64,000 nt of DNA, taken from contig QXJR01000026.1 of the NCBI GenBank assembly GCA_020975725.1, positions 248,001 to 312,000 on the forward strand, written 5' to 3'. Of the stretch, positions 1 through 64,000 are shown one piece after another. Position numbers and translations under genes: made by a program. Numbering within the stretch: position 1 is the first letter of the stretch; each line of letters starts with the position of its first letter. Under the pieces are notes generated by a model that ran no database searches, was not told where the DNA came from, and was given only the letters and a program-made list of their open reading frames with translations. Source of the stretch: Picocystis sp. L7 (taxonomy: Eukaryota > Chlorophyta > Picocystophyceae > Picocystales > Picocystaceae).

Positions 1-902
1 GCTGGCAGAGCGTCGAAATCTTGCGCATTTTTACGCTTGGACATACACAAGGGATAGGCATTGGACATGTGCAAATCATGCCATATGCTGAGGCATGAGA
101 GCGACCTTTCCCTGGTCATATAAAGTACTCCTGCATGCCAGCATGGATATCCGTTTCCACACGGAGCATTGTTCTGGAACACAGCCATACTGGGCACGTT
201 CCCTTCCTCTCGTCTATCAAACATCCTACTCATTTCAATCAACAATGGATCCAATGGAGCTGACACCACAACATCGGTATCCAAGTACAAAACTGTTTCA
301 ACGGAAAGTGGAACATACTCAAAGATTCTGGTTTTCAGATCACAGACTGCATTGTAGTAATTTCCCTCGGCAGCACCCAATCTGCCGAAACCCTCAAAGT
401 GGATCAAATTCGCGCTGTTGTATATCTCCGGGATATGTAAAACTTGCTCCATGTCCGTGATTACATACACCTCCCCCATGTACTGACCAACTTTTCGAAG
501 GGATTCGATGGAGAGCCTCATCATTCCTGTGGCGCCATCTCTTCCCTTTTTGTCCTGCCTAACTGGATTCTGTTCGGGTGCAATGGCTATGTACACTACG
601 GCATCCAGAATACTCTCCGCCTTTTGCGCAAGCGCAGTCTCTTTCTGTCCAGTGGTGGATCCATCAGGTGTCTCCCTTCTGACCCTCCCATGCCACAATT
701 CGACCTTCCGCACCACCAACATCACGCTGAGCAGCACACAGGTCATCAGGATCATGCATGCACCCAAATTAGATCTGAAAAACAGCTTCCATCCATGAGG
801 CGCGTACTTCTTTCGCATGCGATAGAGCTTGCTGGTCTTTCGACCAGCTTCAACGTCGCCTTCGGCCGCCCAGGGCATTCGCGCTCTGACGGCAGTGCCC
901 AT
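1..902 (-). CDS. Type II membrane glycosyltransferase, 3' end outside window
   Basis: The frame is open from an ATG at 902 to the left edge of the window, so about 300 N-terminal residues are present and the C-terminus is missing. A basic cytoplasmic tail is followed by one hydrophobic segment at about residues 45-65 (ACMILMTCVLLSVMLVV), typical of a Golgi or ER type II enzyme. A luminal domain follows with a YLDTDVVV segment, the DxD motif that binds nucleotide-sugar and metal in GT-A enzymes, placed as in GT8-like transferases. Donor and acceptor cannot be read from the sequence. It is transcribed away from the M50 protease gene at 1680, so the GC-rich 900-1680 interval is probably a shared promoter. 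The glycosyltransferase class is well supported; the GT8 family label is tentative. Confidence 0.72.
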   Translation of the reverse strand, partial: MGTAVRARMPWAAEGDVEAGRKTSKLYRMRKKYAPHGWKLFFRSNLGACMILMTCVLLSVMLVVRKVELWHGRVRRETPDGSTTGQKETALAQKAESILDAVVYIAIAPEQNPVRQDKKGRDGATGMMRLSIESLRKVGQYMGEVYVITDMEQVLHIPEIYNSANLIHFEGFGRLGAAEGNYYNAVCDLKTRIFEYVPLSVETVLYLDTDVVVSAPLDPLLIEMSRMFDRREEGNVPSMAVFQNNAPCGNGYPCWHAGVLYMTRERSLSCLSIWHDLHMSNAYPLCMSKRKNAQDFDALP

Positions 903-1538
903 GAACCTTCCCTCCCGCGCGAGGTGATAGATTCAGGATTCTTCTATCCTACCTGGTTTGTCTCGCATGTGCGTCCAAGAACCGCGCCAGGAAGCCGCTT
1001 GCAACGCGCGCTTCCTCGTCGATCGGCGTCGGCTCTCGCGCTCCCCCTCCACGATCGATATCTTTCGCTCCGAGATCGCGATTAAATGGGGAAAGATCTC
1101 GATGGGTGCGTATCGAGAGGAAGAAGTGGGGGGGGGCGCATCTCGCCCTTCTTCCGAGAAGATCGTACCACAGGGGCGGAAGCAAGGATCGAAGGATGGC
1201 ATCGAGGACGGGGCGTAATTAACACGTGTCGAACGAGGTTCACCCGGTCGGACGGGGGAGAATCTTCTCTCCCCGGCGGGAGGAGGTCGTGGGTGCGCTC
1301 CGGGAGGCGCGTGGCGACGAGAAGGGGATCCGTGTCTGCCTCGGATCGTCCGTCGGATCCGTCTTCGAACCCCTCGCCTTCGTGGCCTGGTCGCAAACAC
1401 GGACGCGTGTGCGTTCCCACCGTCGGATCCCTCGTCCACGATCACCCCGGTCGGAACCCCCTCCACGTCCGGTTTCGAAAGGCAATCGATGCCCCTTTCG
1501 AACCCACCCCCTTCCCCTTTCGAACCCGGACCCTCCCC

Positions 1539-1606
1539 GTGGACCGCATGGACCGTTCCCTGACCCTTTCAAGGACCGTCTTCCATCCGGTCTTTTTACG
1601 GTCCTT
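1539..1606. promoter_or_regulatory. GGACCG/CGGTCC cluster upstream of M50 gene
   Basis: Four copies of GGACCG or its complement, including GGACCGCATGGACCG and TCTTTTTACGGTCC, lie 75-140 nt before the chosen M50 start. The same combination recurs upstream of ERO1/BTB, the carboxypeptidase and the last gene, so it is probably a promoter element. Factor unknown. Confidence 0.5.
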
Positions 1607-1679
1607 CCCACTGGATCTCGGGTGTGGGACGTGTTGCGACGTGGCGGCCGAAACACATCGACGAAGACGTGCTCGTGCG

Positions 1680-3505
1680 ATGGACGCGACGTGCGCGCGA
1701 ACCGCTCGCTCGTGGACGCCTGCGAGGTGTTCCAGGCGCGTGGGACGTCCCAGGACACGTCCCACGAGGAGATGGTCCGCGTCTGGTGGCGATCGGACGC
1801 CCAAAACCGCGTCCGAAGGGATGCGAAAGACGATGGCCGACCTCAACGCCATCCTCGGCGAAGAGGAGGAGGAAACGGAAACGATCGCCGATACGAACGA
1901 AAAGAAAGGCGAAGAGGTGAGACGCACGAGGCAGCACGAAGACAGTACGGGTTTTGGCGGATGGAAGATCGCTGACGCCGTGAACGTTGGTGGTGCTGAT
2001 ACCGAACGCCGTACGAGCAGGAAGAGAAGAGATCCACCACCTCCATCGAAGTGTCGGATTCCGTGCTGCAAGCTTTGAAGGAGGCCGAAGAAGCTCGAGG
2101 GAACAAACTGAGCGACGAAGCCATCGAGCAAATGAGGAAGATTTTGGATACGACGCGAGAGATGTCGAATAAGAATGAACCGGATAGGAACACGAGGGAG
2201 GGGAATGAGAAGTTGCAGAAAGATTTCGAATCGCTTTCTGATCTACTGAAACCCAAGTCCATGGTGCCCAAGGAAGACATACAGACCATGAAAGAAAAAG
2301 TGTTCGGACCCACCACCTTTTGGGTCACAGGCACGCTGCCTAATCCGGACTTGGAGGGAGGGGTGCTGTTCCGCGGGAACCTCAGAGATGACAAATCGGT
2401 GGTTTTCGAAACTTTGGATCAGAAAACGAAGGAGGTGTTCGGAGGAAAGTACGAGCTGTTCATGAGCGAAGACTTTGAAGCGGAGGACTCAGACTCGAAA
2501 GGCGTGACGCGGGTGAGATTTCTGGTTGTGCCGGCCGATGCTGCCCAGCCTCCGGCCATAAGTAGGTGGCAAGTCGTGGTTTGCGTGATACTGGCAGGTC
2601 TTACAGTTGGCAGTGCTTTTCAACTTGGATTGGCAGCCAATATCAACCGCTTGCCGCCAGACGTGGTGGCGTATTTTCTCAACCCGCAAAACATGGACAG
2701 TAGCACGATGATTCCCAAGCTGGAGGAGTTGGACGTGGGGCCAGTACTAGATGGAGCTTTTCCAATCATGGGCGCCGTTCTTGCTTGTGCTGGCATACAC
2801 GAAGCCGGCCACTTTTTTGCCGGTGCAATGCGCGGTGTGAAGCTGAGCCCACCGTACTTCATTCCAAATGGTCAGGTTGGAACGTTTGGAGCCATAACTC
2901 AGTTCAAGTCTCTCGTCAACAACAGGAAGGATATGTTTGATGTTGCGATTGCTGGTCCATTGGCGGGGGGGAGTCTTGCAGCAGCTTTGTTTGTTTACGG
3001 CCTGGTCAGCTCCATGGGTGGAGATGTATCCAATCCAGATCTTGTTTCTATACCCACTGCGTTGTTCAACAACTCCTTCTTGCTCGGGAGTCTGTGCCAT
3101 GCAGTGTTGGGTGGGGAAGCTTTCGAGGCCAAGGACATACTCATCCACCCAATGCTAATTGCAGGATGGTGTGCCCTGACGACCACAGCCCTCAACTGTT
3201 TGCCGGTGGGATCTTTGGACGGCGGGCGGGTTGTTCAGTCGGCGTGGGGTAGGAGGGGCATCAACATCAGTTCTCTGCTGACGTATGCAGGTTTAGGTTT
3301 TGGAATCATCGGTGGTAGCTTATCCCTTTCGTGGGGGCTCTTCATTTTGATTTGTCAGAGGGTTCCCGAGAAGTTCGTGAAGGACAGCGTCACTGGGGTG
3401 GATAGTAAACGCTCCAACTTTGCATGGGTCATGGTGATCTTGGCGCTGCTCATTTTGTTCCCCTTTAGTTTTACACTTCCTCAAGATCAGGGAATTTTCA
3501 TCTAA
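1680..3505 (+). CDS. EGY-like plastid site-2 protease (M50), two exons
   Basis: I read join(1680..1916, 2021..3505), 573 aa. Exon 1 ends at GAAGAG before a GTGAGA donor and exon 2 starts after GTACGAGCAG; the junction is phase 0 and removes a stop-containing 104-nt intron. The first 50 residues are rich in Arg, Ser and Thr, as in a transit peptide. An acidic soluble segment carries the EGY signature around NPDLEGGVLFRGNLR. The membrane region has HEAGH at about residues 339-343, the zinc motif with catalytic Glu, followed by GTFGAITQFKS and a SLDGGR segment corresponding to the second metal-binding motif. EGY proteins are thylakoid or plastid-envelope intramembrane metalloproteases. The start is the ATG downstream of a GGACCG promoter cluster; an earlier in-frame ATG at 1086 lies inside promoter-like sequence and is less likely. 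Confidence 0.85.
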
Positions 3506-3562
3506 TAATCAGAACTAAAAGTTCAATGAACGTTTTCTCGTAGTTTGTGCTACATGAAGATC

Positions 3563-5005
3563 TCACAATTTATTAGCCCAGGGCCAGTGCCCAGGTATAA
3601 TCACGCGGCCCATTCGGAGGATCATCACAGCAGAGCGTTTGCACATCCTGCTTCTCTTTGTTTCTGCCTCTTCACTAGGCGCATCCACGGACCGCCCGAT
3701 CCCTCCCATTGCCTCTTCAAGCAAGCCTTGTACCGATGCATCCTCACACCTCAAGTTCGTCGCAGATTTCCAGAGTTGGATGGCTTCCTCCTTGAGTGCG
3801 GCCACCTCACTCCCCCTTTTTGGCATGAGAGAAAGAAGCTGGGCGTATCTCCAATTCCACAACGCTATGGTGGTTGGATGCACCACCACTTTATTCGGGA
3901 AGTCATGGGCGGCTGTGTCCTTCAAAAGCTCCCCGGCTTTTCTGTACAATCCTTCCCCAAGGGTCAAACGATTGGTATGGTAAAAAATGTGGCCTAATTG
4001 CAGAAGGGCCATACCAATCCTTGGATGAGAGTCTTCACCGGCTCGTTCCGCCGCTGTTAAGCACATTTCCGCGTGAGATTCGGCTTCTTTCCAGGATTGG
4101 GTACAGACATAAAGTTGGCTCAAACCGCAGTGCGCATCGGCTTCCAATACTTCCAATGCTGGTAAGGAGCCCGTCAGCTCCACGGTTCCTTCGTTCTTCT
4201 GCTTGGCCGTTTGGAGCAGCTTGATGCACATCTTGTAGCACTGTTCAGCGGCCTCATGGGATTGCAACCAGACTTCCATGTCTGATTCTCCAGAGCTCTC
4301 TGGCAGGCCGGACAGCACATGGTGTAGGCGCCCAAGGTCGTCAAGGAATGCACAAGCGACGGAGCTTTCTTTCGGGGAGAGCTCTGGCGCACATTTTTCG
4401 ACCTCTTGAGGATCGGGAAAGACATCCGCACAGATACTGCATGCGTCCATGGCACTTGAGACGTCTCCTGCAGCCAGGTGGGCGGATCCGAGCGCTCCGT
4501 ATGCACGCAGCCACGCGGTGGGCACGCCATCTTTCTTCCATTCCAACATCGGTGTGTCTTCCGAGAGTTCCTCTGCCTCCTGCACGGCTTGCCTTGCGCT
4601 TTCGACGGCCTCGGCATCCATGCCTAGACGTGTGCACAGCCTTGCCACTGCTTCGTGGCTGGCCACACGCACCTCGCACGCGTCTTCCTCCCGATCTTCG
4701 TCCTGAGATGCAGCAAGTACCGCTTCTTTGGCCTTCTCCAACGCCCTTTTGGTGTCCTTCTCGGCTTCCATGGCTTGCCATTCGAGCAGGATCTTCGCTG
4801 CAGGTGCGCCGGACTTCCCCCCTCCCACTTGCGCCAGTCCGTGTTCGAGCAGCCTCTCGGCCTCTTCACGTGGAGGAGGCGGTCTTCTCCTCGCAAAGGA
4901 CACTACCCCGTCCGCCAGGGCCCACGTCTGCGTCCTTGCGGACGTCGAGCAGGCGCGGAAGGCGCGCATGGCCATGCCGCCTGTCCACCACATCGTCCTC
5001 ACCAT
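3563..5005 (-). CDS. TPR-repeat protein, probably mitochondrial
   Basis: A 480-aa protein with no recognised catalytic domain. The N-terminus (MVRTMWWTGGMAMRAFRACS) is Arg-rich, lacks acidic residues and resembles a mitochondrial presequence. The body is helical with TPR-like units: AWLRAYGALGSAHLAAGDVS, the AEQCYKMCIKLLQ region, LSQLYVCTQSWKEAESHAE and ALLQLGHIFYHTNRL. Together they form at least four to five helix-turn-helix repeats, suggesting a protein-binding scaffold. The start at 5005 is the first ATG giving a presequence-like end; the frame stays open to 5320, so a longer N-terminus is possible. It ends 57 nt from the convergent M50 gene. No specific orthologue recognised. Confidence 0.7.
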   Translation of the reverse strand: MVRTMWWTGGMAMRAFRACSTSARTQTWALADGVVSFARRRPPPPREEAERLLEHGLAQVGGGKSGAPAAKILLEWQAMEAEKDTKRALEKAKEAVLAASQDEDREEDACEVRVASHEAVARLCTRLGMDAEAVESARQAVQEAEELSEDTPMLEWKKDGVPTAWLRAYGALGSAHLAAGDVSSAMDACSICADVFPDPQEVEKCAPELSPKESSVACAFLDDLGRLHHVLSGLPESSGESDMEVWLQSHEAAEQCYKMCIKLLQTAKQKNEGTVELTGSLPALEVLEADAHCGLSQLYVCTQSWKEAESHAEMCLTAAERAGEDSHPRIGMALLQLGHIFYHTNRLTLGEGLYRKAGELLKDTAAHDFPNKVVVHPTTIALWNWRYAQLLSLMPKRGSEVAALKEEAIQLWKSATNLRCEDASVQGLLEEAMGGIGRSVDAPSEEAETKRSRMCKRSAVMILRMGRVIIPGHWPWANKL

Positions 5006-5303
5006 ACCGTACCTGTCTCTCTCCCACACCTGGTCTTCTTGGGAGAGGTTGAGAGGGAGAGGTTGAGTGGGAGTGGACCGACCAGCGAGACGGGAGTTTC
5101 TTCTCTCGAAAGGGGAAGGAAGGGAAGAGGGCGAGCAAAGACGTGTCCGGACACGGCAAGCACGAGGCGTCGTCCTTGCCGGCTTGTTTGTGTGTGTCGG
5201 CAAAAGGGGGGGGGGGTGCAACCGTGCCGTAGAAGCCTCCCTTCTGTTTCTCCGAGCGGCGGAACCGCGGGGACACGAGCGGACTACCCATCCATGCCGA
5301 CTC

Positions 5304-5606
5304 ATGCGTCTAGACAACATTCTCCACCCAAACAGTGCGGGGGATCAAGGCCGGGAAAGAATCCAACGTAAATTATGTCGCAACTTTTCGTACTCCTCTC
5401 CAATGAAAGTAGTCACCACGGGTGACAAAACCCATTTGAGATTTGCAATCGTTTTGGACAAAAGATGGAGGGAACGACATTGGACGAGCGAATTCCTTAT
5501 CCTTGCACCCGTGCAAAAGGAGGGGTACAAACGCGAAATTCTCAAGGGTAAGACTAAAGAGCACTACAGTGCCTCTGGACGACAAGCCATTGCAAATTGC
5601 AAGTAG
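5304..5606 (+). CDS. Small hypothetical basic protein
   Basis: A 100-aa open frame starts at the ATG at 5304. The N-terminus is Arg/Ser-rich (RIQRKLCRNFSYSSP) and could be an organellar targeting sequence. The body is compact and charged, with HLRFAIVLDKRWRERHW and LILAPVQKEGYKREILK. It lies in the shared upstream region of the TPR gene and converges on the hypothetical gene ending at 5764. The frame remains open upstream to 5067, so the start is uncertain. I recognise no family; residue composition and amphipathic pattern are the only reasons to call it coding. Confidence 0.33.
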   Translation: MRLDNILHPNSAGDQGRERIQRKLCRNFSYSSPMKVVTTGDKTHLRFAIVLDKRWRERHWTSEFLILAPVQKEGYKREILKGKTKEHYSASGRQAIANCK

Positions 5607-5763
5607 CATAATTATCGTTCTACAAAATCCGTCCTTTCTGGCTCTTTTCACGTTTCCAAGTCATTTCTGAATATTGAACTAAGACAAGCGTGGAAATGTG
5701 GAAAGACGGCATAAATTGTCGACACCTTTAGCATAATTTTTCACTCGGGAAATGCCCACTTTC

Positions 5764-6237
5764 TCATGTTTCGTAGAAGCTCGATTCAAATGGAGAGCGG
5801 TAGCAAGTGGTTGCATAGGCCACGAACCTCGCGGAGTCCTTGTTCAAGGCCTCGTCGAGGTGTGACACCGCTTCTTGGATTTCCATGGATCTAGTAGGCA
5901 GAGCCGGACGCATCAAGAGATCTTTGCCGTGCCATTGTATTGTTGGCGCTGGTGGAAGATCGACCCATGGAGATTGAGCACCCGATTTTTTATCGTGAAA
6001 AAGATTGCATGCGAGAGTTCTCCGGACAGAGTGGGATTCGTAAGGGTTCGACGAAGCGAAGCCATGGGCGCATCGTGGATGAACGTGACGTATGTATTGC
6101 GAGGTCCCGTTCTCTTGCATCCATCGTGGGTGCTCTTCCTTGCAATCGCAATACAAGCCCGTTGGACATTGTTGGGTCGTCCGGGCCTTCGTCAATTCCC
6201 ATCCTTGAGCAATATGCTCGGAACTCTTCCCCGCCAT
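5764..6237 (-). CDS. Hypothetical protein, 157 aa
   Basis: An open frame begins with ATG at 6237 and ends in SPFESSFYET. It is rich in His, Pro, Ser and Tyr, with no membrane segment and little predicted helix. Short aromatic motifs spaced through an otherwise extended chain resemble the style of ciliary microtubule-inner proteins, but I cannot match it to any of them, so that remains a guess. The open frame continues upstream to 6375, so a 203-aa version is possible. The gene is divergent from the peptide transporter at 6595. Confidence 0.4.
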   Translation of the reverse strand: MAGKSSEHIAQGWELTKARTTQQCPTGLYCDCKEEHPRWMQENGTSQYIRHVHPRCAHGFASSNPYESHSVRRTLACNLFHDKKSGAQSPWVDLPPAPTIQWHGKDLLMRPALPTRSMEIQEAVSHLDEALNKDSARFVAYATTCYRSPFESSFYET

Positions 6238-6594
6238 TGTTGCACGCCGTAGACCAGGTATGGACGATCGTCCAATGCAAGTTCGGGGCTCCCAACCACG
6301 TCCAGAAGTTGGGCCAGTGGCTTCGCAACCACCCCAGATCAGGTAGCGATCTCTTCGGTATGGCATCGAAGGCAATATCGGATCTCCGAAGGATCAGGCG
6401 GGGAATCCGACCGAGGCCAGGCGCTCGGGTTCGAAAGGCTCGGTTCGAAAGGGGACGAAGGGAGATTGAAAGGGGGAACGTAAGGCAAGGTTCCCAATCG
6501 AAATGCATCAGTAAGGGGAAGCGAAAGCGAAACCAGGCGGCGAAAGAAACGTCGCCTTCGTTCGACGAAACGCACGCGTCGCGCGAGTTGGAAC

Positions 6595-8421
6595 ATGCTC
6601 TCAGGAAGCGATGCGAACGGTGAGGAGGAAGAAAACATGGAAGTGGAAGGGGAAGCCACGGAAGTGCCGGCACAAGAGGACGAGAAGCCTTCCACCTTGC
6701 TCACCGTCTGCCCATTCATCCTTGGGAACGAGTTCTGCGAAAGGCTCGCTTTCTACGGCCTCTCCACGAACCTCGTCGTGTATCTTAACCGTCAGATGGG
6801 CATGGATACGCTCGATGCGGCCTCTCAGGTCAACCTTTGGGCGGGGACCTGTTACATGACGCCACTTATTGGTGCTTACTTGGCTGATGGAGTCATTGGG
6901 CGATACAAAACCATTGTGCTGTTCAGTTGTGCCTACTGCATAGGCATGTTCTGTCTGGCATTGAGTGCAGCAGTTCCGGAACTTCATCCGGCTCCAGACA
7001 AGTACCCCAATTTCATGCAAAACGCGGTCCTCTTCGGTTCACTGTATCTGATCGCACTGGGTACGGGGGGAATAAAGCCTAATGTCAGCGCCTTTGGAGC
7101 TGAGCAGTTCGACGAAAACAACGAGCGAGACGTGAAAGAGAAAAAGTCTTTTTTCAACTGGTTCTACTTCGTGATCAACTGCGGATCACTCATTGCATCT
7201 CTTTTGATTGTGTGGATCCAGGAGACCATTAGTTGGAGCATCGGCTTTGCCATTCCAGCAGCGGCCATGCTGCTAGCGGTTGTCAGCTTCGTGTCCGGCC
7301 GAAAACGCTATACGCACATGAAGCCTAAAGAATCCCCACTTTCCAGGTTTACAGGGGTGCTAATGGATGCATGGCGGAACAAGAGGACACGCAGGCGTCT
7401 TCGAGGCGGCGAAACCACTACACCTCTCATTCCTCACAATATATCATACGCATGGATTGAAGACGCGGCCGCAGAGAGAGGAGGGAAGTACTCTGAAGCT
7501 CAGGTTGAAGAAGTGAGATTGGTGGTACGCATGTTCCCTATTTTTGTCACTACAATCTTCTATTGGATCATCTATCAACAAATGGGCAGTGTTTTTGTGG
7601 AGCAGGGCGAACTGATGGATAGAACTTTGGTTGGAGACTTTGTGATACCGGCAGCTTCTCTTTCGTCTTTTGACACTATTTCTATCATCATTCTTGTGCC
7701 TCTGTTTGACAGGGTGATATATCCTATGCTTAAGAGGCTTGGATTCAGACCCACCCTTCTCCAAAGGATTGGCTGGGGCAACTTCATTGCTGTACTGTCG
7801 ATGTTGGCGGCTGCTGGTGTGGAAGTATGGAGGCTGCACCTTGCAGATGAAAAGCAGTTTATTGATGGAAGTGCGAGCCGAAGTGGAGAAATAGTAAACA
7901 TGAGCGTCTTTTGGCAAGCTCCACAGTACTTACTGGTGGGTATGTCCGAAGTCCTTGGCAGCATTGGGCAAATGGAATTTTTTTACGACCAAGCACCAGA
8001 TTCAATGCGTAGCTTATGCATGGCCATGCAGCTACTAAGTACAGCACTGGGAGGGTATCTTTCCAGTGCAATCCTTTTTGCTGTGCAATGGGCGACACAA
8101 AAACATCCATGGATCCCACGGAACCTCAACAAAGGTAGGCTGGATCTGTACTTCCTTTTCCTGGCGGGCCTGATGATGGTCAATGTGATCTTATTCATGT
8201 TCGTTGCCATGGGTTACGAGTACAAGAAGGTGCCACACCGCAGACGTTCAGGGGCTGCAAGGGATGCCGAAGACGAGGAGCCGGAGGAGCCTGTCACTGC
8301 CACACGCCACTTTGAGCGTACTCAGCCCATTGCTGCACCTGGTTTCTACGCACAACCTTCTTATGCAAGATCCATTACAATGATGGCTGACAGTCCGCTC
8401 ATTCCTGCAAGATTCCGTTAG
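6595..8421 (+). CDS. POT/PTR2-family peptide or nitrate transporter
   Basis: A 608-aa single-exon multipass membrane protein of the proton-coupled oligopeptide transporter family (MFS). After an acidic 35-residue cytosolic tail comes GNEFCERLAFYGL, the family's ExxER segment of helix 1. The PTR2 signature GTGGIKPNVSAFGAEQF is near residue 160 and FFNWFYFVINCGSL follows. About 12 hydrophobic segments are visible, with a basic cytosolic loop (RRRLRGG) in the middle. Members import di/tripeptides or, in plants, nitrate and other solutes; substrate cannot be told here. Length fits the family (550-620 aa). The promoter holds two GGGTTCGAAAGG-type motifs at 6427-6454. Confidence 0.93.
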   Translation: MLSGSDANGEEEENMEVEGEATEVPAQEDEKPSTLLTVCPFILGNEFCERLAFYGLSTNLVVYLNRQMGMDTLDAASQVNLWAGTCYMTPLIGAYLADGVIGRYKTIVLFSCAYCIGMFCLALSAAVPELHPAPDKYPNFMQNAVLFGSLYLIALGTGGIKPNVSAFGAEQFDENNERDVKEKKSFFNWFYFVINCGSLIASLLIVWIQETISWSIGFAIPAAAMLLAVVSFVSGRKRYTHMKPKESPLSRFTGVLMDAWRNKRTRRRLRGGETTTPLIPHNISYAWIEDAAAERGGKYSEAQVEEVRLVVRMFPIFVTTIFYWIIYQQMGSVFVEQGELMDRTLVGDFVIPAASLSSFDTISIIILVPLFDRVIYPMLKRLGFRPTLLQRIGWGNFIAVLSMLAAAGVEVWRLHLADEKQFIDGSASRSGEIVNMSVFWQAPQYLLVGMSEVLGSIGQMEFFYDQAPDSMRSLCMAMQLLSTALGGYLSSAILFAVQWATQKHPWIPRNLNKGRLDLYFLFLAGLMMVNVILFMFVAMGYEYKKVPHRRRSGAARDAEDEEPEEPVTATRHFERTQPIAAPGFYAQPSYARSITMMADSPLIPARFR

Positions 8422-8501
8422 GATAGTGCAGTCTGCGATTGAAGATGCTCTCCGATGGGGAGCGTTGACCCTGGATGCAGGATGTACACAAACTTGTAAA
8501 A

Positions 8502-9338
8502 TCATATGTCTTCATTGTGAACAACCCACTTTGTCGATTTGTGCCGTTGCATCGATCCGTTTCTATCCCACTTGCGATTCCAATCCGCCTGCTTCTTCAA
8601 ACTCTTCAGTCTCTTTGCTTTCATGTCAAAAGGTTCTCTCTTCTTCAGCACTTTTTTCTGCTTGGGAGGTTGAGGTGGCGCGTCTTCCGGTGGGTACTCT
8701 AGCTCTGACATTTTCGGAGCACTCCGGGAAGCCATAACTGGTGTTTTCCTGCTGATGACCGCATCTTCTCGCGAGTTCACTTTTTCCATGTTGGCTGCCG
8801 GTCCTTCATCTTTCTTCTTGGGAAGTGGCAGAGGCGTCTTCTCGTGCTCCGTCATGTGGAAGCTAGGGGGAGAAGCAAGCTTTGACTTTCGGAAGTAAGG
8901 CATCGGATCTCTCTCGCTTCTTTTGGTGGGTGTTTCGAACGGTGTGCGCTGCGTGTCGGGAGGACTCGTTTTCTCTTCCCTCTCTACTCGACGTCCTTCG
9001 TCGGTTCTGGCAGCTGGAGGACGCGCCGCGTCTCCGTCTGGGAAGGCTCCTTCTTTCCCTTTCGTCCCTTCCTGGTCTCGTCCCGCTTCGTCCTTCGAAG
9101 TGGACACCAGATCTTCCAAGTGCTGCGTCAACACACGCACTTGTTCCTCCAGCGCTTCGATTCGACGCTCCAACCTTCCTTCTTCGCCATCCCTCCGCAT
9201 TTCTTCCCTTCCTTCCGGTCGCTTCCGCTCCCTTTCGTCCGCCGCCGCGTCTTCGGGTCCCTTCAGACGCTTCAGCAGCTCCTTCCTCCGACGTATGTAC
9301 ACGTCCAAGTCGAGCTCGTGGCGCGCACGTGCGCGCAT
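8502..9338 (-). CDS. Charged coiled-coil protein
   Basis: A 278-aa protein with an N-terminal highly charged helix (residues about 10-85) containing heptad-like leucines in LERRIEALEEQVRVLTQHLE, then a long disordered Pro/Ser/Lys-rich region and a basic C-terminus. No known domain is visible. Composition suggests a cytoskeletal or nuclear scaffold, but that is only inference. The start codon is followed by alternating Arg and Ala codons that form a perfect 16-bp palindrome at 9321-9336. It converges on the POT gene, with 80 nt between stops. Confidence 0.6.
   Translation of the reverse strand: MRARARHELDLDVYIRRRKELLKRLKGPEDAAADERERKRPEGREEMRRDGEEGRLERRIEALEEQVRVLTQHLEDLVSTSKDEAGRDQEGTKGKEGAFPDGDAARPPAARTDEGRRVEREEKTSPPDTQRTPFETPTKRSERDPMPYFRKSKLASPPSFHMTEHEKTPLPLPKKKDEGPAANMEKVNSREDAVISRKTPVMASRSAPKMSELEYPPEDAPPQPPKQKKVLKKREPFDMKAKRLKSLKKQADWNRKWDRNGSMQRHKSTKWVVHNEDI
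9321..9336. repeat. Perfect 16-bp palindrome GCGCGCACGTGCGCGC
   Basis: The sequence equals its own reverse complement and covers codons 2-6 of the coiled-coil gene, encoding Arg-Ala repeats. Alternating purine-pyrimidine steps make it prone to Z-DNA or cruciform structure. Confidence 0.6.
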
Positions 9339-9357
9339 GTCGACGACGTTCGTCGAC
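9339..9357. promoter_or_regulatory. Inverted repeat GTCGACGA-CGT-TCGTCGAC
   Basis: Eight-base perfect arms separated by 3 nt, directly upstream of the start codon at 9338. The same arms fused without spacer occur at 17849-17864, upstream of the ORD-like gene, which suggests a shared cis element. Confidence 0.45.
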
Positions 9358-9385
9358 GTCTGTGCATGGCCTCTGGTTTACGTCC

Positions 9386-9400
9386 AAGTTAACCTCGAGG
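9386..9400. promoter_or_regulatory. AGTTAACCTCGA promoter motif
   Basis: AGTTAACCTCGAGG lies about 50 nt upstream of the coiled-coil gene start at 9338. The 12-mer AGTTAACCTCGA also occurs exactly at 15047 (before the BTB gene) and 27531 (before CWC21), each within 125 nt of a start codon. Confidence 0.5.
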
Positions 9401-9456
9401 GGGATGGGGGTTCGGCAGGGCAAGGCAAGGTGCAATGCAACAGGACAGCTTGGGGA

Positions 9457-10099
9457 TTACATGTAGCTGCCAGAGATGAACTCTCGCAGGCGATCCACCT
9501 CCTCGCGATGGTCCTGGACGACGATGCGGACCACGTCCCGGATCGACACCAGCCCTGCCATCTTGCCGGAATCCACCACGGGGATGTGACGGATGTGGTT
9601 CTCCACCATCAGCTCCATGGCTTGGATCATGGGAGTCTCCGGGGTCACGGTGATGAGGTTCATCTGACGCGTCATGATCTCGCCCACTTTGGTGAGCTGG
9701 GAGCTGCGCCCATCCACGATGATCTTCTTCATGTAATCGCGCTCGGAGATGATGCCCGCCACCGCTTGGTAGTTGATGTCCGCCATCTTCTTTTTTCTGT
9801 CCGTCCCTTCTTCTCCAAAGTCGAACACCAGGAGTGCACCCACGTTGTTCGCCACCATCATGTGGACCGCGTCGATCACAAGATCGTCCGTGCTGCACCA
9901 GAAGGAGTTGCCCACTTGCGGACCCTGAAGAGCAGCGCGATGGACAGGGAACCACGCCGATGGTCAGTTTCCGTCCCACCCAGGCACAAACGCGATGACA
10001 GGGCTTGAATTTTGAGCGTACCTTCAGGTTCAGCAGATCCACGATCTTGTGAGTGGAAATGGTGTTTTCTTTCGCCTCGTTCCCGGTACTTGTCGACAT
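9457..10099 (-). CDS. CBS-pair (Bateman) domain protein, two exons
   Basis: I read exon 1 at 10099-10022 (26 codons) and exon 2 at 9924-9457, with a 97-nt intron beginning GTACGC and ending CTCTTCAG in phase 0; 181 aa in total. Two CBS motifs form one Bateman module: VIDAVHMMVANNVGALLV through GIISERDYMKKII, then VGEIMTRQMNLITVTPETPM through HIRHIPVVDSGKMAGLVSIR. Such single-module proteins usually sense adenine nucleotides and are often organellar. The paralogue at 10836-11752 lies in tandem on the same strand and shares the STxKIxDLL segment just before its last intron, so they arose by duplication. This copy lacks an obvious presequence; a further upstream exon is possible. Confidence 0.85.
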
Positions 10100-10835
10100 G
10101 AAGCTCTGCTCTCGGCGATCCGCACGTGGACGAAACGCGTTCCTTCCAGGTCAGCCACGCCTTGGTTGCGCGGAGGAGAGAGCGTGCGAGGTTTCCCTGG
10201 TCTTTCGATCCATCCCAGACGCGAGTGCATGCACCACGCACGTGCGCCTTGCTTCCATTTCACACGTGCACACGCGTCCTCCAGCACTGGTCTCGCAGAC
10301 GTACCCCTGGTCCTTTCGCTTGCTCGGCCATCCGGACGGCCGCGGGTGCCATCCTCCGGCACGCCACACGCAGTGCCATCTCCTTGGTCGTCCCTTGGCC
10401 CCCTCCTTCCGGAGAAACACGCGCTCGTGCGTCCAAGGAGGCGCCAAGTGCGTCGATTCGTGCTTGGCGCAGATGCGCGTCACGTGCCGAAGTTTTCGGA
10501 CGAGTTCGTTGGTCGATCCGAGACCCGGAAGGCGGGGCGGCAGAACGGATCGGACGGTCCCGGACGAGCGAAATCCATCCGACGATCCAGGGGGAAGCAC
10601 GGGAAGCATCGGACGATGGACAGGGGAAGCGAAGCATCGGACGGAGGGAAATCCGTCCCCGGACCCAGCTGGGGGGGAGGAGGCCACGTGACCGATGTCG
10701 TGGGAGCTGGCGAGGCAGGGAATGGGAGGTGGTTTCCGGAATTGAAAAGAACAACCGTACAAAGGCAGAAAAGGCAACTTCCGTGAAGAAACAGGCACGT
10801 GCTGCTTCCAAGTACTTGATTCCCTTCCCATTCAC
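10100..10835. other. Intergenic, upstream region of CBS gene 1
   Basis: No gene supported. The GC-rich sequence is the 5' flank of the 9457-10099 gene and 3' flank of its tandem paralogue. An extra non-coding or presequence exon of the downstream gene could hide here, because the frame upstream of the ATG at 10099 is open back to a possible AG acceptor near 10159. Confidence 0.4.
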
Positions 10836-11752
10836 CTAACTGTAACTCGTGATGTAGTCACGGAGGCGATCCACCTCCTCCTTGTGATCGGCCACAACCG
10901 TACGGACGATGTCACGGATGGAGATGAGACCCTCCATGTGCACACCGTCCACCACTGGGATGTGACGGACGTGATTGTCAACCATGATCTCCATTGCCTT
11001 GATGATGGGCGTGTCCGGCGTGACAGTGATGACATTCTCATGTGTGGTCATTATCTCTCCCACCCTGGTGCTCAACGAGCTCCGTCCTTCCAAGCTGATC
11101 TTTTTCATGTAGTCCCGTTCGGTGATGATGCCGCGAATGGCGTCTCTGTCCGGGCTTGTGCGGAGCTCTTGTTTGGAAATCGTCCCGTCCTTGTCGGCAT
11201 CGAGGAGCTCAAAATCATAGACCAAGAGTGCGCCCACGTTGTTGGCCACCATCATGCGCACTGCATCAATGACCATGTCATTGGTGCAGCACCAGAACCA
11301 GTTTCCATTATTTTCTCCCTGATACAAGAAAACGACACGTTAGAACGGAATTCGTACTCTCTTCCCCTTGAAGAGGCTTGCAATCGTCGAACCAGGCTTC
11401 CACATACCATCGTGGTGAGGAGGTCAGATATTTTACGTGTCGAAACGAGGTTCACATCCTCGTGTGTGGGATCCTCCAGTACATTGCTACCCAGGTAGCG
11501 CGTCTAAACGTTCGACGTTCCGAATCGCTGGCAGTCAGCGTTTCTGGCCTCTCGAATCGCTCGCTTCGGTCGGGCACACATCGACAGCTCTGTCGCGGTC
11601 GGCCCTCTCCTGTCCGTTCCTGTACTTCGTTTCGTCTACGAAATTTCGCACAAAGACCACGTTCCACCTACCCCTTGAGTACTAGCACGGTTCCAAGAAC
11701 GTGCAGCTGTCGAAAGACGGCGTGCAACGAGGCCGCGGAGTGCGCTTGCCAT
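10836..11752 (-). CDS. Mitochondrial CBS-pair protein with an EF-hand loop, three exons
   Basis: I read exons 11752-11672, 11503-11408 and 11318-10836 (219 aa), with phase-0 introns of 168 and 89 nt. Exon 1 encodes a textbook mitochondrial presequence, MASALRGLVARRLSTAARSW. The body is one Bateman module: MVIDAVRMMVANNVGALLV, then GIITERDYMKK, VGEIMTTHENVITVTPDTP and HVRHIPVVDGVHMEGLISI. Between the two halves of the first CBS motif sits DADKDGTISKQE, which fits the 12-residue EF-hand calcium loop at positions 1, 3, 5, 6, 8 and 12. The paralogue next door has a non-acidic segment of similar length there. The likely role is nucleotide- and possibly calcium-sensitive regulation inside mitochondria; the calcium part is inference. 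Confidence 0.85.
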
Positions 11753-13324
11753 TTCCCCCCTTACGTGTCGGAGGATTCCTCGGCTCGCTTCTCCTGGCTC
11801 GTTGCAGTGGTGTTCTCGGCTTGCAAGGGCTCTGCCGCGACCAGTGAGCTTCCCTTCTTCCTTCTACTCTTGTTCCAGGCGCACAGGTAGGAGCGCTTTG
11901 CCGTGCACGCGTGTTGCGGAACGTCGTCGAATGGACTACTGCCAACCACGTCGGCACGTGGATCGCGAGCTCTATCCACGCCTTGGGGCTGCGTGATCCG
12001 CTCGAACCGGAACGGCCCTGGGTCAACGTCGAGATAGAAAGGGGATCGATCCCTTCTTGGCCCGTCTCGCCCTGTTTCTCGGGCGGGGGAGACTGAGTCA
12101 GCATGCGAGAGCCAGGGTCTTGGAATCCAGAGGGGGTCCAAACCGATGGGTTCCAATCGATGGGTGGAATGATGGCCTTGATGTGCGAGGAGCTTCCGAG
12201 CGTGGGCAGCAGAGAGAGCAGCAGATGCATTGCCGCGATCCGTGCGTACGGACCACGTTGTGTGTTCAAATCTGAAACATGGGTTGAAAGGAACGTTTGC
12301 GTGCACAGTCCATTGCTTTTCCTCAATGCGATACACAGTTGGGCAAGATGATGAGTCCTCGCAAAGGGAGATTGAAACTTCCTCGTCCATCATGCTAATC
12401 GGTACCATGTTGTGGGATCTCTCGTTACGATTGGTGTGACTAGAAGCTTTGAAATGCATTTCCGGAATGTTTGTCGATGTTGGTGCTTGCTCAATAAGTA
12501 ATAAACACACCACCTTTCTCTATCATTGCAAACGTATATCGCCGAGCTTCTCTCCCCCGCGGACGAATTTGCAAGCGACACCAATGTGCATGGTCTTTTG
12601 CATGTTGTGTTTATTGTTCGGTTTCTTGATGCATGCTTGGTTTTGATCGAAGGTAGGCCCCTTGTTTATTCAAATCATCACCAACAAAGTTCAAAAATAG
12701 TTTCAAGGGTGTTTTGCATGTACTAGCGCTTGGAACTTCTGCGCTTGTCAGGTCCTCGTGGTCAACGAGTGAGCAACATAGCAATAATTGTTCACAAGGT
12801 TCCCCGCACGTATATTTGGCGACTACACACACGCAATAGAGGAGGATGCCTGAAGTTCCAATCTTGTCGCAATCTATACCGCACAATCAGGCTTGATTCG
12901 AAGAGAGACCAACATCTTTTCAAAGTCCTCGAACGATCTGCCATTTCCGAGGGGACATATTTTTAGGTCGGAGGCAACGAGTATTGCTCGTGGCAATTGT
13001 TTGGGACGTACAATTCATCGGAGGATAAGATTACAAACAGAAATGAGTGATAATGTCGCCCCCTTGAGGGGGTTGGAAAGAAGGAATGCTAGTGTTCGTG
13101 GACCAATGGGGAGAAATGGATGCTAGTTGGGACGGAGCAAGAAAGCTAGTGTAAGACCGACTCGGTCAATGGTGCTTGATGTGCTGTTTTCACAAAGACT
13201 CCGAGTGTATATAGAGCTGATGGAAGGGAGGACAACTGTGGAACAGAATTGCATTAGCAGAAATATATGCTGAAGAATTTTATTCGTGGAGGACAACCAA
13301 TTCAAATGGAAGGCATCCTACTGC
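11753..13324. other. 1.6 kb interval without a resolved gene
   Basis: The first 150 nt should be the promoter of the CBS gene at 11752 and contain TTACGTGTCGG at 11763. Coding-like stretches appear on both strands but I cannot join them into a model. The best plus-strand one is around 11911-12096 (RNVVEWTTANHVGTWIASS). On the minus strand, 12325-12400 reads MVPISMMDEEVSISLCEDSS and 12611-12886 is also open. From about 12440 the sequence is AT-rich and looks non-coding. A small multi-exon gene is possible. Confidence 0.3.
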
Positions 13325-14734
13325 TCAGAAAACTCCCTGGCTCTCTCTTAAGTACTTTACTGCAACGCCTTGCATCCGTACAGTTTCTAAAGATTCTGAC
13401 AGACGGTTCAGATAGTTTACCAGGGCCACGATTTCGTTCCTAGAGAACAAAAGCCTGTCTTCACTGCTCTGTGTGCTAAAAAGAATTTTTAGCGCAGTAC
13501 CAAGACCTTGCGTCTGCAGCTTCCCCCACAGTCTGCACTTCTCGCAGCCGACACAATCCATGATTCTACTGATGTTTCTAAAATTTGTTTGGAGCTCTTG
13601 CTTCAAGCTCTCTGACCCTTCCCCGGTCCACATCAGGCCTTCATGGAAAGGAACAGGGCAGGCCTGCTGTAACTCTGGGTTTTGAACTAAACGCTTCATG
13701 AGGTTGGACGTCACTGCATCAAGTTGGCCAGATCCAGTGTAGTAATCCACCCGGGATAGAACATCTCCAGCTTTCATCACAGCCCTCAGGACGAACAAGT
13801 ACGTAAAGTACAAGTTCTCAAGCATGAATCTCTGTTCGGGCTGTGCGAGCCTTGTTTCGAAAATGGTCAGGTTAGGTCCCCAAATTTTGTTCTCCTCATC
13901 CAAGAGATAGTCTCCAGCTATGTGAGCTGTAATAGAAGAGTGCGTGCCCGAAATGAGCCGATATACAAGCCGCTTCTCTTCGCATACCTCACTCTCTTCC
14001 CTGAAGCAATCTTGGCTGTAGATGGCATTCCATATTTTGTGGGAATTCTCGCCCTGGAAGCCGGTGAATCTTTCCGGGTTCCTCAAGAGGTTGATGTACA
14101 CCAAATCACCCTCTGGTACGATGGAATCGTGGACCCAGGGGTTGTCCGTTCCACTCCATTCAACCTCCAGGTGCTTTCCCAACTGCCTGTCCACAGCCCC
14201 AAGCTTTTCTTCCAAGCTCGCATCTTCAGCACACGGAACATCCTTCTCTTTGTGGCCGTTGAATCTGGCCACACCTTTGTCTGCTTCGTTCTTCTCTTCC
14301 TCCGTGCACTCGCATACACTGCAGTCTCTGAGGGAGCACATACCTTCGTCCTCCCAGAATGGACAATCGCACCACAAATTGACCTTGAAATACTTGAAGT
14401 ATGGTTGCTTGACAATCAGGCTGAGCAGGGGATTCAGCACGTCCCGGTTGAGTTTGTTGACCGTTGCGTAATCGCAGCAGCAATCGCTGATGTTCCCTTC
14501 CAATCCCAGTCCGTTATCGTAGTTTTCCCAAGGGGTCGAATGCGTCGGACAGTCGCACTTGTCCACGACCGGTGTGTGGTCGTTCTTTTCGAAGAAGGGC
14601 AGCACCTTGGGCAGTGCGACGGCGAGCGCGACGGCCAGCAGCACCAGTTCCAGGCGCGGCATCTTCTTGGAACGGTTCTTCTCCTCACTCTCCTTCATTC
14701 CTCCTTCATCCGACGTTGGTTTGGCCATGGTCAT
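13325..14734 (-). CDS. ERO1: ERO1, ER thiol oxidase
   Basis: A 469-aa protein. Residues about 20-45 form an N-terminal hydrophobic anchor (LELVLLAVALAVALPKVLPF), leaving the rest in the ER lumen. The Cys-rich region CDCPTHSTPWENYD and CCCDYATVNKLN are typical of ERO1, as is NPWVHDSIVPEGDLVYINLL. WNAIYSQDCF and the C-terminal CVGCEKC (CxxCxxC) active-site motif next to the FAD are intact. ERO1 reoxidises protein disulfide isomerase using oxygen and FAD to drive disulfide formation. The start at 14734 gives the shortest N-terminus with an anchor; the frame continues upstream through promoter repeats that are unlikely to be coding. It is divergent from the BTB gene across a 393-nt shared promoter. 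Confidence 0.95.
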   Translation of the reverse strand: MTMAKPTSDEGGMKESEEKNRSKKMPRLELVLLAVALAVALPKVLPFFEKNDHTPVVDKCDCPTHSTPWENYDNGLGLEGNISDCCCDYATVNKLNRDVLNPLLSLIVKQPYFKYFKVNLWCDCPFWEDEGMCSLRDCSVCECTEEEKNEADKGVARFNGHKEKDVPCAEDASLEEKLGAVDRQLGKHLEVEWSGTDNPWVHDSIVPEGDLVYINLLRNPERFTGFQGENSHKIWNAIYSQDCFREESEVCEEKRLVYRLISGTHSSITAHIAGDYLLDEENKIWGPNLTIFETRLAQPEQRFMLENLYFTYLFVLRAVMKAGDVLSRVDYYTGSGQLDAVTSNLMKRLVQNPELQQACPVPFHEGLMWTGEGSESLKQELQTNFRNISRIMDCVGCEKCRLWGKLQTQGLGTALKILFSTQSSEDRLLFSRNEIVALVNYLNRLSESLETVRMQGVAVKYLRESQGVF

Positions 14735-14801
14735 GGTGCGCTTTGCAAGCAAGACCGTTGTGATACACCACCGTCCACGAGTTCCTCGAAGCCAGGATCC
14801 T

Positions 14802-14942
14802 GGGACCGTCCTTTTTACGTCCATGGACCGTTCCAAAAGAGCGGTCCATCCTGACGAATCTCTCTCCCCGTGGACCGCGTGGACCGCGAGGTGCCCCTTC
14901 GGGACCGCATGGACCGCTGTCTTTTGCGGTCCATGGACCGTC
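14802..14942. promoter_or_regulatory. Dense GGACCG array in ERO1/BTB bidirectional promoter
   Basis: About nine copies of GGACCG or CGGTCC occur in 140 nt, several as CATGGACCG or GTGGACCGC, plus CTTTTTACG. The array lies 70-210 nt upstream of the ERO1 start and 190-330 nt upstream of the BTB gene. Same motif combination as at 1539-1606. Confidence 0.55.
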
Positions 14943-15045
14943 GGAGACCCCGAGGCCGTGCCTCCACCAATCAGGACTCCTCTCAGCCAGGAAGGGGACA
15001 GGGGAGGCTGGACCGATCTCCCCCCCTCGAGTGTAAACACGTGCT

Positions 15046-15060
15046 CAGTTAACCTCGAAG
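15046..15060. promoter_or_regulatory. AGTTAACCTCGA promoter motif
   Basis: CAGTTAACCTCGAAG lies about 70 nt upstream of the BTB gene start; exact 12-mer match to 9387 and 27531. Confidence 0.5.
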
Positions 15061-15127
15061 CGCACCATCGCATTCGCGCAGCACGAAGCCGGCGCGCCAT
15101 TGGAGCTCCAGCACGCCTCCGAAACGC

Positions 15128-17554
15128 ATGCTGCGCGTGTCGAGCACGTGTGTGTTGATTGTGCCGCCCCACGAGTGCGCCTGGCTCACCGGAGACTTCG
15201 AGCTGCCGGCTGCGGGACGCGGATGTGTGGAGTTCGAGTGTCGTGGGAAGAGCGACGCCACGGTCATCTTCAAAGCCACACCTGGTGCAGACCGCTTCCA
15301 GAACCGCGTGGAAAGGAACGGAACGCAGTCGGAAGGCAGCGACCACTACACCGTCGTGCTGGGAAGCCACCGGAACACCAGGCTCAACATCGAAAAGAAT
15401 GGCGAATCGGTGTATCAAACGCCAGGGGTGGTCGTCTCGGCAAGCGAATGGAGGAAATTCTTCGTGGACTTCAACCAAGGGACCATCACCGTGGGGATCG
15501 GAGATCCTGAAAGAGGAGAGTACCATCGGTTCGTAGATCCAGAACCGATATGCACACCGAGGTACGTTGGATTGAGCACCTGGGACTCGGACATGGGCTA
15601 CCGAAACATGAAGGTCTGCTCAGGATACGACTTCTCAGACATCGAAGACAAACTGAGGAGGTCGAAAAAGGTGTCCTTTCCGACCAACCTCAGCCTGCAG
15701 TGGTTCAAGGGAAATGCAGAGTTTGCAGATGTGGAATTCGTTGCAGAAGACGGCTTCAGGGTGCCAGCACACAGATTCGTGTTGGAAGCCAGCTACCCCG
15801 GCATCTGTCACAAGACAGCTAGCTCAGAAATAATTTTACCTGGAACTACCAACCGCACCCTCGACATGTTCCTCCAGCATGTGTACGGCAATGAAGGGCA
15901 GCTCCTAGCCAAGGAAGACTTGCCACATCTCATGGCCTTGGCTGAACAGCTAGGCGCTGCCCCGCTGGTCACCATGTTGGGAGAAGGACGAAGTAGCTGC
16001 ACTGATGGAAATAATGTTTCTCACTTCGAGTTACCGTGCCTTCCGCATCTCTTTCATCGAGTGCAATCTCTGGGATGCCCAGGGGAGCTCGCTGGCGGAG
16101 GCGATGCACTTCTGCTTGTTGATCAGTGCGAATTTTCGATTCACAAACTGCTTTTATCTGTACATAGCATGCCAATATTCCGTATGTTTGCAAGCGGAAT
16201 GCGGGAGTCTTTAAGTTGCAAAGCCTCTGTTAGCGAAACATCCCCAGAAGCCATGACGGCCTTCGTGGACTATGCTTATCATGGAACAATTTCGATCACC
16301 GATGTGCAGAATCTGTTCGATACCCTCCTCCTTGCTCACAGGCTCGAGGTGAAAGAGCTTTGTCAGTGTTGCTTGAATAGTATGGAAAAGGTGCTGACCG
16401 TTGATAACGTCATTCCAACACTTTCAATGACAGAATACCTTGCTGAACTAGAATCTGTTCCGGTTTTGGATGGACGTCACTGTTACAACGCTTCCATCAA
16501 TTCCTGTCGTAATGCCAGTGTCGAGTGGATGGCCGCAAACATTGTTGCTGTGATGGAATCGCAGATACACTCCATTCCACCCTTGAGCATGATAACCATG
16601 AAGGCAATACTCACCAGTTCCAAACTCAGCGGCATTCCGGAGAAAGCCATTTTGGATTTTGTCTTATCATGGCGAAACATGTCAAGCACTTTGGTGCACG
16701 AGAGTGCTTTGTTGGAAGTGGAAGAATTGCTACCCCTTGTGAGATTTCCATTGATGAGCCACGAATGCCTCACCAGTCTTCAGCGCAGTAAGCTGGCACA
16801 AGTTTCTTTATTGTTTAAAACCCTTCTTGACGAAGCCTTGCAGTCACATCCCTGTACATATGCTGCAGGCCAACCTCTCAAGAATACAAGACCTACTCCC
16901 TTGTCCTTGGAGAATAGGAGGGAATTACAGGCATCAGGTCAAACGACTCCTGACCCTTATGCCATTGCACGTTTTCACCGTAGAGCTGGGCAATCCTACG
17001 AGTTGATGTATATGTCCGATGGGGATAATAATGGCATATTTCACTTTCTTGCCACGGATGGTGGGCAGCACCCTTGGATAAATCCTGCACTCACACGAAA
17101 GGTAATGACTGCAAGCAGCAGTCCTGTATCAAAGGTTAGTGATCACAGATGGTTGGTGAGTGGTTCTTTTCATTCTAGCTCTCACTTTGGGCCTTGTTAC
17201 AATCAACGTACTGGCCAGCGACGAACGTACTGGCAGGTCGCCTTGGCCAACCAGTACACCCTTCAGTGCAACTACTATTCCTTACGCAGTGATGGCTCGT
17301 GCAACTTTCCCAGGAACTGGGTGTTGGAAGGTTCGGAAGACGGGGAAACATGGGTGGTCCTCTCCAGGCACGAGGACGATCGAGCGCTAAAGAAGCCAGG
17401 GCAGTATGCGAGTTGGCCCATCTGCCACCCCATCTCCACACTTTCTTGTTCCGCTTTTCGCATCGTGTTGACAGGTCCTTCTAGTATCGGCACTCGATCA
17501 GAAGAGTTCTGTATCTCCAACCTGGAGTTTTACGGGCACTTGAGTTGTCCTTAA
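15128..17554 (+). CDS. FAMeT-BTB-BTB-discoidin-like protein
   Basis: An 808-aa single-exon protein. Residues about 15-165 match the Methyltransf_FA (farnesoic acid O-methyltransferase, PF12248) beta-sandwich pattern: VEFECRGKSDATVIF, YTVVLGSHRNT, WRKFFVDFNQGTITVGIG and PRYVGLSTWDSDMGY. A first BTB follows at about 197-285 (FADVEFVAEDGFRVPAHRFV) and a second at about 326-420 (FSIHKLLLSVHSMPIFRMF). A helical BACK-like region comes next, then a C-terminal F5/8-C or discoidin-like domain at about 660-805 (NWVLEGSEDGETWVVLSRHE). BTB-BACK proteins usually bind CUL3, and the other domains would then supply substrate or glycan binding; this role is inferred. The FAMeT domain is not thought to be a real methyltransferase in most proteins that carry it. 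Confidence 0.8.
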   Translation: MLRVSSTCVLIVPPHECAWLTGDFELPAAGRGCVEFECRGKSDATVIFKATPGADRFQNRVERNGTQSEGSDHYTVVLGSHRNTRLNIEKNGESVYQTPGVVVSASEWRKFFVDFNQGTITVGIGDPERGEYHRFVDPEPICTPRYVGLSTWDSDMGYRNMKVCSGYDFSDIEDKLRRSKKVSFPTNLSLQWFKGNAEFADVEFVAEDGFRVPAHRFVLEASYPGICHKTASSEIILPGTTNRTLDMFLQHVYGNEGQLLAKEDLPHLMALAEQLGAAPLVTMLGEGRSSCTDGNNVSHFELPCLPHLFHRVQSLGCPGELAGGGDALLLVDQCEFSIHKLLLSVHSMPIFRMFASGMRESLSCKASVSETSPEAMTAFVDYAYHGTISITDVQNLFDTLLLAHRLEVKELCQCCLNSMEKVLTVDNVIPTLSMTEYLAELESVPVLDGRHCYNASINSCRNASVEWMAANIVAVMESQIHSIPPLSMITMKAILTSSKLSGIPEKAILDFVLSWRNMSSTLVHESALLEVEELLPLVRFPLMSHECLTSLQRSKLAQVSLLFKTLLDEALQSHPCTYAAGQPLKNTRPTPLSLENRRELQASGQTTPDPYAIARFHRRAGQSYELMYMSDGDNNGIFHFLATDGGQHPWINPALTRKVMTASSSPVSKVSDHRWLVSGSFHSSSHFGPCYNQRTGQRRTYWQVALANQYTLQCNYYSLRSDGSCNFPRNWVLEGSEDGETWVVLSRHEDDRALKKPGQYASWPICHPISTLSCSAFRIVLTGPSSIGTRSEEFCISNLEFYGHLSCP

Positions 17555-17848
17555 TGATGTTTGTGGCTGAGCACCTCCAACCATCGGTTCCTCCCTCCTT
17601 CCAGCATTTCTTTTCTCGAACGAATGGTGTTTTTTTACGGGTATTCGCCTCGAATCCCTTCCTCTTACCCGTAGCACTTGTATGCCTCGAGCTTGCATCG
17701 AATGGGTGTGTCGGTTGGCAGAATGGGAGCGTATGGGAACCCTTAGCCTTGTGGGGTGTGGTCCTTCCCCAAGTCCTGGATTGGGTCGGATCCGGGTTAA
17801 CTCGTGCCTTAACTTCCAGGGGGCACAGGCGTTACTGGGAGAATCGGA

Positions 17849-17864
17849 GTCGACGATCGTCGAC
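17849..17864. promoter_or_regulatory. Perfect 16-bp palindrome GTCGACGATCGTCGAC
   Basis: Self-complementary sequence 60 nt upstream of the ORD-like gene start; same half-sites as 9339-9357. Confidence 0.5.
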
Positions 17865-17923
17865 GCATTCGAGGCTTGGTTGGACGCAGACTCGGACGCA
17901 CACGTGCAAGCCAAGGGAAGAAG

Positions 17924-19231
17924 ATGGCGTTCTCATGGCAGCAGAAGAGCAAGAAGGAGCTGGCCAAGCGGTTCAAGGAGAATCCGGAGGCCAAGGAAGC
18001 GCTGCTGTCCAAGGCACCGTCCAGGCAGCAAGACGTGTACATGCGACACAGTCGATTGCTCGCACAAGCAGACACGCAGCAAGATCCGGTGGAAAGGATG
18101 CTTGCGGTGTGCAGGCTGGTTCTGTGCGTCACTTCGGACCTTCTGCGTCCCACGCACGCCTTCCCCTGCACACCAAAGATCACCATCACCAGCCACTACA
18201 TCTCCTGTCGGGATCTCGGGCCATGTCCAGGAGGAACCATGAAAGGGGACATTGAAGAGGTGTGCACCATGGATGCAAGCACAAAAATGGGCTGGAGAAA
18301 CAAAGGAGAAGTCTGGGCAACCATGACGATGGCGTCGCAACCGGAATGCGCAGTCAAGGGACCCAAGTCTCTCGTAGGAAAAACGTGCTCCCTGAGAATA
18401 TATCTCAAGGGCGGGAGCACGGTGGACCTGATGAGACACGGGGAAACCTACGTGGTCCAGTTCCCCAAACTGAACATGTACGACCCGACCTCCAAAGAAT
18501 CGCTCCTCAGCATCATCGGGAAATCGTCCATTTACTGCGAGACATCTGGCATGACGGCATCGTTCGAATACACCGGCAAGACCTTCTGTTCTGTGGTAGG
18601 ACAGCTCGAAAGGCTGGACAAAAGACAAGGACCAATCAAGATGTTCACCTTCAGCGGGACGTTGAACACGGAAGTCCGTTGGACGAACACTTCCACCAAG
18701 AACAGTGGGATCCTGTTCTCTCCCCGAACGCTCAATCCTTCTCCTGCATTGCCAATGAGGAGGGAAATCGACATCCAGAACATTGGTCCCATGTCGTTGC
18801 ACAGGCTTTGGACTGCGATTCACGACTCGATATTGTCGTTGGATTCAACGAAGGCGAGGGGCAGAGGGGCGGCCGAGGTTGCAAACACACTGGCGAGTGG
18901 GATTGGTGCTTTGGCCATTGGTAGTCCACACCTTTGTCCCCCCATTTCCCTCAAGCTTGGCGTGGCAGATGCCTATCGCGTCATGCCGGGTGGTAGGGAG
19001 GACCATCGGCCGCGTATCCCTCCATGCATCGAGGACATGAAGGCCAACAATGGTCGCTTGTCCTGGCAGCTGGTTGTATCCTTTTGCCTCAACCGGGATC
19101 CGAACCGTGGGATTGGTGTACGAAAGCTCAACCTGGGCGGATCGAAGAAGAAGAGCAGCAATGCATACGGGGTTTCTTCCCTATCCACGACAGGCACTGC
19201 GGAACAGAAGGGCAGGAAGAGGGAATCTTGA
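17924..19231 (+). CDS. Divergent oxysterol-binding-protein-related (ORD-like) protein
   Basis: A 435-aa protein. The N-terminal helical region contains QQDPVERMLAVCRLVL, like the DPxxRM helix of OSBP-related domains. A beta-rich core follows. GETYVVQFPKLNMYD followed by SIIGKSSIYCETSGMTASFE aligns with the ORD region in which 'G-x-x-G-x-I-x-I-x-x-x-x-T-G-x-x-A-x-x-F' recurs, and VVGQLERLDKRQGPIKMFTF with the strand that follows. The hallmark EQVSHHPP is not present; the corresponding stretch reads TPKITITSHYISC, so the usual phosphoinositide/sterol-exchange site is altered. ORPs move lipids at membrane contacts; whether this one still does is unclear. The C-terminus is basic and disordered. 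An alternative is an unrelated beta-barrel lipid-binding protein. Confidence 0.55.
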   Translation: MAFSWQQKSKKELAKRFKENPEAKEALLSKAPSRQQDVYMRHSRLLAQADTQQDPVERMLAVCRLVLCVTSDLLRPTHAFPCTPKITITSHYISCRDLGPCPGGTMKGDIEEVCTMDASTKMGWRNKGEVWATMTMASQPECAVKGPKSLVGKTCSLRIYLKGGSTVDLMRHGETYVVQFPKLNMYDPTSKESLLSIIGKSSIYCETSGMTASFEYTGKTFCSVVGQLERLDKRQGPIKMFTFSGTLNTEVRWTNTSTKNSGILFSPRTLNPSPALPMRREIDIQNIGPMSLHRLWTAIHDSILSLDSTKARGRGAAEVANTLASGIGALAIGSPHLCPPISLKLGVADAYRVMPGGREDHRPRIPPCIEDMKANNGRLSWQLVVSFCLNRDPNRGIGVRKLNLGGSKKKSSNAYGVSSLSTTGTAEQKGRKRES

Positions 19232-19272
19232 ACGTTGCAATTGTATCAACCAAAATTGGATAATAAACGATC

Positions 19273-19699
19273 TCATTTGCCTTGTTGCTGTCCTTGCATT
19301 TGTTGCATCTGCGCCATCTGCTGCTGCTCCAGCGAAGCGTTCAGTTCCTGCAAAAAGGCACGTCCGCCGTCGGCGTCAGCCTCGCCGCTCTCCACGTCCG
19401 CGGACTCGTGCATTCGCCTTCGCCTTCGGACGCCCACTCACCGCGAATCGCATGCTGACCCTCGCCGAATGTTTCAGGAACTTCTCCGTGCACTTGCTCA
19501 CGCACTTCTCCTCGTTGGCGTCCAGCGTTTTCCTGCGAAAGTTGTCCACGCATTCGCGAAAGCACCGCTCCACGAGTCCGTTGTACATGCGCAGGCTGTC
19601 CCTCGTCTGCATCGTTTCCACCATCTCCATCATCTCCCGCTTGTCCTCGTCGCCCATGGCGTCCAGGTCCGACGGCGTGAGCCCGGATGCGCCGCTCAT
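19273..19699 (-). CDS. Small Tim chaperone (Tim9/Tim10 family), two exons
   Basis: I read exon 1 at 19699-19442 (86 codons) and exon 2 at 19347-19273, with a 94-nt intron GTGAGT to TTTTTGCAG in phase 0; 110 aa in total. The twin CX3C motifs are CFREC (residues 46-50) and CVSKC (66-70), separated by 15 residues, followed by EKFLKHSARV. The spliced second exon supplies the expected short helical tail, here Gln-rich (LEQQQMAQMQQMQGQQQ). Small Tims form hexamers in the mitochondrial intermembrane space that escort carrier proteins to TIM22 and beta-barrels to SAM. The N-terminus is about 25 residues longer than usual. The stop is 41 nt from that of the convergent ORD-like gene, so 3' UTRs probably overlap. 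Confidence 0.9.
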
Positions 19700-19916
19700 C
19701 GCGTCCCAGGCGACGCCGATGTGCGCCGACACCGACCGATCGATGGAAATGGATCGTCGGTTCGTGCGACCCACTCTTGGTTCTCAATCCATGGATGGAC
19801 CCACGTTCCATTTCCAAAGACACGGGACCCGCAAGGGTGCAGACACCATCCAAGCAGGGAAGGAGGGTGGGACGAGTGGACAGGAAAGGACGGAGGACAA
19901 GATCCATCGCCTGGTT

Positions 19917-21362
19917 TCAACAAGGAGAGGGTGGATGCCATGGGAAAGTACAAGACTTGCCTCGTAGGACCACGCTGCGTAGGTCGATGTTGGGCGATTC
20001 GTGGTCGTCCAAGTACAAACTCATCAGGTTCTCCTGATTGATCAGCTTCACGCAGACCAAATTGCCCATGTGCGGATCCGTGAGTGGGATGTGCAAGGTG
20101 TTGAAACGCTCAAACTGGGACTCGTCCAATGGAGAACTGTTCGCCCTGGACATGTTCTCCATCTCGCCAATGCTTGCCCTGTCTCGAAACTTGAACCACA
20201 CCATCGGCCAAAACTCAAGCGTGCCTTCCGACAAGGATTCCCGTAGCTTCCTCCTTCCTTCCTTGTCCTGTCGAGGCGATCGAAACTCTACCCATTCGCC
20301 CACCTCCGTGGCTTGAACCATCTTTATCTCCGGAAGTTCCTTCCCGGACAAGCTAACAACGTGGTCTGTGCTGCTCACGTCATCTAACACACGGCAGAAA
20401 CCATGTCCTACGGATTCCTTCATCGTCTCAAGAAGGGACCGGGAGGTACACGAGTAGTCGTACCCACACATGAAAATTGCCCCGCATGCAACCGGACAGC
20501 TGAAGTCCCCATGTCTGCACACTTCTAGCTTGGAGATGACCGACAGGTGACCCTCCCCGCAGCCTCTCGTGTCTAAGGGTGGGTCCATCAACCTCTTTAT
20601 GCACATGATGTCGTTTTTACCCCCGTTTGGGTAGGTGATCTCTCTCTCGTCCTGCTCTACCAGGTACGGGCATGCTGGAGACACGAGGTCTCGCATCAAC
20701 AGCAGCATTTCTCTTCTTTCCTCTGGCGGTATGTCCATCAGGATCGTGGCCATGATGGGGCTCCCTCGCAGGAATTCTTCGAAGGCTTGTCTCAGGAAGG
20801 CCGCAAGCCTTTCCGTCGTCCAAGTGACTACTTGCGATACAAGCAGGTCGCCTTCTTCTGGGTCCTGCCTTTGAATGAATCGAATGAGCGGTTGGCACCA
20901 GTTCAGGAGGTGCTTTCGATACTCTCTCCTGGTTTCTATGGCCGGGGTCCCACCCATGTTGGACACCATTTCCGCCACGCAGTGCACGTTGCTTCCTCTC
21001 TCCGAACAGTAGCAATCGGCGAATTCATCGAAGAACGCGTTTCCTATCCAATAGTGTAAGTTTTTGGCGTCGCAACCTCCGTCGGTGAAGACACCTTCGA
21101 ATTCCACCCTTTCGACGTCTTGTTTTCCGATCGCTTCCCAAGCTTGCATCACGCTCGTGTACATTTCTTCCACGCACCCTCCCTCCATCTTCTGCGCCAT
21201 CCTTCCCAGTGCGAAGTCTCTTTCGACCTTGTCTTTCCAGAGCGTCGGCATCTTCGTGAGCGCTTCCATCCTTCTCGAGGCCTTTCTCAGTCCCCCACGC
21301 AGCGCCTCTGCGTCCGTCCTGGCCAGCACTTCGAGTGCGCATTCTTCCGGCAGATCTTCCAT
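19917..21362 (-). CDS. F-box protein of unknown target
   Basis: A 481-aa protein that starts directly with an F-box-like helix set (MEDLPEECALEVLARTDAEA, then LRKASRRMEALTKMPTLWKD, residues 1-50), as expected for an SCF substrate receptor that binds Skp1. The remaining 430 residues are not LRR, WD40 or Kelch. They include a Cys-rich patch (CRHGDFSCPVACGAIFMCGY) that could bind metal, and a C-terminal FNTLHIPLTDPHMGNLVCVK segment. The frame is open upstream to 21719, but that part covers low-complexity promoter sequence, so I chose the ATG at 21362. No close family recognised beyond the F-box. Confidence 0.68.
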   Translation of the reverse strand: MEDLPEECALEVLARTDAEALRGGLRKASRRMEALTKMPTLWKDKVERDFALGRMAQKMEGGCVEEMYTSVMQAWEAIGKQDVERVEFEGVFTDGGCDAKNLHYWIGNAFFDEFADCYCSERGSNVHCVAEMVSNMGGTPAIETRREYRKHLLNWCQPLIRFIQRQDPEEGDLLVSQVVTWTTERLAAFLRQAFEEFLRGSPIMATILMDIPPEERREMLLLMRDLVSPACPYLVEQDEREITYPNGGKNDIMCIKRLMDPPLDTRGCGEGHLSVISKLEVCRHGDFSCPVACGAIFMCGYDYSCTSRSLLETMKESVGHGFCRVLDDVSSTDHVVSLSGKELPEIKMVQATEVGEWVEFRSPRQDKEGRRKLRESLSEGTLEFWPMVWFKFRDRASIGEMENMSRANSSPLDESQFERFNTLHIPLTDPHMGNLVCVKLINQENLMSLYLDDHESPNIDLRSVVLRGKSCTFPWHPPSPC

Positions 21363-21767
21363 CCTCGCCTTCTGCGCCGGACGCAACCTCCGATCCTTCC
21401 AATTCGATCCCAATCCTGCGCTCACCAGCGCACGTCGATGGTGCTTCCAATCGTGCCAAATGCCTCCCTGGTGTCGGCAACCGAGAGGTCCTTCCCTTGG
21501 GACACACACAGAGGCAGCCATCCACCGAGACAAAAACACAGGCACCATGGATGTGAATGAAGACAGACAGGCACCAAGAGAAGGTGCTATGGGTTCCCCT
21601 CCCTTCCTCGAGATCCATGCCATGGAGAGACGATGAGGAAGGATGCCTTCGCTCGGGAAGTCTCTCGTGCTTGTACCTGTGTGTCTCGATCCTGCACCAT
21701 CGGTCACCTTCGATTGCACCCCACCTTCATCGCTCCTCCCGCACGCAATTCATTGCACCGCCTTCAT

Positions 21768-22135
21768 CTCACTGCTTTGCCTCTCCACCTCCATCCCATC
21801 CACCGAAATCTCACCTCCCATCTCCGTTGCACTGGCTTGTATCTCCACCTCTCTCTTCCCTTTTATCCAATCGTCTCTCGCCTACCATCTCCATTGCGTT
21901 GGTTTGTCTCGCAACCACCATCCCATCCACACACACCTCACCTCCCGCCTCCATCTCCATCTCCATCCCTTTGGTTTGTCTTGAACCCTTCATCTCATCC
22001 ACATACATCTCACCTCCCATCTCCATCTCATTGGTTTGCCTCTCCACCTCTCTCCTTCTCCATCTCATCCACTTATCTCTCACCTCCCATCTCCACCTCC
22101 AGCTTTTTGGTCTGTCGCTCCGCCTCCATATCACC
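21768..22135. repeat. Degenerate polypyrimidine minisatellite
   Basis: Six degenerate tandem units of about 60-75 nt, each with a GGTTTGTCTC-like segment (near 21773, 21833, 21901, 21972, 22032, 22108) followed by CCACCTC, CTCATCCA and CACCTCCCATCTCCAT. The plus strand is almost purine-free, so triplex structure is possible. It lies between the F-box gene and the small coiled-coil gene; it is open in several frames only because CT-rich DNA lacks stops. Confidence 0.7.
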
Positions 22136-22386
22136 CTCTATCTCTTGGCCACCTCGTCCTTCATTGCTTTCTCCTCTATTCACATCCAAGCCTTTTAGGG
22201 AGAATACCTGGACAGGCACGACCCCCACCAGGTCTCTCCAATCGGGGTTCCCATCGAAACCGGAACAGTAGGGGATGTAGACCCGAGCCTCCTGGGTTCG
22301 AAAGGAAAATGAAAAGGGACCATCGCAGGGGGGAAACGAAGGAACAGACAACGCTGCGTGCTGCGTGCGTGCTGCGGTCGACAAAC

Positions 22387-22677
22387 ATGGAGCAAGACAG
22401 GTTGGACGTGCGCATCGCGCACGAACAGGTGTTCGAAGAAGCCATACAAGCACTCAACGAAAGCATACCCGCACTACACGACGTGCTCTGCAACCAGGTC
22501 GGGAACGAGATGGAAGAGGTGTTCCAAACGCTCGACGCAACCTTGGACAACAGCGCCAAGGAACTGGAGAGGTCCAGTGGGAAGCTAGAACTGCTCCAAC
22601 AGACGCTCGAGCAGTTTTACGAACAAATCGCTGGCGAAATGAACGGTTCAAAAACGCACGAAAAGACCAAGGCCTAG
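22387..22677 (+). CDS. Small helical coiled-coil protein
   Basis: A 96-aa acidic, almost entirely helical protein. Heptad-like hydrophobics run through VFEEAIQALNESIPALHDVL and SGKLELLQQTLEQFYEQI. No signal or membrane segment. The size and pattern are those of small subunits of coiled-coil assemblies (Mediator, BLOC-1, kinetochore or HAUS-type proteins), but I cannot assign it. The frame is open far upstream through the minisatellite; the ATG at 22387 begins where protein-like composition begins, 80 nt after a GGGTTCGAAAGG promoter motif. Its stop is 13 nt from the convergent PIN-like gene's stop. Confidence 0.62.
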   Translation: MEQDRLDVRIAHEQVFEEAIQALNESIPALHDVLCNQVGNEMEEVFQTLDATLDNSAKELERSSGKLELLQQTLEQFYEQIAGEMNGSKTHEKTKA

Positions 22678-22690
22678 CGGACCCCAAGTT

Positions 22691-23956
22691 TTAAACCCCA
22701 GCCATCCTAATCAATCGAGGGCGCACGGGCAAACGTATCCTGCAAGCCGGGTGAATCGTGCGCAACGATCCCTGAACCTGATTTAAATGACGAGGACGAT
22801 GGTGTAATGTACATCGTCCACGAACGCACCATGGACCCCTTTGAGTGTGTGTTCCTGTGCACTTGTATCCATTGCCCTTCGCTTTCTGCCTGGCAAGGGA
22901 CAGGGATGCAGAGGAGGCAACATTCCCTTCCAGTGTTTTCCGACTCTTCGTCTGCAGGGAGACCATTGCAGCTGCGGCAAAGGAGGCAAACGCACCTCCA
23001 AAGGCCCAACTTGCTCGGGTTGCAGCTGCATACCCATCTGTGTTCAGCACGGCGAAGAAAAGGGCAGCACTGATGATGTTGCTTAAATTGACCGCTGCAA
23101 CTGCTCTTTGTGTGTCGGCTGCAAACTCAAATGCATACGTGACAGTCATCATGGGGACTGGTGAAGTCAGGGCAATCATGATTGCTGCGGTTTTCGCCAG
23201 ACCAAAGGCTGCCGCATACCCCGTTGATGATAGAAATAATAAGAATCCCCCTGCAAGAGCTAGTGATACACCGTATCTCATCCCGAGTAAACATACGATG
23301 TCTGCCAATTGACTTTTTCTTAGCCTTGGCTCGAGCACCACACCCACGGCCACAAGCGAAACTGCTTTGTTTGCCATAGCGAGGGACTGGATGATGGGCT
23401 CCAGGAGGGGCGGCAGGCTGGTTTGTCCTCCGATCCGCAGAAAGAGAGCCAAGTACACAGAGATGAAGCAGGGATTGGCCAACCTTCTCAGGATGGTTAC
23501 CTTCACATCTTTTCTCTGCGTATCGCTAAACCTGTAGAAAAGCAAGTACGAAGCTACCAAAATGGTCCACTGGTTGACCAAATCAAACACCGTTGCAGCT
23601 TGCAACCCCTTCATGCCCCAGACTGCCTCCGTGAGAGGATACGCGAAGATGCCCAGATTGACCCCGACAGTGGAACCTGCAAGTACGGCAGCATTCTTGT
23701 TTCCTCTCCAGAAGAACATCGATATCGCCAAAAGCAGTGCCGATTGCACTAGAGAGGACACGACGATAACCGCCGTCTCCTTTCCCACAGTGATTCCCAG
23801 GAAGACCTGCAGCAGCATCGCTGGGAGCGTCGCGTTGAAGATGAATCGGAACAGCACCTCTCCGTCCGACTTGCGCAGCAATCGCAAGCCCTTCAACAGC
23901 ATCCCAGCGGCAATGAGTCCAAACGCAGATGCGAGCTTGGTGCTCACTTCTTCCAT
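22691..23956 (-). CDS. PIN-like auxin efflux carrier family membrane protein
   Basis: A 421-aa protein with about ten hydrophobic segments arranged as in the membrane-transport (PF03547) fold. The first five are around LIAAGMLLKGLRLL, FIFNATLPAMLLQVFL and AVLAGSTVGVNLGIFAYP; the second half includes VSLVAVGVVLEPRL, LTSPVPMMTVTYAFEF and NLSNIISAALFFAVL. The NATLPA and G-x-N-x-G segments resemble the crossover region that binds substrate. There is no long central loop, so it is closer to PILS/AEC types, likely in ER or plasma membrane. After the last helix at about residue 335 an odd basic tail of about 85 residues reaches the stop; an unrecognised intron or read-through into 3' flank could explain it. 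Confidence 0.8.
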   Translation of the reverse strand: MEEVSTKLASAFGLIAAGMLLKGLRLLRKSDGEVLFRFIFNATLPAMLLQVFLGITVGKETAVIVVSSLVQSALLLAISMFFWRGNKNAAVLAGSTVGVNLGIFAYPLTEAVWGMKGLQAATVFDLVNQWTILVASYLLFYRFSDTQRKDVKVTILRRLANPCFISVYLALFLRIGGQTSLPPLLEPIIQSLAMANKAVSLVAVGVVLEPRLRKSQLADIVCLLGMRYGVSLALAGGFLLFLSSTGYAAAFGLAKTAAIMIALTSPVPMMTVTYAFEFAADTQRAVAAVNLSNIISAALFFAVLNTDGYAAATRASWAFGGAFASFAAAAMVSLQTKSRKTLEGNVASSASLSLARQKAKGNGYKCTGTHTQRGPWCVRGRCTLHHRPRHLNQVQGSLRTIHPACRIRLPVRPRLIRMAGV

Positions 23957-24358
23957 GGCTTTCGTAATTCCAGCACGTTCCTCCTTTCTTCACGTTTCGA
24001 AACTGCTTGCCAGTCCGTTGCGGTTCGGACCGTACGTTCCACTCTTCGACACGTCCTTGGGCCGCACGATCCGCAGAAATCCTTCCAGTCCTCCCAACTG
24101 GATCCGTTTCTCTCACGTGCACGAATCCTTCCTCCTTCACATCCGCCTCTGCTTGCTTCCTCGTTCGCGAAGAGTTCGCGTTGGATGGACCTGCAACCAC
24201 CGAAAGGCAGCACCTTTCCTCCCTCCTGTGTTCTCCCCCACGAATTGGCCGGAAAGATATCGATCATGAATCGAGAGCTTTTGCAAGAGATCTCGATGGG
24301 GAGGAGTGGATGACGTGGGGGTTGCATCCGAAGAAGAAGCGATTTCCGAAGCACGAAC

Positions 24359-25147
24359 ATGGCGGTGCGAAGGACGTGCGAACCAGCGCGTAAGAGCGCA
24401 TTCGGGAGGGAAAAAGGGATCAGGACGATGGTTCTGGTAACGAAGGATGGAAGGATGTCGAGAAGGAGGGGTTCGAACCGGACGAAAGCGACCAGGACCG
24501 ATGCAAAGCCGGATTACGCGGAGCTGGATGCAAAGCCAGCCAATGCGTTTTTGATGGACCTCTTCAAACGGAAGATGGTGCACGAGATTGGAGAAGACAC
24601 ACAAATGGTAGGATACGAAGGACTCATCGATTTGACGAGGGCGCTCAACGGCAAGTACGGGACCCCAAAAGGCACCCAGGAGGCCACAAGGAGAATCCTA
24701 AAGTCCCTTTTTCCTTCCTGGCTACCTAGCGCATTTGCAGCCATGTTCTCCAGACCCATGCCCGAACTATCTTGTCGCTTGAATGCATGGGTCACTGCAC
24801 TCACGTGTCAATGGTTGATGGGACCGTGTGAAGTCAACGATGTAGATCTGGGAAATGGGAAGCTTGCGAAAGGGCAGGGGGTCTTTGTGGAACGCTGCCG
24901 CTATCTTGAAGAATCGGGTCCGTGCGTGTCAGTCTGCGTGAACAGCTGTAAAATCCCCACTCAAGAGTTTTTCGAGAAAGATATGGGGCTTCCACTTGAA
25001 ATGGTACCCAATTACGAAGACTACAGCTGCCAGTTCCGGTTTGGGTGTTCGCCCCCTCCTCCGGATGAAGACAAGGCCCTCAATGCAGCTTGTTTTACCC
25101 AGTGTCCATCCGCCTCAAAATGCAACGAAGTTTGCCACAAGATATGA
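24359..25147 (+). CDS. D27-like beta-carotene isomerase
   Basis: A 262-aa protein. The N-terminal 35-50 residues are basic and Ser/Thr/Arg-rich, fitting a transit peptide. The C-terminal half matches the D27 (DUF4033) domain closely: WLMGPCEVNDVDL, VERCRYLEESGPCVSVCVNS, CKIPTQEFFEKDMGLP, MVPNYEDYSCQFRFG and the final Cys cluster CFTQCPSASKCNEVCHKI. D27 proteins are plastid iron-containing isomerases acting on carotenoids (all-trans/9-cis-beta-carotene), the first step toward strigolactone-type compounds in plants; algal members may have other carotenoid substrates. The gene is divergent from the PIN-like carrier and convergent with CWC21. An earlier exon with more of the targeting peptide is possible. 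Confidence 0.88.
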   Translation: MAVRRTCEPARKSAFGREKGIRTMVLVTKDGRMSRRRGSNRTKATRTDAKPDYAELDAKPANAFLMDLFKRKMVHEIGEDTQMVGYEGLIDLTRALNGKYGTPKGTQEATRRILKSLFPSWLPSAFAAMFSRPMPELSCRLNAWVTALTCQWLMGPCEVNDVDLGNGKLAKGQGVFVERCRYLEESGPCVSVCVNSCKIPTQEFFEKDMGLPLEMVPNYEDYSCQFRFGCSPPPPDEDKALNAACFTQCPSASKCNEVCHKI

Positions 25148-25473
25148 CCAACGGCAAATTTTGAACTCACCAAAAGTATAGGTATGTGTCTACCACGCAT
25201 ATTTGAAGTCCATGGAGCGCTTATGATTCAATGAGACAGTTGAATGTAGGTGCTATGGTGTGCGGGACAGGAATCTGATGGATGCTTGGTCCGTGCAACC
25301 TTTCCAAAGATGTTGATGCTACTCAAAATGGCCTGTGATTTAGCCAGGTGAACACAAAACTTTCCAAATAGACGAAGACTTCCACATCAGATGAATCTTT
25401 ACAGCTCTTGCGCTATCAAAGAAACGCCGCTTATTTACATGTCCAAGCAAATCACACGTACGGTATTTCTTAA
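25148..25473. other. Convergent intergenic region
   Basis: The 326 nt between the D27 and CWC21 stop codons are AT-rich with no open frame or repeat that I can support; presumably overlapping 3' UTRs. Confidence 0.5.
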
Positions 25474-27422
25474 TCATCTCCACGGCGAAGGCGACCTCCT
25501 TGCCCTTGTCAAAGGCTTTTGATCATTACGTATAGGTGGCGCAGGGCCTCGACTCTTTGGTGCTGGCGCTGTTGGACCGCCTGGTGACCTTGCGTACTGC
25601 TTGGGTGGCAATCTTCTGTGAGGCAAGGGCGACCTACTGTATCTCCTAGGGGATCTCCTAGGGACTGCAGGGGATGACTGACCATATCTTCTGCGAGGTG
25701 ATCGACTCCTACTTCGTGAGAGTGACCTTCTGTATCTCCGGGGAGGGGACCTGCTCCTGACAGACGAAGGTGATCGGCCATATCTCCTGACAGGCGAAGG
25801 TGACCTTCCATACCTCCTGGGAGGGGATCTGCCTGGACTTGGAGAGGGTGACCTTCTGTATCTCCTGGGAGGGGATCTGCCTGGACTTGGAGAGGGTGAC
25901 CTTCTGTATCTCCTGGGAGGGGATCTGCCTGGACTTGGAGAGGGTGACCTTCTGTATCTCCTGGGAGGGGACCTGCTCCTGACAGGTGCAGGTGACCTTC
26001 CATACCTCCTGGGAGGGGATCTGCCTGGGCTTGGAGAAATTGACCTTCTGTATCTCCTTGGAGGGGACCTGCTCCTGACAGGCGAAGGTGACCTTCCATA
26101 CCTCCTGGGAGGGGGTCTGCCTGGGCTTGGAGAAATTGACCTTCTGTATCTCCTTGGAGGGGACCTGCTCCTGACAGGCGAAGGTGACCTTCCATACCTC
26201 CTGGGAGGGGATCTGCTCGGACTTGGACTTGGACTTGGACTTGGAGAGGGTGACCTTCTGTATCTCCTGGGTGGGGTGCCGCTCCTGCTCGGAGAAAATG
26301 ACCTTCCATGTCTCCTTGGAGGGGATCTGCTCCTTCCAGGTGAAATTGATCTTCCATATCTCCTGGGGGATAGTTGCCCATCCTTTGGTGACAATGATAC
26401 CGTCTGCCTCCCAAGTGGTGGTGCATTACTACTAGGCGAAGGTGGATGACTGCTCTTCCAAGCATTTGTTGTGCTCCTGTAAGGCAAAGATGGTTCTTCC
26501 TGGGATGTTGTAGGTTGCACATGTCTATCAGCACTGCATGCTTCTCCCTTTTTACTGCCAGAAATTCTGACTGTATGGTGCCCATCGCCTTCAAGTACAT
26601 CGCTTGCATGGGCCATCTGGGGGTCACCATCTCGCAGTTCACCATCTTCCACCTCCTCATTGAAGCTGTGGCTACGAGCTTTGTACGCAATCGCCTTTTC
26701 CGTGCGTATTTGCAGATTTCTATCCTGAACTTTCCTCCCAAGCATCTGTGCAGGAGCGGTCCTTTCTTTCTCCGTCCTTTCCCTTTCTTCAATCTTTTCC
26801 CTTTTCCTTTTCTGTTGAAGTTCCAAGTCGAATGCTTCCCCTTCCCTTTTCGTATCGTATTCTTCGGGTACTGCGAGTGCTTTTCTCATGTCCTCCATCT
26901 TCTTTCTCTTCCGTTCGCTTGCTCCCTCTGCTTTTCGTGTTTCTCTGGTTTCTTTGTCCATGTGACGTTCCTCTTGCTTCTGGAATTCCCGCAGGAGCTC
27001 TTCCCTCTTCTTGCATACCATTTCTTCCACCTCGTCATCTGGAATCCCTTGTTGTTCCAACATCTCTCGATACTCGCACACCTGCACTTCCACGCGCCTG
27101 CGTCTATCGTGTTCCAGCAGTTGTTCGTCCTTGGGTTTGGCCAAGGAAGTGTGCCTTTCGCCTCCTTCTCCACGCTTCCAGTTCCCATCCGTTCTGTCCC
27201 TTCGCTTCTTCAGGTTGAACTTGTTCGCTTGCACGTGTCCACTCGTCCCAGATCCACGCACCGTGCTCAGTCCGATGCCTGCAAGCAAGCACCAAAGCAC
27301 GTGCCACCACCGTCCGTCGTCGCCGTCGGTCAGCCGAGCCGTCTCCCCTCGCCTCGCCGCGTTCCAGGGCTCCACACGTCCTGCACGTGTTCCTCCACCT
27401 TCCTGCACGCACCGTTGTACAT
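25474..27422 (-). CDS. CWC21/SRRM2-type splicing factor, two exons
   Basis: Exon 1 is only ten bases (27422-27413), encoding Met-Tyr-Asn plus one base. A 134-nt intron (GTGCGT to TGCTTGCAG) joins to 27278-25474, giving 604 aa. The splice restores the conserved cwf21 N-terminus MYNGIGLSTVRGSGTSGHVQ. The cwf21 helix follows: LEHDRRRRVEVQVCEYREML and DEVEEMVCKKREELLREF. A charged coiled-coil region comes next, then about 330 residues of RS repeats built from RSPSPxRSPPRRYxRS units. CWC21/SRM300 binds Prp8 and Snu114 in the spliceosome near the catalytic core. The extensive RS domain resembles SRRM2 of animals and plants, not the short yeast protein. Confidence 0.93.
25700..26350 (-). repeat. In-frame tandem repeats encoding the RS domain
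   Basis: Within CWC21. Basic unit 48 nt, nearly exact at 25846, 25894 and 25942, plus a longer roughly 96-nt unit repeated around 26000-26190. Units encode alternating Ser-Pro-Gly-Arg-Ser and Pro-Pro-Arg-Arg-Tyr blocks. Near-identity of neighbouring copies implies recent expansion, so copy number probably varies between strains. Confidence 0.85.
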
Positions 27423-27496
27423 CTCGCCCGCGAAACACGTGCGAAAAAGTGCGTGCAAGTGCGCGCGGCGTCGCCGAAATGACGCGATCTGATGCG

Positions 27497-27551
27497 CTCG
27501 AGTTAACCTCCCTCGAGTTAATCTACCTCGAGTTAACCTCGACCGAGTTAA
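27497..27551. promoter_or_regulatory. Four tandem CTCGAGTTAA motifs
   Basis: CTCGAGTTAACCTC, CTCGAGTTAATC, CTCGAGTTAACCTC and GACCGAGTTAAG follow each other at 14-16 nt spacing, 75-130 nt upstream of the CWC21 start. It is the densest occurrence of the AGTTAAC motif in the window. Confidence 0.6.
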
Positions 27552-28074
27552 GCCAGGGGAAGGAGGGCCAGGAAGCCTTGGAGTGGTGGGTTGGGAGAGG
27601 TGGTGGAAGTATGGAGACCCAAGGGCATGGACACCACCATCCAAAGGCATGCTGTGGATGCGCGTGATAACTGGACGGATCTGGGCGTGGATGTGGGCAA
27701 GGCGTCAACCAGTGGTGGTGTCTTCTCCATCCATCCCGCTCGCCTCGATGGGGTCCAATCCTTTCGCTTTGCGGCGATGGGCCGGCCCAAACACACGTCC
27801 GTGGACGCCATCCACCCCCGTCAATCTTTGCACCATCCTCTTCTCACCGTCCACGTGCAATAATCAACTACGAAAGGGGATGCAACTGCCCCACCATCGT
27901 CCAAGCGGATGGCGTGAAGCAAGGGGCCTGGAAGACCTTCCCACCTTCCAGGCGAGAAGAAACTCCCCTAATGGCAGGGGGTGTACACCCCGTTCGTCCT
28001 TGCTCCCTCCTCAGGCGCTCTGAGGGAGGGGACGAGGGTGTGGTCGACGAAAGGGGTGTATCTGTCGAAAGGCG
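27552..28074. other. Intergenic, upstream of desaturase
   Basis: No gene supported; frames are open but compositionally not protein-like. GTGTGGTCGACGAA at 28038-28051, shared exactly with the NAGS leader at 60395, lies 23 nt before the desaturase start and is probably an initiator or leader element. Confidence 0.4.
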
Positions 28075-29313
28075 ATGGGACGCGCGTGGCGTTGGAACGA
28101 GATCCGACCGCACCATCGGAAGGAAGATCTGTGGCTGGTGATCGAAAACGGCGTGTACGACTGCACCGAATGGCTGCCACACCATCCAGGCGGTGAAGTG
28201 CTGCTGCCTTTCGGTGGAAGAGACGCCACCGACGCCTTCGCTGCCTTCCACGAACCCGACACCCGAAAGAGACTGAAAGCGTTCCAGGTGGGAGTGCTGG
28301 ATGAACGAGACAGGGACGTGCCAAAAGACCTGCAGGAGTTTCGAATGCTGCGAGACAAACTATGGGAAGAGGGATGGTTCGAACCACGCTTCGAAGGACT
28401 GGCAGTGACGCTGTTGACCATCGCTGGCACTGCTGCTGCTTGCCTGTGGCTCACAATACAATGCAGGTCCATCATGGCACATGCAATGGGATCGTGCTTG
28501 CTTGGGATATTCTGGAAACAGTGCTTGTTACTCGCGCATGATTCCTGCCATCGATGCGCCACTAGGAACAAAGGAGTGGACAGAAAGCTGGGACCGATCT
28601 TCGGGACACTGCTGGGAGGTGTCGGAGCGGGATGGTGGAATAGGGATCACAACATGCATCATGCTGTCACCCAAGTCGCAGATGCCGATCCATCTGCAGG
28701 ATGTCCTCCCATACTGTGCACTGACCAACTCCAAGTGAAATCGTTCCATTGGCTCACAAGAATCATACTGAAGCTCCAGGCATTGTACTACGTTCCGCTC
28801 TGCGTCTTCATTGGGAGGTACAATTTGCACATTGTGTCCCTAGTACTCTGTCCGCCTGGCCAGCGGACAAGAGACATGGTCCTCATGACAGGTTATGCAC
28901 TCTATGTGTTGAAACTGCTGACATACCTGCCCGCCACAGAACGCTGGCTGTACTTTTTTGCCGCCAATTCAGTCACGGGGATCTTGCATCTCATCTTGAA
29001 CATGAACCACTACTGCATGCCCATGCAACCAAGCATGACAAGTGCAGACCAGATGGGTTTTTTCCGTTTTCAGCTAACAGGTACTAGCAACATCGAATCA
29101 AACTTGGTACAACAGTGGTATTATGGTGGACTTGAGCATCAGATTGAGCACCATCTTTTCCCTCTGATGCCACGGTATAATTTGCCAAGAGTGAAGGAGT
29201 ATGTCGTGGATTTGGCAAAGAAGCACAAGGTTCCATATCAGACGTACGGATTTTTTGGTGCCAATTGGGCTGTGATCCAAACACTGCGTGGAGTGCGTAT
29301 AAAGCAGGAGTGA
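28075..29313 (+). CDS. Cytochrome b5-fusion front-end fatty acid desaturase
   Basis: A 412-aa protein. Residues about 18-90 form a cytochrome b5 domain with the heme-binding HHPGGEVLLPFGGRDATDAF segment. The desaturase part has three histidine boxes: HDSCH, HNMHH and QIEHH. The Gln in the third box marks front-end desaturases (delta-4/5/6/8 fatty acid or sphingoid-base enzymes). Hydrophobic pairs of segments flank the boxes, consistent with an ER di-iron membrane enzyme that takes electrons from its own b5 domain. Box 1 is HDSCH rather than the more common HDAGH or HDFLH, but still fits HxxxH. Regioselectivity cannot be predicted. The gene converges on trehalase with 113 nt between stops. Confidence 0.93.
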   Translation: MGRAWRWNEIRPHHRKEDLWLVIENGVYDCTEWLPHHPGGEVLLPFGGRDATDAFAAFHEPDTRKRLKAFQVGVLDERDRDVPKDLQEFRMLRDKLWEEGWFEPRFEGLAVTLLTIAGTAAACLWLTIQCRSIMAHAMGSCLLGIFWKQCLLLAHDSCHRCATRNKGVDRKLGPIFGTLLGGVGAGWWNRDHNMHHAVTQVADADPSAGCPPILCTDQLQVKSFHWLTRIILKLQALYYVPLCVFIGRYNLHIVSLVLCPPGQRTRDMVLMTGYALYVLKLLTYLPATERWLYFFAANSVTGILHLILNMNHYCMPMQPSMTSADQMGFFRFQLTGTSNIESNLVQQWYYGGLEHQIEHHLFPLMPRYNLPRVKEYVVDLAKKHKVPYQTYGFFGANWAVIQTLRGVRIKQE

Positions 29314-29426
29314 TGGGGAAATGATTGCCACAGCAAATGGCGAGACATCTTCCATTCATTGAATTGAATACCTTCTTCACAGTCATGCAACATTTGGTTG
29401 AAATAAAAGTGACAGTTTTCGAACAT

Positions 29427-31052
29427 TTACGCAGTTGAAGTGGTGCCTGGCTCATCCAACTCCCTCCCATACCCATCTCTGAGCAGGAGAAGCACCACCG
29501 CATTGGTCCATCCAAACCCAACTTGAACCTCATACTCTCCTCCGCTGCCAGCTGTCCCACATACCTTGCGGCCATCGTACTTTTCGTACATGTTACCAGT
29601 GGACTGCCATCCATGCCATGCATTTCGCAAAAACGCCGTGGCCATCTGCTTGTCCAGGCTACAAGGATCGTCGGGATCAATGTGCTTGGCCACACCCTCC
29701 ACCAGCATATGCACGAGTGGTGGCCAAACATTAGGATAGTCCCACTGCTGCCCACTATTTTTGTTGGATGCCACGACTCCCCCTTCCATTAAGAGTCCAG
29801 ATCTTCTTAAGGATTCTAATGCTTGTCGAGCTTGCTCCGAAGATGTTTCTGCTTCGCACCACAGCGGGACGAAATCCGATGCAAATACACCATCCACACA
29901 ATCGAGATTCTGCTTTGGCACACACTGGCCTAGCAGCGACGAATCGTAATCCTCCTCACTCATGATCAAGTCTTGCCACCTCTTGTGCACATCGCTCCAA
30001 AGGACATTGGCAATAGCATAACGTCTTTGTTCTGCTAGCTGTAAAAATGTGCTGGCCGTCGAAGGATCCCCTCCTTCCTCAGCGATCGTGGCAATGGCTC
30101 GCTCCATTTTGAATAAGAAAGCATTCAGATCCACTGGAATGACCCTGGTTGTACACGTACTCTTAAGGTCAAATCCACTCTCCATCCAGCGGGCACTGAA
30201 GTCCCATCCAGAAGCACATGCACTGGACATGTTCCTCCACAGCCTTCTTTTGTCGCTCTCCACTAGTTCTTGAGCCAGCTCAATGTCTTCACGGAATGAC
30301 TCTGGTCGTGGTTCAGCAGTGTTGCTCCAGTATCGATGAAGAACAACTATTTCTCCTCCTTCCAGCTCTACACGCACTGCTTTGCATCCAATAGTGGCAC
30401 TCTTGTGTTCTTCCACGAGCAGCTGAAGCGTATCTTGTTCCCTTGCATGCGGCATCTTTTCGAGCGCAGCTGCCAGGAGTGGCGGCTGGCTTCTTCCCAA
30501 GTAATACTTCCTCATCCCATTGGGCACAACACCGTAGGTCCTGATTGTCCACAGCAAATTTCGCAGCGCACCTGTGCCTTCAGCATGCAGTCCACATGCA
30601 TCCAATGCAAGTGCGCACCAGTAGCTGTCCCAGTAGTAGGATTCTCGAAACCGACCTGCTGGAATCACCATGGGGTGGGGTACAGGTAAGAGAGACGTGG
30701 TATTGTTAGCTTTGGATTCGACTGTCGGACATGTTCGAAGGAGTTTCGTCCAGCTCCCGGCAAGCCATTGCGACCAGATGCCTCGGACAGAACCTGACGG
30801 AAACGCAGCAGGTGATTGTGGGTGCGACGAGAGGGACGTAGGCTGGTCCAGGTCACTTCCAGCTTGGTCAAAGTGGCGTTGCACGGCCTCGCGTACCGCT
30901 TCTGCTCCTCCTGGAAGTGCGTGAAGGACGTCCTTCGTGGCTGCTTCCACGCAGGTGTGACGTCGAAGCGGCATGTCCACGAATGTCTTGCAGTCTTCGA
31001 ACGCCCCTGAAGACTGCACGGCTTCCAGGAGTTCCTTCGGGATCCAACTCAT
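29427..31052 (-). CDS. Trehalase (GH37)
   Basis: A 541-aa protein starting at MSWIPKELLEAVQ, whose SSGAFEDCKTFVDMPLRR matches the conserved trehalase N-terminus. Family signatures are present: PAGRFRESYYWDSYW (signature 1) and QQWDYPNVWPPLVHM (signature 2). RSQPPLL and DFSARWM carry expected active-site residues, and GFGWTNAVVL is at the C-terminus. The enzyme hydrolyses alpha,alpha-trehalose to glucose with inversion. No signal peptide is visible from this start, suggesting a cytosolic enzyme. However, the frame is open upstream to 31673 and a small upstream coding exon near 31170 is possible, so targeting is unsettled. Confidence 0.93.
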   Translation of the reverse strand: MSWIPKELLEAVQSSGAFEDCKTFVDMPLRRHTCVEAATKDVLHALPGGAEAVREAVQRHFDQAGSDLDQPTSLSSHPQSPAAFPSGSVRGIWSQWLAGSWTKLLRTCPTVESKANNTTSLLPVPHPMVIPAGRFRESYYWDSYWCALALDACGLHAEGTGALRNLLWTIRTYGVVPNGMRKYYLGRSQPPLLAAALEKMPHAREQDTLQLLVEEHKSATIGCKAVRVELEGGEIVVLHRYWSNTAEPRPESFREDIELAQELVESDKRRLWRNMSSACASGWDFSARWMESGFDLKSTCTTRVIPVDLNAFLFKMERAIATIAEEGGDPSTASTFLQLAEQRRYAIANVLWSDVHKRWQDLIMSEEDYDSSLLGQCVPKQNLDCVDGVFASDFVPLWCEAETSSEQARQALESLRRSGLLMEGGVVASNKNSGQQWDYPNVWPPLVHMLVEGVAKHIDPDDPCSLDKQMATAFLRNAWHGWQSTGNMYEKYDGRKVCGTAGSGGEYEVQVGFGWTNAVVLLLLRDGYGRELDEPGTTSTA

Positions 31053-32099
31053 GTCAGGATACGTTTCCGAACCGTTTTGTATTGCCGTCTTCCTAGGAGC
31101 CAGCACTTGACCACGACGGCTGGCACGTCCAGGTCGGCGTCGGTTGTCGTTGCAGGCCCCTCTCCACCGCCATGGACCGGCTTCCTCCTTTCCGTACCGC
31201 GTCCGCGTGGCTGCACAACCCTTCTCGATTCTCCTTTCCTCGTCGTTTTCGGCGCTTCGATGCGCGATCGACGGCGTGGAAGGCGCGCTCCTGGTCGGTT
31301 TCGGATCCGATTCGCGACGAACCGAGAGGTGTGGGACGAGGGAGGGGAACGAAGGGGTTAACACGTGCGAAAACTCGGGGCGGGTGGGGGGAACGACACG
31401 CGTGACGTGGCATCGATACGGGTCTCGACCGATGCGCCTCGCTGGCGCGGAGCGACGAGGCGCACCGCGCGTTTCGAAGCTGTCCACGCAAGGATGGGAT
31501 GGGAATCGAAGGACGACGTCCGATGGACGTGGAGACGGTGCAGAGCCAGGCCTTCGCGAGACCTGAGCGTCCCGGCCCGTGGCAGGGAAAGAGGTCCAGC
31601 GCAAGAGCATCCGCGCTTCAGGGCTGCGTTCCTTCCCACGCCTTTGATGTCCAAACGAGTGCACAGAAGCCATGCTTTCGCGAGCCAGCGCTTCCTCGCC
31701 GGACGGTGGACGTGCTCCACGCCGTCTTCACGCGGATGTTCCACGAAGGTCTCTCCTCGCACAATCCGCAGCAGCAACCAGGTATGTCGTGCTCTCGTCC
31801 TCGGCCCATTGGGAAGCATGCTCGTGTCTTACCAGCTCGTCCATCGCGCCATCGCTCCACTCGAACGATTGCGATCCGACGTGTTCCAGACGGTTGGACC
31901 GGGTCGTCCCTTTCGATGAACCGAGATTCCATCCCTTATCAGACCCGAAGGCTTGATCGGACAGACCCGAACGATTCGGGTCTCTAGTCTGGGTTCGACG
32001 ATCGCTTCGAGCGCACCTCGTCGCGCGCAAATCCGCGCATGACGCTGGACACGCGCAAGGAAGAGCTCCAAGGGCCCCTGGTCGGCCGGAAAAACCAGC
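31053..32099. other. Intergenic, possible small minus-strand gene
   Basis: This 1 kb region holds the promoters of trehalase and the PLC-X gene (GTTAACACGTG at 31357). On the minus strand around 31600-31790 there is a coding-like stretch, FVEHPREDGVEHVHRPARKR followed by WLAKAWLLCTRLDIKG, Trp- and Arg-rich like a small organellar ribosomal or assembly protein. I cannot place its start, and call no gene. Confidence 0.3.
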
Positions 32100-33320
32100 A
32101 TGCGAGGTGTGGAAGTCCTCTCCTTCGCCCTAGGACTGGCCGTGTCTAGACTTGCAGCTGCACATGTCGACACCTACGTTCCTGGAGACGTCCACGAGGA
32201 CGTGAAAGCCTACCTCGCAGAGAAGCGCCGAGACACTTTGTACGCCAATGAAAGGTTGGATAGAAGCCGATTTCATGCAGAAACGTCGCAGTACTCCAAC
32301 GAGGACGTCCTTTGGGAAGGTCCGAGCTGTGCCTGGATGGGGGAGCTACACGCCGAGTTGGAATCTCGAACACTGTTTGAGTTGACTCTGCCTGGAACGC
32401 ACAACTGTGGGTCCTATCTACTCTCCGAAGAACTCATGCCTGGAGATTGGGGAGAAAAGAGCGAAGCTGCACTGAAGGTGGCGGAATTCCTGCACATCCC
32501 GGTGGAGGACGTCATCACTCCTTGGAGCCTGACGCAGGATCGAAGCGTACTCAAGCAACTGGAGTTGGGCTCAAGGTATTTGGACTTGAGGTCGGGATGG
32601 AATGGAAAAGAATGGAGGACTTTTCACTTGGAGCAAGGTGTGCTCATATCTGATGTCCTCGCTGACGTAGAAGCGTTTCTGGCAAAGCACCCGATGGAGA
32701 TAGTTTACTTGGAAGTCTCTCACCTGGTGGGTTCGCCAACTGAAGAACAAGTGTGTCAGCTGGCAAGCATGATACAAAAAATTTGCTCAGCGTATTTATT
32801 GCCACGTTCTCTTTCTTTGCAGGAGAAAACGGTCGGGGACATCGTTCGCTCCGGCAAGCGCCTCGTCGCCTCTCTTGCAACGTCCCGCGCAGTTTTGAAC
32901 GAGTTCCCCCTAATCTGGCCTGGCTACACGTTCTACAATACCTACGCAAACACCGATGATCTCCGAAGAATGATTGCCTTCAATGAGAGGACGACCACAT
33001 GGTTTGCCAAGTATCGCAGGCAATTATGGTTCAGTGGTTTCCTCTTCAAGGTTTCTTGGACTCTCACACCTCAAGTGCACACTATTGTTGACAGTATGCT
33101 GACTAGAAATCCCCGTAATCTATACACGTTGGCCAAGTATGCTGCTGAACATTTTGAGGCCTTCAGTTCATGGATGAATGGCAGGGGAATACAAGGGGGC
33201 AATATACTCCTGTTTGATTTCTTGGACCTCTCCATAAACAGAACGGAGGGCTGCGAAAGTATGGTTGCCTTGGTGAGGGCGATAAATCCAGTGCTTCAGA
33301 ATACAACGATGCCTTTATAA
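32100..33320 (+). CDS. Secreted PI-PLC X-domain protein
   Basis: A 406-aa protein with an N-terminal signal peptide (hydrophobic residues 5-20, VEVLSFALGLAVSRLAAA). The X-domain-like TIM-barrel half starts at FELTLPGTHNCGSY, where the His is the first catalytic histidine, and continues with VLKQLELGSRYLDLRSGW. An expected second His lies in FHLEQGVLISDVL, and PMEIVYLEVSHLVG follows. No Y, PH or C2 domain is present, as in the bacterial-like and PLCXD-type proteins. These cleave phosphoinositide or GPI headgroups, or have lost activity. Secretion or a lysosomal/ER location fits the signal peptide. It converges on the carboxypeptidase gene with 79 nt between stops. Confidence 0.82.
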   Translation: MRGVEVLSFALGLAVSRLAAAHVDTYVPGDVHEDVKAYLAEKRRDTLYANERLDRSRFHAETSQYSNEDVLWEGPSCAWMGELHAELESRTLFELTLPGTHNCGSYLLSEELMPGDWGEKSEAALKVAEFLHIPVEDVITPWSLTQDRSVLKQLELGSRYLDLRSGWNGKEWRTFHLEQGVLISDVLADVEAFLAKHPMEIVYLEVSHLVGSPTEEQVCQLASMIQKICSAYLLPRSLSLQEKTVGDIVRSGKRLVASLATSRAVLNEFPLIWPGYTFYNTYANTDDLRRMIAFNERTTTWFAKYRRQLWFSGFLFKVSWTLTPQVHTIVDSMLTRNPRNLYTLAKYAAEHFEAFSSWMNGRGIQGGNILLFDFLDLSINRTEGCESMVALVRAINPVLQNTTMPL

Positions 33321-33399
33321 TGTGTCTGTTGCTTTCCGTAAGCCAAAGAACTTGCACTGTTTCACCCAACACTGTTTCTATGAACCAAACGTAATGCTT

Positions 33400-34941
33400 T
33401 TACATTGTGTGCCGCGGTGGTCGCTTCCTAATTCTACTCCTCATGCCAATCAAAATGAGGATGAAAAGAAATCCTTCTGCAATACCAGTGCAGTCAAACA
33501 ATGCCGTGACAAGGATGCTACTCGGTTCTGCCACTTCTAATATTGCTGGCTGCTTTGAATATGTCTCTCGCTCCTGGACAAGAGCAGCAGGGCGGGTTGT
33601 CAGGGAACGAAATATCTTCCTATCATACGCTTCTGTCAAAAAATCGACAATACCAAGTTCCCATCGTGTCAGAACATCTGTGTACGAGCTTCTAGTGGTC
33701 GGATTGAACATGCGAAAGCAATCATCTCTGTGAGCGCTGGCCCCATAAATCTCCCAAGTCATTACCACAGGGATACCAATCCTATCAAAGATATAATCAT
33801 CAGCGGTACCATGTGCAAGATAGCCAACTGTGTTCCCACCTGGTCCAATAGCGCACTTCTTGTTGCAGTATCGTTCATTAATCATCTTCAACATGTCAAG
33901 CACAGGAGAAATCAATGGTGTCGTCGGCACTTTCTCGATATAGTTGTAGGGGGTAAAAAGACCCTCCATGCCCGAGTGAAAGTTTATCCAAATGTGCGGG
34001 TTGAATTCCTCTACTAGACCCTTGGTGATCTTCACCTCTGGTTCGCTAAATGGAGCCTTTCCCGGGTACTCCTCTTCCGGGTCATAATCTGGAGCCTTGG
34101 TTCCCCAATCAAGTCCCCAGTTACGATTTAGGTCCACCCCCCTCCCATTCTTACGTTCACAAAATCCACCTGCTTCCACCAGAAGCCTCCCATTCTTGTT
34201 CTCTACAGGCACAATCTTGATGATGGAATGATCTATCATATTGCGAACCTTGGTTTCTGTGGTTCGGTTCTTGAATCGAGCAACCAGACTTCGTGGGTCC
34301 AGGAATGACTGGACGAGCTTGGCACCCAATTCAGATGTAATGATTTCTCGACCGTGTTCACCGAAATTTAGCAAGACGCGCATTTCATTCTCGTCAAAGT
34401 GTGAAAGGCTTTGTCGGATGGTCACAATGTCTGTCTGCGCTTCATAGTTTCCGTCCTCGGCTCTCCTGGTTTCCCAACTTGCAGATTCCGCATATTTGGT
34501 CGATGTAACGGTCTCTTTAAGCTGCGCAATGAAGGTTTCGTAAGTGGAATAGTAGCTGTAGTCTGGTTTTGCGAAAGTGGGTGTTGTCCTACGCAAGTTC
34601 CTGGATTGATGCGACGAAGTCGTCTCGTCGTCCACCTTCGACTTGAGCAGCTCGCTTGCTCTTCTGGCCCTAGGTTCGTCTACCCGTTCACTTCGAGCAA
34701 AATCTTCTACGTCTGTCCTTGCCTCGTCTTTCATGTGAAATTTTTTCTCCACGCAAGGAAGAGGATCCAGCCGCAAGCCTTGTCTTCGATGCGACTTACG
34801 TGCTGCGCCTGCACGTCGAAGTGTCGGTGACCATCTCACACGTCCGTAGAGAGGTCCTCCTTCCCATTCCTCGATCAAACGCACGTTTTGAAAAGGAAAA
34901 TGAATCCTTTTCGGAAGAACCCCCGGAAAGGACGATCCCAT
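33400..34941 (-). CDS. M14 zinc carboxypeptidase with C-terminal membrane anchor, two exons
   Basis: My preferred model is 34941-34800 plus 34727-33400 (489 aa), joined across a 72-nt GTAAGT...AAAG intron in phase 1. The intron is a multiple of three without a stop, so unspliced reading is also possible. Zinc ligands are in NFGEHGREI (HxxE) and INFHSG (third His). GVDLNRNWGLDW carries the Asn-Arg substrate-binding pair and MTWEIYG contains the likely catalytic Glu. A hydrophobic segment near the C-terminus (GFLFILILIG) followed by basic residues looks like a tail anchor. The family removes C-terminal residues from peptides; the plant-type M14 members are usually secretory. No N-terminal signal is visible, so the 5' end may be incomplete. 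Confidence 0.83.
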   Translation of the reverse strand: MGSSFPGVLPKRIHFPFQNVRLIEEWEGGPLYGRVRWSPTLRRAGAARKSHRRQGLRLDPLPCVEKKFHMKDEARTDVEDFARSERVDEPRARRASELLKSKVDDETTSSHQSRNLRRTTPTFAKPDYSYYSTYETFIAQLKETVTSTKYAESASWETRRAEDGNYEAQTDIVTIRQSLSHFDENEMRVLLNFGEHGREIITSELGAKLVQSFLDPRSLVARFKNRTTETKVRNMIDHSIIKIVPVENKNGRLLVEAGGFCERKNGRGVDLNRNWGLDWGTKAPDYDPEEEYPGKAPFSEPEVKITKGLVEEFNPHIWINFHSGMEGLFTPYNYIEKVPTTPLISPVLDMLKMINERYCNKKCAIGPGGNTVGYLAHGTADDYIFDRIGIPVVMTWEIYGASAHRDDCFRMFNPTTRSSYTDVLTRWELGIVDFLTEAYDRKIFRSLTTRPAALVQERETYSKQPAILEVAEPSSILVTALFDCTGIAEGFLFILILIGMRSRIRKRPPRHTM

Positions 34942-35030
34942 CGATCGAATCCGGACGCCCCGGGTTTGACGGGGACAGGTTGGGTGGGTTTCCCGACCCA
35001 CGCCACCCTTTCGATTCCCGTCCATCCATG

Positions 35031-35060
35031 CAGTCCATGAACGGTCCATGAACGGTCCTT
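35031..35060. promoter_or_regulatory. GGTCCATGAACGGTCC motif upstream of carboxypeptidase
   Basis: AGTCCATGAACGGTCCATGAACGGTCC forms an almost exact tandem duplication of CCATGAACGGT, 90-120 nt before the carboxypeptidase start; same motif class as 1539-1606 and 14802-14942. Confidence 0.45.
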
Positions 35061-35213
35061 CTGGCCTGGTGAAGGTGGATGCATGCCGACGCGCATGCGA
35101 CCATTTGCTTTCGTGATGAGAACGATCGGATGTATGCGTGACGCACTGTATCTTGCATGCGTTATCACGCGTGTTTGAGGGAAGAAGACGAATAGTGGAG
35201 GACCAGAGCGAGG

Positions 35214-35686
35214 ATGGAAGCACGCACGACGGTGGCGAAAGGCTTGGTCCTGCACCGAAACGAGCCTGTCGCTAGCTCGTCCACAGGTGTTTACAGAGCA
35301 CGAAGAACGCGTATCGATGAAGATGTGGGCTCGGATTCGATCCAGTGATAGGAAAAGCGCATACCAGCTAACCGGAAGGGTTTGAGTCTATCTTGGGTGC
35401 TCTGCAACGCTTTGGAGCGAATCTAGACGCCGAAAAATATGCTGGACGTCCAGGCCCGTCGGATCAGGCACCTATCGAGTCGCGACAAACGGACACCAAT
35501 CGTTCACGCAACCATCACAAGGGCGAGTATGCGAGTAGATCTTCATGCCACACGAAGATGAAGGGCATATCGCTGTTTTCGCAGCGAGGAACATCGCCGG
35601 CCCAGGACGGTCAATGGTTGCAGATTTGGGAGGCTGGACATGCGAGCTGGTTGAAAGGCAAGACCGGTGCATTCCTTGCCCAGTAG
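35214..35686 (+). CDS. Hypothetical protein, probably spliced
   Basis: An ATG at 35214 opens a short frame (MEARTTVAKGLVLHRNEPVA) that ends near 35346. A second coding-like frame runs from about 35383 to the stop at 35686 (LQRFGANLDAEKYAGRPGPS, ending LKGKTGAFLAQ). The two probably belong to one gene with an intron in between, but I cannot pick a clean donor/acceptor pair. Residue use (Arg, Ser, Gln, Trp, few hydrophobics) suggests an extended cytoskeletal or nuclear protein. Another plus-strand frame at 35545-35859 is a competing reading. No family recognised. Confidence 0.3.
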
Positions 35687-36079
35687 GCGATTTGAAATGT
35701 CGAAAACATAAGGAAGCAAACGCAGCGATTTCAAAATTCAGTGCATACAGAACGCCGGTAAGGAGCTGGGACAGCACCAACTCGATCACTTTGAGGGAAA
35801 TCCGACGGTCATTTGGGCGGAACAGCAACATCCATCGGTGTATCGCATTTGACGCTTGAAAAGTGTGATCCCTTTCTTGTTGGTGGACCAACGTGAGCAC
35901 GGAATCCGTTGAGTATTTTTCCGAAAAGGAAACACGGGCAGTGCATAGGGTTCAGGGGAGAGAGAAATTGAGGGTGGGTGCAAACGATCTGCGACGCATC
36001 ATGTCTACATTCGGCGTACCAGAAGCCACTGTCCCAGAAACGGGCTTAGTCAAGGGCTAATTATTAAGACCTTGGTCTT

Positions 36080-37489
36080 TCAAAAGCGTAAAATGTGGTA
36101 CCACTTTGGTTTGCTTGTCTTTTTCGGTGTCTTTGGGCCCTTTTGATGACCAGGTGTTCGGGTGCTGCCTTCTAATTGCCCTGCCTCGAGATTACTAATG
36201 TCTTCTGCTGGCGGTTTAAACGAGTCCTGTATCTTTGCAGGGTCAAGTTCTTCTGCAATGGACATCTTTGTGGGTGTTCTCCTAGACTTTGTGGGGCTTC
36301 CTGTGCTTGCTTTGACTGCCTTCCCGGCGGGTGTCCCTGAGGGTGATGATGCGACAGGTTCTGCCGTGCCCTGCTTCCGCGCTGGACTTGGAGACTTGTC
36401 TGAACTGATTACTGGAGAGCGCCACGGCTTTGCTGTTTCTTCAGGAAACACGATGCTTCGACGTGCTGGAGTTTTCTGCTGTGTTGAAGCAAGTACTTCT
36501 CTACTGGCAACTGTGTTAGCCTTTCTTCTTTCTGTTAGCTTTATACCAAGATGGGGAGCTGCCAAAGGATCAACACTCGAGCCAGGCACGAATATGTGCG
36601 ACTGCTCCTCCCAATCAATGCTGGAAGGACTGCTTCTGGCGCTCTTCTTCTTCTTCGGTCCCTTTGCAGCCGGGTCTTCCTTAGACTGTGCAGGCAACTT
36701 CTTCGTGTTTGCTACTGTCTTTGGGGTCATTCCAAGTTCGATGCATGCTTTTCTAGCCAGTGCAGGTGTTGGTTTTGTGTCCGTAAGTGTCTGTGCCCAG
36801 ACACACTCGCCATCCTCAAAGTCATCCAATGCAAGCTTTTCTCTCCCTTCAAAAGAGAAAAAGGCAACAACGTGAAGATCTCCCAGGGGAACTGACGAGT
36901 CCATCTTGCCTTTCTTCACGACAGCAGACTTGAGGGATTCCATGGAATCGATGCTGTTCAGCAACTTCATCACCAAATGCGCATCTGGCTTGTAGTTGGT
37001 TCTTCTGAACAGCCCCCTATGCAGCGGAGAGATCCACCGATACACATGTATGGTTTTTGGTCCTTTTTGCTTGGGTTTGGAAAGTCGAATGTTAAGGAGG
37101 TCCTGTGTAGATCCCTTCTTCTTCGATGCTACAGCGACTGGCTTTTCATCTCCGGTGCAGGTGTAGAGAAGTTCCTGCCCTCCCACGAGATCGCTGAGTT
37201 TCTCGACGGGCCGCCCCAGCTCCGTGTACATTCCATTGACGGGATTTCGCAGGGGTGGCGTCTTCTTCTTCTCTATCTTGCGGTACGCACTTCGCAGTTC
37301 TGCGTGTCGGAGGAGCACCATCTTCACCCTTTTGTCCGGTGTTTCTCCCACCCTGCGCACGGCAACCTTGACTTTTTCCTTGGATTCATCGGTGCTGCTC
37401 GCGTCTGGATCCTTCTCCACCTTCTTCGGCTTCGTCTTGTCCCTCTGTTCGCCTGCAATGCGCTTCGCTTCGGCGCTCGAAGCTGCCAT
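36080..37489 (-). CDS. Doublecortin-like basic protein
   Basis: A 469-aa, Lys/Pro/Ser-rich protein. Residues about 50-125 resemble a doublecortin domain: VKMVLLRHAELRSAYRK, then PVNGMYTELGRPVEKLSDLV and GGQELLYTCTGDEKP, matching the DCX pattern of a short ridge, 'lyt-x-x-G-x-x-v-x-x-l-x-d-l' and 'yv-x-x-g-x-e-x-f'. A second, weaker copy starts at IHVYRWISPLHRGLF. The C-terminal half is disordered and basic with many SP/TP sites. Doublecortin proteins bind and stabilise microtubules. The gene is divergent from the alpha-tubulin gene at 38144, a suggestive but not conclusive context. The start at 37489 is the first ATG after Arg-rich, promoter-like sequence; the frame is open to 37735. Confidence 0.6.
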   Translation of the reverse strand: MAASSAEAKRIAGEQRDKTKPKKVEKDPDASSTDESKEKVKVAVRRVGETPDKRVKMVLLRHAELRSAYRKIEKKKTPPLRNPVNGMYTELGRPVEKLSDLVGGQELLYTCTGDEKPVAVASKKKGSTQDLLNIRLSKPKQKGPKTIHVYRWISPLHRGLFRRTNYKPDAHLVMKLLNSIDSMESLKSAVVKKGKMDSSVPLGDLHVVAFFSFEGREKLALDDFEDGECVWAQTLTDTKPTPALARKACIELGMTPKTVANTKKLPAQSKEDPAAKGPKKKKSARSSPSSIDWEEQSHIFVPGSSVDPLAAPHLGIKLTERRKANTVASREVLASTQQKTPARRSIVFPEETAKPWRSPVISSDKSPSPARKQGTAEPVASSPSGTPAGKAVKASTGSPTKSRRTPTKMSIAEELDPAKIQDSFKPPAEDISNLEAGQLEGSTRTPGHQKGPKTPKKTSKPKWYHILRF

Positions 37490-38143
37490 GGCTGGTGTCG
37501 AGGCACACTTCCTCCGAGAGAAACAGGGACCAGGACACTGGCCGAGAGAGGAGGGGCGAAGGGACGTCCACGAAACGACTCCGAGACTCGACGAGGAATA
37601 GTCACAAACGTGGCAGGAATCCTCGTCGACAGATGGCCCGTTATGGGCGCGTGGACGGGACGGGTTGTCGTGGAGGACGCGCGTCCCATCCCTGGGACTT
37701 CGTCCGAGAAACCCCAATGGTCCTCTGCGGTGCATGATCGCCTTGACGATTGGGATTCCCTGGTCTAGACCCGAGCTCCGTCCGGTTCAAGTTCCCTTTT
37801 GAAAGGGATGGTCCCCCGATCGAATTCTCCGATGCATCCGGGACTGTCCGAACCGCCCTTTCGTCCCATTTTTTGAACCGTCGCCCTCGCGCCCGCATGA
37901 CCGCAGAGGAGATCACCAGCAATCTCACACGATCCTCTGCGGTACTGGGTCGAATGGGACCTCGATCCGGGTGTCCGTTGGAGCGCGCGCTTCGCTTCGT
38001 TTCATTTTCGACGTGTTCGGCCGCGCTCGTCCTCGCTCGAACGCACGCCTCACGTCTTTCTTTCCACCCGATACTTGAAAGGAGAAAAGGGAAGAGACCC
38101 TGGGAACTGATCCCGAAGAGTGGAAAGAGGAAGCGAAAGCACC

Positions 38144-39487
38144 ATGAGAGAGATCATCTCGCTTCATGTCGGACAGGCTGGCGTGCAGCTCGGAAACTCG
38201 TGCTGGGAGCTTTTCCTGGGCGAGCACGACATCGGAAACGATGGCGTGCCGAGGAGCGAAGCAACCAAAAGTGACTCCATCGGCACGTTCTTCGGTGAGA
38301 CCGCTTCTGGAAAGTACGTGCCAAGAGCCATCTACCTGGACCTGGAACCGTCGTGCATCGAGCAGACAAAACAAGGTGAACTGAAAGACCTGTATCATCC
38401 AAGCCAGCTCATCAACGGGAAGGAAGATGCGGCAAACAATTTCGCCCGAGGACATTACACCGTGGGCAAAGAGATCATAGACAAGGCCATGGACACCATT
38501 CGAAAGGTGGCCGATGGCTGCACATCCCTGCAAGGTTTCGCTCTCTTCAGCTCCGTTGGAGGCGGTACAGGTTCTGGACTTGGGACCCTCCTGCTGGAGC
38601 AGCTGAGCTCTGAATACGGCAAGAAATCCAAGCTCTGCTTTTCTGTATTCCCGTCTCCCAAGTTGGCAACTTCAGTGGTAGAACCTTACAACAGCGTCCT
38701 CACCTCCCATGCGTTGCTTGAGTTTGCAGAGGTGGTCAATGTCTTCGACAACGAGGCTGTTTATGACATATGCAAGGCAAGCCTGGAGCTCGGGAGGCCC
38801 AACTATACGAACCTAAATCGCTTGCTTTGTCAGGTCATATCTTCCATGACGGCGTCCTTGAGATTCGACGGACAGTTGAACGTCGATATCAACGAGTTCC
38901 AGACCAATCTGGTCCCTTACCCCAGAATCCACTTCATGCTCACCAGTTTTTCTCCCATCATCACGGCCGAGAAGGCCATGAGAGAGAGGCAGAGTGTTCA
39001 AGACATCACCTCTGCAGCTTTCGAGCCTGGAACCATGATGGCCAAATGCGATCCTCGTCACGGCAAGTACATGGCCACTTGTTTGCTGTACAGGGGGGAT
39101 GTGGTTCCCAAGGATGTGAACATGGCCGTACAGACAGCGAAATCCAAACGCACCGTCCAGTTCGTGGATTGGTGCCCCACTGGTTTCAAGTGCGGGATCA
39201 ACAGCCAGCCCATGCACCCGGTTCCAGGTTCGGAGATTGCCAAGGTGGAGCGCAGTGTCTGCATGATTGCCAACAACACGGCCATATCCGAGGTTTTCAA
39301 CCGCATCAACCACAAGTTTGATATCATGTATTCCAAGCGTGCGTTTGTCCATTGGTACGTGGGTGAAGGCATGGAGGAGGGCGAATTCTCGGAGGCTCGA
39401 GAGGACCTCGCCTGCCTGGAGAAGGATTACGAAGAGGTGGGTGCAGAATCTGTGCACGCCCCCGGTGTTGAGGACGAGGAGTTTTGA
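38144..39487 (+). CDS. Divergent alpha-tubulin
   Basis: A 447-aa single-exon tubulin. [20 protein letters not shown] opens it, [15 protein letters not shown] is the GTP-binding tubulin signature, and [34 protein letters not shown] and [20 protein letters not shown] mark it as alpha. The catalytic Glu254-equivalent lies in [20 protein letters not shown]. Compared with conserved alpha-tubulins it is unusually divergent in the middle and the acetylatable K40 loop is shortened by several residues ([14 protein letters not shown]). The tail ends GVEDEEF, with Phe instead of Tyr at the C-terminus, as in some fungi. It could be a second, specialised isotype. The LPCAT-like gene begins 189 nt after its stop on the same strand. 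Confidence 0.95.
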
Positions 39488-39675
39488 ATTCCACATCGTT
39501 CATGTCGATCCCATGTAAACTTTTGTTGTCTCTTTTGAACCTGTCGCATGAGTTGTGTGTCTGTCTCGTAACCAGCCCCTGCAGCACGTGCAGGTGGGTG
39601 GAGTGTCGGTGTCCCAAGTTCCACTTCACCACAGACGTTTGGCAAAGGCCGCACTTGTGCGACACGAGTCGGTCG

Positions 39676-41241
39676 ATGGTGTCGACACGAGCGGCTTCGC
39701 GGGAAGGGCAAGGCAGCGGGAGGGAACTTTCGGACGTGGGGAGCAAGGACGGCATCCGCAAAGTGGTCAATCCGTTCCACAATCCTTCGCTGGGATGGCT
39801 CAAGGCACACTGGATGCGCGCCTTCCTGGTGGGAAGCACCCTCGGCGTGATGCGATTAGCGTTGGGATTGGCTTCCATGTTACTGGTGATGCTGTGGGTG
39901 GTGCTCGTCGTACAATGGATCCCACACGAGAACAAGAAGCTCGCCAGGATGGCGCTCTTGCCCGTAAGGATAGGAGCACGTGTGCTCCTGCTCTGTGCAG
40001 GAATCTGGAGGATCCACGAACACGGAAAACCGGCCGAATGGGACGAAGCGAGGGTCGTGGTGAGCAACCACACCACGCTCATGGACGCCATCTATTTCAC
40101 ATATCGGCTTGGGCCCAGCTTCCTCGCCAAAATCGAAGTGAAGCATCTTCCCGTAATCGGTGCTTGTGCCACACTCATGGAAACCGTGTTCGTGGACAGA
40201 CAGCAATCAGACTCCAGGCTCGCGGCCAAAGAGGCCATTAGGAAAGCGGTCCAGCCCCATCGACCACCGCTGGTCGTGTTTCCCGAAGGAACCTTCACGA
40301 ACGGACTCTCCTTGATGAGCTGGAAGGTTGGTGCGTTTGAACCTGGCCTGCAGGTGCAACCGGTGGGAATACGATACCCGCATCAACACTTCAATCCAAC
40401 TGGTGTCATGTGTGAAGGAACAGATTTGATTGGATGCCTCTGCCAACTCTACACCAGCATGGAGGTCTTCTTCCTTCCCGTGTACGCGCCGACCCCCGAG
40501 GAACAAAACAATCCCATCAAGTTTGCGAACAATGTAAGGGCTATGGTAGCAGATTGCCTGGACATCCCAGTGACAGAACATTCGTACGAAGACTTCAAGC
40601 TAGCCACCCTTGCATCGGACAGCAACATCCCTCAGAATTTTGAAGTTAAGGAAATGAAAAGGTTGTTCGGGTTCAATGTGAAGGAGTTGGAGTCACTCAT
40701 CAAGCACTTTCACGAAATGGACGCGGACCAGACTGGCACTGTCTCCTTCAAGGAGTTCTGCATGGCCATGGAGAAGAATGGAATACCTTCCCAGCAGAGG
40801 CTCAGTAGAGTGATGTTTGAGATCTTTGATCAGGAAGGGTTGGGGGAGGTCGGGTTTATTGACTTTGTCCGTGGACTTATGCTGCTATCGAATAAGGAAT
40901 ACTCCGTTTCGGTGGGGCATGATCGACAGAAGTTAGCGTGGATGCTGTATGACAGGGATCAAGATGGCTTGCTGAGCTACTCAGAGCTTGAATCGTGCAT
41001 GAGCCTGAGTCGTGGGATTCACGAATCTCACCGTGATGCTCAGGTTTACCCCGAGGAGCTTCTCCGCCGCACTTCCAGCTTGGTCACTGTTTCAGTAGAA
41101 GACTTTTCACGCTTTGATGAGGACAAAGATGGGCATCTCACTTACGAGGAGTTTTGCAAGCTCTGTGACGCATTTGAAGGTGTTGTACGAGCCCCGGCCT
41201 ACATCGCCCATGCTGTGGCCCCCCAACACTTCCATCGTTAG
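39676..41241 (+). CDS. LPCAT/LPEAT-like acyltransferase with EF-hands
   Basis: A 521-aa protein. After a short N-terminus, residues about 50-80 form one or two membrane helices (GVMRLALGLASMLLVMLWVV). The PlsC acyltransferase domain has NHTTLMD (the HX4D catalytic block) and VVFPEGTFTNG. The C-terminal 200 residues carry EF-hand loops. Good calcium consensus is seen in DADQTGTVSFKE, DRDQDGLLSYSE and DEDKDGHLTYEE; DQEGLGEVGFID is degenerate. This architecture is that of animal LPCAT1/2 and plant LPEAT2: ER enzymes reacylating lysophosphatidylcholine or -ethanolamine, probably calcium-tuned. The start is the ATG at 39676; the frame is open back to the tubulin stop, but that part is 3' flank of tubulin. 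Confidence 0.93.
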   Translation: MVSTRAASREGQGSGRELSDVGSKDGIRKVVNPFHNPSLGWLKAHWMRAFLVGSTLGVMRLALGLASMLLVMLWVVLVVQWIPHENKKLARMALLPVRIGARVLLLCAGIWRIHEHGKPAEWDEARVVVSNHTTLMDAIYFTYRLGPSFLAKIEVKHLPVIGACATLMETVFVDRQQSDSRLAAKEAIRKAVQPHRPPLVVFPEGTFTNGLSLMSWKVGAFEPGLQVQPVGIRYPHQHFNPTGVMCEGTDLIGCLCQLYTSMEVFFLPVYAPTPEEQNNPIKFANNVRAMVADCLDIPVTEHSYEDFKLATLASDSNIPQNFEVKEMKRLFGFNVKELESLIKHFHEMDADQTGTVSFKEFCMAMEKNGIPSQQRLSRVMFEIFDQEGLGEVGFIDFVRGLMLLSNKEYSVSVGHDRQKLAWMLYDRDQDGLLSYSELESCMSLSRGIHESHRDAQVYPEELLRRTSSLVTVSVEDFSRFDEDKDGHLTYEEFCKLCDAFEGVVRAPAYIAHAVAPQHFHR

Positions 41242-43852
41242 CACATCTCTGTCTAGCAACGATGTTCACACTTCTCTCTTTCAATACATGATTCGGTTGT
41301 TGCACTTGTTTGTATGATGCACTTCCATTCTCTTCACTCCCATGGACCCTTGGCCTTCATTCACACCTTGTAGGCTTTGTGATTTGTATAACCTGTTTCA
41401 GGCTAGACATTGAGCCTTTGCATACCCATGTAGATCATGGTTGTGTGCGCAGACATACCGACATGGGTAGAGCCTCTGGCCCATGGGGCGTACGATGGGT
41501 AAGAAACATTGGTAATCGCACTCATGGGCATCTTACATGTGTTAGAACTGGCTTAATGTTCCCGTCCCAGAGCTAGGAGCAAGCCTTTCAATCGAGGAGT
41601 CCATGATGTAGGATTCTAATGTTTTTTTAACCGGTATGGGGTTCTCACACTCCAAGAACGTCTTCCATACAAGGGCACACGCATTGCCTCGACAACTCGT
41701 ATGGAATCCCTCCACCAAATTGACCCCGTAACCCGTCTTGTAGAAGAATGCCTTGTTGCCTTTCCCCTCGATCGGTTCCTTTTCCATTTTGTGTGTTTCC
41801 GGTTCAAAATGGACTATGGCATTGAGACTCTTATCCAACTAATGCAATAAGTATCTCATGCCCTTCTAGAAAATGAGCTTTGTGATCTATCTCCACATAT
41901 GCTTACTAGTTTGAGTTTACCGCATAGTTATTCGGTGTAGAAGAGTGCATGCCGGCGGTTGAGCTTGTTCTTCCGCTAAATGTAGGCGTGGTGATTCAAA
42001 AAGTTTATTGTCTTTCAAACAAACTCACACCATTTGGGACGCCATCCCATGACGCTCTTGGCATTCCTTGTCTCGAACTTGAGTCGTTGTGGGTACTTGT
42101 ACTTCTTGGTCCACGTCTCCATGCATTGCGTATGGTGCACATAGCGGATCTTGGCATGCTCACATCCATCACGTTTCTCGCAATTTTGTAGTTTACTCGT
42201 ATTGGCATCGGTTGCCTCCACAGAATTGCCATTCAATTTGTGGGAGTCTTCCGGCTCATTGATGTTGCTCGAACGATCCACTTTTCTCGGGGATATGTTC
42301 CCGCACATGCTTGTTGGCCTTGTCTTTGAGACCTCTACAAGAGGTCGTAGCTCACGACGCCCGACCGGAATTGGCGGTCGAAACTATGTGCATGTTTGTC
42401 GTTGTACTCGGGGATGCACGTCATGGCCATCTTGAAGTAAAACCCCCACATCTTGGCTTGGCGTTTGCCCGCGTTCCCATAGTCAAGCGGTGAACGCATT
42501 TGCCTTGCTCCGAAGTAAAAAAGAGGTGAACCCATGATGTCTTGTCAAAGTGGAGATGTATACGTAAGATGTTGATAAACAAAGGGCGTGGGCTGCTCAC
42601 GCCCGCATCTTGAGTATCGATAGCCTTCCTCATGTGCGATATAAGCGGAAGGTAGTCCTAATGTAAGCATTCGATCTTGCAAGATATGTTGCCCCTCCGC
42701 TTTCACCAAGACAACATCTCGAGTCGCTACTCGACGAGTCATGTGGGATGAGGGTTGTGTACAGTCTTCGTTCTTTGCGAGGTCAACATGTCATTTTTGA
42801 TCTTTTGCAACCGAACGAGTGGAGCATAGGATGCCGTTAAGGGATGCAAGGTATCATAAAGCTTTGTGTTGATCGCACCTAGCCGCCTTTTGCCCATGCC
42901 AAACCAATGGAATACTCAACGTTATCAACGGTGTGCCGCTTGTTGTGGTTCTTAGGCATGGTGCCGTTGTCTTTTGACAATTGGTCCAACACCGGTTGTT
43001 GGGGAGGTTGGTCACAATTCTATACGACGGAAGCCTTTCGAAAGTCCTATTTGAATATAGTGAGCGGAAATTTGATTCGCTTCCTTTTCGGGTTGGACAT
43101 TGGGCTGTGGATTGGATCTTCACCCATCACTTTCGTCACTTAAAGTCATGCATTGCTTGCATAGTATGGTCGCATGACCACTCTATTGTAATCGTGCATG
43201 ATGTATCCCTTGAGCACGTGGAGCGAGTGAACCATGATCCCATGCGCTCATAGGACCACATAATATGACGTCTCCATCATTGCACCATCTGGCATCACAC
43301 TCTCGAGCCTTGTTTGGAAGCATTCGTGGACTAGCTTCCTTAGATCCCATGATTCTCCCATATCCTCGACGCTTTCCTTTCCATCCTCGAGTGGCTCGTG
43401 GAGCGGGTACCACTCTACCTCTTGGCGAGGCAAATAATGAGAGGAGGTTCGGAGGCGCGGAAGGCGCCGAAGGGTGCAAGCGTTCTCGGGAAGCAAAGGT
43501 GGAAGTGGATTTTATGTGGGAGGAGTCGTTGTCGGTTCTCCTACCCGTTCATGGTCTGGCCCGAGGTCCAAGCGGGGCGCACGCAGGCGATGTAGCTTGC
43601 ACATGGGCTTCACACTCATACCCAACGGGGGCTCGTTCTCGTGGCTAGACGTGTCCTCGAGACCACCGAACCAAGCAATTCCTTCGCTTCAGTCGTTCTC
43701 CCCTCCCGACCTGGATCCATCCAAACGCACCACGCAATCGTCCCTTTCACCGGGTTGATCCTCGGGTTCCGAAGGGAGACGCTTTCGGGTCGGAAAGGGA
43801 AATCATTTCCAATCGATTCGGGACTGTGTTTCCACGAGGTCGTCGAAGCGCG
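41242..43852. other. 2.6 kb block without an intact gene; coding-like fragments on minus strand
   Basis: The largest gene-poor interval. It is more AT-rich than its surroundings until about 43400. On the minus strand there are several coding-like stretches, at 41542-41838 (ACALVWKTFLECENPIPVKK), 42015-42230 (CEHAKIRYVHHTQCMETWTK), 42335-42450 (MWGFYFKMAMTCIPEYNDKH) and 42545-42735 (DVVLVKAEGQHILQDRM). The 42015 stretch ends in a stop followed by AATAAA near 42005. They lie in different frames, which suggests either a multi-exon gene unlike others here or a decayed DNA transposon. I see no terminal repeats. The last 400 nt are the GC-rich TrpRS promoter. Confidence 0.4.
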
Positions 43853-45043
43853 ATGGCGGCGGATGCGACTGCGGCGCAAGTGACGCCATGGGAGGTTCGT
43901 GGAGGCGCAGAAGGCGGGATTGATTACGACAAGCTCGTGGAACAGTTCGGATGCAGCAAGATAGGACCAGAGCTGATCGCACGCGTGGAGAGGATCACGG
44001 GAAAGCCGGCACACCCGTTCCTGCGTCGCGGCGTTTTCTTCGCACACCGAGACCTTGAGCAGGTGCTGGATCTCTACGAAAAAGGCGTGCCCTTTTATTT
44101 ATACACGGGTCGTGGTCCATCCTCCGAAGCGCTGCACCTTGGCCATCTCGTCCCCTTCCTATTCACCAAGTACCTGCAAGATGCATTCAAGTGTCCACTG
44201 GTGGTGCAGCTGACAGATGACGAGAAGGCCATCTGGAAGAACCTAGACATAGACGAGTCCAAGAGATTGGCCAGAGAAAATTGCAAAGATATTATCGCTT
44301 GTGGATTTGATCCAAGGAAAACGTTCATCTTCAGTGACTTTAACTACATGGGCGGGGCGTTCTACGAGAATATTGTGAAGGTGGGCAGGTGCGTGACCTT
44401 CAACCAGACAAAGGGGATCTTTGGCTTTGAAGGAAATACGCACATTGCCAAAGTGGCTTTTCCTCCCGTCCAGGCTGCACCATCCTTTCCCACTAGCTTT
44501 CCGCACATGTTTGGAGATAGAAAAGATATACGGTGCCTGATCCCCTGTGCGATCGACCAGGACCCGTACTTTCGCATGACCCGTGATGTTGCACCTCGTA
44601 TTGGTTACCAGAAGCCAGCGTTGATTGAGTCAAGCTTTTTCCCTGCGCTCCAGGGCGACAACGGTAAGATGAGTGCAAGTAATCAGACTAGTGCGGTGTT
44701 TGTCAGCGACACCCCGAAGCAAATCAAGACCAAAATCAACAAATATGCCTTTAGCGGGGGGCAGAGCACAGTGGAAGAACACAGAGAAAAGGGTGCAAAC
44801 TTGGACGTTGATGTTCCGTTCAAATACCTTGGTTTTTTCTTGGAAGACGACGCACGTTTACAACAAATAGGGGAGGAGTACAGTAGCGGTAGAATGCTGA
44901 CTGGGGAGATCAAGGCAATTTTGATCGAAGTTCTCCAAAAGCTTGTAGCGGAGCACCAAGAAGCAAGGAGTAAAGTGACAGACGAAATAATCGATCAGTT
45001 CATGTCCGTGCGAAACTTTGAATTTGAGGAGCTCTTCAAGTGA
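43853..45043 (+). CDS. WARS: Tryptophanyl-tRNA synthetase, eukaryotic cytosolic type
   Basis: A 396-aa class Ic synthetase. The HIGH-like motif is in [15 protein letters not shown], and the KMSKS-like motif reads KMSAS within [29 protein letters not shown] and [20 protein letters not shown] are characteristic of the eukaryotic/archaeal TrpRS branch, as is [20 protein letters not shown]. The N-terminal WHEP extension is absent, as in plants, fungi and many protists. It charges tRNA-Trp with tryptophan in the cytosol. The N-terminus ([15 protein letters not shown]) shows no transit peptide. It converges on the VTT gene. Confidence 0.96.
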
Positions 45044-45169
45044 GTAGGGAAGGATCCTTCACGTGGGATTGACCATCCGTGCCGCACACTGCCAGCCATC
45101 AATGGACTGGGGCAAGCAGACCATCAATCTCCCAAATGTTTGCAAAATTTTGCTGCCAGTGCAAGAGCT

Positions 45170-46093
45170 TCAGCCCTCTTGGTCTGCTGTTTCTTCCAAA
45201 GCCCTGGAGGCGGCGTTGGATATTGTTTTAGTCACTAAGATTGTGGCCACCAGCCCGACAGCATACAACGCCAGCTTCTCAGGTGGAATTCCTCCTGTAC
45301 CCGCACTGTAAGCTGCTTTTCCTGCTTTGCCCAAGTAGACGTATGCAAATGTACCCGGTAGCATTCCCAACCACGAGGCTCCAATGTAAGGTAGAAACTC
45401 GACGCTTGTCAATCCAAACATGTAGTTGGACAGACTGAAGGGGAACAGGGGAGACAAGCGCAAGAGCAGTACGATTTTGCCTCCCTCTGCAGACACAGCC
45501 CGTTCCACAGCCCCAAACTTCGGATAATCTTCCAGTTTTTTCGCTACATACGGTCGGAGGGCGGTTCTCGACAATCCGAAGGCGATGGCTGCGCCGGTCG
45601 TGCTTGCCAAGGAGACCACTGCTGTTCCTTTGACGGTACCGAAGAGGTATCCTGCTGCCAACGTGAGCACGCTAGCAGGGAAGAACAGCACGGTGGCCAA
45701 GGCATACGCACCTCCGAAGTACACCGGTCCCCATGCACCAGAATCTCGCGCCATTTCCTCCACTCGCTTCGTCCAACCTTCCACGTCTCCATGGGTCGCT
45801 GCAAGGGCCGCACCGGCCACGAAGGTCGTCCCAATGGCGACAGGAACGGCCCAACGGCGCCATGGCGAGGTGCGTTCCAACGCACCGTTCGACGTCGACG
45901 CCTCCTCGTCGCTCCGCAGGTGCGCGTACGTTGCGACGCCACGCGGTTTCTCTTGCTCCTCCACCTTCTCCATCCACCTCGGAGGTCCTCTCAGGCGCGT
46001 CGTGGTCCTTGCGCGCGGCGCGGTCGACGGAATGGCGCGCATCGACGTGGTGTGCCTGCCGACTGGGACGGATACGGTCGACACAGGCGGCAT
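45170..46093 (-). CDS. TVP38/TMEM64 (VTT domain) membrane protein, plastid-like
   Basis: A 307-aa protein. The N-terminal 70 residues are rich in Ser/Thr/Arg/Pro (RTTTRLRGPPR) with few acids until after residue 40, fitting a plastid transit peptide. The VTT/SNARE-associated domain follows: GGAYALATVLFFPASVLTLA, AGYLFGTVKGTAVVSLAS, RLSPLFPFSLSNYMFGLTSV and GASWLGMLPGTFAYVYLGK. The F/Y-P-x-S-x-L re-entrant segment and the R-x-S-P-x-x-P-F motif are the hallmarks. Relatives in cyanobacteria and plastids are thought to be lipid scramblase-like or membrane-organising proteins. An alternative ATG at 46156 would leave only 24 nt after the PreP stop; I prefer 46093. Confidence 0.85.
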   Translation of the reverse strand: MPPVSTVSVPVGRHTTSMRAIPSTAPRARTTTRLRGPPRWMEKVEEQEKPRGVATYAHLRSDEEASTSNGALERTSPWRRWAVPVAIGTTFVAGAALAATHGDVEGWTKRVEEMARDSGAWGPVYFGGAYALATVLFFPASVLTLAAGYLFGTVKGTAVVSLASTTGAAIAFGLSRTALRPYVAKKLEDYPKFGAVERAVSAEGGKIVLLLRLSPLFPFSLSNYMFGLTSVEFLPYIGASWLGMLPGTFAYVYLGKAGKAAYSAGTGGIPPEKLALYAVGLVATILVTKTISNAASRALEETADQEG

Positions 46094-46180
46094 GGCTTCA
46101 GAAACGGATACCGATACGGATGTGGGAGGGGTGGGGGTCCGAATGCCTCTGATCACACAAACCGAACGGGGGGGGGAACT

Positions 46181-49100
46181 TTACAACAAGCTCTGTGTGG
46201 TGTCGAAGAGACCTGGACGCTCGGCTTCAGCAGCCGCAGCGTCCTCCTTGGACGTGACCACCACGATGCGAGCGTGCTCGCCGCGTACGGCCTCCAGCGC
46301 ATCCGCAAAGGCGTGGAAGTCCGCCTGCGTCGTACCCAGGATCTCGTCGCGACGCTGCTGGCGCTCCTCGTCCGAAACGTCCAAGAGATAGCGCATCAAA
46401 GACGTGTATCCCTTCGCGTCAGGGAGCTGGTAGGAATCCACGTCGCCGATCGCACCAATGATGGACTTGTGCAACTCTTCCTTGTCCATCTCCAAGCTGC
46501 GCAAAAAGTCGACCGTGCCATCGTAGTTGTTCAGTGACTTGAGCAGATTGGGATCCCGGTAAGAAAGGTAGCTGAACATCCCAGAATGGCTGTCAAAGTC
46601 ACAGAAACCACCGTACGCTCCTCCACTCACGCGAATTCTGTCCCAAAGCCACGTCGTACCCAAGTACTTGTTGATCACATATGATGAACCGTGCAACTTG
46701 TAGCCAGCATCCTCGTACAGGTTCGCGGCCTTTCCTACATAGTTCACCTGGGTAGGCACTAGCAAAGCCTCGTTGACCGCATTCAGTCTGGGGTTCCATC
46801 CTGCTGCAGAGCACGATTCAGCGGGCAGGGAATCCAAGAACATGCGCACGTTCTCTTCAGATGCTTGCAGCGTCTTCTCATCTGCGGTCATGTTCACAAA
46901 AGTACCCTTCTGCTGAAGCAATGCACCACGAATCTTATTCAAGTCATTGACCACCCCATCCCAATCATTCTCTACCCTCTCAACTAGACCCCTGATAAAA
47001 TGGAGGTATTCGACTCCTCCCATGGACTCCGAAACCCAGCCAGCAATACTACGCTGTGCATCCAACCTGGAAGCAGCCACTCTGTGACCGCTTCCTAGGA
47101 GTGCGGATTCAAGACCGGCCTTCGTCTCCAAAACCATTTGCTTGAATCGACTTTTATCATCCAGGCGAGCATTCCTCAACACATCACTCCCAATGGAAAA
47201 CAGGTCACCAACTTGGTCTGCCATGGCCTTGCCTCTCATCATGATGTATGCCACAGGTTCTTCCACACCTTTTCTGCAAGATGTGAATGGATAGAAGGAG
47301 ATGCCCCCAGTCTTTCTTCCGATCAGCTGGGACAGCTGCACAAGATCCATCTTGTCAGTACCCATTTGCGTCATGCAACGGCAGAAAAGAGGGACGAGAG
47401 GGAGAAGATCCATGGGGATGGTCTTCATGTCAAGTCCAACTTCTGTATACAATATGTCATTGGTGAACAAGTCATGCCTCAGCAAGGTGGCATCCCCGGC
47501 CTTCTGGACATCGATCGGTATGCTCTTGGCCTCCTTTGGAATGTCATCCAGCTTCAAGGCTGGGACACACTTGAGAGACTCTGGTGGATTTGGCGTTTCT
47601 TGCCATTCCTTCAGGGTGACTGTGGTCTGGATGAGCTCTTCTATTGCCTTCGCATCAAGAGTCTCTTTGAAACTGTCTAGACGGGCACGTTCTTTGGCCT
47701 CAACCTCATTGCCAAGGCTAAGGTCGGGTTCCAATTCCACAGTGACTCGGTGCGGGTTGTCCAAGAAGTACTGCTTAATCAACGGACGGAATATGTCCTC
47801 GCCGGATGCAAGGCGAGCCTTGAACTTATCTAGCGAATCTGCCCATTTCAATGGCTCAAATGGATCCTTCTCGTACAGCCAAGAGGCCATTGACCTTAGC
47901 ATCAGCGAAAGCCCCCTTGGAAACCTTCCTGTGTTGTTCTCCCTCAAGGCAAACTCAATGGTGTTCACACTGGCTTCAACGGCTTCCTGGGTAAATCCCT
48001 CCTCAGCAAGCTGCTTGAGGGTAGACTGCACCAGATCCACAACCTTCTGCCTGTCCTCTTCCTTCACGCCTTTCAGACCAATGGAGAAGGTGGGCTGTCG
48101 CAACTCATCTTCCAAACCCCCTCCAATGATTGCCTCACCAAGACCGCTGTCATTGAGAGCTTTCTGAAGGGGCGAGGCACTTGTTCCAAGAAGCAAGTGG
48201 TCGAGGAATCCAATTGCTAGTTCAGTTTCTACATCAAACCGATCCTCTGATAGCAGCCAATTTACAGAGACATAGTTGGTAGCCTCTGTTCCATCGCCAA
48301 CAGCATATTTGTTCACAACTGACCTGGGTTCAGTCCACAATTTTTGAGCATGGACTCGGCTGTCCACATCTCTGCGGTCAAACGCAGAAAGATACGTGTC
48401 CAGAATCCGCAATCTCTCATTTGGGTCGTCGTCACCGTAAATCCAGATGCGCGCATTTGAAGGATGATAAAACTTGCTGTGGAAATCTTTGAACTGCTCA
48501 TAAGTCAGATTGGGGATGTCAACGGGATCGCCACCACTGTCTACACTGTATGTATTGTCTGGGAAGAGAGCCTGTTGAATATCTCGGCCCAGCACGCTAT
48601 CTGGCTGCGAGTACACACCCTTCATTTCGTTGAAAACAACTCCTTTGTATTCAACTGCCTTGTTTGGGTCTTCCAACTCATAGTGCCAACCTTCCTGAAG
48701 GAAAATACGGGGATCCTCCAGGCACTTGGGATAGAACACCGCATCGAGGTACACGTCCACCAGGTTGTAAAAGTCCTGGAGGTTTGTACTTGCAACTGGG
48801 TAGCAAGTACGATCGGGATAAGTGAACGCATTGAGAAACGTGTTCAGTGATCCCTTGATCAACTCAACGAATGGCTCCTTAATTGGATACTTTCGGCTGC
48901 CATTTAAGACGCTGTGTTCCAAAATGTGCGGAATTCCTGTCGAGTTTTCGACGGGCGTCCGGAGCACGATTCCAAACGTCTTGTTTTCGTCCGAGTTACT
49001 CAAGGACATGACCTCGGCCCCCGTCTTCTTGTGGCGGTAAAGTACGGCCAGCGAGTTGTACTCGGGAACGAATTGTTCCCGCACCTCCTCGAACCCGTAA

Positions 49101-49556
49101 AGTTGCGTTGCTTTCGCGAAATCGGTCGGAGCTTCAGTGACCTGTGCAGCAGCAGCATGCTGCGCACGGCCGCCTGCGCGTACCACCAGCTGCGCTTGGC
49201 GGTCCTGCTTGGAGACCTTCGTGGCCACGCGTCGGGAGACCCTTCCCGTCGGCGCAACGGCTGCGAATCCTCTCCATCTCTGCGGAGCGCTAGGTACTGC
49301 ACACTGACTCGCTTTGCTCTGAAATTGTCAATGCCATGGCGATGGACGCGTCTTCGTCAGTTGTTGTTCTCGTGTCGCTCGTTCGCTCGTGTCACGGATT
49401 CCTCACTCGCCATCGATCCTGGCACTCCTCTGAATCCCAAATCAGGCGCATCACTGCTGAACCGCCCGCCTTGCATCGTTTCCATGGCGATCGGAAGTGC
49501 GCACGTACCTTGGAAGCCAAGGCCGAAGCTTGTCCCACGGACGAAGCGATCGCCAT
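46181..49556 (-). CDS. Presequence protease PreP (M16C), two exons
   Basis: I read exon 1 at 49556-49509 (16 codons, MAIASSVGQASALASK) and exon 2 at 49318-46181, with a 190-nt intron GTACGT to CAATTTCAG in phase 0; 1061 aa in total. The joined N-terminus is Ala/Ser/Arg-rich without acids for 45 residues, fitting a mitochondrial/plastid dual targeting peptide. The inverted zinc motif HILEH is near residue 147, with VELIKGSLNTFLNAFTYPDR and VVFNEMKGVYSQPD next to it. The C-terminal half contains RIRVSGGAYGGFCDFD, the conserved substrate-binding Arg/Tyr region. PreP degrades freed targeting peptides and other short peptides in organelles. Without the spliced exon there is no ATG at the expected place. 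Confidence 0.95.
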
Positions 49557-49670
49557 CTTCGTTGTCTGCCACGTGCGGAGGGCGTGTGTTCCCGCACGCA
49601 GGATCTCTCGCGACGAAGAACGCGTGGCGGTGCTTTTCCAGTCGCGTGGAAGCGCGTGGGCTCGGACACG

Positions 49671-49708
49671 GACCAAAGCACGCGTGCGTTGCGACACCAA
49701 AGCACGCG
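49671..49708. promoter_or_regulatory. ACCAAAGCACG pair upstream of PreP
   Basis: GACCAAAGCACGCGTGCGT and CACCAAAGCACGCG lie 115-150 nt before the PreP start. The first 19 bases recur exactly at the 3' end of the array at 56377-56417. Confidence 0.5.
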
Positions 49709-49944
49709 ATTTCTGATCGACTCATCGGCCATGTCCAAAGGGGCATCCTTGCCACCGGCATCGAAAGGGGTCCGATCCGGGACTCTACCCGACGACTCCC
49801 CGGATCGAACCGACGGATAGTTGGAGGTGAACCCGGGATCGAAGGGGACGAAGACGAGGGTACGGACGTTCGGGGAGGGATCCAGTCGGCCCACGTCGAT
49901 GGATCTGGAGTTAATCGAGAAGGAAACCGAGGGGCCCATCCGAA

Positions 49945-49995
49945 ACCTCTTACGTGTCGGTGTTGCATGACCATTCCCCGACACGTAAGAGGTTC
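49945..49995. repeat. Perfect 17-bp inverted repeat with 17-nt loop
   Basis: Left arm AACCTCTTACGTGTCGG at 49945-49961, right arm CCGACACGTAAGAGGTT at 49979-49995, identical when reverse-complemented, with 17 nt between. Each arm holds a TACGTGTCG box also seen singly at 11433 and 11763. It lies about 390 nt upstream of PreP in a gene-free region, so it is either a dimeric regulatory site or a hairpin. Confidence 0.75.
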
Positions 49996-50836
49996 TCCCA
50001 CGCGGACGAGAAAGAAACGGAATGGGGAGAGAGATCGGTGCGAAGTTGGAAGCGCAGGAATCCAAACAGTGATATCACCCTTGGTGTCCCGGAGAGCTAA
50101 CACAACGACGTTGCAAGTTCGGAAATCATTCGCTCTCTCACGAGAAGATGGGACTTGACTTTGAAGAACCGCAAAGAGAAGACCCCATTAAAAGCCGAGT
50201 CCATCCACATGAACGCGAGGTAGCATTTCTATACGATCATCACAAGCTTGAGTACATCGTTACCATTTCTCCAACGCACGGCACGAATCTTTTGTGCCAT
50301 GCAACTTGATTGATTACATCAAATTGCATGGTCTCGTTGCTACATAGTCTCCTCAAAATGGGTGTCCAGGCAAAACTCGTATTCCCGCACTTCAATGCCA
50401 TTCGCCCATTCCAACTTGTCCAACGTGACAACCACGTTCAAGTACGTGATGCAAACCCAATAGGGACACAACGAAGGTTTGGTCATCCCTCGCAAATCAT
50501 ACCCTATGTCCTACAAACATATGCTCGAGTTCTCGTATGTAATACGTAGGATATAACGCATTACCATACGTCGAGGAGTACAAGTCTTCCGAAGTAGCAT
50601 ACGGTCGTTCAACATCCGTGTGCGCTAAATTTGCTTATACAAAGCACAAAAATCGTCGAAGGTTTTTCTCGTGAAATATTTCCAACACCTTTTTTTGTAG
50701 AACGCAACAACTAGTATTCACATCGTTAGACCTTCGGTGGGCCGGAAAATCGATTGCCAGTTACTGTCCACGATGCCACTCTTCCTTCGAACTGCACTGC
50801 TCCTCGCCTGCTGTTCCTCTCCAAACCACCTTTTAC
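49996..50836. other. Gene-poor AT-rich interval
   Basis: No gene supported. From about 50150 the sequence turns AT-rich. A short coding-like stretch on the minus strand at about 50310-50450 reads VTLDKLEWANGIEVREYEFC. It could be part of the same kind of decayed or unusual sequence seen at 41.2-43.4 kb; it cannot be extended into a gene. Confidence 0.35.
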
Positions 50837-51341
50837 CTAAATCCTCCTAACATCCACGTCGTAGAGCGGCGGCGGGATCTTGCACCAAACTACGCTATCG
50901 AGTACACTTGTATACAATGAAAATAAAAGAATCAAAAGCGCAGCGATTTCCTCCCCCTTCGCCATCCTGTGTCTTTTACACGATTGACTTGGTTGTAATT
51001 TGAGATTCCCGTGTAGATGGGCACGCATCTCCGCTGTAACATTCGAGCAGGTTTTACTTGCCTTGATACCACTGATGGTTGTCCCAATGCACCGAGCAAA
51101 GGATGGAACAAATCGACAATGTTGCCTTTTCCTGCCCTCGTCAGCAGTACCAACCCCGAGGAAGGCTAACATTTTATTGAAGAACCGCAGTGCGATCCAA
51201 GAACGGCGTAAGTGCAACTGTGCATTGGAGCACAAAACTGATAGAGATATATTGCTTCTTCGAAGCATTGCACTGGTATTTTTGTTCCGGTTACATGATG
51301 AGGACAGAGGTAAGGGCAAGTCTTTTTGGGCCACGAGACAT
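50837..51341 (-). CDS. Hypothetical membrane protein, two exons
   Basis: A tentative model: exon 1 51341-51295 and exon 2 51237-50837, joined over a 57-nt intron GTAACC to CTATCAG, giving about 148 aa. The joined N-terminus (MSRGPKRLALTSVLIILCSN) looks like a signal peptide or anchor; a second hydrophobic segment near the C-terminus (IAALLILLFSLYTSVLDSVV) is followed by WCKIPPPLYDVDVRRI. The middle is basic. The base composition is more AT-rich than neighbouring genes. A further short intron around 51030-51065 is possible. No family recognised. Confidence 0.33.
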
Positions 51342-51725
51342 CAGTATGGTGCTGTGTGGGTGTCTAGGGAGCACGTTGGCGAGTGCAAACCACAGCGAAA
51401 CTAGAGGCCCATGTCTGTGTGACCACTAGCAGGGAGTCCACGGCAAAGGCTTGAGTACACAAGGGGACGGTTGGCCAGAAATGCACACAATTATATTTAT
51501 CCAAGTTGGAAGGCGCTTCCTGCACAAGCTGATGCTGTTCAGACCGATCTGAAACAGAAACGTATGCCAGCTTCACAGATGATGTCGTGTTTATCTCTTG
51601 GATCACGTGTTTGGTCCCAATGCCAGAGGTGAACAGCTGTAGTTCGGAATTGACAGATGATAGGCGGAGTAAAGAATCCAACAATTCCGTACGCGATGTC
51701 AACCTGTCCTTTCTCATCCGCAGAT

Positions 51726-53015
51726 TCACATGGAACGCATTGAATTCTGCAAGGTGGATTTTGCTTGGCCTGCAGCAGAATCAAGTGCCTGGACTTCTTC
51801 AGGAGACAAGCTGATAGATAGGGCCTTGATGTTATCCTGGCACTGTGCAAGTGTTCTTGCGCCTGGAATAGGAACTGTACCCTTTGCAATGCACCAACCC
51901 AATGCAATCTGAGGAAGGCCAACATCAGGTCCACGCTGGGATGCTATTTCTCGCATCAAAGGAAGCAAGCCAGCTGCTTCAGCCTCTGGAAGTAGCTGTC
52001 TTGCCAGGAAACCGCGTGGACCTTCTGGAAGCTTTCCACCATCCCCCACAGAATATTTCCCACTCAGGAGACCCAAGCATAGGGGCGAGTAAGCAATGAC
52101 AGTGACGCCCAGGTCTTGGCATACATCCAGAACTTCTCTTTGATAATCCTGATAGGAGAGCAGGGAGAACTGTACTTGAAGAGTTCCAATCGGTACACCT
52201 CTCGCGGAAAATTTCCTGTGTATACTCTGCAGTGATTTAGGTCCGTAGTTGCTGAGACCCACTGCTTTAATCAGTCCTTTCTCGTAAGCATCCGCTAACC
52301 CATCAAGCAAAGCATCTTCTTGAAACTGAAGCCCATATGCGGCAGGACTCCAATGCATTTGTCCAAGCTCAAGGGACCCACAAGTACGTCCTAGCCTGTC
52401 CACTGAACTTTTTATTGCCTTGACCATAGATTTTCTGGTCAGCCTCCATGGATACGCTGCAAGTTTGGTAGCCACACAGATAGCGTTTGGGCACTCGTCC
52501 CCGGTGATTCCACGTCTTCCTGAGAACTCTCCGAGAAGGATCTCTGCCCTTCCATTGAACTTGCCTGTTCCATAGGAATCTCCCGTATCAAACAAGTTGA
52601 CCCCATTGTCCAGGCAGCAGTTGAAGACCTTCTCCAGCTCGTCGTCTTGCTCCGGCGAGTAACCGAACAGCAAACGGTTCCCCCATGCCCACGTTCCCGC
52701 TCCCATTCGGGAAACGTACAGCGGATTTTCTTTCGTTCCGATGTTGATCCGTTCCTTCCCTTCCCCTTTCTTCGCCTTGGTCATCCCTGCGAGCCACGAA
52801 GGCCACGACAGGGAACCAAACTCGGCTCCGTTCCTCCTCCTTGGAACGGCACGGGTTTGGGTCGGTTCTCTGGACGTGTTAAGATCCCTCCCAGGCCTTC
52901 TGCATGTCTTTCCTGCGTTCTTCTTCCCCTTCGAGGCGAAGCGCGTGCGGACCACCATCCCTCCTGTCCGACACAAGTCCAAGACCTTCGAGAATAAACT
53001 CCCTTCAGGGGCCAT
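51726..53015 (-). CDS. Plastid-type aldo/keto reductase
   Basis: A 429-aa protein with a 70-90-residue basic N-terminal extension (MVVRTRFASKGKKNAGKTCR) that resembles a transit peptide. The AKR barrel follows: MGAGTWAWGNRLLFGYSPEQ, NLFDTGDSYGTGKFNGRAE (catalytic Asp and Tyr), ICVATKLAAYPWRLT (catalytic Lys), LGQMHWSPAAY (catalytic His), GLSNYGPKSLQ, and VPIPGARTLAQCQDNIKAL for NADPH phosphate binding. The tetrad is complete. It resembles the plant chloroplast/plastoglobule AKR group more than stress AKRs; substrate unknown. The frame is open upstream to 53138, but GTTAAC promoter motifs at 53041-53065 argue for the ATG at 53015. Confidence 0.9.
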   Translation of the reverse strand: MAPEGSLFSKVLDLCRTGGMVVRTRFASKGKKNAGKTCRRPGRDLNTSREPTQTRAVPRRRNGAEFGSLSWPSWLAGMTKAKKGEGKERINIGTKENPLYVSRMGAGTWAWGNRLLFGYSPEQDDELEKVFNCCLDNGVNLFDTGDSYGTGKFNGRAEILLGEFSGRRGITGDECPNAICVATKLAAYPWRLTRKSMVKAIKSSVDRLGRTCGSLELGQMHWSPAAYGLQFQEDALLDGLADAYEKGLIKAVGLSNYGPKSLQSIHRKFSARGVPIGTLQVQFSLLSYQDYQREVLDVCQDLGVTVIAYSPLCLGLLSGKYSVGDGGKLPEGPRGFLARQLLPEAEAAGLLPLMREIASQRGPDVGLPQIALGWCIAKGTVPIPGARTLAQCQDNIKALSISLSPEEVQALDSAAGQAKSTLQNSMRSM

Positions 53016-53040
53016 CGACTCGAGGGTCCCTCCCTTCCGA

Positions 53041-53070
53041 AGCGGGTTAACTTCAGAATTAACCGTGGGA
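53041..53070. promoter_or_regulatory. GGTTAACTT-AATTAACC element upstream of AKR
   Basis: GGGTTAACTTCAGAATTAACC is an imperfect inverted repeat centred about 40 nt upstream of the AKR start; it belongs to the GTTAAC motif group. A related GGTTAATCGCG is at 53200. Confidence 0.4.
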
Positions 53071-53456
53071 AGGTCAGGATCGCTTTCGGTTTCATTCGAG
53101 TCGGTTCGGCTGCGGTCGGTGGCGACTGGTTGGCGCACCGTCGACAGTTGGACGTGCGTCTTGGAAGACGGTGACGGATCCGATTTCAGCTTCGGTACCG
53201 GTTAATCGCGCGTTTCCGGCCTCGACGGTCCCGCGCCACCGTCCTTGTGGATCGAAGATGCGACCACCTCCCTCCCATCGGAGAGAAGAAACTCCTCGAG
53301 GGGAATCCTGTCCCTTGTCGTTCCCTGGATCCGAGGAGAAGGCCGTTTCTTCGGGTTCGAACCCGGGTGAGAAACCGGTCTAGCTTCCATTCGATCGGTC
53401 GGGATACCCGGGTGGGAAGCTGGATCGATGCGCATGCCTTTCGAGACCAGAAACGA

Positions 53457-56261
53457 ATGGACGCCACAATGGCGCGTTCCTCGTCGATCGAAAGGCGAGG
53501 CGATGGAGCGGAAGATGGCGTGGCCGCCCACGTGGTCCTTGGAGTGGGACGAGACGCATCCGAAGAGGAGGTGAAACGTGCCTATCGACTCCGCGCGAGC
53601 GAATGCCATCCCGACAAAGGAGGGTCGCCATGGGCGTTTCAAACCGTGCAGAAAGCGTACCAAGAACTGCTGGAATGCTTCGATGGAAACGATCCAGAAA
53701 TGGAGAAGAAGAACTTCAAGCAGAAAGGAATGGAAGCATTTCGAGCGAAACGGTTCGAAGAAGCTTGCCACTGGTTCGAACGGGCCGTCTCTGCCAAGGA
53801 AGGTGGAGAGTCGCAAGCAGCAGCACTGTACAGCAACCTGGCAGCCGCGAATTGTGCACGAAAAGATTACAAAGCCGCGCTTCGTGCATCCGAAAAATGC
53901 ATCAGGGAGAGACCGGAGTGGTTCAAGGGTTATTATCGGAGGGCAGAGGCTCTCGTGGGATTAAGAGAGTTCGAAAAAGCCGAAAGGGCGCTGCTCAGTG
54001 CTTTGGAGCTGAATCCAGAAGAATCCGGACTGCACGAGAAACTGAAGCAGGTGCAAGAACAATACTATGGAAGCGAAAGCGTAAGCAATACGAAAATTCT
54101 TGGAAACACCAGCACACAACCCAGTTGGAGCAAAAGTCAGAACCCAGAGGAACTCACCCAGGAACTTCAAGATTTGTTGAATGCCATCAGGGCCATCGAG
54201 GTAGCATCGGACAATGAACTGAAACATCTGCTAGAATCCTTTCCAGGAAAAAGTGTGAATGAAATACAAGCCACACTGCGGGCGAAGGCGGAAGAAAAGA
54301 GGACCTTGCTGGCATACCATGGCTCGCCACAGCTTGCCCAACAACACTTGGACACTGCTGAACCTGCCCATGCCCACCCAGCAGAAGCCGTTGGTAGTGC
54401 ATTGAGGCAAGAAAGCAACAGCAGCAGCCTGCCATCCTACAAGAAAATTCGCTGCAAAGTGTGTGGAAACGTAGTCCATCGCCATATGAAAGTATGCACA
54501 TCATGTTGTTTGCCCTTGACAGATCCTAAGTTTTTTGAGCCGTGTTTTGATGTGCCTGTGGCAGGTGGAGAAGTTCCGGCCTATCAGCAATCGAAGCCCA
54601 GGGAAATTGCAGCCCGTTCTGGGCAAGATGCTCTTGGTCCAAATCTTTCGAAATTGCATCGGGAGGATTGTGAGCCCCCCAGACCTCGCGGAAAAGTCGA
54701 AAGCGAGAAAAAAGGTTCAGCATTGTCCAAATTGCGCAAGAGCAGGACACATGGAGTGAGGAAGTCATCAGCTGCATTTGTAGGCACGGGCAATGAGGAT
54801 GAAACGGTAACCTCTGCATATGCTCGATTGGGAGTACCTCCAGCGACAGGACAGGCGGCCCTTCGCAAGCGTTACTTTGAACTGATGATGGAGGAGCACC
54901 CAGACCAGGGGGGTGAAGCAGAAGATTATGCTTCACTTTGTAAGGCCTACGACAGCATAGTACATGCAAAGATAGTGGAATCGCAAAAAGTCAACCAGCA
55001 GGATACGACAGCAGGGGGTAGCGTTAAGGAGCAACCGAATGCCAAAGCGAGGATATTTGTCAGCATGGTTTGCTATCGCGACCCAGAAGGCATTAGAACC
55101 ATAGAGAATCTTTTGCGGATGGCAAGCCACAGAGAGAGAGTGACAGTGGGTGTCCTCTGGCAGTATGCCAACCATGAGTTTTCAGAAGTCACAAGATACT
55201 TTACGGAAGTGAATGCTCTCACAGCAGAGGTTGAGAAGCATGCTGCAGCAATAGCAGATGATTCAGATCGGCAAAAGTATCTGGAAGATTGTTTACCTCA
55301 GCAACTGAAGCTACAGCAAAAGGAACAGGCAAACGAGATTGCTTCGCACACACGGAAGTCTCTACCAGATAGTTTGCAGCCACATGTACGAGATATGCAC
55401 ATGAACTTCTTGGAAACCGATGGAAGGGCATATGCGCATCATCTTGTTGAGCAACTCTGGGGTGGAGAGGAATATATTTTTCAGATTGACTCACGTTTAA
55501 GATTCGTTGAGGGCTGGGATGTCCTCTTAGTGAATGAGTACAGTTGTTGTCCGTCTGAGAGATCTATACTGACTACGGCATGCCTGTTTGATGAGTCAGC
55601 AGAAGAATTCAACACTCCAGCGAAAGGGCCAACCGACAACCGCCCTCCCGTCATCACTGCTATGGGCTTCTCAAGATACGGGGTTCCCATATTCGGTGGG
55701 CAACGGCTCAAAAAAGTTCCCGAACATCCTGTGCCAACCTTTTTCTGGAACCCATTCTTTTCCTTCAGCAAGGCAGAAGCTCTCATGGTGGATGTTCGCT
55801 ATGATCCTCACATGGCCCATTTGGACCATGGCGAAGACGTCGCAATGGCAGTGCGCTTTTACACACATGGTTGGGACTGCTTCTGCCCACGCATAAACGT
55901 CTGCTTCTCTTCAAGCTCTACGTCTTTTAGAAAAACTGCATGGGATGAAGATCATCGTTCTGGGTACCGTCTCTATGCTGAACCATACGAATCGGCTGGC
56001 ACCGAGCAAGAACAGGTCTTGAAGTCTTTCCAACGCTTGTCTTCTCGTAGGCGTGTCCTACAGCTGCTGGGTGCACCCGATTCGGACGCATTGCCAGTGG
56101 ATATTGGCATCCATGGCCTGGGAACATCCCGCTCCTTGGACGCCTTCCTCTCGGGCAGCGGGATCGACTGCATCACTGGTCAGTTGCTTCCACGTGCACG
56201 TTGCGGTGGCCGTGAAGCACAGGAACTGGCTTTTGGACCACCGAGCACAAATCGAAGATGA
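53457..56261 (+). CDS. DnaJ-TPR-zinc ribbon-DnaJ-GlcNAc-transferase (GT60-like) fusion
   Basis: A 934-aa single-exon protein. J domain 1 (about 22-75) has HPD at 51-53 in RLRASECHPDKGG. TPRs span about 85-205: FKQKGMEAFRAKRFEEACHW, ALYSNLAAANCARKDYKAAL and GYYRRAEALVGLREFEKAER. A Cx2C-x10-Cx2C zinc ribbon follows at 333-350 (CKVCGNVVHRHMKVCTSC). J domain 2 (about 452-505) has HPD at 481-483 in MMEEHPDQGG. From about 531 to the end is a GlcNAc-type glycosyltransferase (PF11397): ARIFVSMVCYRDPEGIRTIE, VGVLWQYANHEF, FLETDGRAYAHHLVEQLWGG and FQIDSRLRFVEGWD (metal-binding Asp). In Dictyostelium this family modifies hydroxyproline on Skp1 in the cytosol. No signal peptide is visible, so a chaperone-linked cytosolic transferase is inferred. 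Confidence 0.9.
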   Translation: MDATMARSSSIERRGDGAEDGVAAHVVLGVGRDASEEEVKRAYRLRASECHPDKGGSPWAFQTVQKAYQELLECFDGNDPEMEKKNFKQKGMEAFRAKRFEEACHWFERAVSAKEGGESQAAALYSNLAAANCARKDYKAALRASEKCIRERPEWFKGYYRRAEALVGLREFEKAERALLSALELNPEESGLHEKLKQVQEQYYGSESVSNTKILGNTSTQPSWSKSQNPEELTQELQDLLNAIRAIEVASDNELKHLLESFPGKSVNEIQATLRAKAEEKRTLLAYHGSPQLAQQHLDTAEPAHAHPAEAVGSALRQESNSSSLPSYKKIRCKVCGNVVHRHMKVCTSCCLPLTDPKFFEPCFDVPVAGGEVPAYQQSKPREIAARSGQDALGPNLSKLHREDCEPPRPRGKVESEKKGSALSKLRKSRTHGVRKSSAAFVGTGNEDETVTSAYARLGVPPATGQAALRKRYFELMMEEHPDQGGEAEDYASLCKAYDSIVHAKIVESQKVNQQDTTAGGSVKEQPNAKARIFVSMVCYRDPEGIRTIENLLRMASHRERVTVGVLWQYANHEFSEVTRYFTEVNALTAEVEKHAAAIADDSDRQKYLEDCLPQQLKLQQKEQANEIASHTRKSLPDSLQPHVRDMHMNFLETDGRAYAHHLVEQLWGGEEYIFQIDSRLRFVEGWDVLLVNEYSCCPSERSILTTACLFDESAEEFNTPAKGPTDNRPPVITAMGFSRYGVPIFGGQRLKKVPEHPVPTFFWNPFFSFSKAEALMVDVRYDPHMAHLDHGEDVAMAVRFYTHGWDCFCPRINVCFSSSSTSFRKTAWDEDHRSGYRLYAEPYESAGTEQEQVLKSFQRLSSRRRVLQLLGAPDSDALPVDIGIHGLGTSRSLDAFLSGSGIDCITGQLLPRARCGGREAQELAFGPPSTNRR

Positions 56262-56376
56262 AGTTCACATCGATCCCTGCCCCCAACGGTCCTCTTCATT
56301 CCGTTCCATCGAGAAGGGAGTAGCAGGAAGGGCGACACCCGGGGGGCGACCCTGCACCCCGGCATGGCTGTAGCAA

Positions 56377-56417
56377 GACCAAAGCACGACCAAAGCACGA
56401 CCAAAGCACGCGTGCGT
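56377..56417. promoter_or_regulatory. Triple ACCAAAGCACG array
   Basis: Three tandem GACCAAAGCAC units at 11-nt spacing, the last continuing as GCGTGCGT, end 14 nt before the coiled-coil gene start. Shares an exact 19-mer with 49671. Confidence 0.55.
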
Positions 56418-56430
56418 GTGGAAGGCTCGC

Positions 56431-57378
56431 ATGTCGTGGTCGGCGATGGGCGCACGCAAAGAGGACGAGTTGGAATGCGACTGGCGTTCCCAGATCCTAC
56501 AGCAAGAATTGCGAATCGAGCAGCTGGTGAAGAAAGTGGAAGTCCACAAAGTCGCCGCCGAAGAACTCGCCACCCAACGAGAACGAGAGCTGGAGCAAGA
56601 GAAGGTGAAGGCACACAGGCTGAAACAAGAGGCAGATACTTTGAGGACCGAGCTAGAAGTTGCGAGAACAGAAATATACGGGACAAAAGACGATTTCGGT
56701 GTATTCCAAGAGCGCCTTGAGCTTGCAGAAAAAGCCTGTAGGCGGATAGCAGATGAGAAACGAGAAATCGTGGATGCCGTACGAGCAGCTTATGAGAGAT
56801 CATCCAACGCTGAGAAAAAAATTGACGAGATTTCGTCCCTTCTCTTGGCGAGTGAACGTGCATCGTTGCAGCTTTCGAGCGACAAAGCTACCTTGGATGC
56901 CAAGCTCCAGGCGTCCGAATCTCGGGTGCGAGCTTTGGAATGCTCGAAATCGGAACTTATTGAAAAAATGAGCAAGCTAGAGCATGAGAAGGACACCGAA
57001 AGAAGTGCCAAATTAAAAATCCAAGACGTGCGCGACAGGATGGTCAAGGACTTGGACATGATGAAAAGACTGGTTGCCGAAACCCGAGAAGAAAATGCAC
57101 ATTTGCAGCAAAAACTTATGCTTGCTGATTTGAACCTCAAGAAAGTCTTGGGCACAGAGCGTTGCCACCCTCGCTGTAAAATTCCTGAACTTGACAATTC
57201 GACACCTGGGCGTGTAAGGGTAACACTAGAATTGGTGGAAGAAGAAAGCTTACTCCCTGCAGGAGTTCAACCAGTCAGGCCTAAGAAACGGCAGTTGCAA
57301 GTTGAGGGAGGTACTGCTACGGCTGCTTCCAGAGTGTTCACAGTAGAAGAGCTCTTTGCAAGCTTGGGAAGAAATTGA
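56431..57378 (+). CDS. Coiled-coil protein
   Basis: A 315-aa protein. Residues about 15-235 are one long coiled coil, with heptads visible in ILQQELRIEQLVKKVEVHKV, RTELEVARTEIYGTKDDFGV, LIEKMSKLEHEKDTERSAKL and MMKRLVAETREENAHLQQKL. The last 80 residues are less regular. There are no motor, GRIP or other domains. It lies next to a CFAP100-like gene in convergent orientation and may be a ciliary or centrosomal scaffold, but that is context only. The ATG at 56431 is the first in frame; a GTG at 56416 is not a likely start. Confidence 0.72.
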   Translation: MSWSAMGARKEDELECDWRSQILQQELRIEQLVKKVEVHKVAAEELATQRERELEQEKVKAHRLKQEADTLRTELEVARTEIYGTKDDFGVFQERLELAEKACRRIADEKREIVDAVRAAYERSSNAEKKIDEISSLLLASERASLQLSSDKATLDAKLQASESRVRALECSKSELIEKMSKLEHEKDTERSAKLKIQDVRDRMVKDLDMMKRLVAETREENAHLQQKLMLADLNLKKVLGTERCHPRCKIPELDNSTPGRVRVTLELVEEESLLPAGVQPVRPKKRQLQVEGGTATAASRVFTVEELFASLGRN

Positions 57379-57538
57379 TAGCTCTTGCTATTGACACGGG
57401 GTTGTCGAATGCGGATTCATCCGGATGCACATGTCAAGCAGTGATAGCTAAACACATTGTGTGTTGAACGTCAACTACACCAATGTTGATGCAGAACTAA
57501 CTTCACTGACTGGAAGGACTCAATGGCCGCAGTGATAG

Positions 57539-58800
57539 TTATGAACCAGCTTCATCTCCAAGGCTTGCCAATGGTTGGTGTTTACATTCCATGTTAATGG
57601 GGCATTCATCCTCAGCACTGACAAGTTCAAGCATACCCCTGATATGTTTTCCTTCAAACTCAAGCAGCACATCGCTTACTGCGCGCGCTGCAGAAAGAGC
57701 CTCTTCAAATAAGGATTGAAGATAGTGGACCTGCTTGACAGGACTCGTTGAAGGCTTCTTGTCACAACACATGCTTTCATAAAGATCAGTGATGTAACCA
57801 CATAGCAAAGCATATTCTGACACTTGTCCACAGCTCCGCTGCTCCCCTTCGAGTGACTTATGATCTTGGCCACCAGGAATATCACGAGTATGCACTTGAG
57901 TCACTGCATCTTGGATTGCTGCTTGGGCGTAGGAGATTTCTGCCCTCAAAAAGATAGCCAGGTCGTTGTGCCATGAGCTTGAATGTTGGCCCAATCTCAA
58001 AGCAAATTCAGGATCTTGCGCATACGACAAAATTCTTGCTTCAAGTACCTTGAATACGTCCAAAACGCCATGGGTATCCAGTGTCCTGCTTGGTGGACAC
58101 CCCTGACTGAACTCATTCATTACCAAGTGCCTGTACATTTCCATGTCTTGCACGACTTGTGCTAAGCCTGGCAAGTCTTTCGTCTCCAGCTTGAGGAGCT
58201 GGACATCGACTTTCAATTCTGCAGCACTTTTAAGTGTGCTGTTGACTTTATGAAGGATGCCCGAAGTTGCCTCTTGTTCCGCTTGCAATTTATGCTTGAC
58301 CCGGGAAAGTTTTTCCCTACGCAAAGCAATGAAATTCTCAAAGCACTCTACATCTTCGTCAAGCATGGCCTCACTCTTGCGCAGAGCTTCCTTTCGGTGT
58401 GCCGATCGATCCTGAAGCTTTTTGATCTCTGACTGCTTTGAATTGAGAGTCATTTGAAGCTTAAAAATTTCTTTCTTCTTCTCGAGATATTCGTTGATTG
58501 TCTGCTTGTCCAGCTGGTATTGCGTGTTGCCTAGGGTCGCTAGCTTAGCCAACGTCTTCCCGCTTGTTAAAAGCAGACTTTCTTGCTCGGCTACCTTTGT
58601 TTCGTTGGTTCGAAAGCGGTTCGCTCCGTTCCCGAGGGATTGCAAACGGCACTCTTGGGCCTGTTAAGCCCCAGCATGTCAACGAAAAGTCCGTTTCGAT
58701 GTTTTCGAATCCGCATGTCGCGGCTTACATTGTTCCTCCGCCTTCGAACGCGGTCAATCTCGGTCAGGAAGGACTCTGAGAGCTCCAGGTCGTGGTCCAT
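57539..58800 (-). CDS. CFAP100-like ciliary protein (DUF4200), two exons
   Basis: I read exon 1 at 58800-58729 (24 codons, MDHDLELSESFLTEIDRVRR start) and exon 2 at 58660-57539, with a 68-nt intron GTAAGC to CTTAACAG in phase 0; 397 aa. The DUF4200 coiled coil matches CFAP100/MIA1: YLEKKKEIFKLQMTLNSKQS, HRKEALRKSEAMLDEDVECF and ENFIALRREKLSRVKHKLQ. CFAP100 and CFAP73 form the modifier of inner arms (MIA) complex that tunes I1 dynein in axonemes. The C-terminal 200 residues are helical and not obviously conserved. If right, the organism makes a motile cilium. CFAP73/CCDC42 are related alternatives. Confidence 0.78.
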
Positions 58801-59209
58801 CCTGGTCCGCGGTTCTCAGGCCGTCGTACACCCCCTTTGTTTCCCTCTGTCCCAGGTCTCCCGCTGGACCTGGATGATTGTTGTACTTCTTGTCTTCGGC
58901 GTTGCGTTGTCCCTTCTTCGACGCGTTTGTGGTTCAGTCGGCATTGGTGAGAGCTTGGAGGACATGCGTCCAGGGACCGTCGACCTCCAACCCGGTCACA
59001 CCCGCCTACCATCCGCTTTCAAAGGACAAGTTGAACCCGAATCCCGTCGATTCAACCCAGGGTCGTGTCCGACGATTCGGAGACCAAAGGACAGCTGTCG
59101 TCGGGTCCTTCGACGAGGACTTAACAGAATCAACCGACTTGCAAGTACGTGTTCTACACGTTTGGTGCGTCGAACTAGCAGACTCAATTATTGAAAGGCA
59201 AAATTTGCC
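58801..59209. other. Intergenic, CFAP100 promoter
   Basis: The 409 nt between the CFAP100 start and the RPL7 stop (both minus strand) hold no supported gene. GGACCGTCGACC at 58976 fits the GGACCG motif class. Confidence 0.4.
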
Positions 59210-59926
59210 TCAGTTCATGCGACGGATCAATTCGTTGATCTTGTCTTCGCGGTTGCCTGCCTCTCCGGCATCCACGTAGTGCTTGTTCTTGGTGCTCATA
59301 CCATTCTTGGGAGGGGACAGTTTGAAGGGCCACAGAAAGCTGTTGACTTCCTTGAAATGGGTGCCCGCCGTGTGGATTTCATGCACCAGGTCTTCGATGC
59401 AGATGATGTCGTACTGTCCCAGTGCCTTCTCGATCACTTCGTTGTCCGTGAGAGCCACCCTCTGCTTCTCCACCCTTCCATATCCCCTCTTGTACACCAA
59501 TTCTTTCACCGTTTTCAGGTTCGGATACCCGTATGCGACGTACGGTTTGACCATACGTAGCATGTGCATGACGGCCTTGTTCACCTTCAAGAAGACCCCG
59601 CTGTTGATGTGTCTTAGCCTGAGGAGCTGCAGTATTTTCCTGGTCTTCGGGTGCATCCCGTCGATCCCTCGGATGCGCACGGCGAATATGACTTTCGCTT
59701 CCGGTTCCACGTATTTCTTTCCGCTCCCCTTGGCTTCGCGTTTGAGCCTCTTGTGATCCTTCTCCTGCTTGACGAATTCACGGACGTATTCCTCCGCCCG
59801 GTGGAACGCCTTTTTCCCCTTTTCTGCGTTCCTCTTCCTTGCGTTTTGGGCGGCGTTGCTCCTGGTTTCCTTCCAGCTCTCGTCCTTGCGCCGTTTCTTC
59901 AGCACCGTCTCTGGAACCGGCGCCAT
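59210..59926 (-). CDS. RPL7: 60S ribosomal protein L7 (uL30)
   Basis: A 238-aa protein of expected length. The basic N-terminal helix (VLKKRRKDESWKETRSNAAQ) is followed by the uL30 core: VIFAVRIRGIDGMHPKTRKI, LLRLRHINSGVFLKVNKAVM, MVKPYVAYGYPNLKTVKELV and YKRGYGRVEKQRVALTDNEV. The C-terminus FLWPFKLSPPKNGMSTKNKH and GNREDKINELIRRMN matches eukaryotic L7. It is a structural component of the large cytosolic ribosomal subunit. The frame is open far upstream, but the family N-terminus fixes the ATG at 59926. Confidence 0.97.
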   Translation of the reverse strand: MAPVPETVLKKRRKDESWKETRSNAAQNARKRNAEKGKKAFHRAEEYVREFVKQEKDHKRLKREAKGSGKKYVEPEAKVIFAVRIRGIDGMHPKTRKILQLLRLRHINSGVFLKVNKAVMHMLRMVKPYVAYGYPNLKTVKELVYKRGYGRVEKQRVALTDNEVIEKALGQYDIICIEDLVHEIHTAGTHFKEVNSFLWPFKLSPPKNGMSTKNKHYVDAGEAGNREDKINELIRRMN

Positions 59927-60250
59927 GGCGTGCACACGACGTCCACCGATGCGCCTTCTCTCTCGTCCTGCGCCGCCTTTCGACCGGTAAGTCCACGCCC
60001 TCCTCGAAGGAGAATCTTCTCTCCCCTGGATTGAAGGGAGCGGGCCCGGGGACAAGCAAGGGGAACGGATGCATTGAAAGGGACTCCCAGTCGGGGCAGG
60101 ACCCGGTTCGAGACCGGTCCCTTCCTTTGGGCGATGGGCGGAGAGACGAACCGGGACGAAGGGGGGGGAAAGAAGGGGGGCTGGGACAGCCCTCCTGGGA
60201 GAGACGGGGAGAGAGCGGTTCACAGGGACCCAACACAGGGACACGCCTTG

Positions 60251-60375
60251 GTGGAGAGGGATGGGGAGGGATTGTGCGAGGGAGGGTGTGTGCGAGTGAA
60301 TCAGGGATTTTGTGGGAGTGTCTGAGAGTGGGAGGGTGTGTGAGAGGCTGGGAGGGTGAGAGGCTGGGAGAGCAA
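60251..60375. repeat. G-rich degenerate repeat in NAGS promoter
   Basis: Repeated GGGAGGGTGTGTG, GAGAGGCTGGGAGGGTGAG and related units, with multiple GGG runs on the plus strand, 40-160 nt before the NAGS start. It could form G-quadruplexes. Compositionally the mirror of the pyrimidine-rich minisatellite at 21.8 kb. Confidence 0.55.
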
Positions 60376-60413
60376 GGGACGAAAGGACGAGAAAGTGTGG
60401 TCGACGAAGCGCC

Positions 60414-62042
60414 ATGAGGGGCATGCTTCGGACCTGGGAGAGGCGCTGTCCACCTACACGGACACATGGGAGCCCGAGAAAGTATTCGAGAAGGAAGAAA
60501 AACGAAGGACGGATCCGGAAGGACGGCCAACACGCCGCTACCAACTCCAACATCTCCGTGGACCTCAACGGCGGACTCGACCCGTTGCACTTCGCAAGGT
60601 CCTTCCGACAAGCGTATCCTTACATCGAAAAGCACAGAAACAGCACGTTCGTCTTCGTGCTTCCAGGAGATGTGAACTCTGACGAACAAGTGCTCGATGG
60701 AATCCTGCAAGACGTTGCCATCCTTCACGGACTGGGAGTGCGCATCGTCCTCGCTGTAGGCATCGGACAACAGGTCGACGAGCTGCTGGCCTTGAGAGGA
60801 AAGCAGTCCGTCTTCCTGGATGGATACCGAGTGACGGATGCAGCTGCGATGAGAGGAGTCATGGAGGCTTCGGGTGCTGTCCGGGTGGACATAGAAGCTC
60901 GTCTCTCGGTGATCCCCACGGTTGCAGCAGTCAGGAGACACGGTGGTAACCGCGAGTTCCTGGAACCAGCAGTCAAAGTGGTGAGCGGAAACTACATCCG
61001 AGCCAAAAGAAGGGGGGTTGTCAATGGGGTCGATTTTTCATACGCTGGAGAAGTGCGTGGTATCGATGTGGAGGCGATCCGCTCCCAGCTTGGACGTGGA
61101 TGCATTGTACTGCTGTCGAACATTGGATACACGGCTACAGGTGAGGTTCTGAACTGCAATACATACGAAGTTGCCACCCAGACAGCGCAAGTACTTCAGG
61201 CACAAAAGCTTATTTGCTTTACCAACGGGGAGGAGCTCTTCAATCGGCTCAACTTGCCCGCTTGGCTGACGCTCAAGGACGCACAAGCCTTGATCGGTCA
61301 GATTATGCTGGAGGGATCCCCTGAAGCCAACAATGAGAGCACAGCATCAGATGATGGCATCTGCACAAATGATAGTACATGTCACTGGCAAGTGCAAAAC
61401 TGCCCTTTGGAGCTGACTGCTTGTGTGTCGGCCTGCTGTGATGGCGTGGCAAGGTCACACATCCTGGATGGGAGAATCGAGGGCATTCTACTTCAAGAAA
61501 TGTTCACCAGAGATGGAGTTGGATGCATGATATCTGCAGATATATACGAAGGAACACGCAAAGCATCTCCTGAAGATGTGCCGGCGATTGAAAAGCTCCT
61601 CCTGCCTCTTGTGGAGAACGGAACTCTACTCCGCAGGTCCAGGGAGCGCTTGCTGTCTGAGTTGCAGTATTTTACGGTAGTAGAACGAGATTTCAAGATT
61701 GTAGCATGTGCAGCCTTGATTCCTTGGGGAGGGGACACTGCAGAGGTTGCGGCCTTTGTAGTAAGCGCAGAATATAGACGGGAGGGGCGCGGTGATGTCT
61801 TGCTGGACTATGTCGAACAATCGGCAAGGGCCATGGGAATACGCAAGCTGTTCTTGTTGACCACCAGGACAGCTGACTGGTTCGAGATGCGTGGCTTCAA
61901 AGCGGCCGGCTACGCACACTTCAGTGAAGAAATCCCTCAAGAGCGCACGAAAAATGTGGACCCTCTGCGCAATAGCCAACTCTACATAAAACGCTTGGAA
62001 GAGGCCACGAGAAGCAGGCCTGGTTCCCGAATTGGCTTCTAA
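60414..62042 (+). CDS. NAGS: N-acetylglutamate synthase, plant/bacterial type
   Basis: A 542-aa protein. The first 45 residues are Arg/Lys-rich and contain few acids, consistent with a plastid (or mitochondrial) transit peptide. An amino-acid-kinase-like domain follows: FARSFRQAYPYIEKHRNSTF, VRIVLAVGIGQQVDELLA, DGYRVTDAAAMRGVMEASGA and FSYAGEVRGIDVEAIRSQL. The C-terminal GNAT domain has AALIPWGGDTAEVAAFVVSA, YRREGRGDVLLDYVEQSARA (acetyl-CoA loop) and LFLLTTRTADWFEMRGF. The ArgA-like order AAK-GNAT makes it the first enzyme of arginine synthesis, acetylating glutamate, usually inhibited by arginine. A Cys-rich insertion lies between the two domains (about residues 300-345). Confidence 0.95.
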   Translation: MRGMLRTWERRCPPTRTHGSPRKYSRRKKNEGRIRKDGQHAATNSNISVDLNGGLDPLHFARSFRQAYPYIEKHRNSTFVFVLPGDVNSDEQVLDGILQDVAILHGLGVRIVLAVGIGQQVDELLALRGKQSVFLDGYRVTDAAAMRGVMEASGAVRVDIEARLSVIPTVAAVRRHGGNREFLEPAVKVVSGNYIRAKRRGVVNGVDFSYAGEVRGIDVEAIRSQLGRGCIVLLSNIGYTATGEVLNCNTYEVATQTAQVLQAQKLICFTNGEELFNRLNLPAWLTLKDAQALIGQIMLEGSPEANNESTASDDGICTNDSTCHWQVQNCPLELTACVSACCDGVARSHILDGRIEGILLQEMFTRDGVGCMISADIYEGTRKASPEDVPAIEKLLLPLVENGTLLRRSRERLLSELQYFTVVERDFKIVACAALIPWGGDTAEVAAFVVSAEYRREGRGDVLLDYVEQSARAMGIRKLFLLTTRTADWFEMRGFKAAGYAHFSEEIPQERTKNVDPLRNSQLYIKRLEEATRSRPGSRIGF

Positions 62043-62295
62043 TCACACAGAATTTCACTCACCCTCCTAATAAATGCATGCGTTTCAGCTGATTGTTTGA
62101 AGAAGTGCAGTTACGGCTTCACGAAGAAGACTTCGGTGCTGCCACCATGCCACTTCGATGCCGCTGAGGGTTCCAGATTTTCACATTCCCATCAGGGGCC
62201 CAGAAAGGTACATATGCACTTTGCACTTTTGTTGTACAGACTCAGCCAGGGGTGCACACAGAAGAGGGCATGTCAGTGCAGACATGTGGTAGAGA

Positions 62296-62586
62296 TCATG
62301 CTTTGATCGCATACTTTGCGGAAAAGCAAGACATCAAGCGCAAAAAGAAAGCTCGAATGTGTCGTGGCCCACGCAGACTTTCAAGCTTGCATCTTGTTTC
62401 AGCGTTGATACACCTTGCTTTCCATGTTGGTAAGCGGTGCGTTGCCACACTAGTAGGGTCCCTGTCTTCTATGTCCGCCAAAGATTCTCCGGCGTGCACC
62501 TGCATCTGTGTCCTTTCGTCGTTCCATCCTCCCTTGAAGCTGCACAGTTCAACGATGGTTGCTTTGCTGTCAACCCACTGGGTCAT
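62296..62586 (-). CDS. Hypothetical small protein
   Basis: A 96-aa frame from ATG at 62586 (MTQWVDSKATIVELCSFKGG) to a basic C-terminus (FFLRLMSCFSAKYAIKA). Mixed charged and hydrophobic residues look protein-like and only this frame is open through the region. The frame continues upstream to 62724, which overlaps the GGACCG motif, so the start is uncertain. It converges on NAGS. No family recognised; it could be one exon of a larger gene. Confidence 0.35.
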   Translation of the reverse strand: MTQWVDSKATIVELCSFKGGWNDERTQMQVHAGESLADIEDRDPTSVATHRLPTWKARCINAETRCKLESLRGPRHIRAFFLRLMSCFSAKYAIKA

Positions 62587-62657
62587 GGGATGGAAGTCTT
62601 GGATCCCTTTCCCACACTCGTGGTGGTGCGCTCCAGCTCGGTCCCTCCCGTCCACCT

Positions 62658-62683
62658 TGGACCGCAAAAGGACCGTCTTTACA
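62658..62683. promoter_or_regulatory. GGACCG pair upstream of last gene
   Basis: TTGGACCGCAAAAGGACCGTC, the same motif class as 1539-1606, about 200 nt before the start at 62881. Confidence 0.4.
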
Positions 62684-62768
62684 CCCCATTTTTTGCAAGC
62701 GATTCCTCTCGAGGATCCATCCATCTCGTCCTCGATCCCCTCTGCCTTTCCTTTCTGCCCGGACTCGT

Positions 62769-62806
62769 CCCTTTTCGAACCCGGATCTTCTCCGGGTTCA
62801 AAAGGG
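62769..62806. promoter_or_regulatory. Near-perfect hairpin of the TTCGAACCC motif
   Basis: CCCTTTTCGAACCCGG and CCGGGTTCAAAAGGGG face each other with a 7-nt loop; arms differ by one missing G/extra base. Located 75-110 nt upstream of the start at 62881. The arm is the GGGTTCGAAAGG promoter motif seen before the M50, POT, coiled-coil and J-GT genes. Confidence 0.5.
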
Positions 62807-62880
62807 GATGCCCCCCTTCTCCCCCCTGATCATTCGTGGTTGTGCCTCGTCGATCCGATCTTCGCGCCTCGTCGAGCGCG

Positions 62881-64000
62881 ATGGCGCACGTGCTCGAGAT
62901 CAGCAGCGACGAAGAAGAAAATGCGCCTCGTGTGAAGAGGAGGAAGTCCTCACTGCTGGCCACGTGGAACAAGGTGCGTGTCGAAAGCAACGGAACACAC
63001 GGTCGGAAGGAAAAGGCGAACCAATTGGAGACGAACCTGAGAAGAAACGTGGACCGAACGTGCTCGAGTCCGACGAAGGGATCGAAAGACACGCCAGATT
63101 TGGAATATCAGTCGGTCCATGGGATACATGAAAAAAGAACAAAGCTTGGAAGGCGAACGAAATCCTCCTGGGAAGTAGGAGATTGTGCTCTCCACGTCCG
63201 ACCTTCGGGTTCCCGCCTCCACACCAAACCCATTGAGGATGCCCCAAGCGATGCCTGCACGATGCACGGTGTTTTTCTACCGTGGAGGCAGCCTCGAGTA
63301 CAATGGTGAACGGGAGTCATGCACGTTCCCTTAACTTTCTCCTGCAGGAAGAACCGCCATCTTTCGCGGTAGATTTCTCGGCACTGCGCTGCTGTTTGGA
63401 CTGCGAATGGCACTGCCGTGAAGGTGTGAAGAGATTGCATGTTGCTGACCTTTGTATGCGATTGTTTGCACTTATTTCTCCAACGGCTTGCGCCTCTGTC
63501 AATGTTAGGTGGGAGGCGAACTCGTCCGCGTCTATGAAGTCGATGAAGTAGCTCCTCAAGCAGACCTACGACATGAAACTGGGACTCACACTCAAGCAGT
63601 TGAGTGTTGTGAAACGGCGCTATCGCCCTCAGCCCACACTCCCAAGACACCCATCAATGGAAAAGAAAGCAAAAAAGATTCAGTCGGCAAACAGGACTCG
63701 AGGACTTCGAACGTGCCTTCGGGTTCGACGGATAACGCAGTAGAACCAGCAGAAGAAAGAAATCATGCTGTTCAAAACAAGCCTGTTGATCATAGAGAGG
63801 ACCAAGAAGCCAAGGAAGGCACTGCTGAGCATGAGCGTGGAGCATGCAGAGGTCATTCAGCCAAGCCTGGGTCCAGCGCAGAACCGAAGGAGGCTCTTGA
63901 ACCGGTTGGAAAGGATACTGAATTGCCTTGTTCTAGGCAGGTGGGAAAGAAATCTATTCACGAGGATTCAGAAAGACAATCTCCTGTTTTGTCTCCCCTA
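62881..64000 (+). CDS. Acidic/basic low-complexity nuclear-type protein, 3' end outside window, spliced
   Basis: The frame starts MAHVLEISSDEEENAPRVKR, with an acidic patch followed by a basic KRRK cluster, typical of a nuclear protein. I infer exons 62881-63297, 63348-63425 and 63509 onward, joined in phase 0 by 50- and 83-nt GT-AG introns (the second has a GTTGCTGACC branch-like site). The middle contains WEVGDCALHVRPS and a Cys-rich ALRCCLDCEWHCREG stretch; the last exon begins VGGELVRVYEVDEVAPQ and runs as disordered Ser/Glu/Lys-rich sequence to the window end. The first intron is shorter than others here and uncertain. The style suggests a chromatin or transcription protein; no domain identified. 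Confidence 0.5.

What the first reader, a model, noticed from the sequence alone, without database searches (positions are those of the whole stretch)
53457..56261. J domain, TPR, zinc ribbon, second J domain and GT60-like GlcNAc transferase in one protein
Seen: two HPD-bearing J domains (HPD at residues 51-53 and 481-483), TPR units, a four-Cys ribbon, then a PF11397-like transferase with QIDS metal site, all in one uninterrupted frame. Known: GT60 enzymes O-glycosylate hydroxyproline of Skp1 in the cytosol; J domains recruit Hsp70; TPRs can bind chaperone tails. Inference: a transferase delivered to nascent or misfolded clients by Hsp70, or a cochaperone whose activity is tuned by sugar nucleotide. 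I know no characterised protein with two J domains flanking a TPR-ribbon unit and a transferase.
Basis: partly seen in the sequence, partly recalled or inferred. Interest (0 to 1): 0.85.

Follow-up and report, generated by a model that had tools for sequence, protein, structure and literature searches.

The report
Chaperone helper carrying a dead glycosyltransferase
A gene of a small alga encodes one long protein that joins two Hsp70-recruiting J domains and a likely Hsp70/Hsp90-tail-binding domain to a sugar-transferase domain that has lost its expected metal-binding residues, so it looks like a chaperone helper that reuses a dead enzyme as a binding part.

The parts
53457..56261 (+). whole coding frame, 934 residues and stop
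   Evidence: open frame; same order end to end in four other proteins
53526..53681 (+). J domain 1, residues 24-75, HPD at 51-53
   Evidence: PF00226 over its cut-off; 85-88% identical in the sister proteins
53703..54056 (+). TPR domain, residues 83-200, HOP-like, with K88, N127, K157 and R161 at carboxylate-clamp positions and M92 where HOP has Asn
   Evidence: STIP1 E 1.3e-18 and alignment; residues in five sequences; HOP clamp positions recalled
54144..54317 (+). predicted helical linker segment, residues 230-287
   Evidence: blocks with pLDDT about 68-83 in an otherwise poor full-length model; no Pfam match over a cut-off
54441..54554 (+). CxxC...CxxC putative zinc ribbon, residues 329-366
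   Evidence: Cys 333, 336, 347, 350 in 5 of 5; best profiles E 0.032 and 0.16, under their cut-offs
54810..54974 (+). J domain 2, residues 452-506, HPD at 481-483
   Evidence: 27.4 bits, cut-off 27.8; DNAJA1 E 7e-5; HPD in 5 of 5
55044..56171 (+). GT60-derived (PF11397) domain, residues 530-905
55173..55406 (+). long insert in the GT domain, residues 573-650, largely missing from the relatives aligned; two predicted long helices
   Evidence: gaps in the three distant rows; column 572 a gap in 296 of 301 rows; helices
55437..55439 (+). His661 where relatives have Arg
   Evidence: Arg in 299 of 301 rows; His in 5 of 5 family members
55488..55496 (+). Asp678-Ser679-Arg680, the altered D-x-H metal motif
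   Evidence: His at 680 in 301 of 301 rows; Arg in 5 of 5
55908..55910 (+). Ser818 at the C-terminal metal-His position
   Evidence: His in 295 of 301 rows; Ser in 5 of 5

Best explanation
It is a lineage-restricted co-chaperone of the cytosolic Hsp70/Hsp90 machinery. Its TPR clamp holds the EEVD tail of Hsp70 or Hsp90, its J domains trigger Hsp70 ATP hydrolysis through HPD, and a GT60-derived domain that has lost its catalytic metal ligands serves as a docking module, for a client protein or possibly a sugar nucleotide or glycan. Shown here: domain order, conservation, loss of the expected metal ligands, predicted fold, clamp residues, and the presence of EEVD-tailed partners in the genome. 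Inferred: loss of transfer activity, binding to Hsp70/Hsp90, and docking as the role. The client is not known.
For: Same architecture in five proteins. Metal-site changes R680, S818 and H661 in 5 of 5, against His 301/301, His 295/301 and Arg 299/301 in relatives. The domain is nonetheless conserved at 76-78% while linker 3 is at 35-39%, and its predicted GT-A fold is intact. The family sits on a stem of 1.71 changes per column, median end branch 0.48, as expected after a change of function. The TPRs match HOP with four of five clamp residues; host Hsp70 L174 and Hsp90 L179 end in EEVD. COSMC is a described GT that lost its catalytic motifs and became a chaperone (PMC7185993, passage).
Against: No activity or binding was measured. 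PMC7185993 (passages) reports GT families that lost the C-His and use a water instead, and families that work without metal, so loss of ligands is not proof of a dead enzyme. D678, W687, D688, E793 and R800 are kept. Rare relatives also lack the C-His (6 of 301). No active GT60 partner exists in the genome for a COSMC-like role. One clamp residue is missing and J2 is just under the Pfam cut-off.
Confidence: 0.58

Rival explanations
1. The GT domain is still an enzyme that works without metal: R680 (and H661) take the place of the cation and hold the diphosphate, and the J and TPR parts bring Hsp70 or Hsp90 clients as acceptors.
For: The domain is well conserved with D678, W687, D688 and R800 kept. 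GT14 uses basic side chains instead of the metal, and some GT6 enzymes lost DxD (PMC7185993, passages).
Against: No metal-independent GT60 or GT27 is known to me (recalled). Three near-invariant residues changed together and W659 became Tyr. The long stem branch fits a change of function, though not only a loss of catalysis.
Confidence: 0.2
2. The GT domain is a sensor: it binds a UDP-sugar without transferring it and so tunes the co-chaperone.
For: Nucleotide-sugar fold intact; several conserved pocket residues kept.
Against: The metal ligands that hold the diphosphate and the Arg of the GxCWAR motif are lost, which should weaken donor binding.
Confidence: 0.12
3. One reading: an active Skp1-type, metal-using GlcNAc transferase delivered to clients by Hsp70.
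For: PF11397 match; a Skp1 gene with the proline stretch TPEEEE and 12 2OG-oxygenase matches in the genome.
Against: Metal ligands lost in 5 of 5. It is the only PF11397 match in the genome. Neither Skp1 nor the oxygenases show that the pathway is present.
Confidence: 0.06
4. Two neighbouring genes wrongly read as one, or an assembly chimaera.
For: The linker before the GT domain, 507-529, is the least conserved part (35-39%). No RNA evidence was available.
Against: Four other proteins on other contigs have the same frame end to end.
Confidence: 0.03

Closest known systems
Skp1 GnT1 and other CAZy GT60 enzymes (PF11397)
   Same: PF11397 profile match; predicted GT27-like fold
   Different: DxH reads DSR, C-terminal His reads Ser, GxCWAR Arg reads His; fused to J, TPR and ribbon; a helical insert of about 78 residues
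GT27 polypeptide GalNAc-transferases
   Different: about 11% identity; no DxH or C-His (the latter two described for a GT27 enzyme in PMC6994419, passages)
COSMC (C1GALT1C1, GT31 pseudo-enzyme chaperone)
   Same: a GT fold without catalytic motifs linked to chaperoning (PMC7185993, passage)
   Different: another GT family, no J or TPR domain (recalled); COSMC serves an active relative, which is not present here
TPR-J co-chaperones DNAJC7 and DNAJC3 (recalled)
   Same: TPRs plus a J domain in one protein
   Different: there the J domain follows the TPRs (recalled); here one J precedes them, a second follows, and a GT domain is attached
HOP/STIP1
   Same: closest TPR match, E 1.3e-18, four of five clamp residues
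   Different: HOP has no J domain (recalled)

Membership tests
GT60 active glycosyltransferase | PF11397 sequence profile | tested here: met
   187.7 bits, cut-off 21
GT60 active glycosyltransferase | GT-A fold related to GT27 | tested here: met
GT60 active glycosyltransferase | DxH metal motif | tested here: not met
   DSR in 5 of 5; His in 301 of 301 relatives
GT60 active glycosyltransferase | C-terminal metal His | tested here: not met
   Ser in 5 of 5; His in 295 of 301; placed by sequence alignment
GT60 active glycosyltransferase | transfer of a sugar from a UDP-sugar | not testable with these tools
   needs an enzyme assay
Skp1 GnT1 orthologue | groups with eukaryotic Gnt1 in a tree | not tested
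   no identified eukaryotic GT60 was available; tree has bacterial, viral and unnamed rows
J-domain co-chaperone | J fold with HPD | tested here: met
   J1 over the Pfam cut-off, HPD 5 of 5; J2 27.4 bits against 27.8 but DNAJA1 E 7e-5
J-domain co-chaperone | stimulates Hsp70 ATPase | not testable with these tools
   needs an assay
EEVD-binding TPR co-chaperone | five clamp residues of HOP TPR1 (recalled) | tested here: inconclusive
   four of five kept; Asn12 position is Met or Leu
zinc ribbon | two CxxC knuckles and a profile match | tested here: inconclusive
   cysteines 5 of 5; no profile over its cut-off

The most novel reading that the evidence does not exclude
A dead protein-glycosyltransferase has become the client receptor of a dedicated co-chaperone. 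If its GT60-derived part still recognises the old kind of acceptor, it would be a hydroxyproline- or Skp1-directed J protein that steers Hsp70/Hsp90 to SCF ligase parts without glycosylating them, much as SGT1 (recalled) links Skp1 to Hsp90 by other domains.
Probability: 0.08. Interest if true: 0.85.

Novelty: new variant of a known kind. Interest (0 to 1): 0.62.

Why it matters
J proteins get their client range largely from the parts fused to the J domain. A dead glycosyltransferase as such a part was not found in the literature searched. It would be a built-in version of the COSMC idea, and a testable case of an enzyme fold turned into a binding module: one long branch with metal ligands lost, then strong conservation.

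Tried and rejected
Full-length structure prediction from five sequences failed (mean pLDDT 39.2); only the GT model was used. Ribbon, linker, GT-insert and tail segments gave no Pfam match over a cut-off, and J2 alone fell just short; a CUE-like reading of the linker, considered by eye, got no support. Sequence profiles did not reach solved GT27 structures (in one search the hits came from the J-TPR part of the full-length rows). NCBIfam gave only J and TPR models, all below their cut-offs. My first guess at the host, a red alga (Porphyridium), was dropped: no match to phycobiliproteins or phycobilisome linkers, but 18 chlorophyll-binding matches and an Hsp70 with a plastid-type tail (L172; motif recalled) suggest a green alga. 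PMC3797821 (passage) says that GT60 contains only prasinophyte sequences among its algae. The host is not identified. The RNA fold at the start codon is unremarkable, z -1.16. An assembly chimaera was judged unlikely.

Limits. One search scored only the 7997 candidates sharing most words. One search found 1321 relatives but listed 120; one search kept 80 of 142 and 80 of 569 candidate loci. P0006 and P0007 (J or J/TPR proteins) and loci L001-L010 (own genome) were dropped before the audit. The 301 rows (122 from proteins, 179 from loci) include near copies; clustered sets hold 258, 147 and 39 rows. Exceptions: 818 is not His in 6 of 301, 661 is not Arg in 2 of 301 (one Lys, one gap). The fetch patterns cover D678 and other kept residues, not 661, 680 or 818. 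The alignment profile contained two family members. In one search the longest-frame rule gave no Hsp70 tail for L171; L176 and L178 are one gene; the other listed Hsp70/Hsp90-like tails do not end in EEVD except L174 and L179. The match behind L174 holds one TAG and has a separate first piece upstream, which I read as an intron. The hydropathy check covered P0001 and P0003 only.

Full report
What is there. The frame 53457-56261 (+) encodes 934 residues without a stop. Pfam finds DnaJ (two stretches), TPR repeats and PF11397 at 533-904 with E 5.3e-55. J2 is weaker: 27.4 bits alone against a cut-off of 27.8, but E 7e-5 against a solved DNAJA1 J domain. The cysteine motif is kept in 5 of 5 but matches no zinc-ribbon profile over its cut-off.

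It is one gene, as far as sequence can tell. A protein search gave four full-length relatives, P0002 (99%) and P0003-P0005 (73-74%), on other contigs and with the same Pfam domains. The remaining two of the six hits, P0006 and P0007, are J/TPR and J proteins without PF11397. The search scored only the candidates that share most words, so absence elsewhere is not proved. The host genome holds one copy of the gene and one PF11397 match. No RNA evidence was available.

The transferase lacks its expected metal ligands. PMC7185993 (passages) states that GT27 and GT60 replaced DxD by DxH, and that a C-terminal His binds the metal in a subset of GTs such as GT27. PMC6994419 (passages) describes DXH and a conserved His for manganese in a GalNAc transferase. 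I aligned 301 relative domain rows (122 from proteins, 179 from bacterial and viral loci). The DxH His is present in 301 of 301, the C-terminal His in 295 of 301, and the Arg of the G-x-C-W-A-R motif in 299 of 301. In 147 clusters at 70% identity the counts are 147, 144 and 146; in 39 clusters at 50% they are 39, 38 and 38. The five J-GT proteins have Arg, Ser and His in 5 of 5. That S818 takes the C-His place rests on the sequence alignment; the structure aligner gave ranges only.

The co-chaperone side. The TPR domain is closest to STIP1/HOP (E 1.3e-18). Read from that alignment, with HOP's clamp residues recalled, K88, N127, K157 and R161 match, and the N12 position is Met or Leu. The host has an Hsp70 ending in EEVD (L174) and an Hsp90 ending in MEEVD (L179). 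No strongly hydrophobic segment was seen in P0001 or P0003 (best 19-residue means 0.92 and 1.02), so a soluble protein is likely.

Mechanism. I take the protein as an Hsp70/Hsp90 co-chaperone whose GT60-derived domain is a docking module. Recruitment of Hsp70 by J1 and contact of the TPRs with EEVD tails are inferred from conserved motifs. Loss of transfer is a strong inference from the lost ligands, but the same paper notes that GT families can lose the C-His or work without metal. Docking of a client is a proposal. COSMC, a GT31 protein that lost its catalytic motifs and acts as a chaperone (PMC7185993, passage), is the nearest functional parallel; unlike COSMC, this protein has no active PF11397 relative in its genome. 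The main rival is a metal-independent enzyme with R680 in place of the cation.

Skp1. The single Skp1 match (L002) keeps the TPEEEE stretch with the proline, and there are 12 2OG-oxygenase matches. Neither decides whether the Skp1 pathway exists here. If this is the only GT60 and it is dead, that pathway is probably absent.

Literature. Searches on DnaJ, glycosyltransferase, tetratricopeptide and Porphyridium; J domain, glycosyltransferase domain, pseudoenzyme and Hsp70; J-domain protein with glycosyltransferase, tetratricopeptide, domain architecture and alga returned no paper. GT60 with DnaJ returned one, on cisplatin, judged unrelated from its listing. A search on pseudo- or inactive glycosyltransferase, GT27 and GT60 returned three, none on such a protein by their listings and the passages read. 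The library holds open-licence papers only. PMC3797821 (passage), PMC6939170 (passages) and PMC9472816 (passages) describe GT60 in algae, Toxoplasma and trypanosomes.

Noticed in passing
window 60414-62039 (+): 542-residue frame with an amino-acid-kinase domain and a GNAT acetyltransferase domain, the layout of N-acetylglutamate synthase (recalled).
   Followed up: no
window 51726-53138 (-) and 57542-58645 (-): Neighbouring frames: an aldo/keto reductase and a DUF4200 coiled-coil-like protein.
   Followed up: no
L029, L055 and P0008: Tandem PF11397-like domains in one frame: three rows in L029, two in L055 (Rickettsiales MAGs) and two in P0008.
   Followed up: no
L044 and L053 (bacterial MAGs): PF11397-like domains with Thr at the C-terminal His position and GPMLAR in place of GxCWAR, DxH His kept.
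   Followed up: no
   Followed up: no
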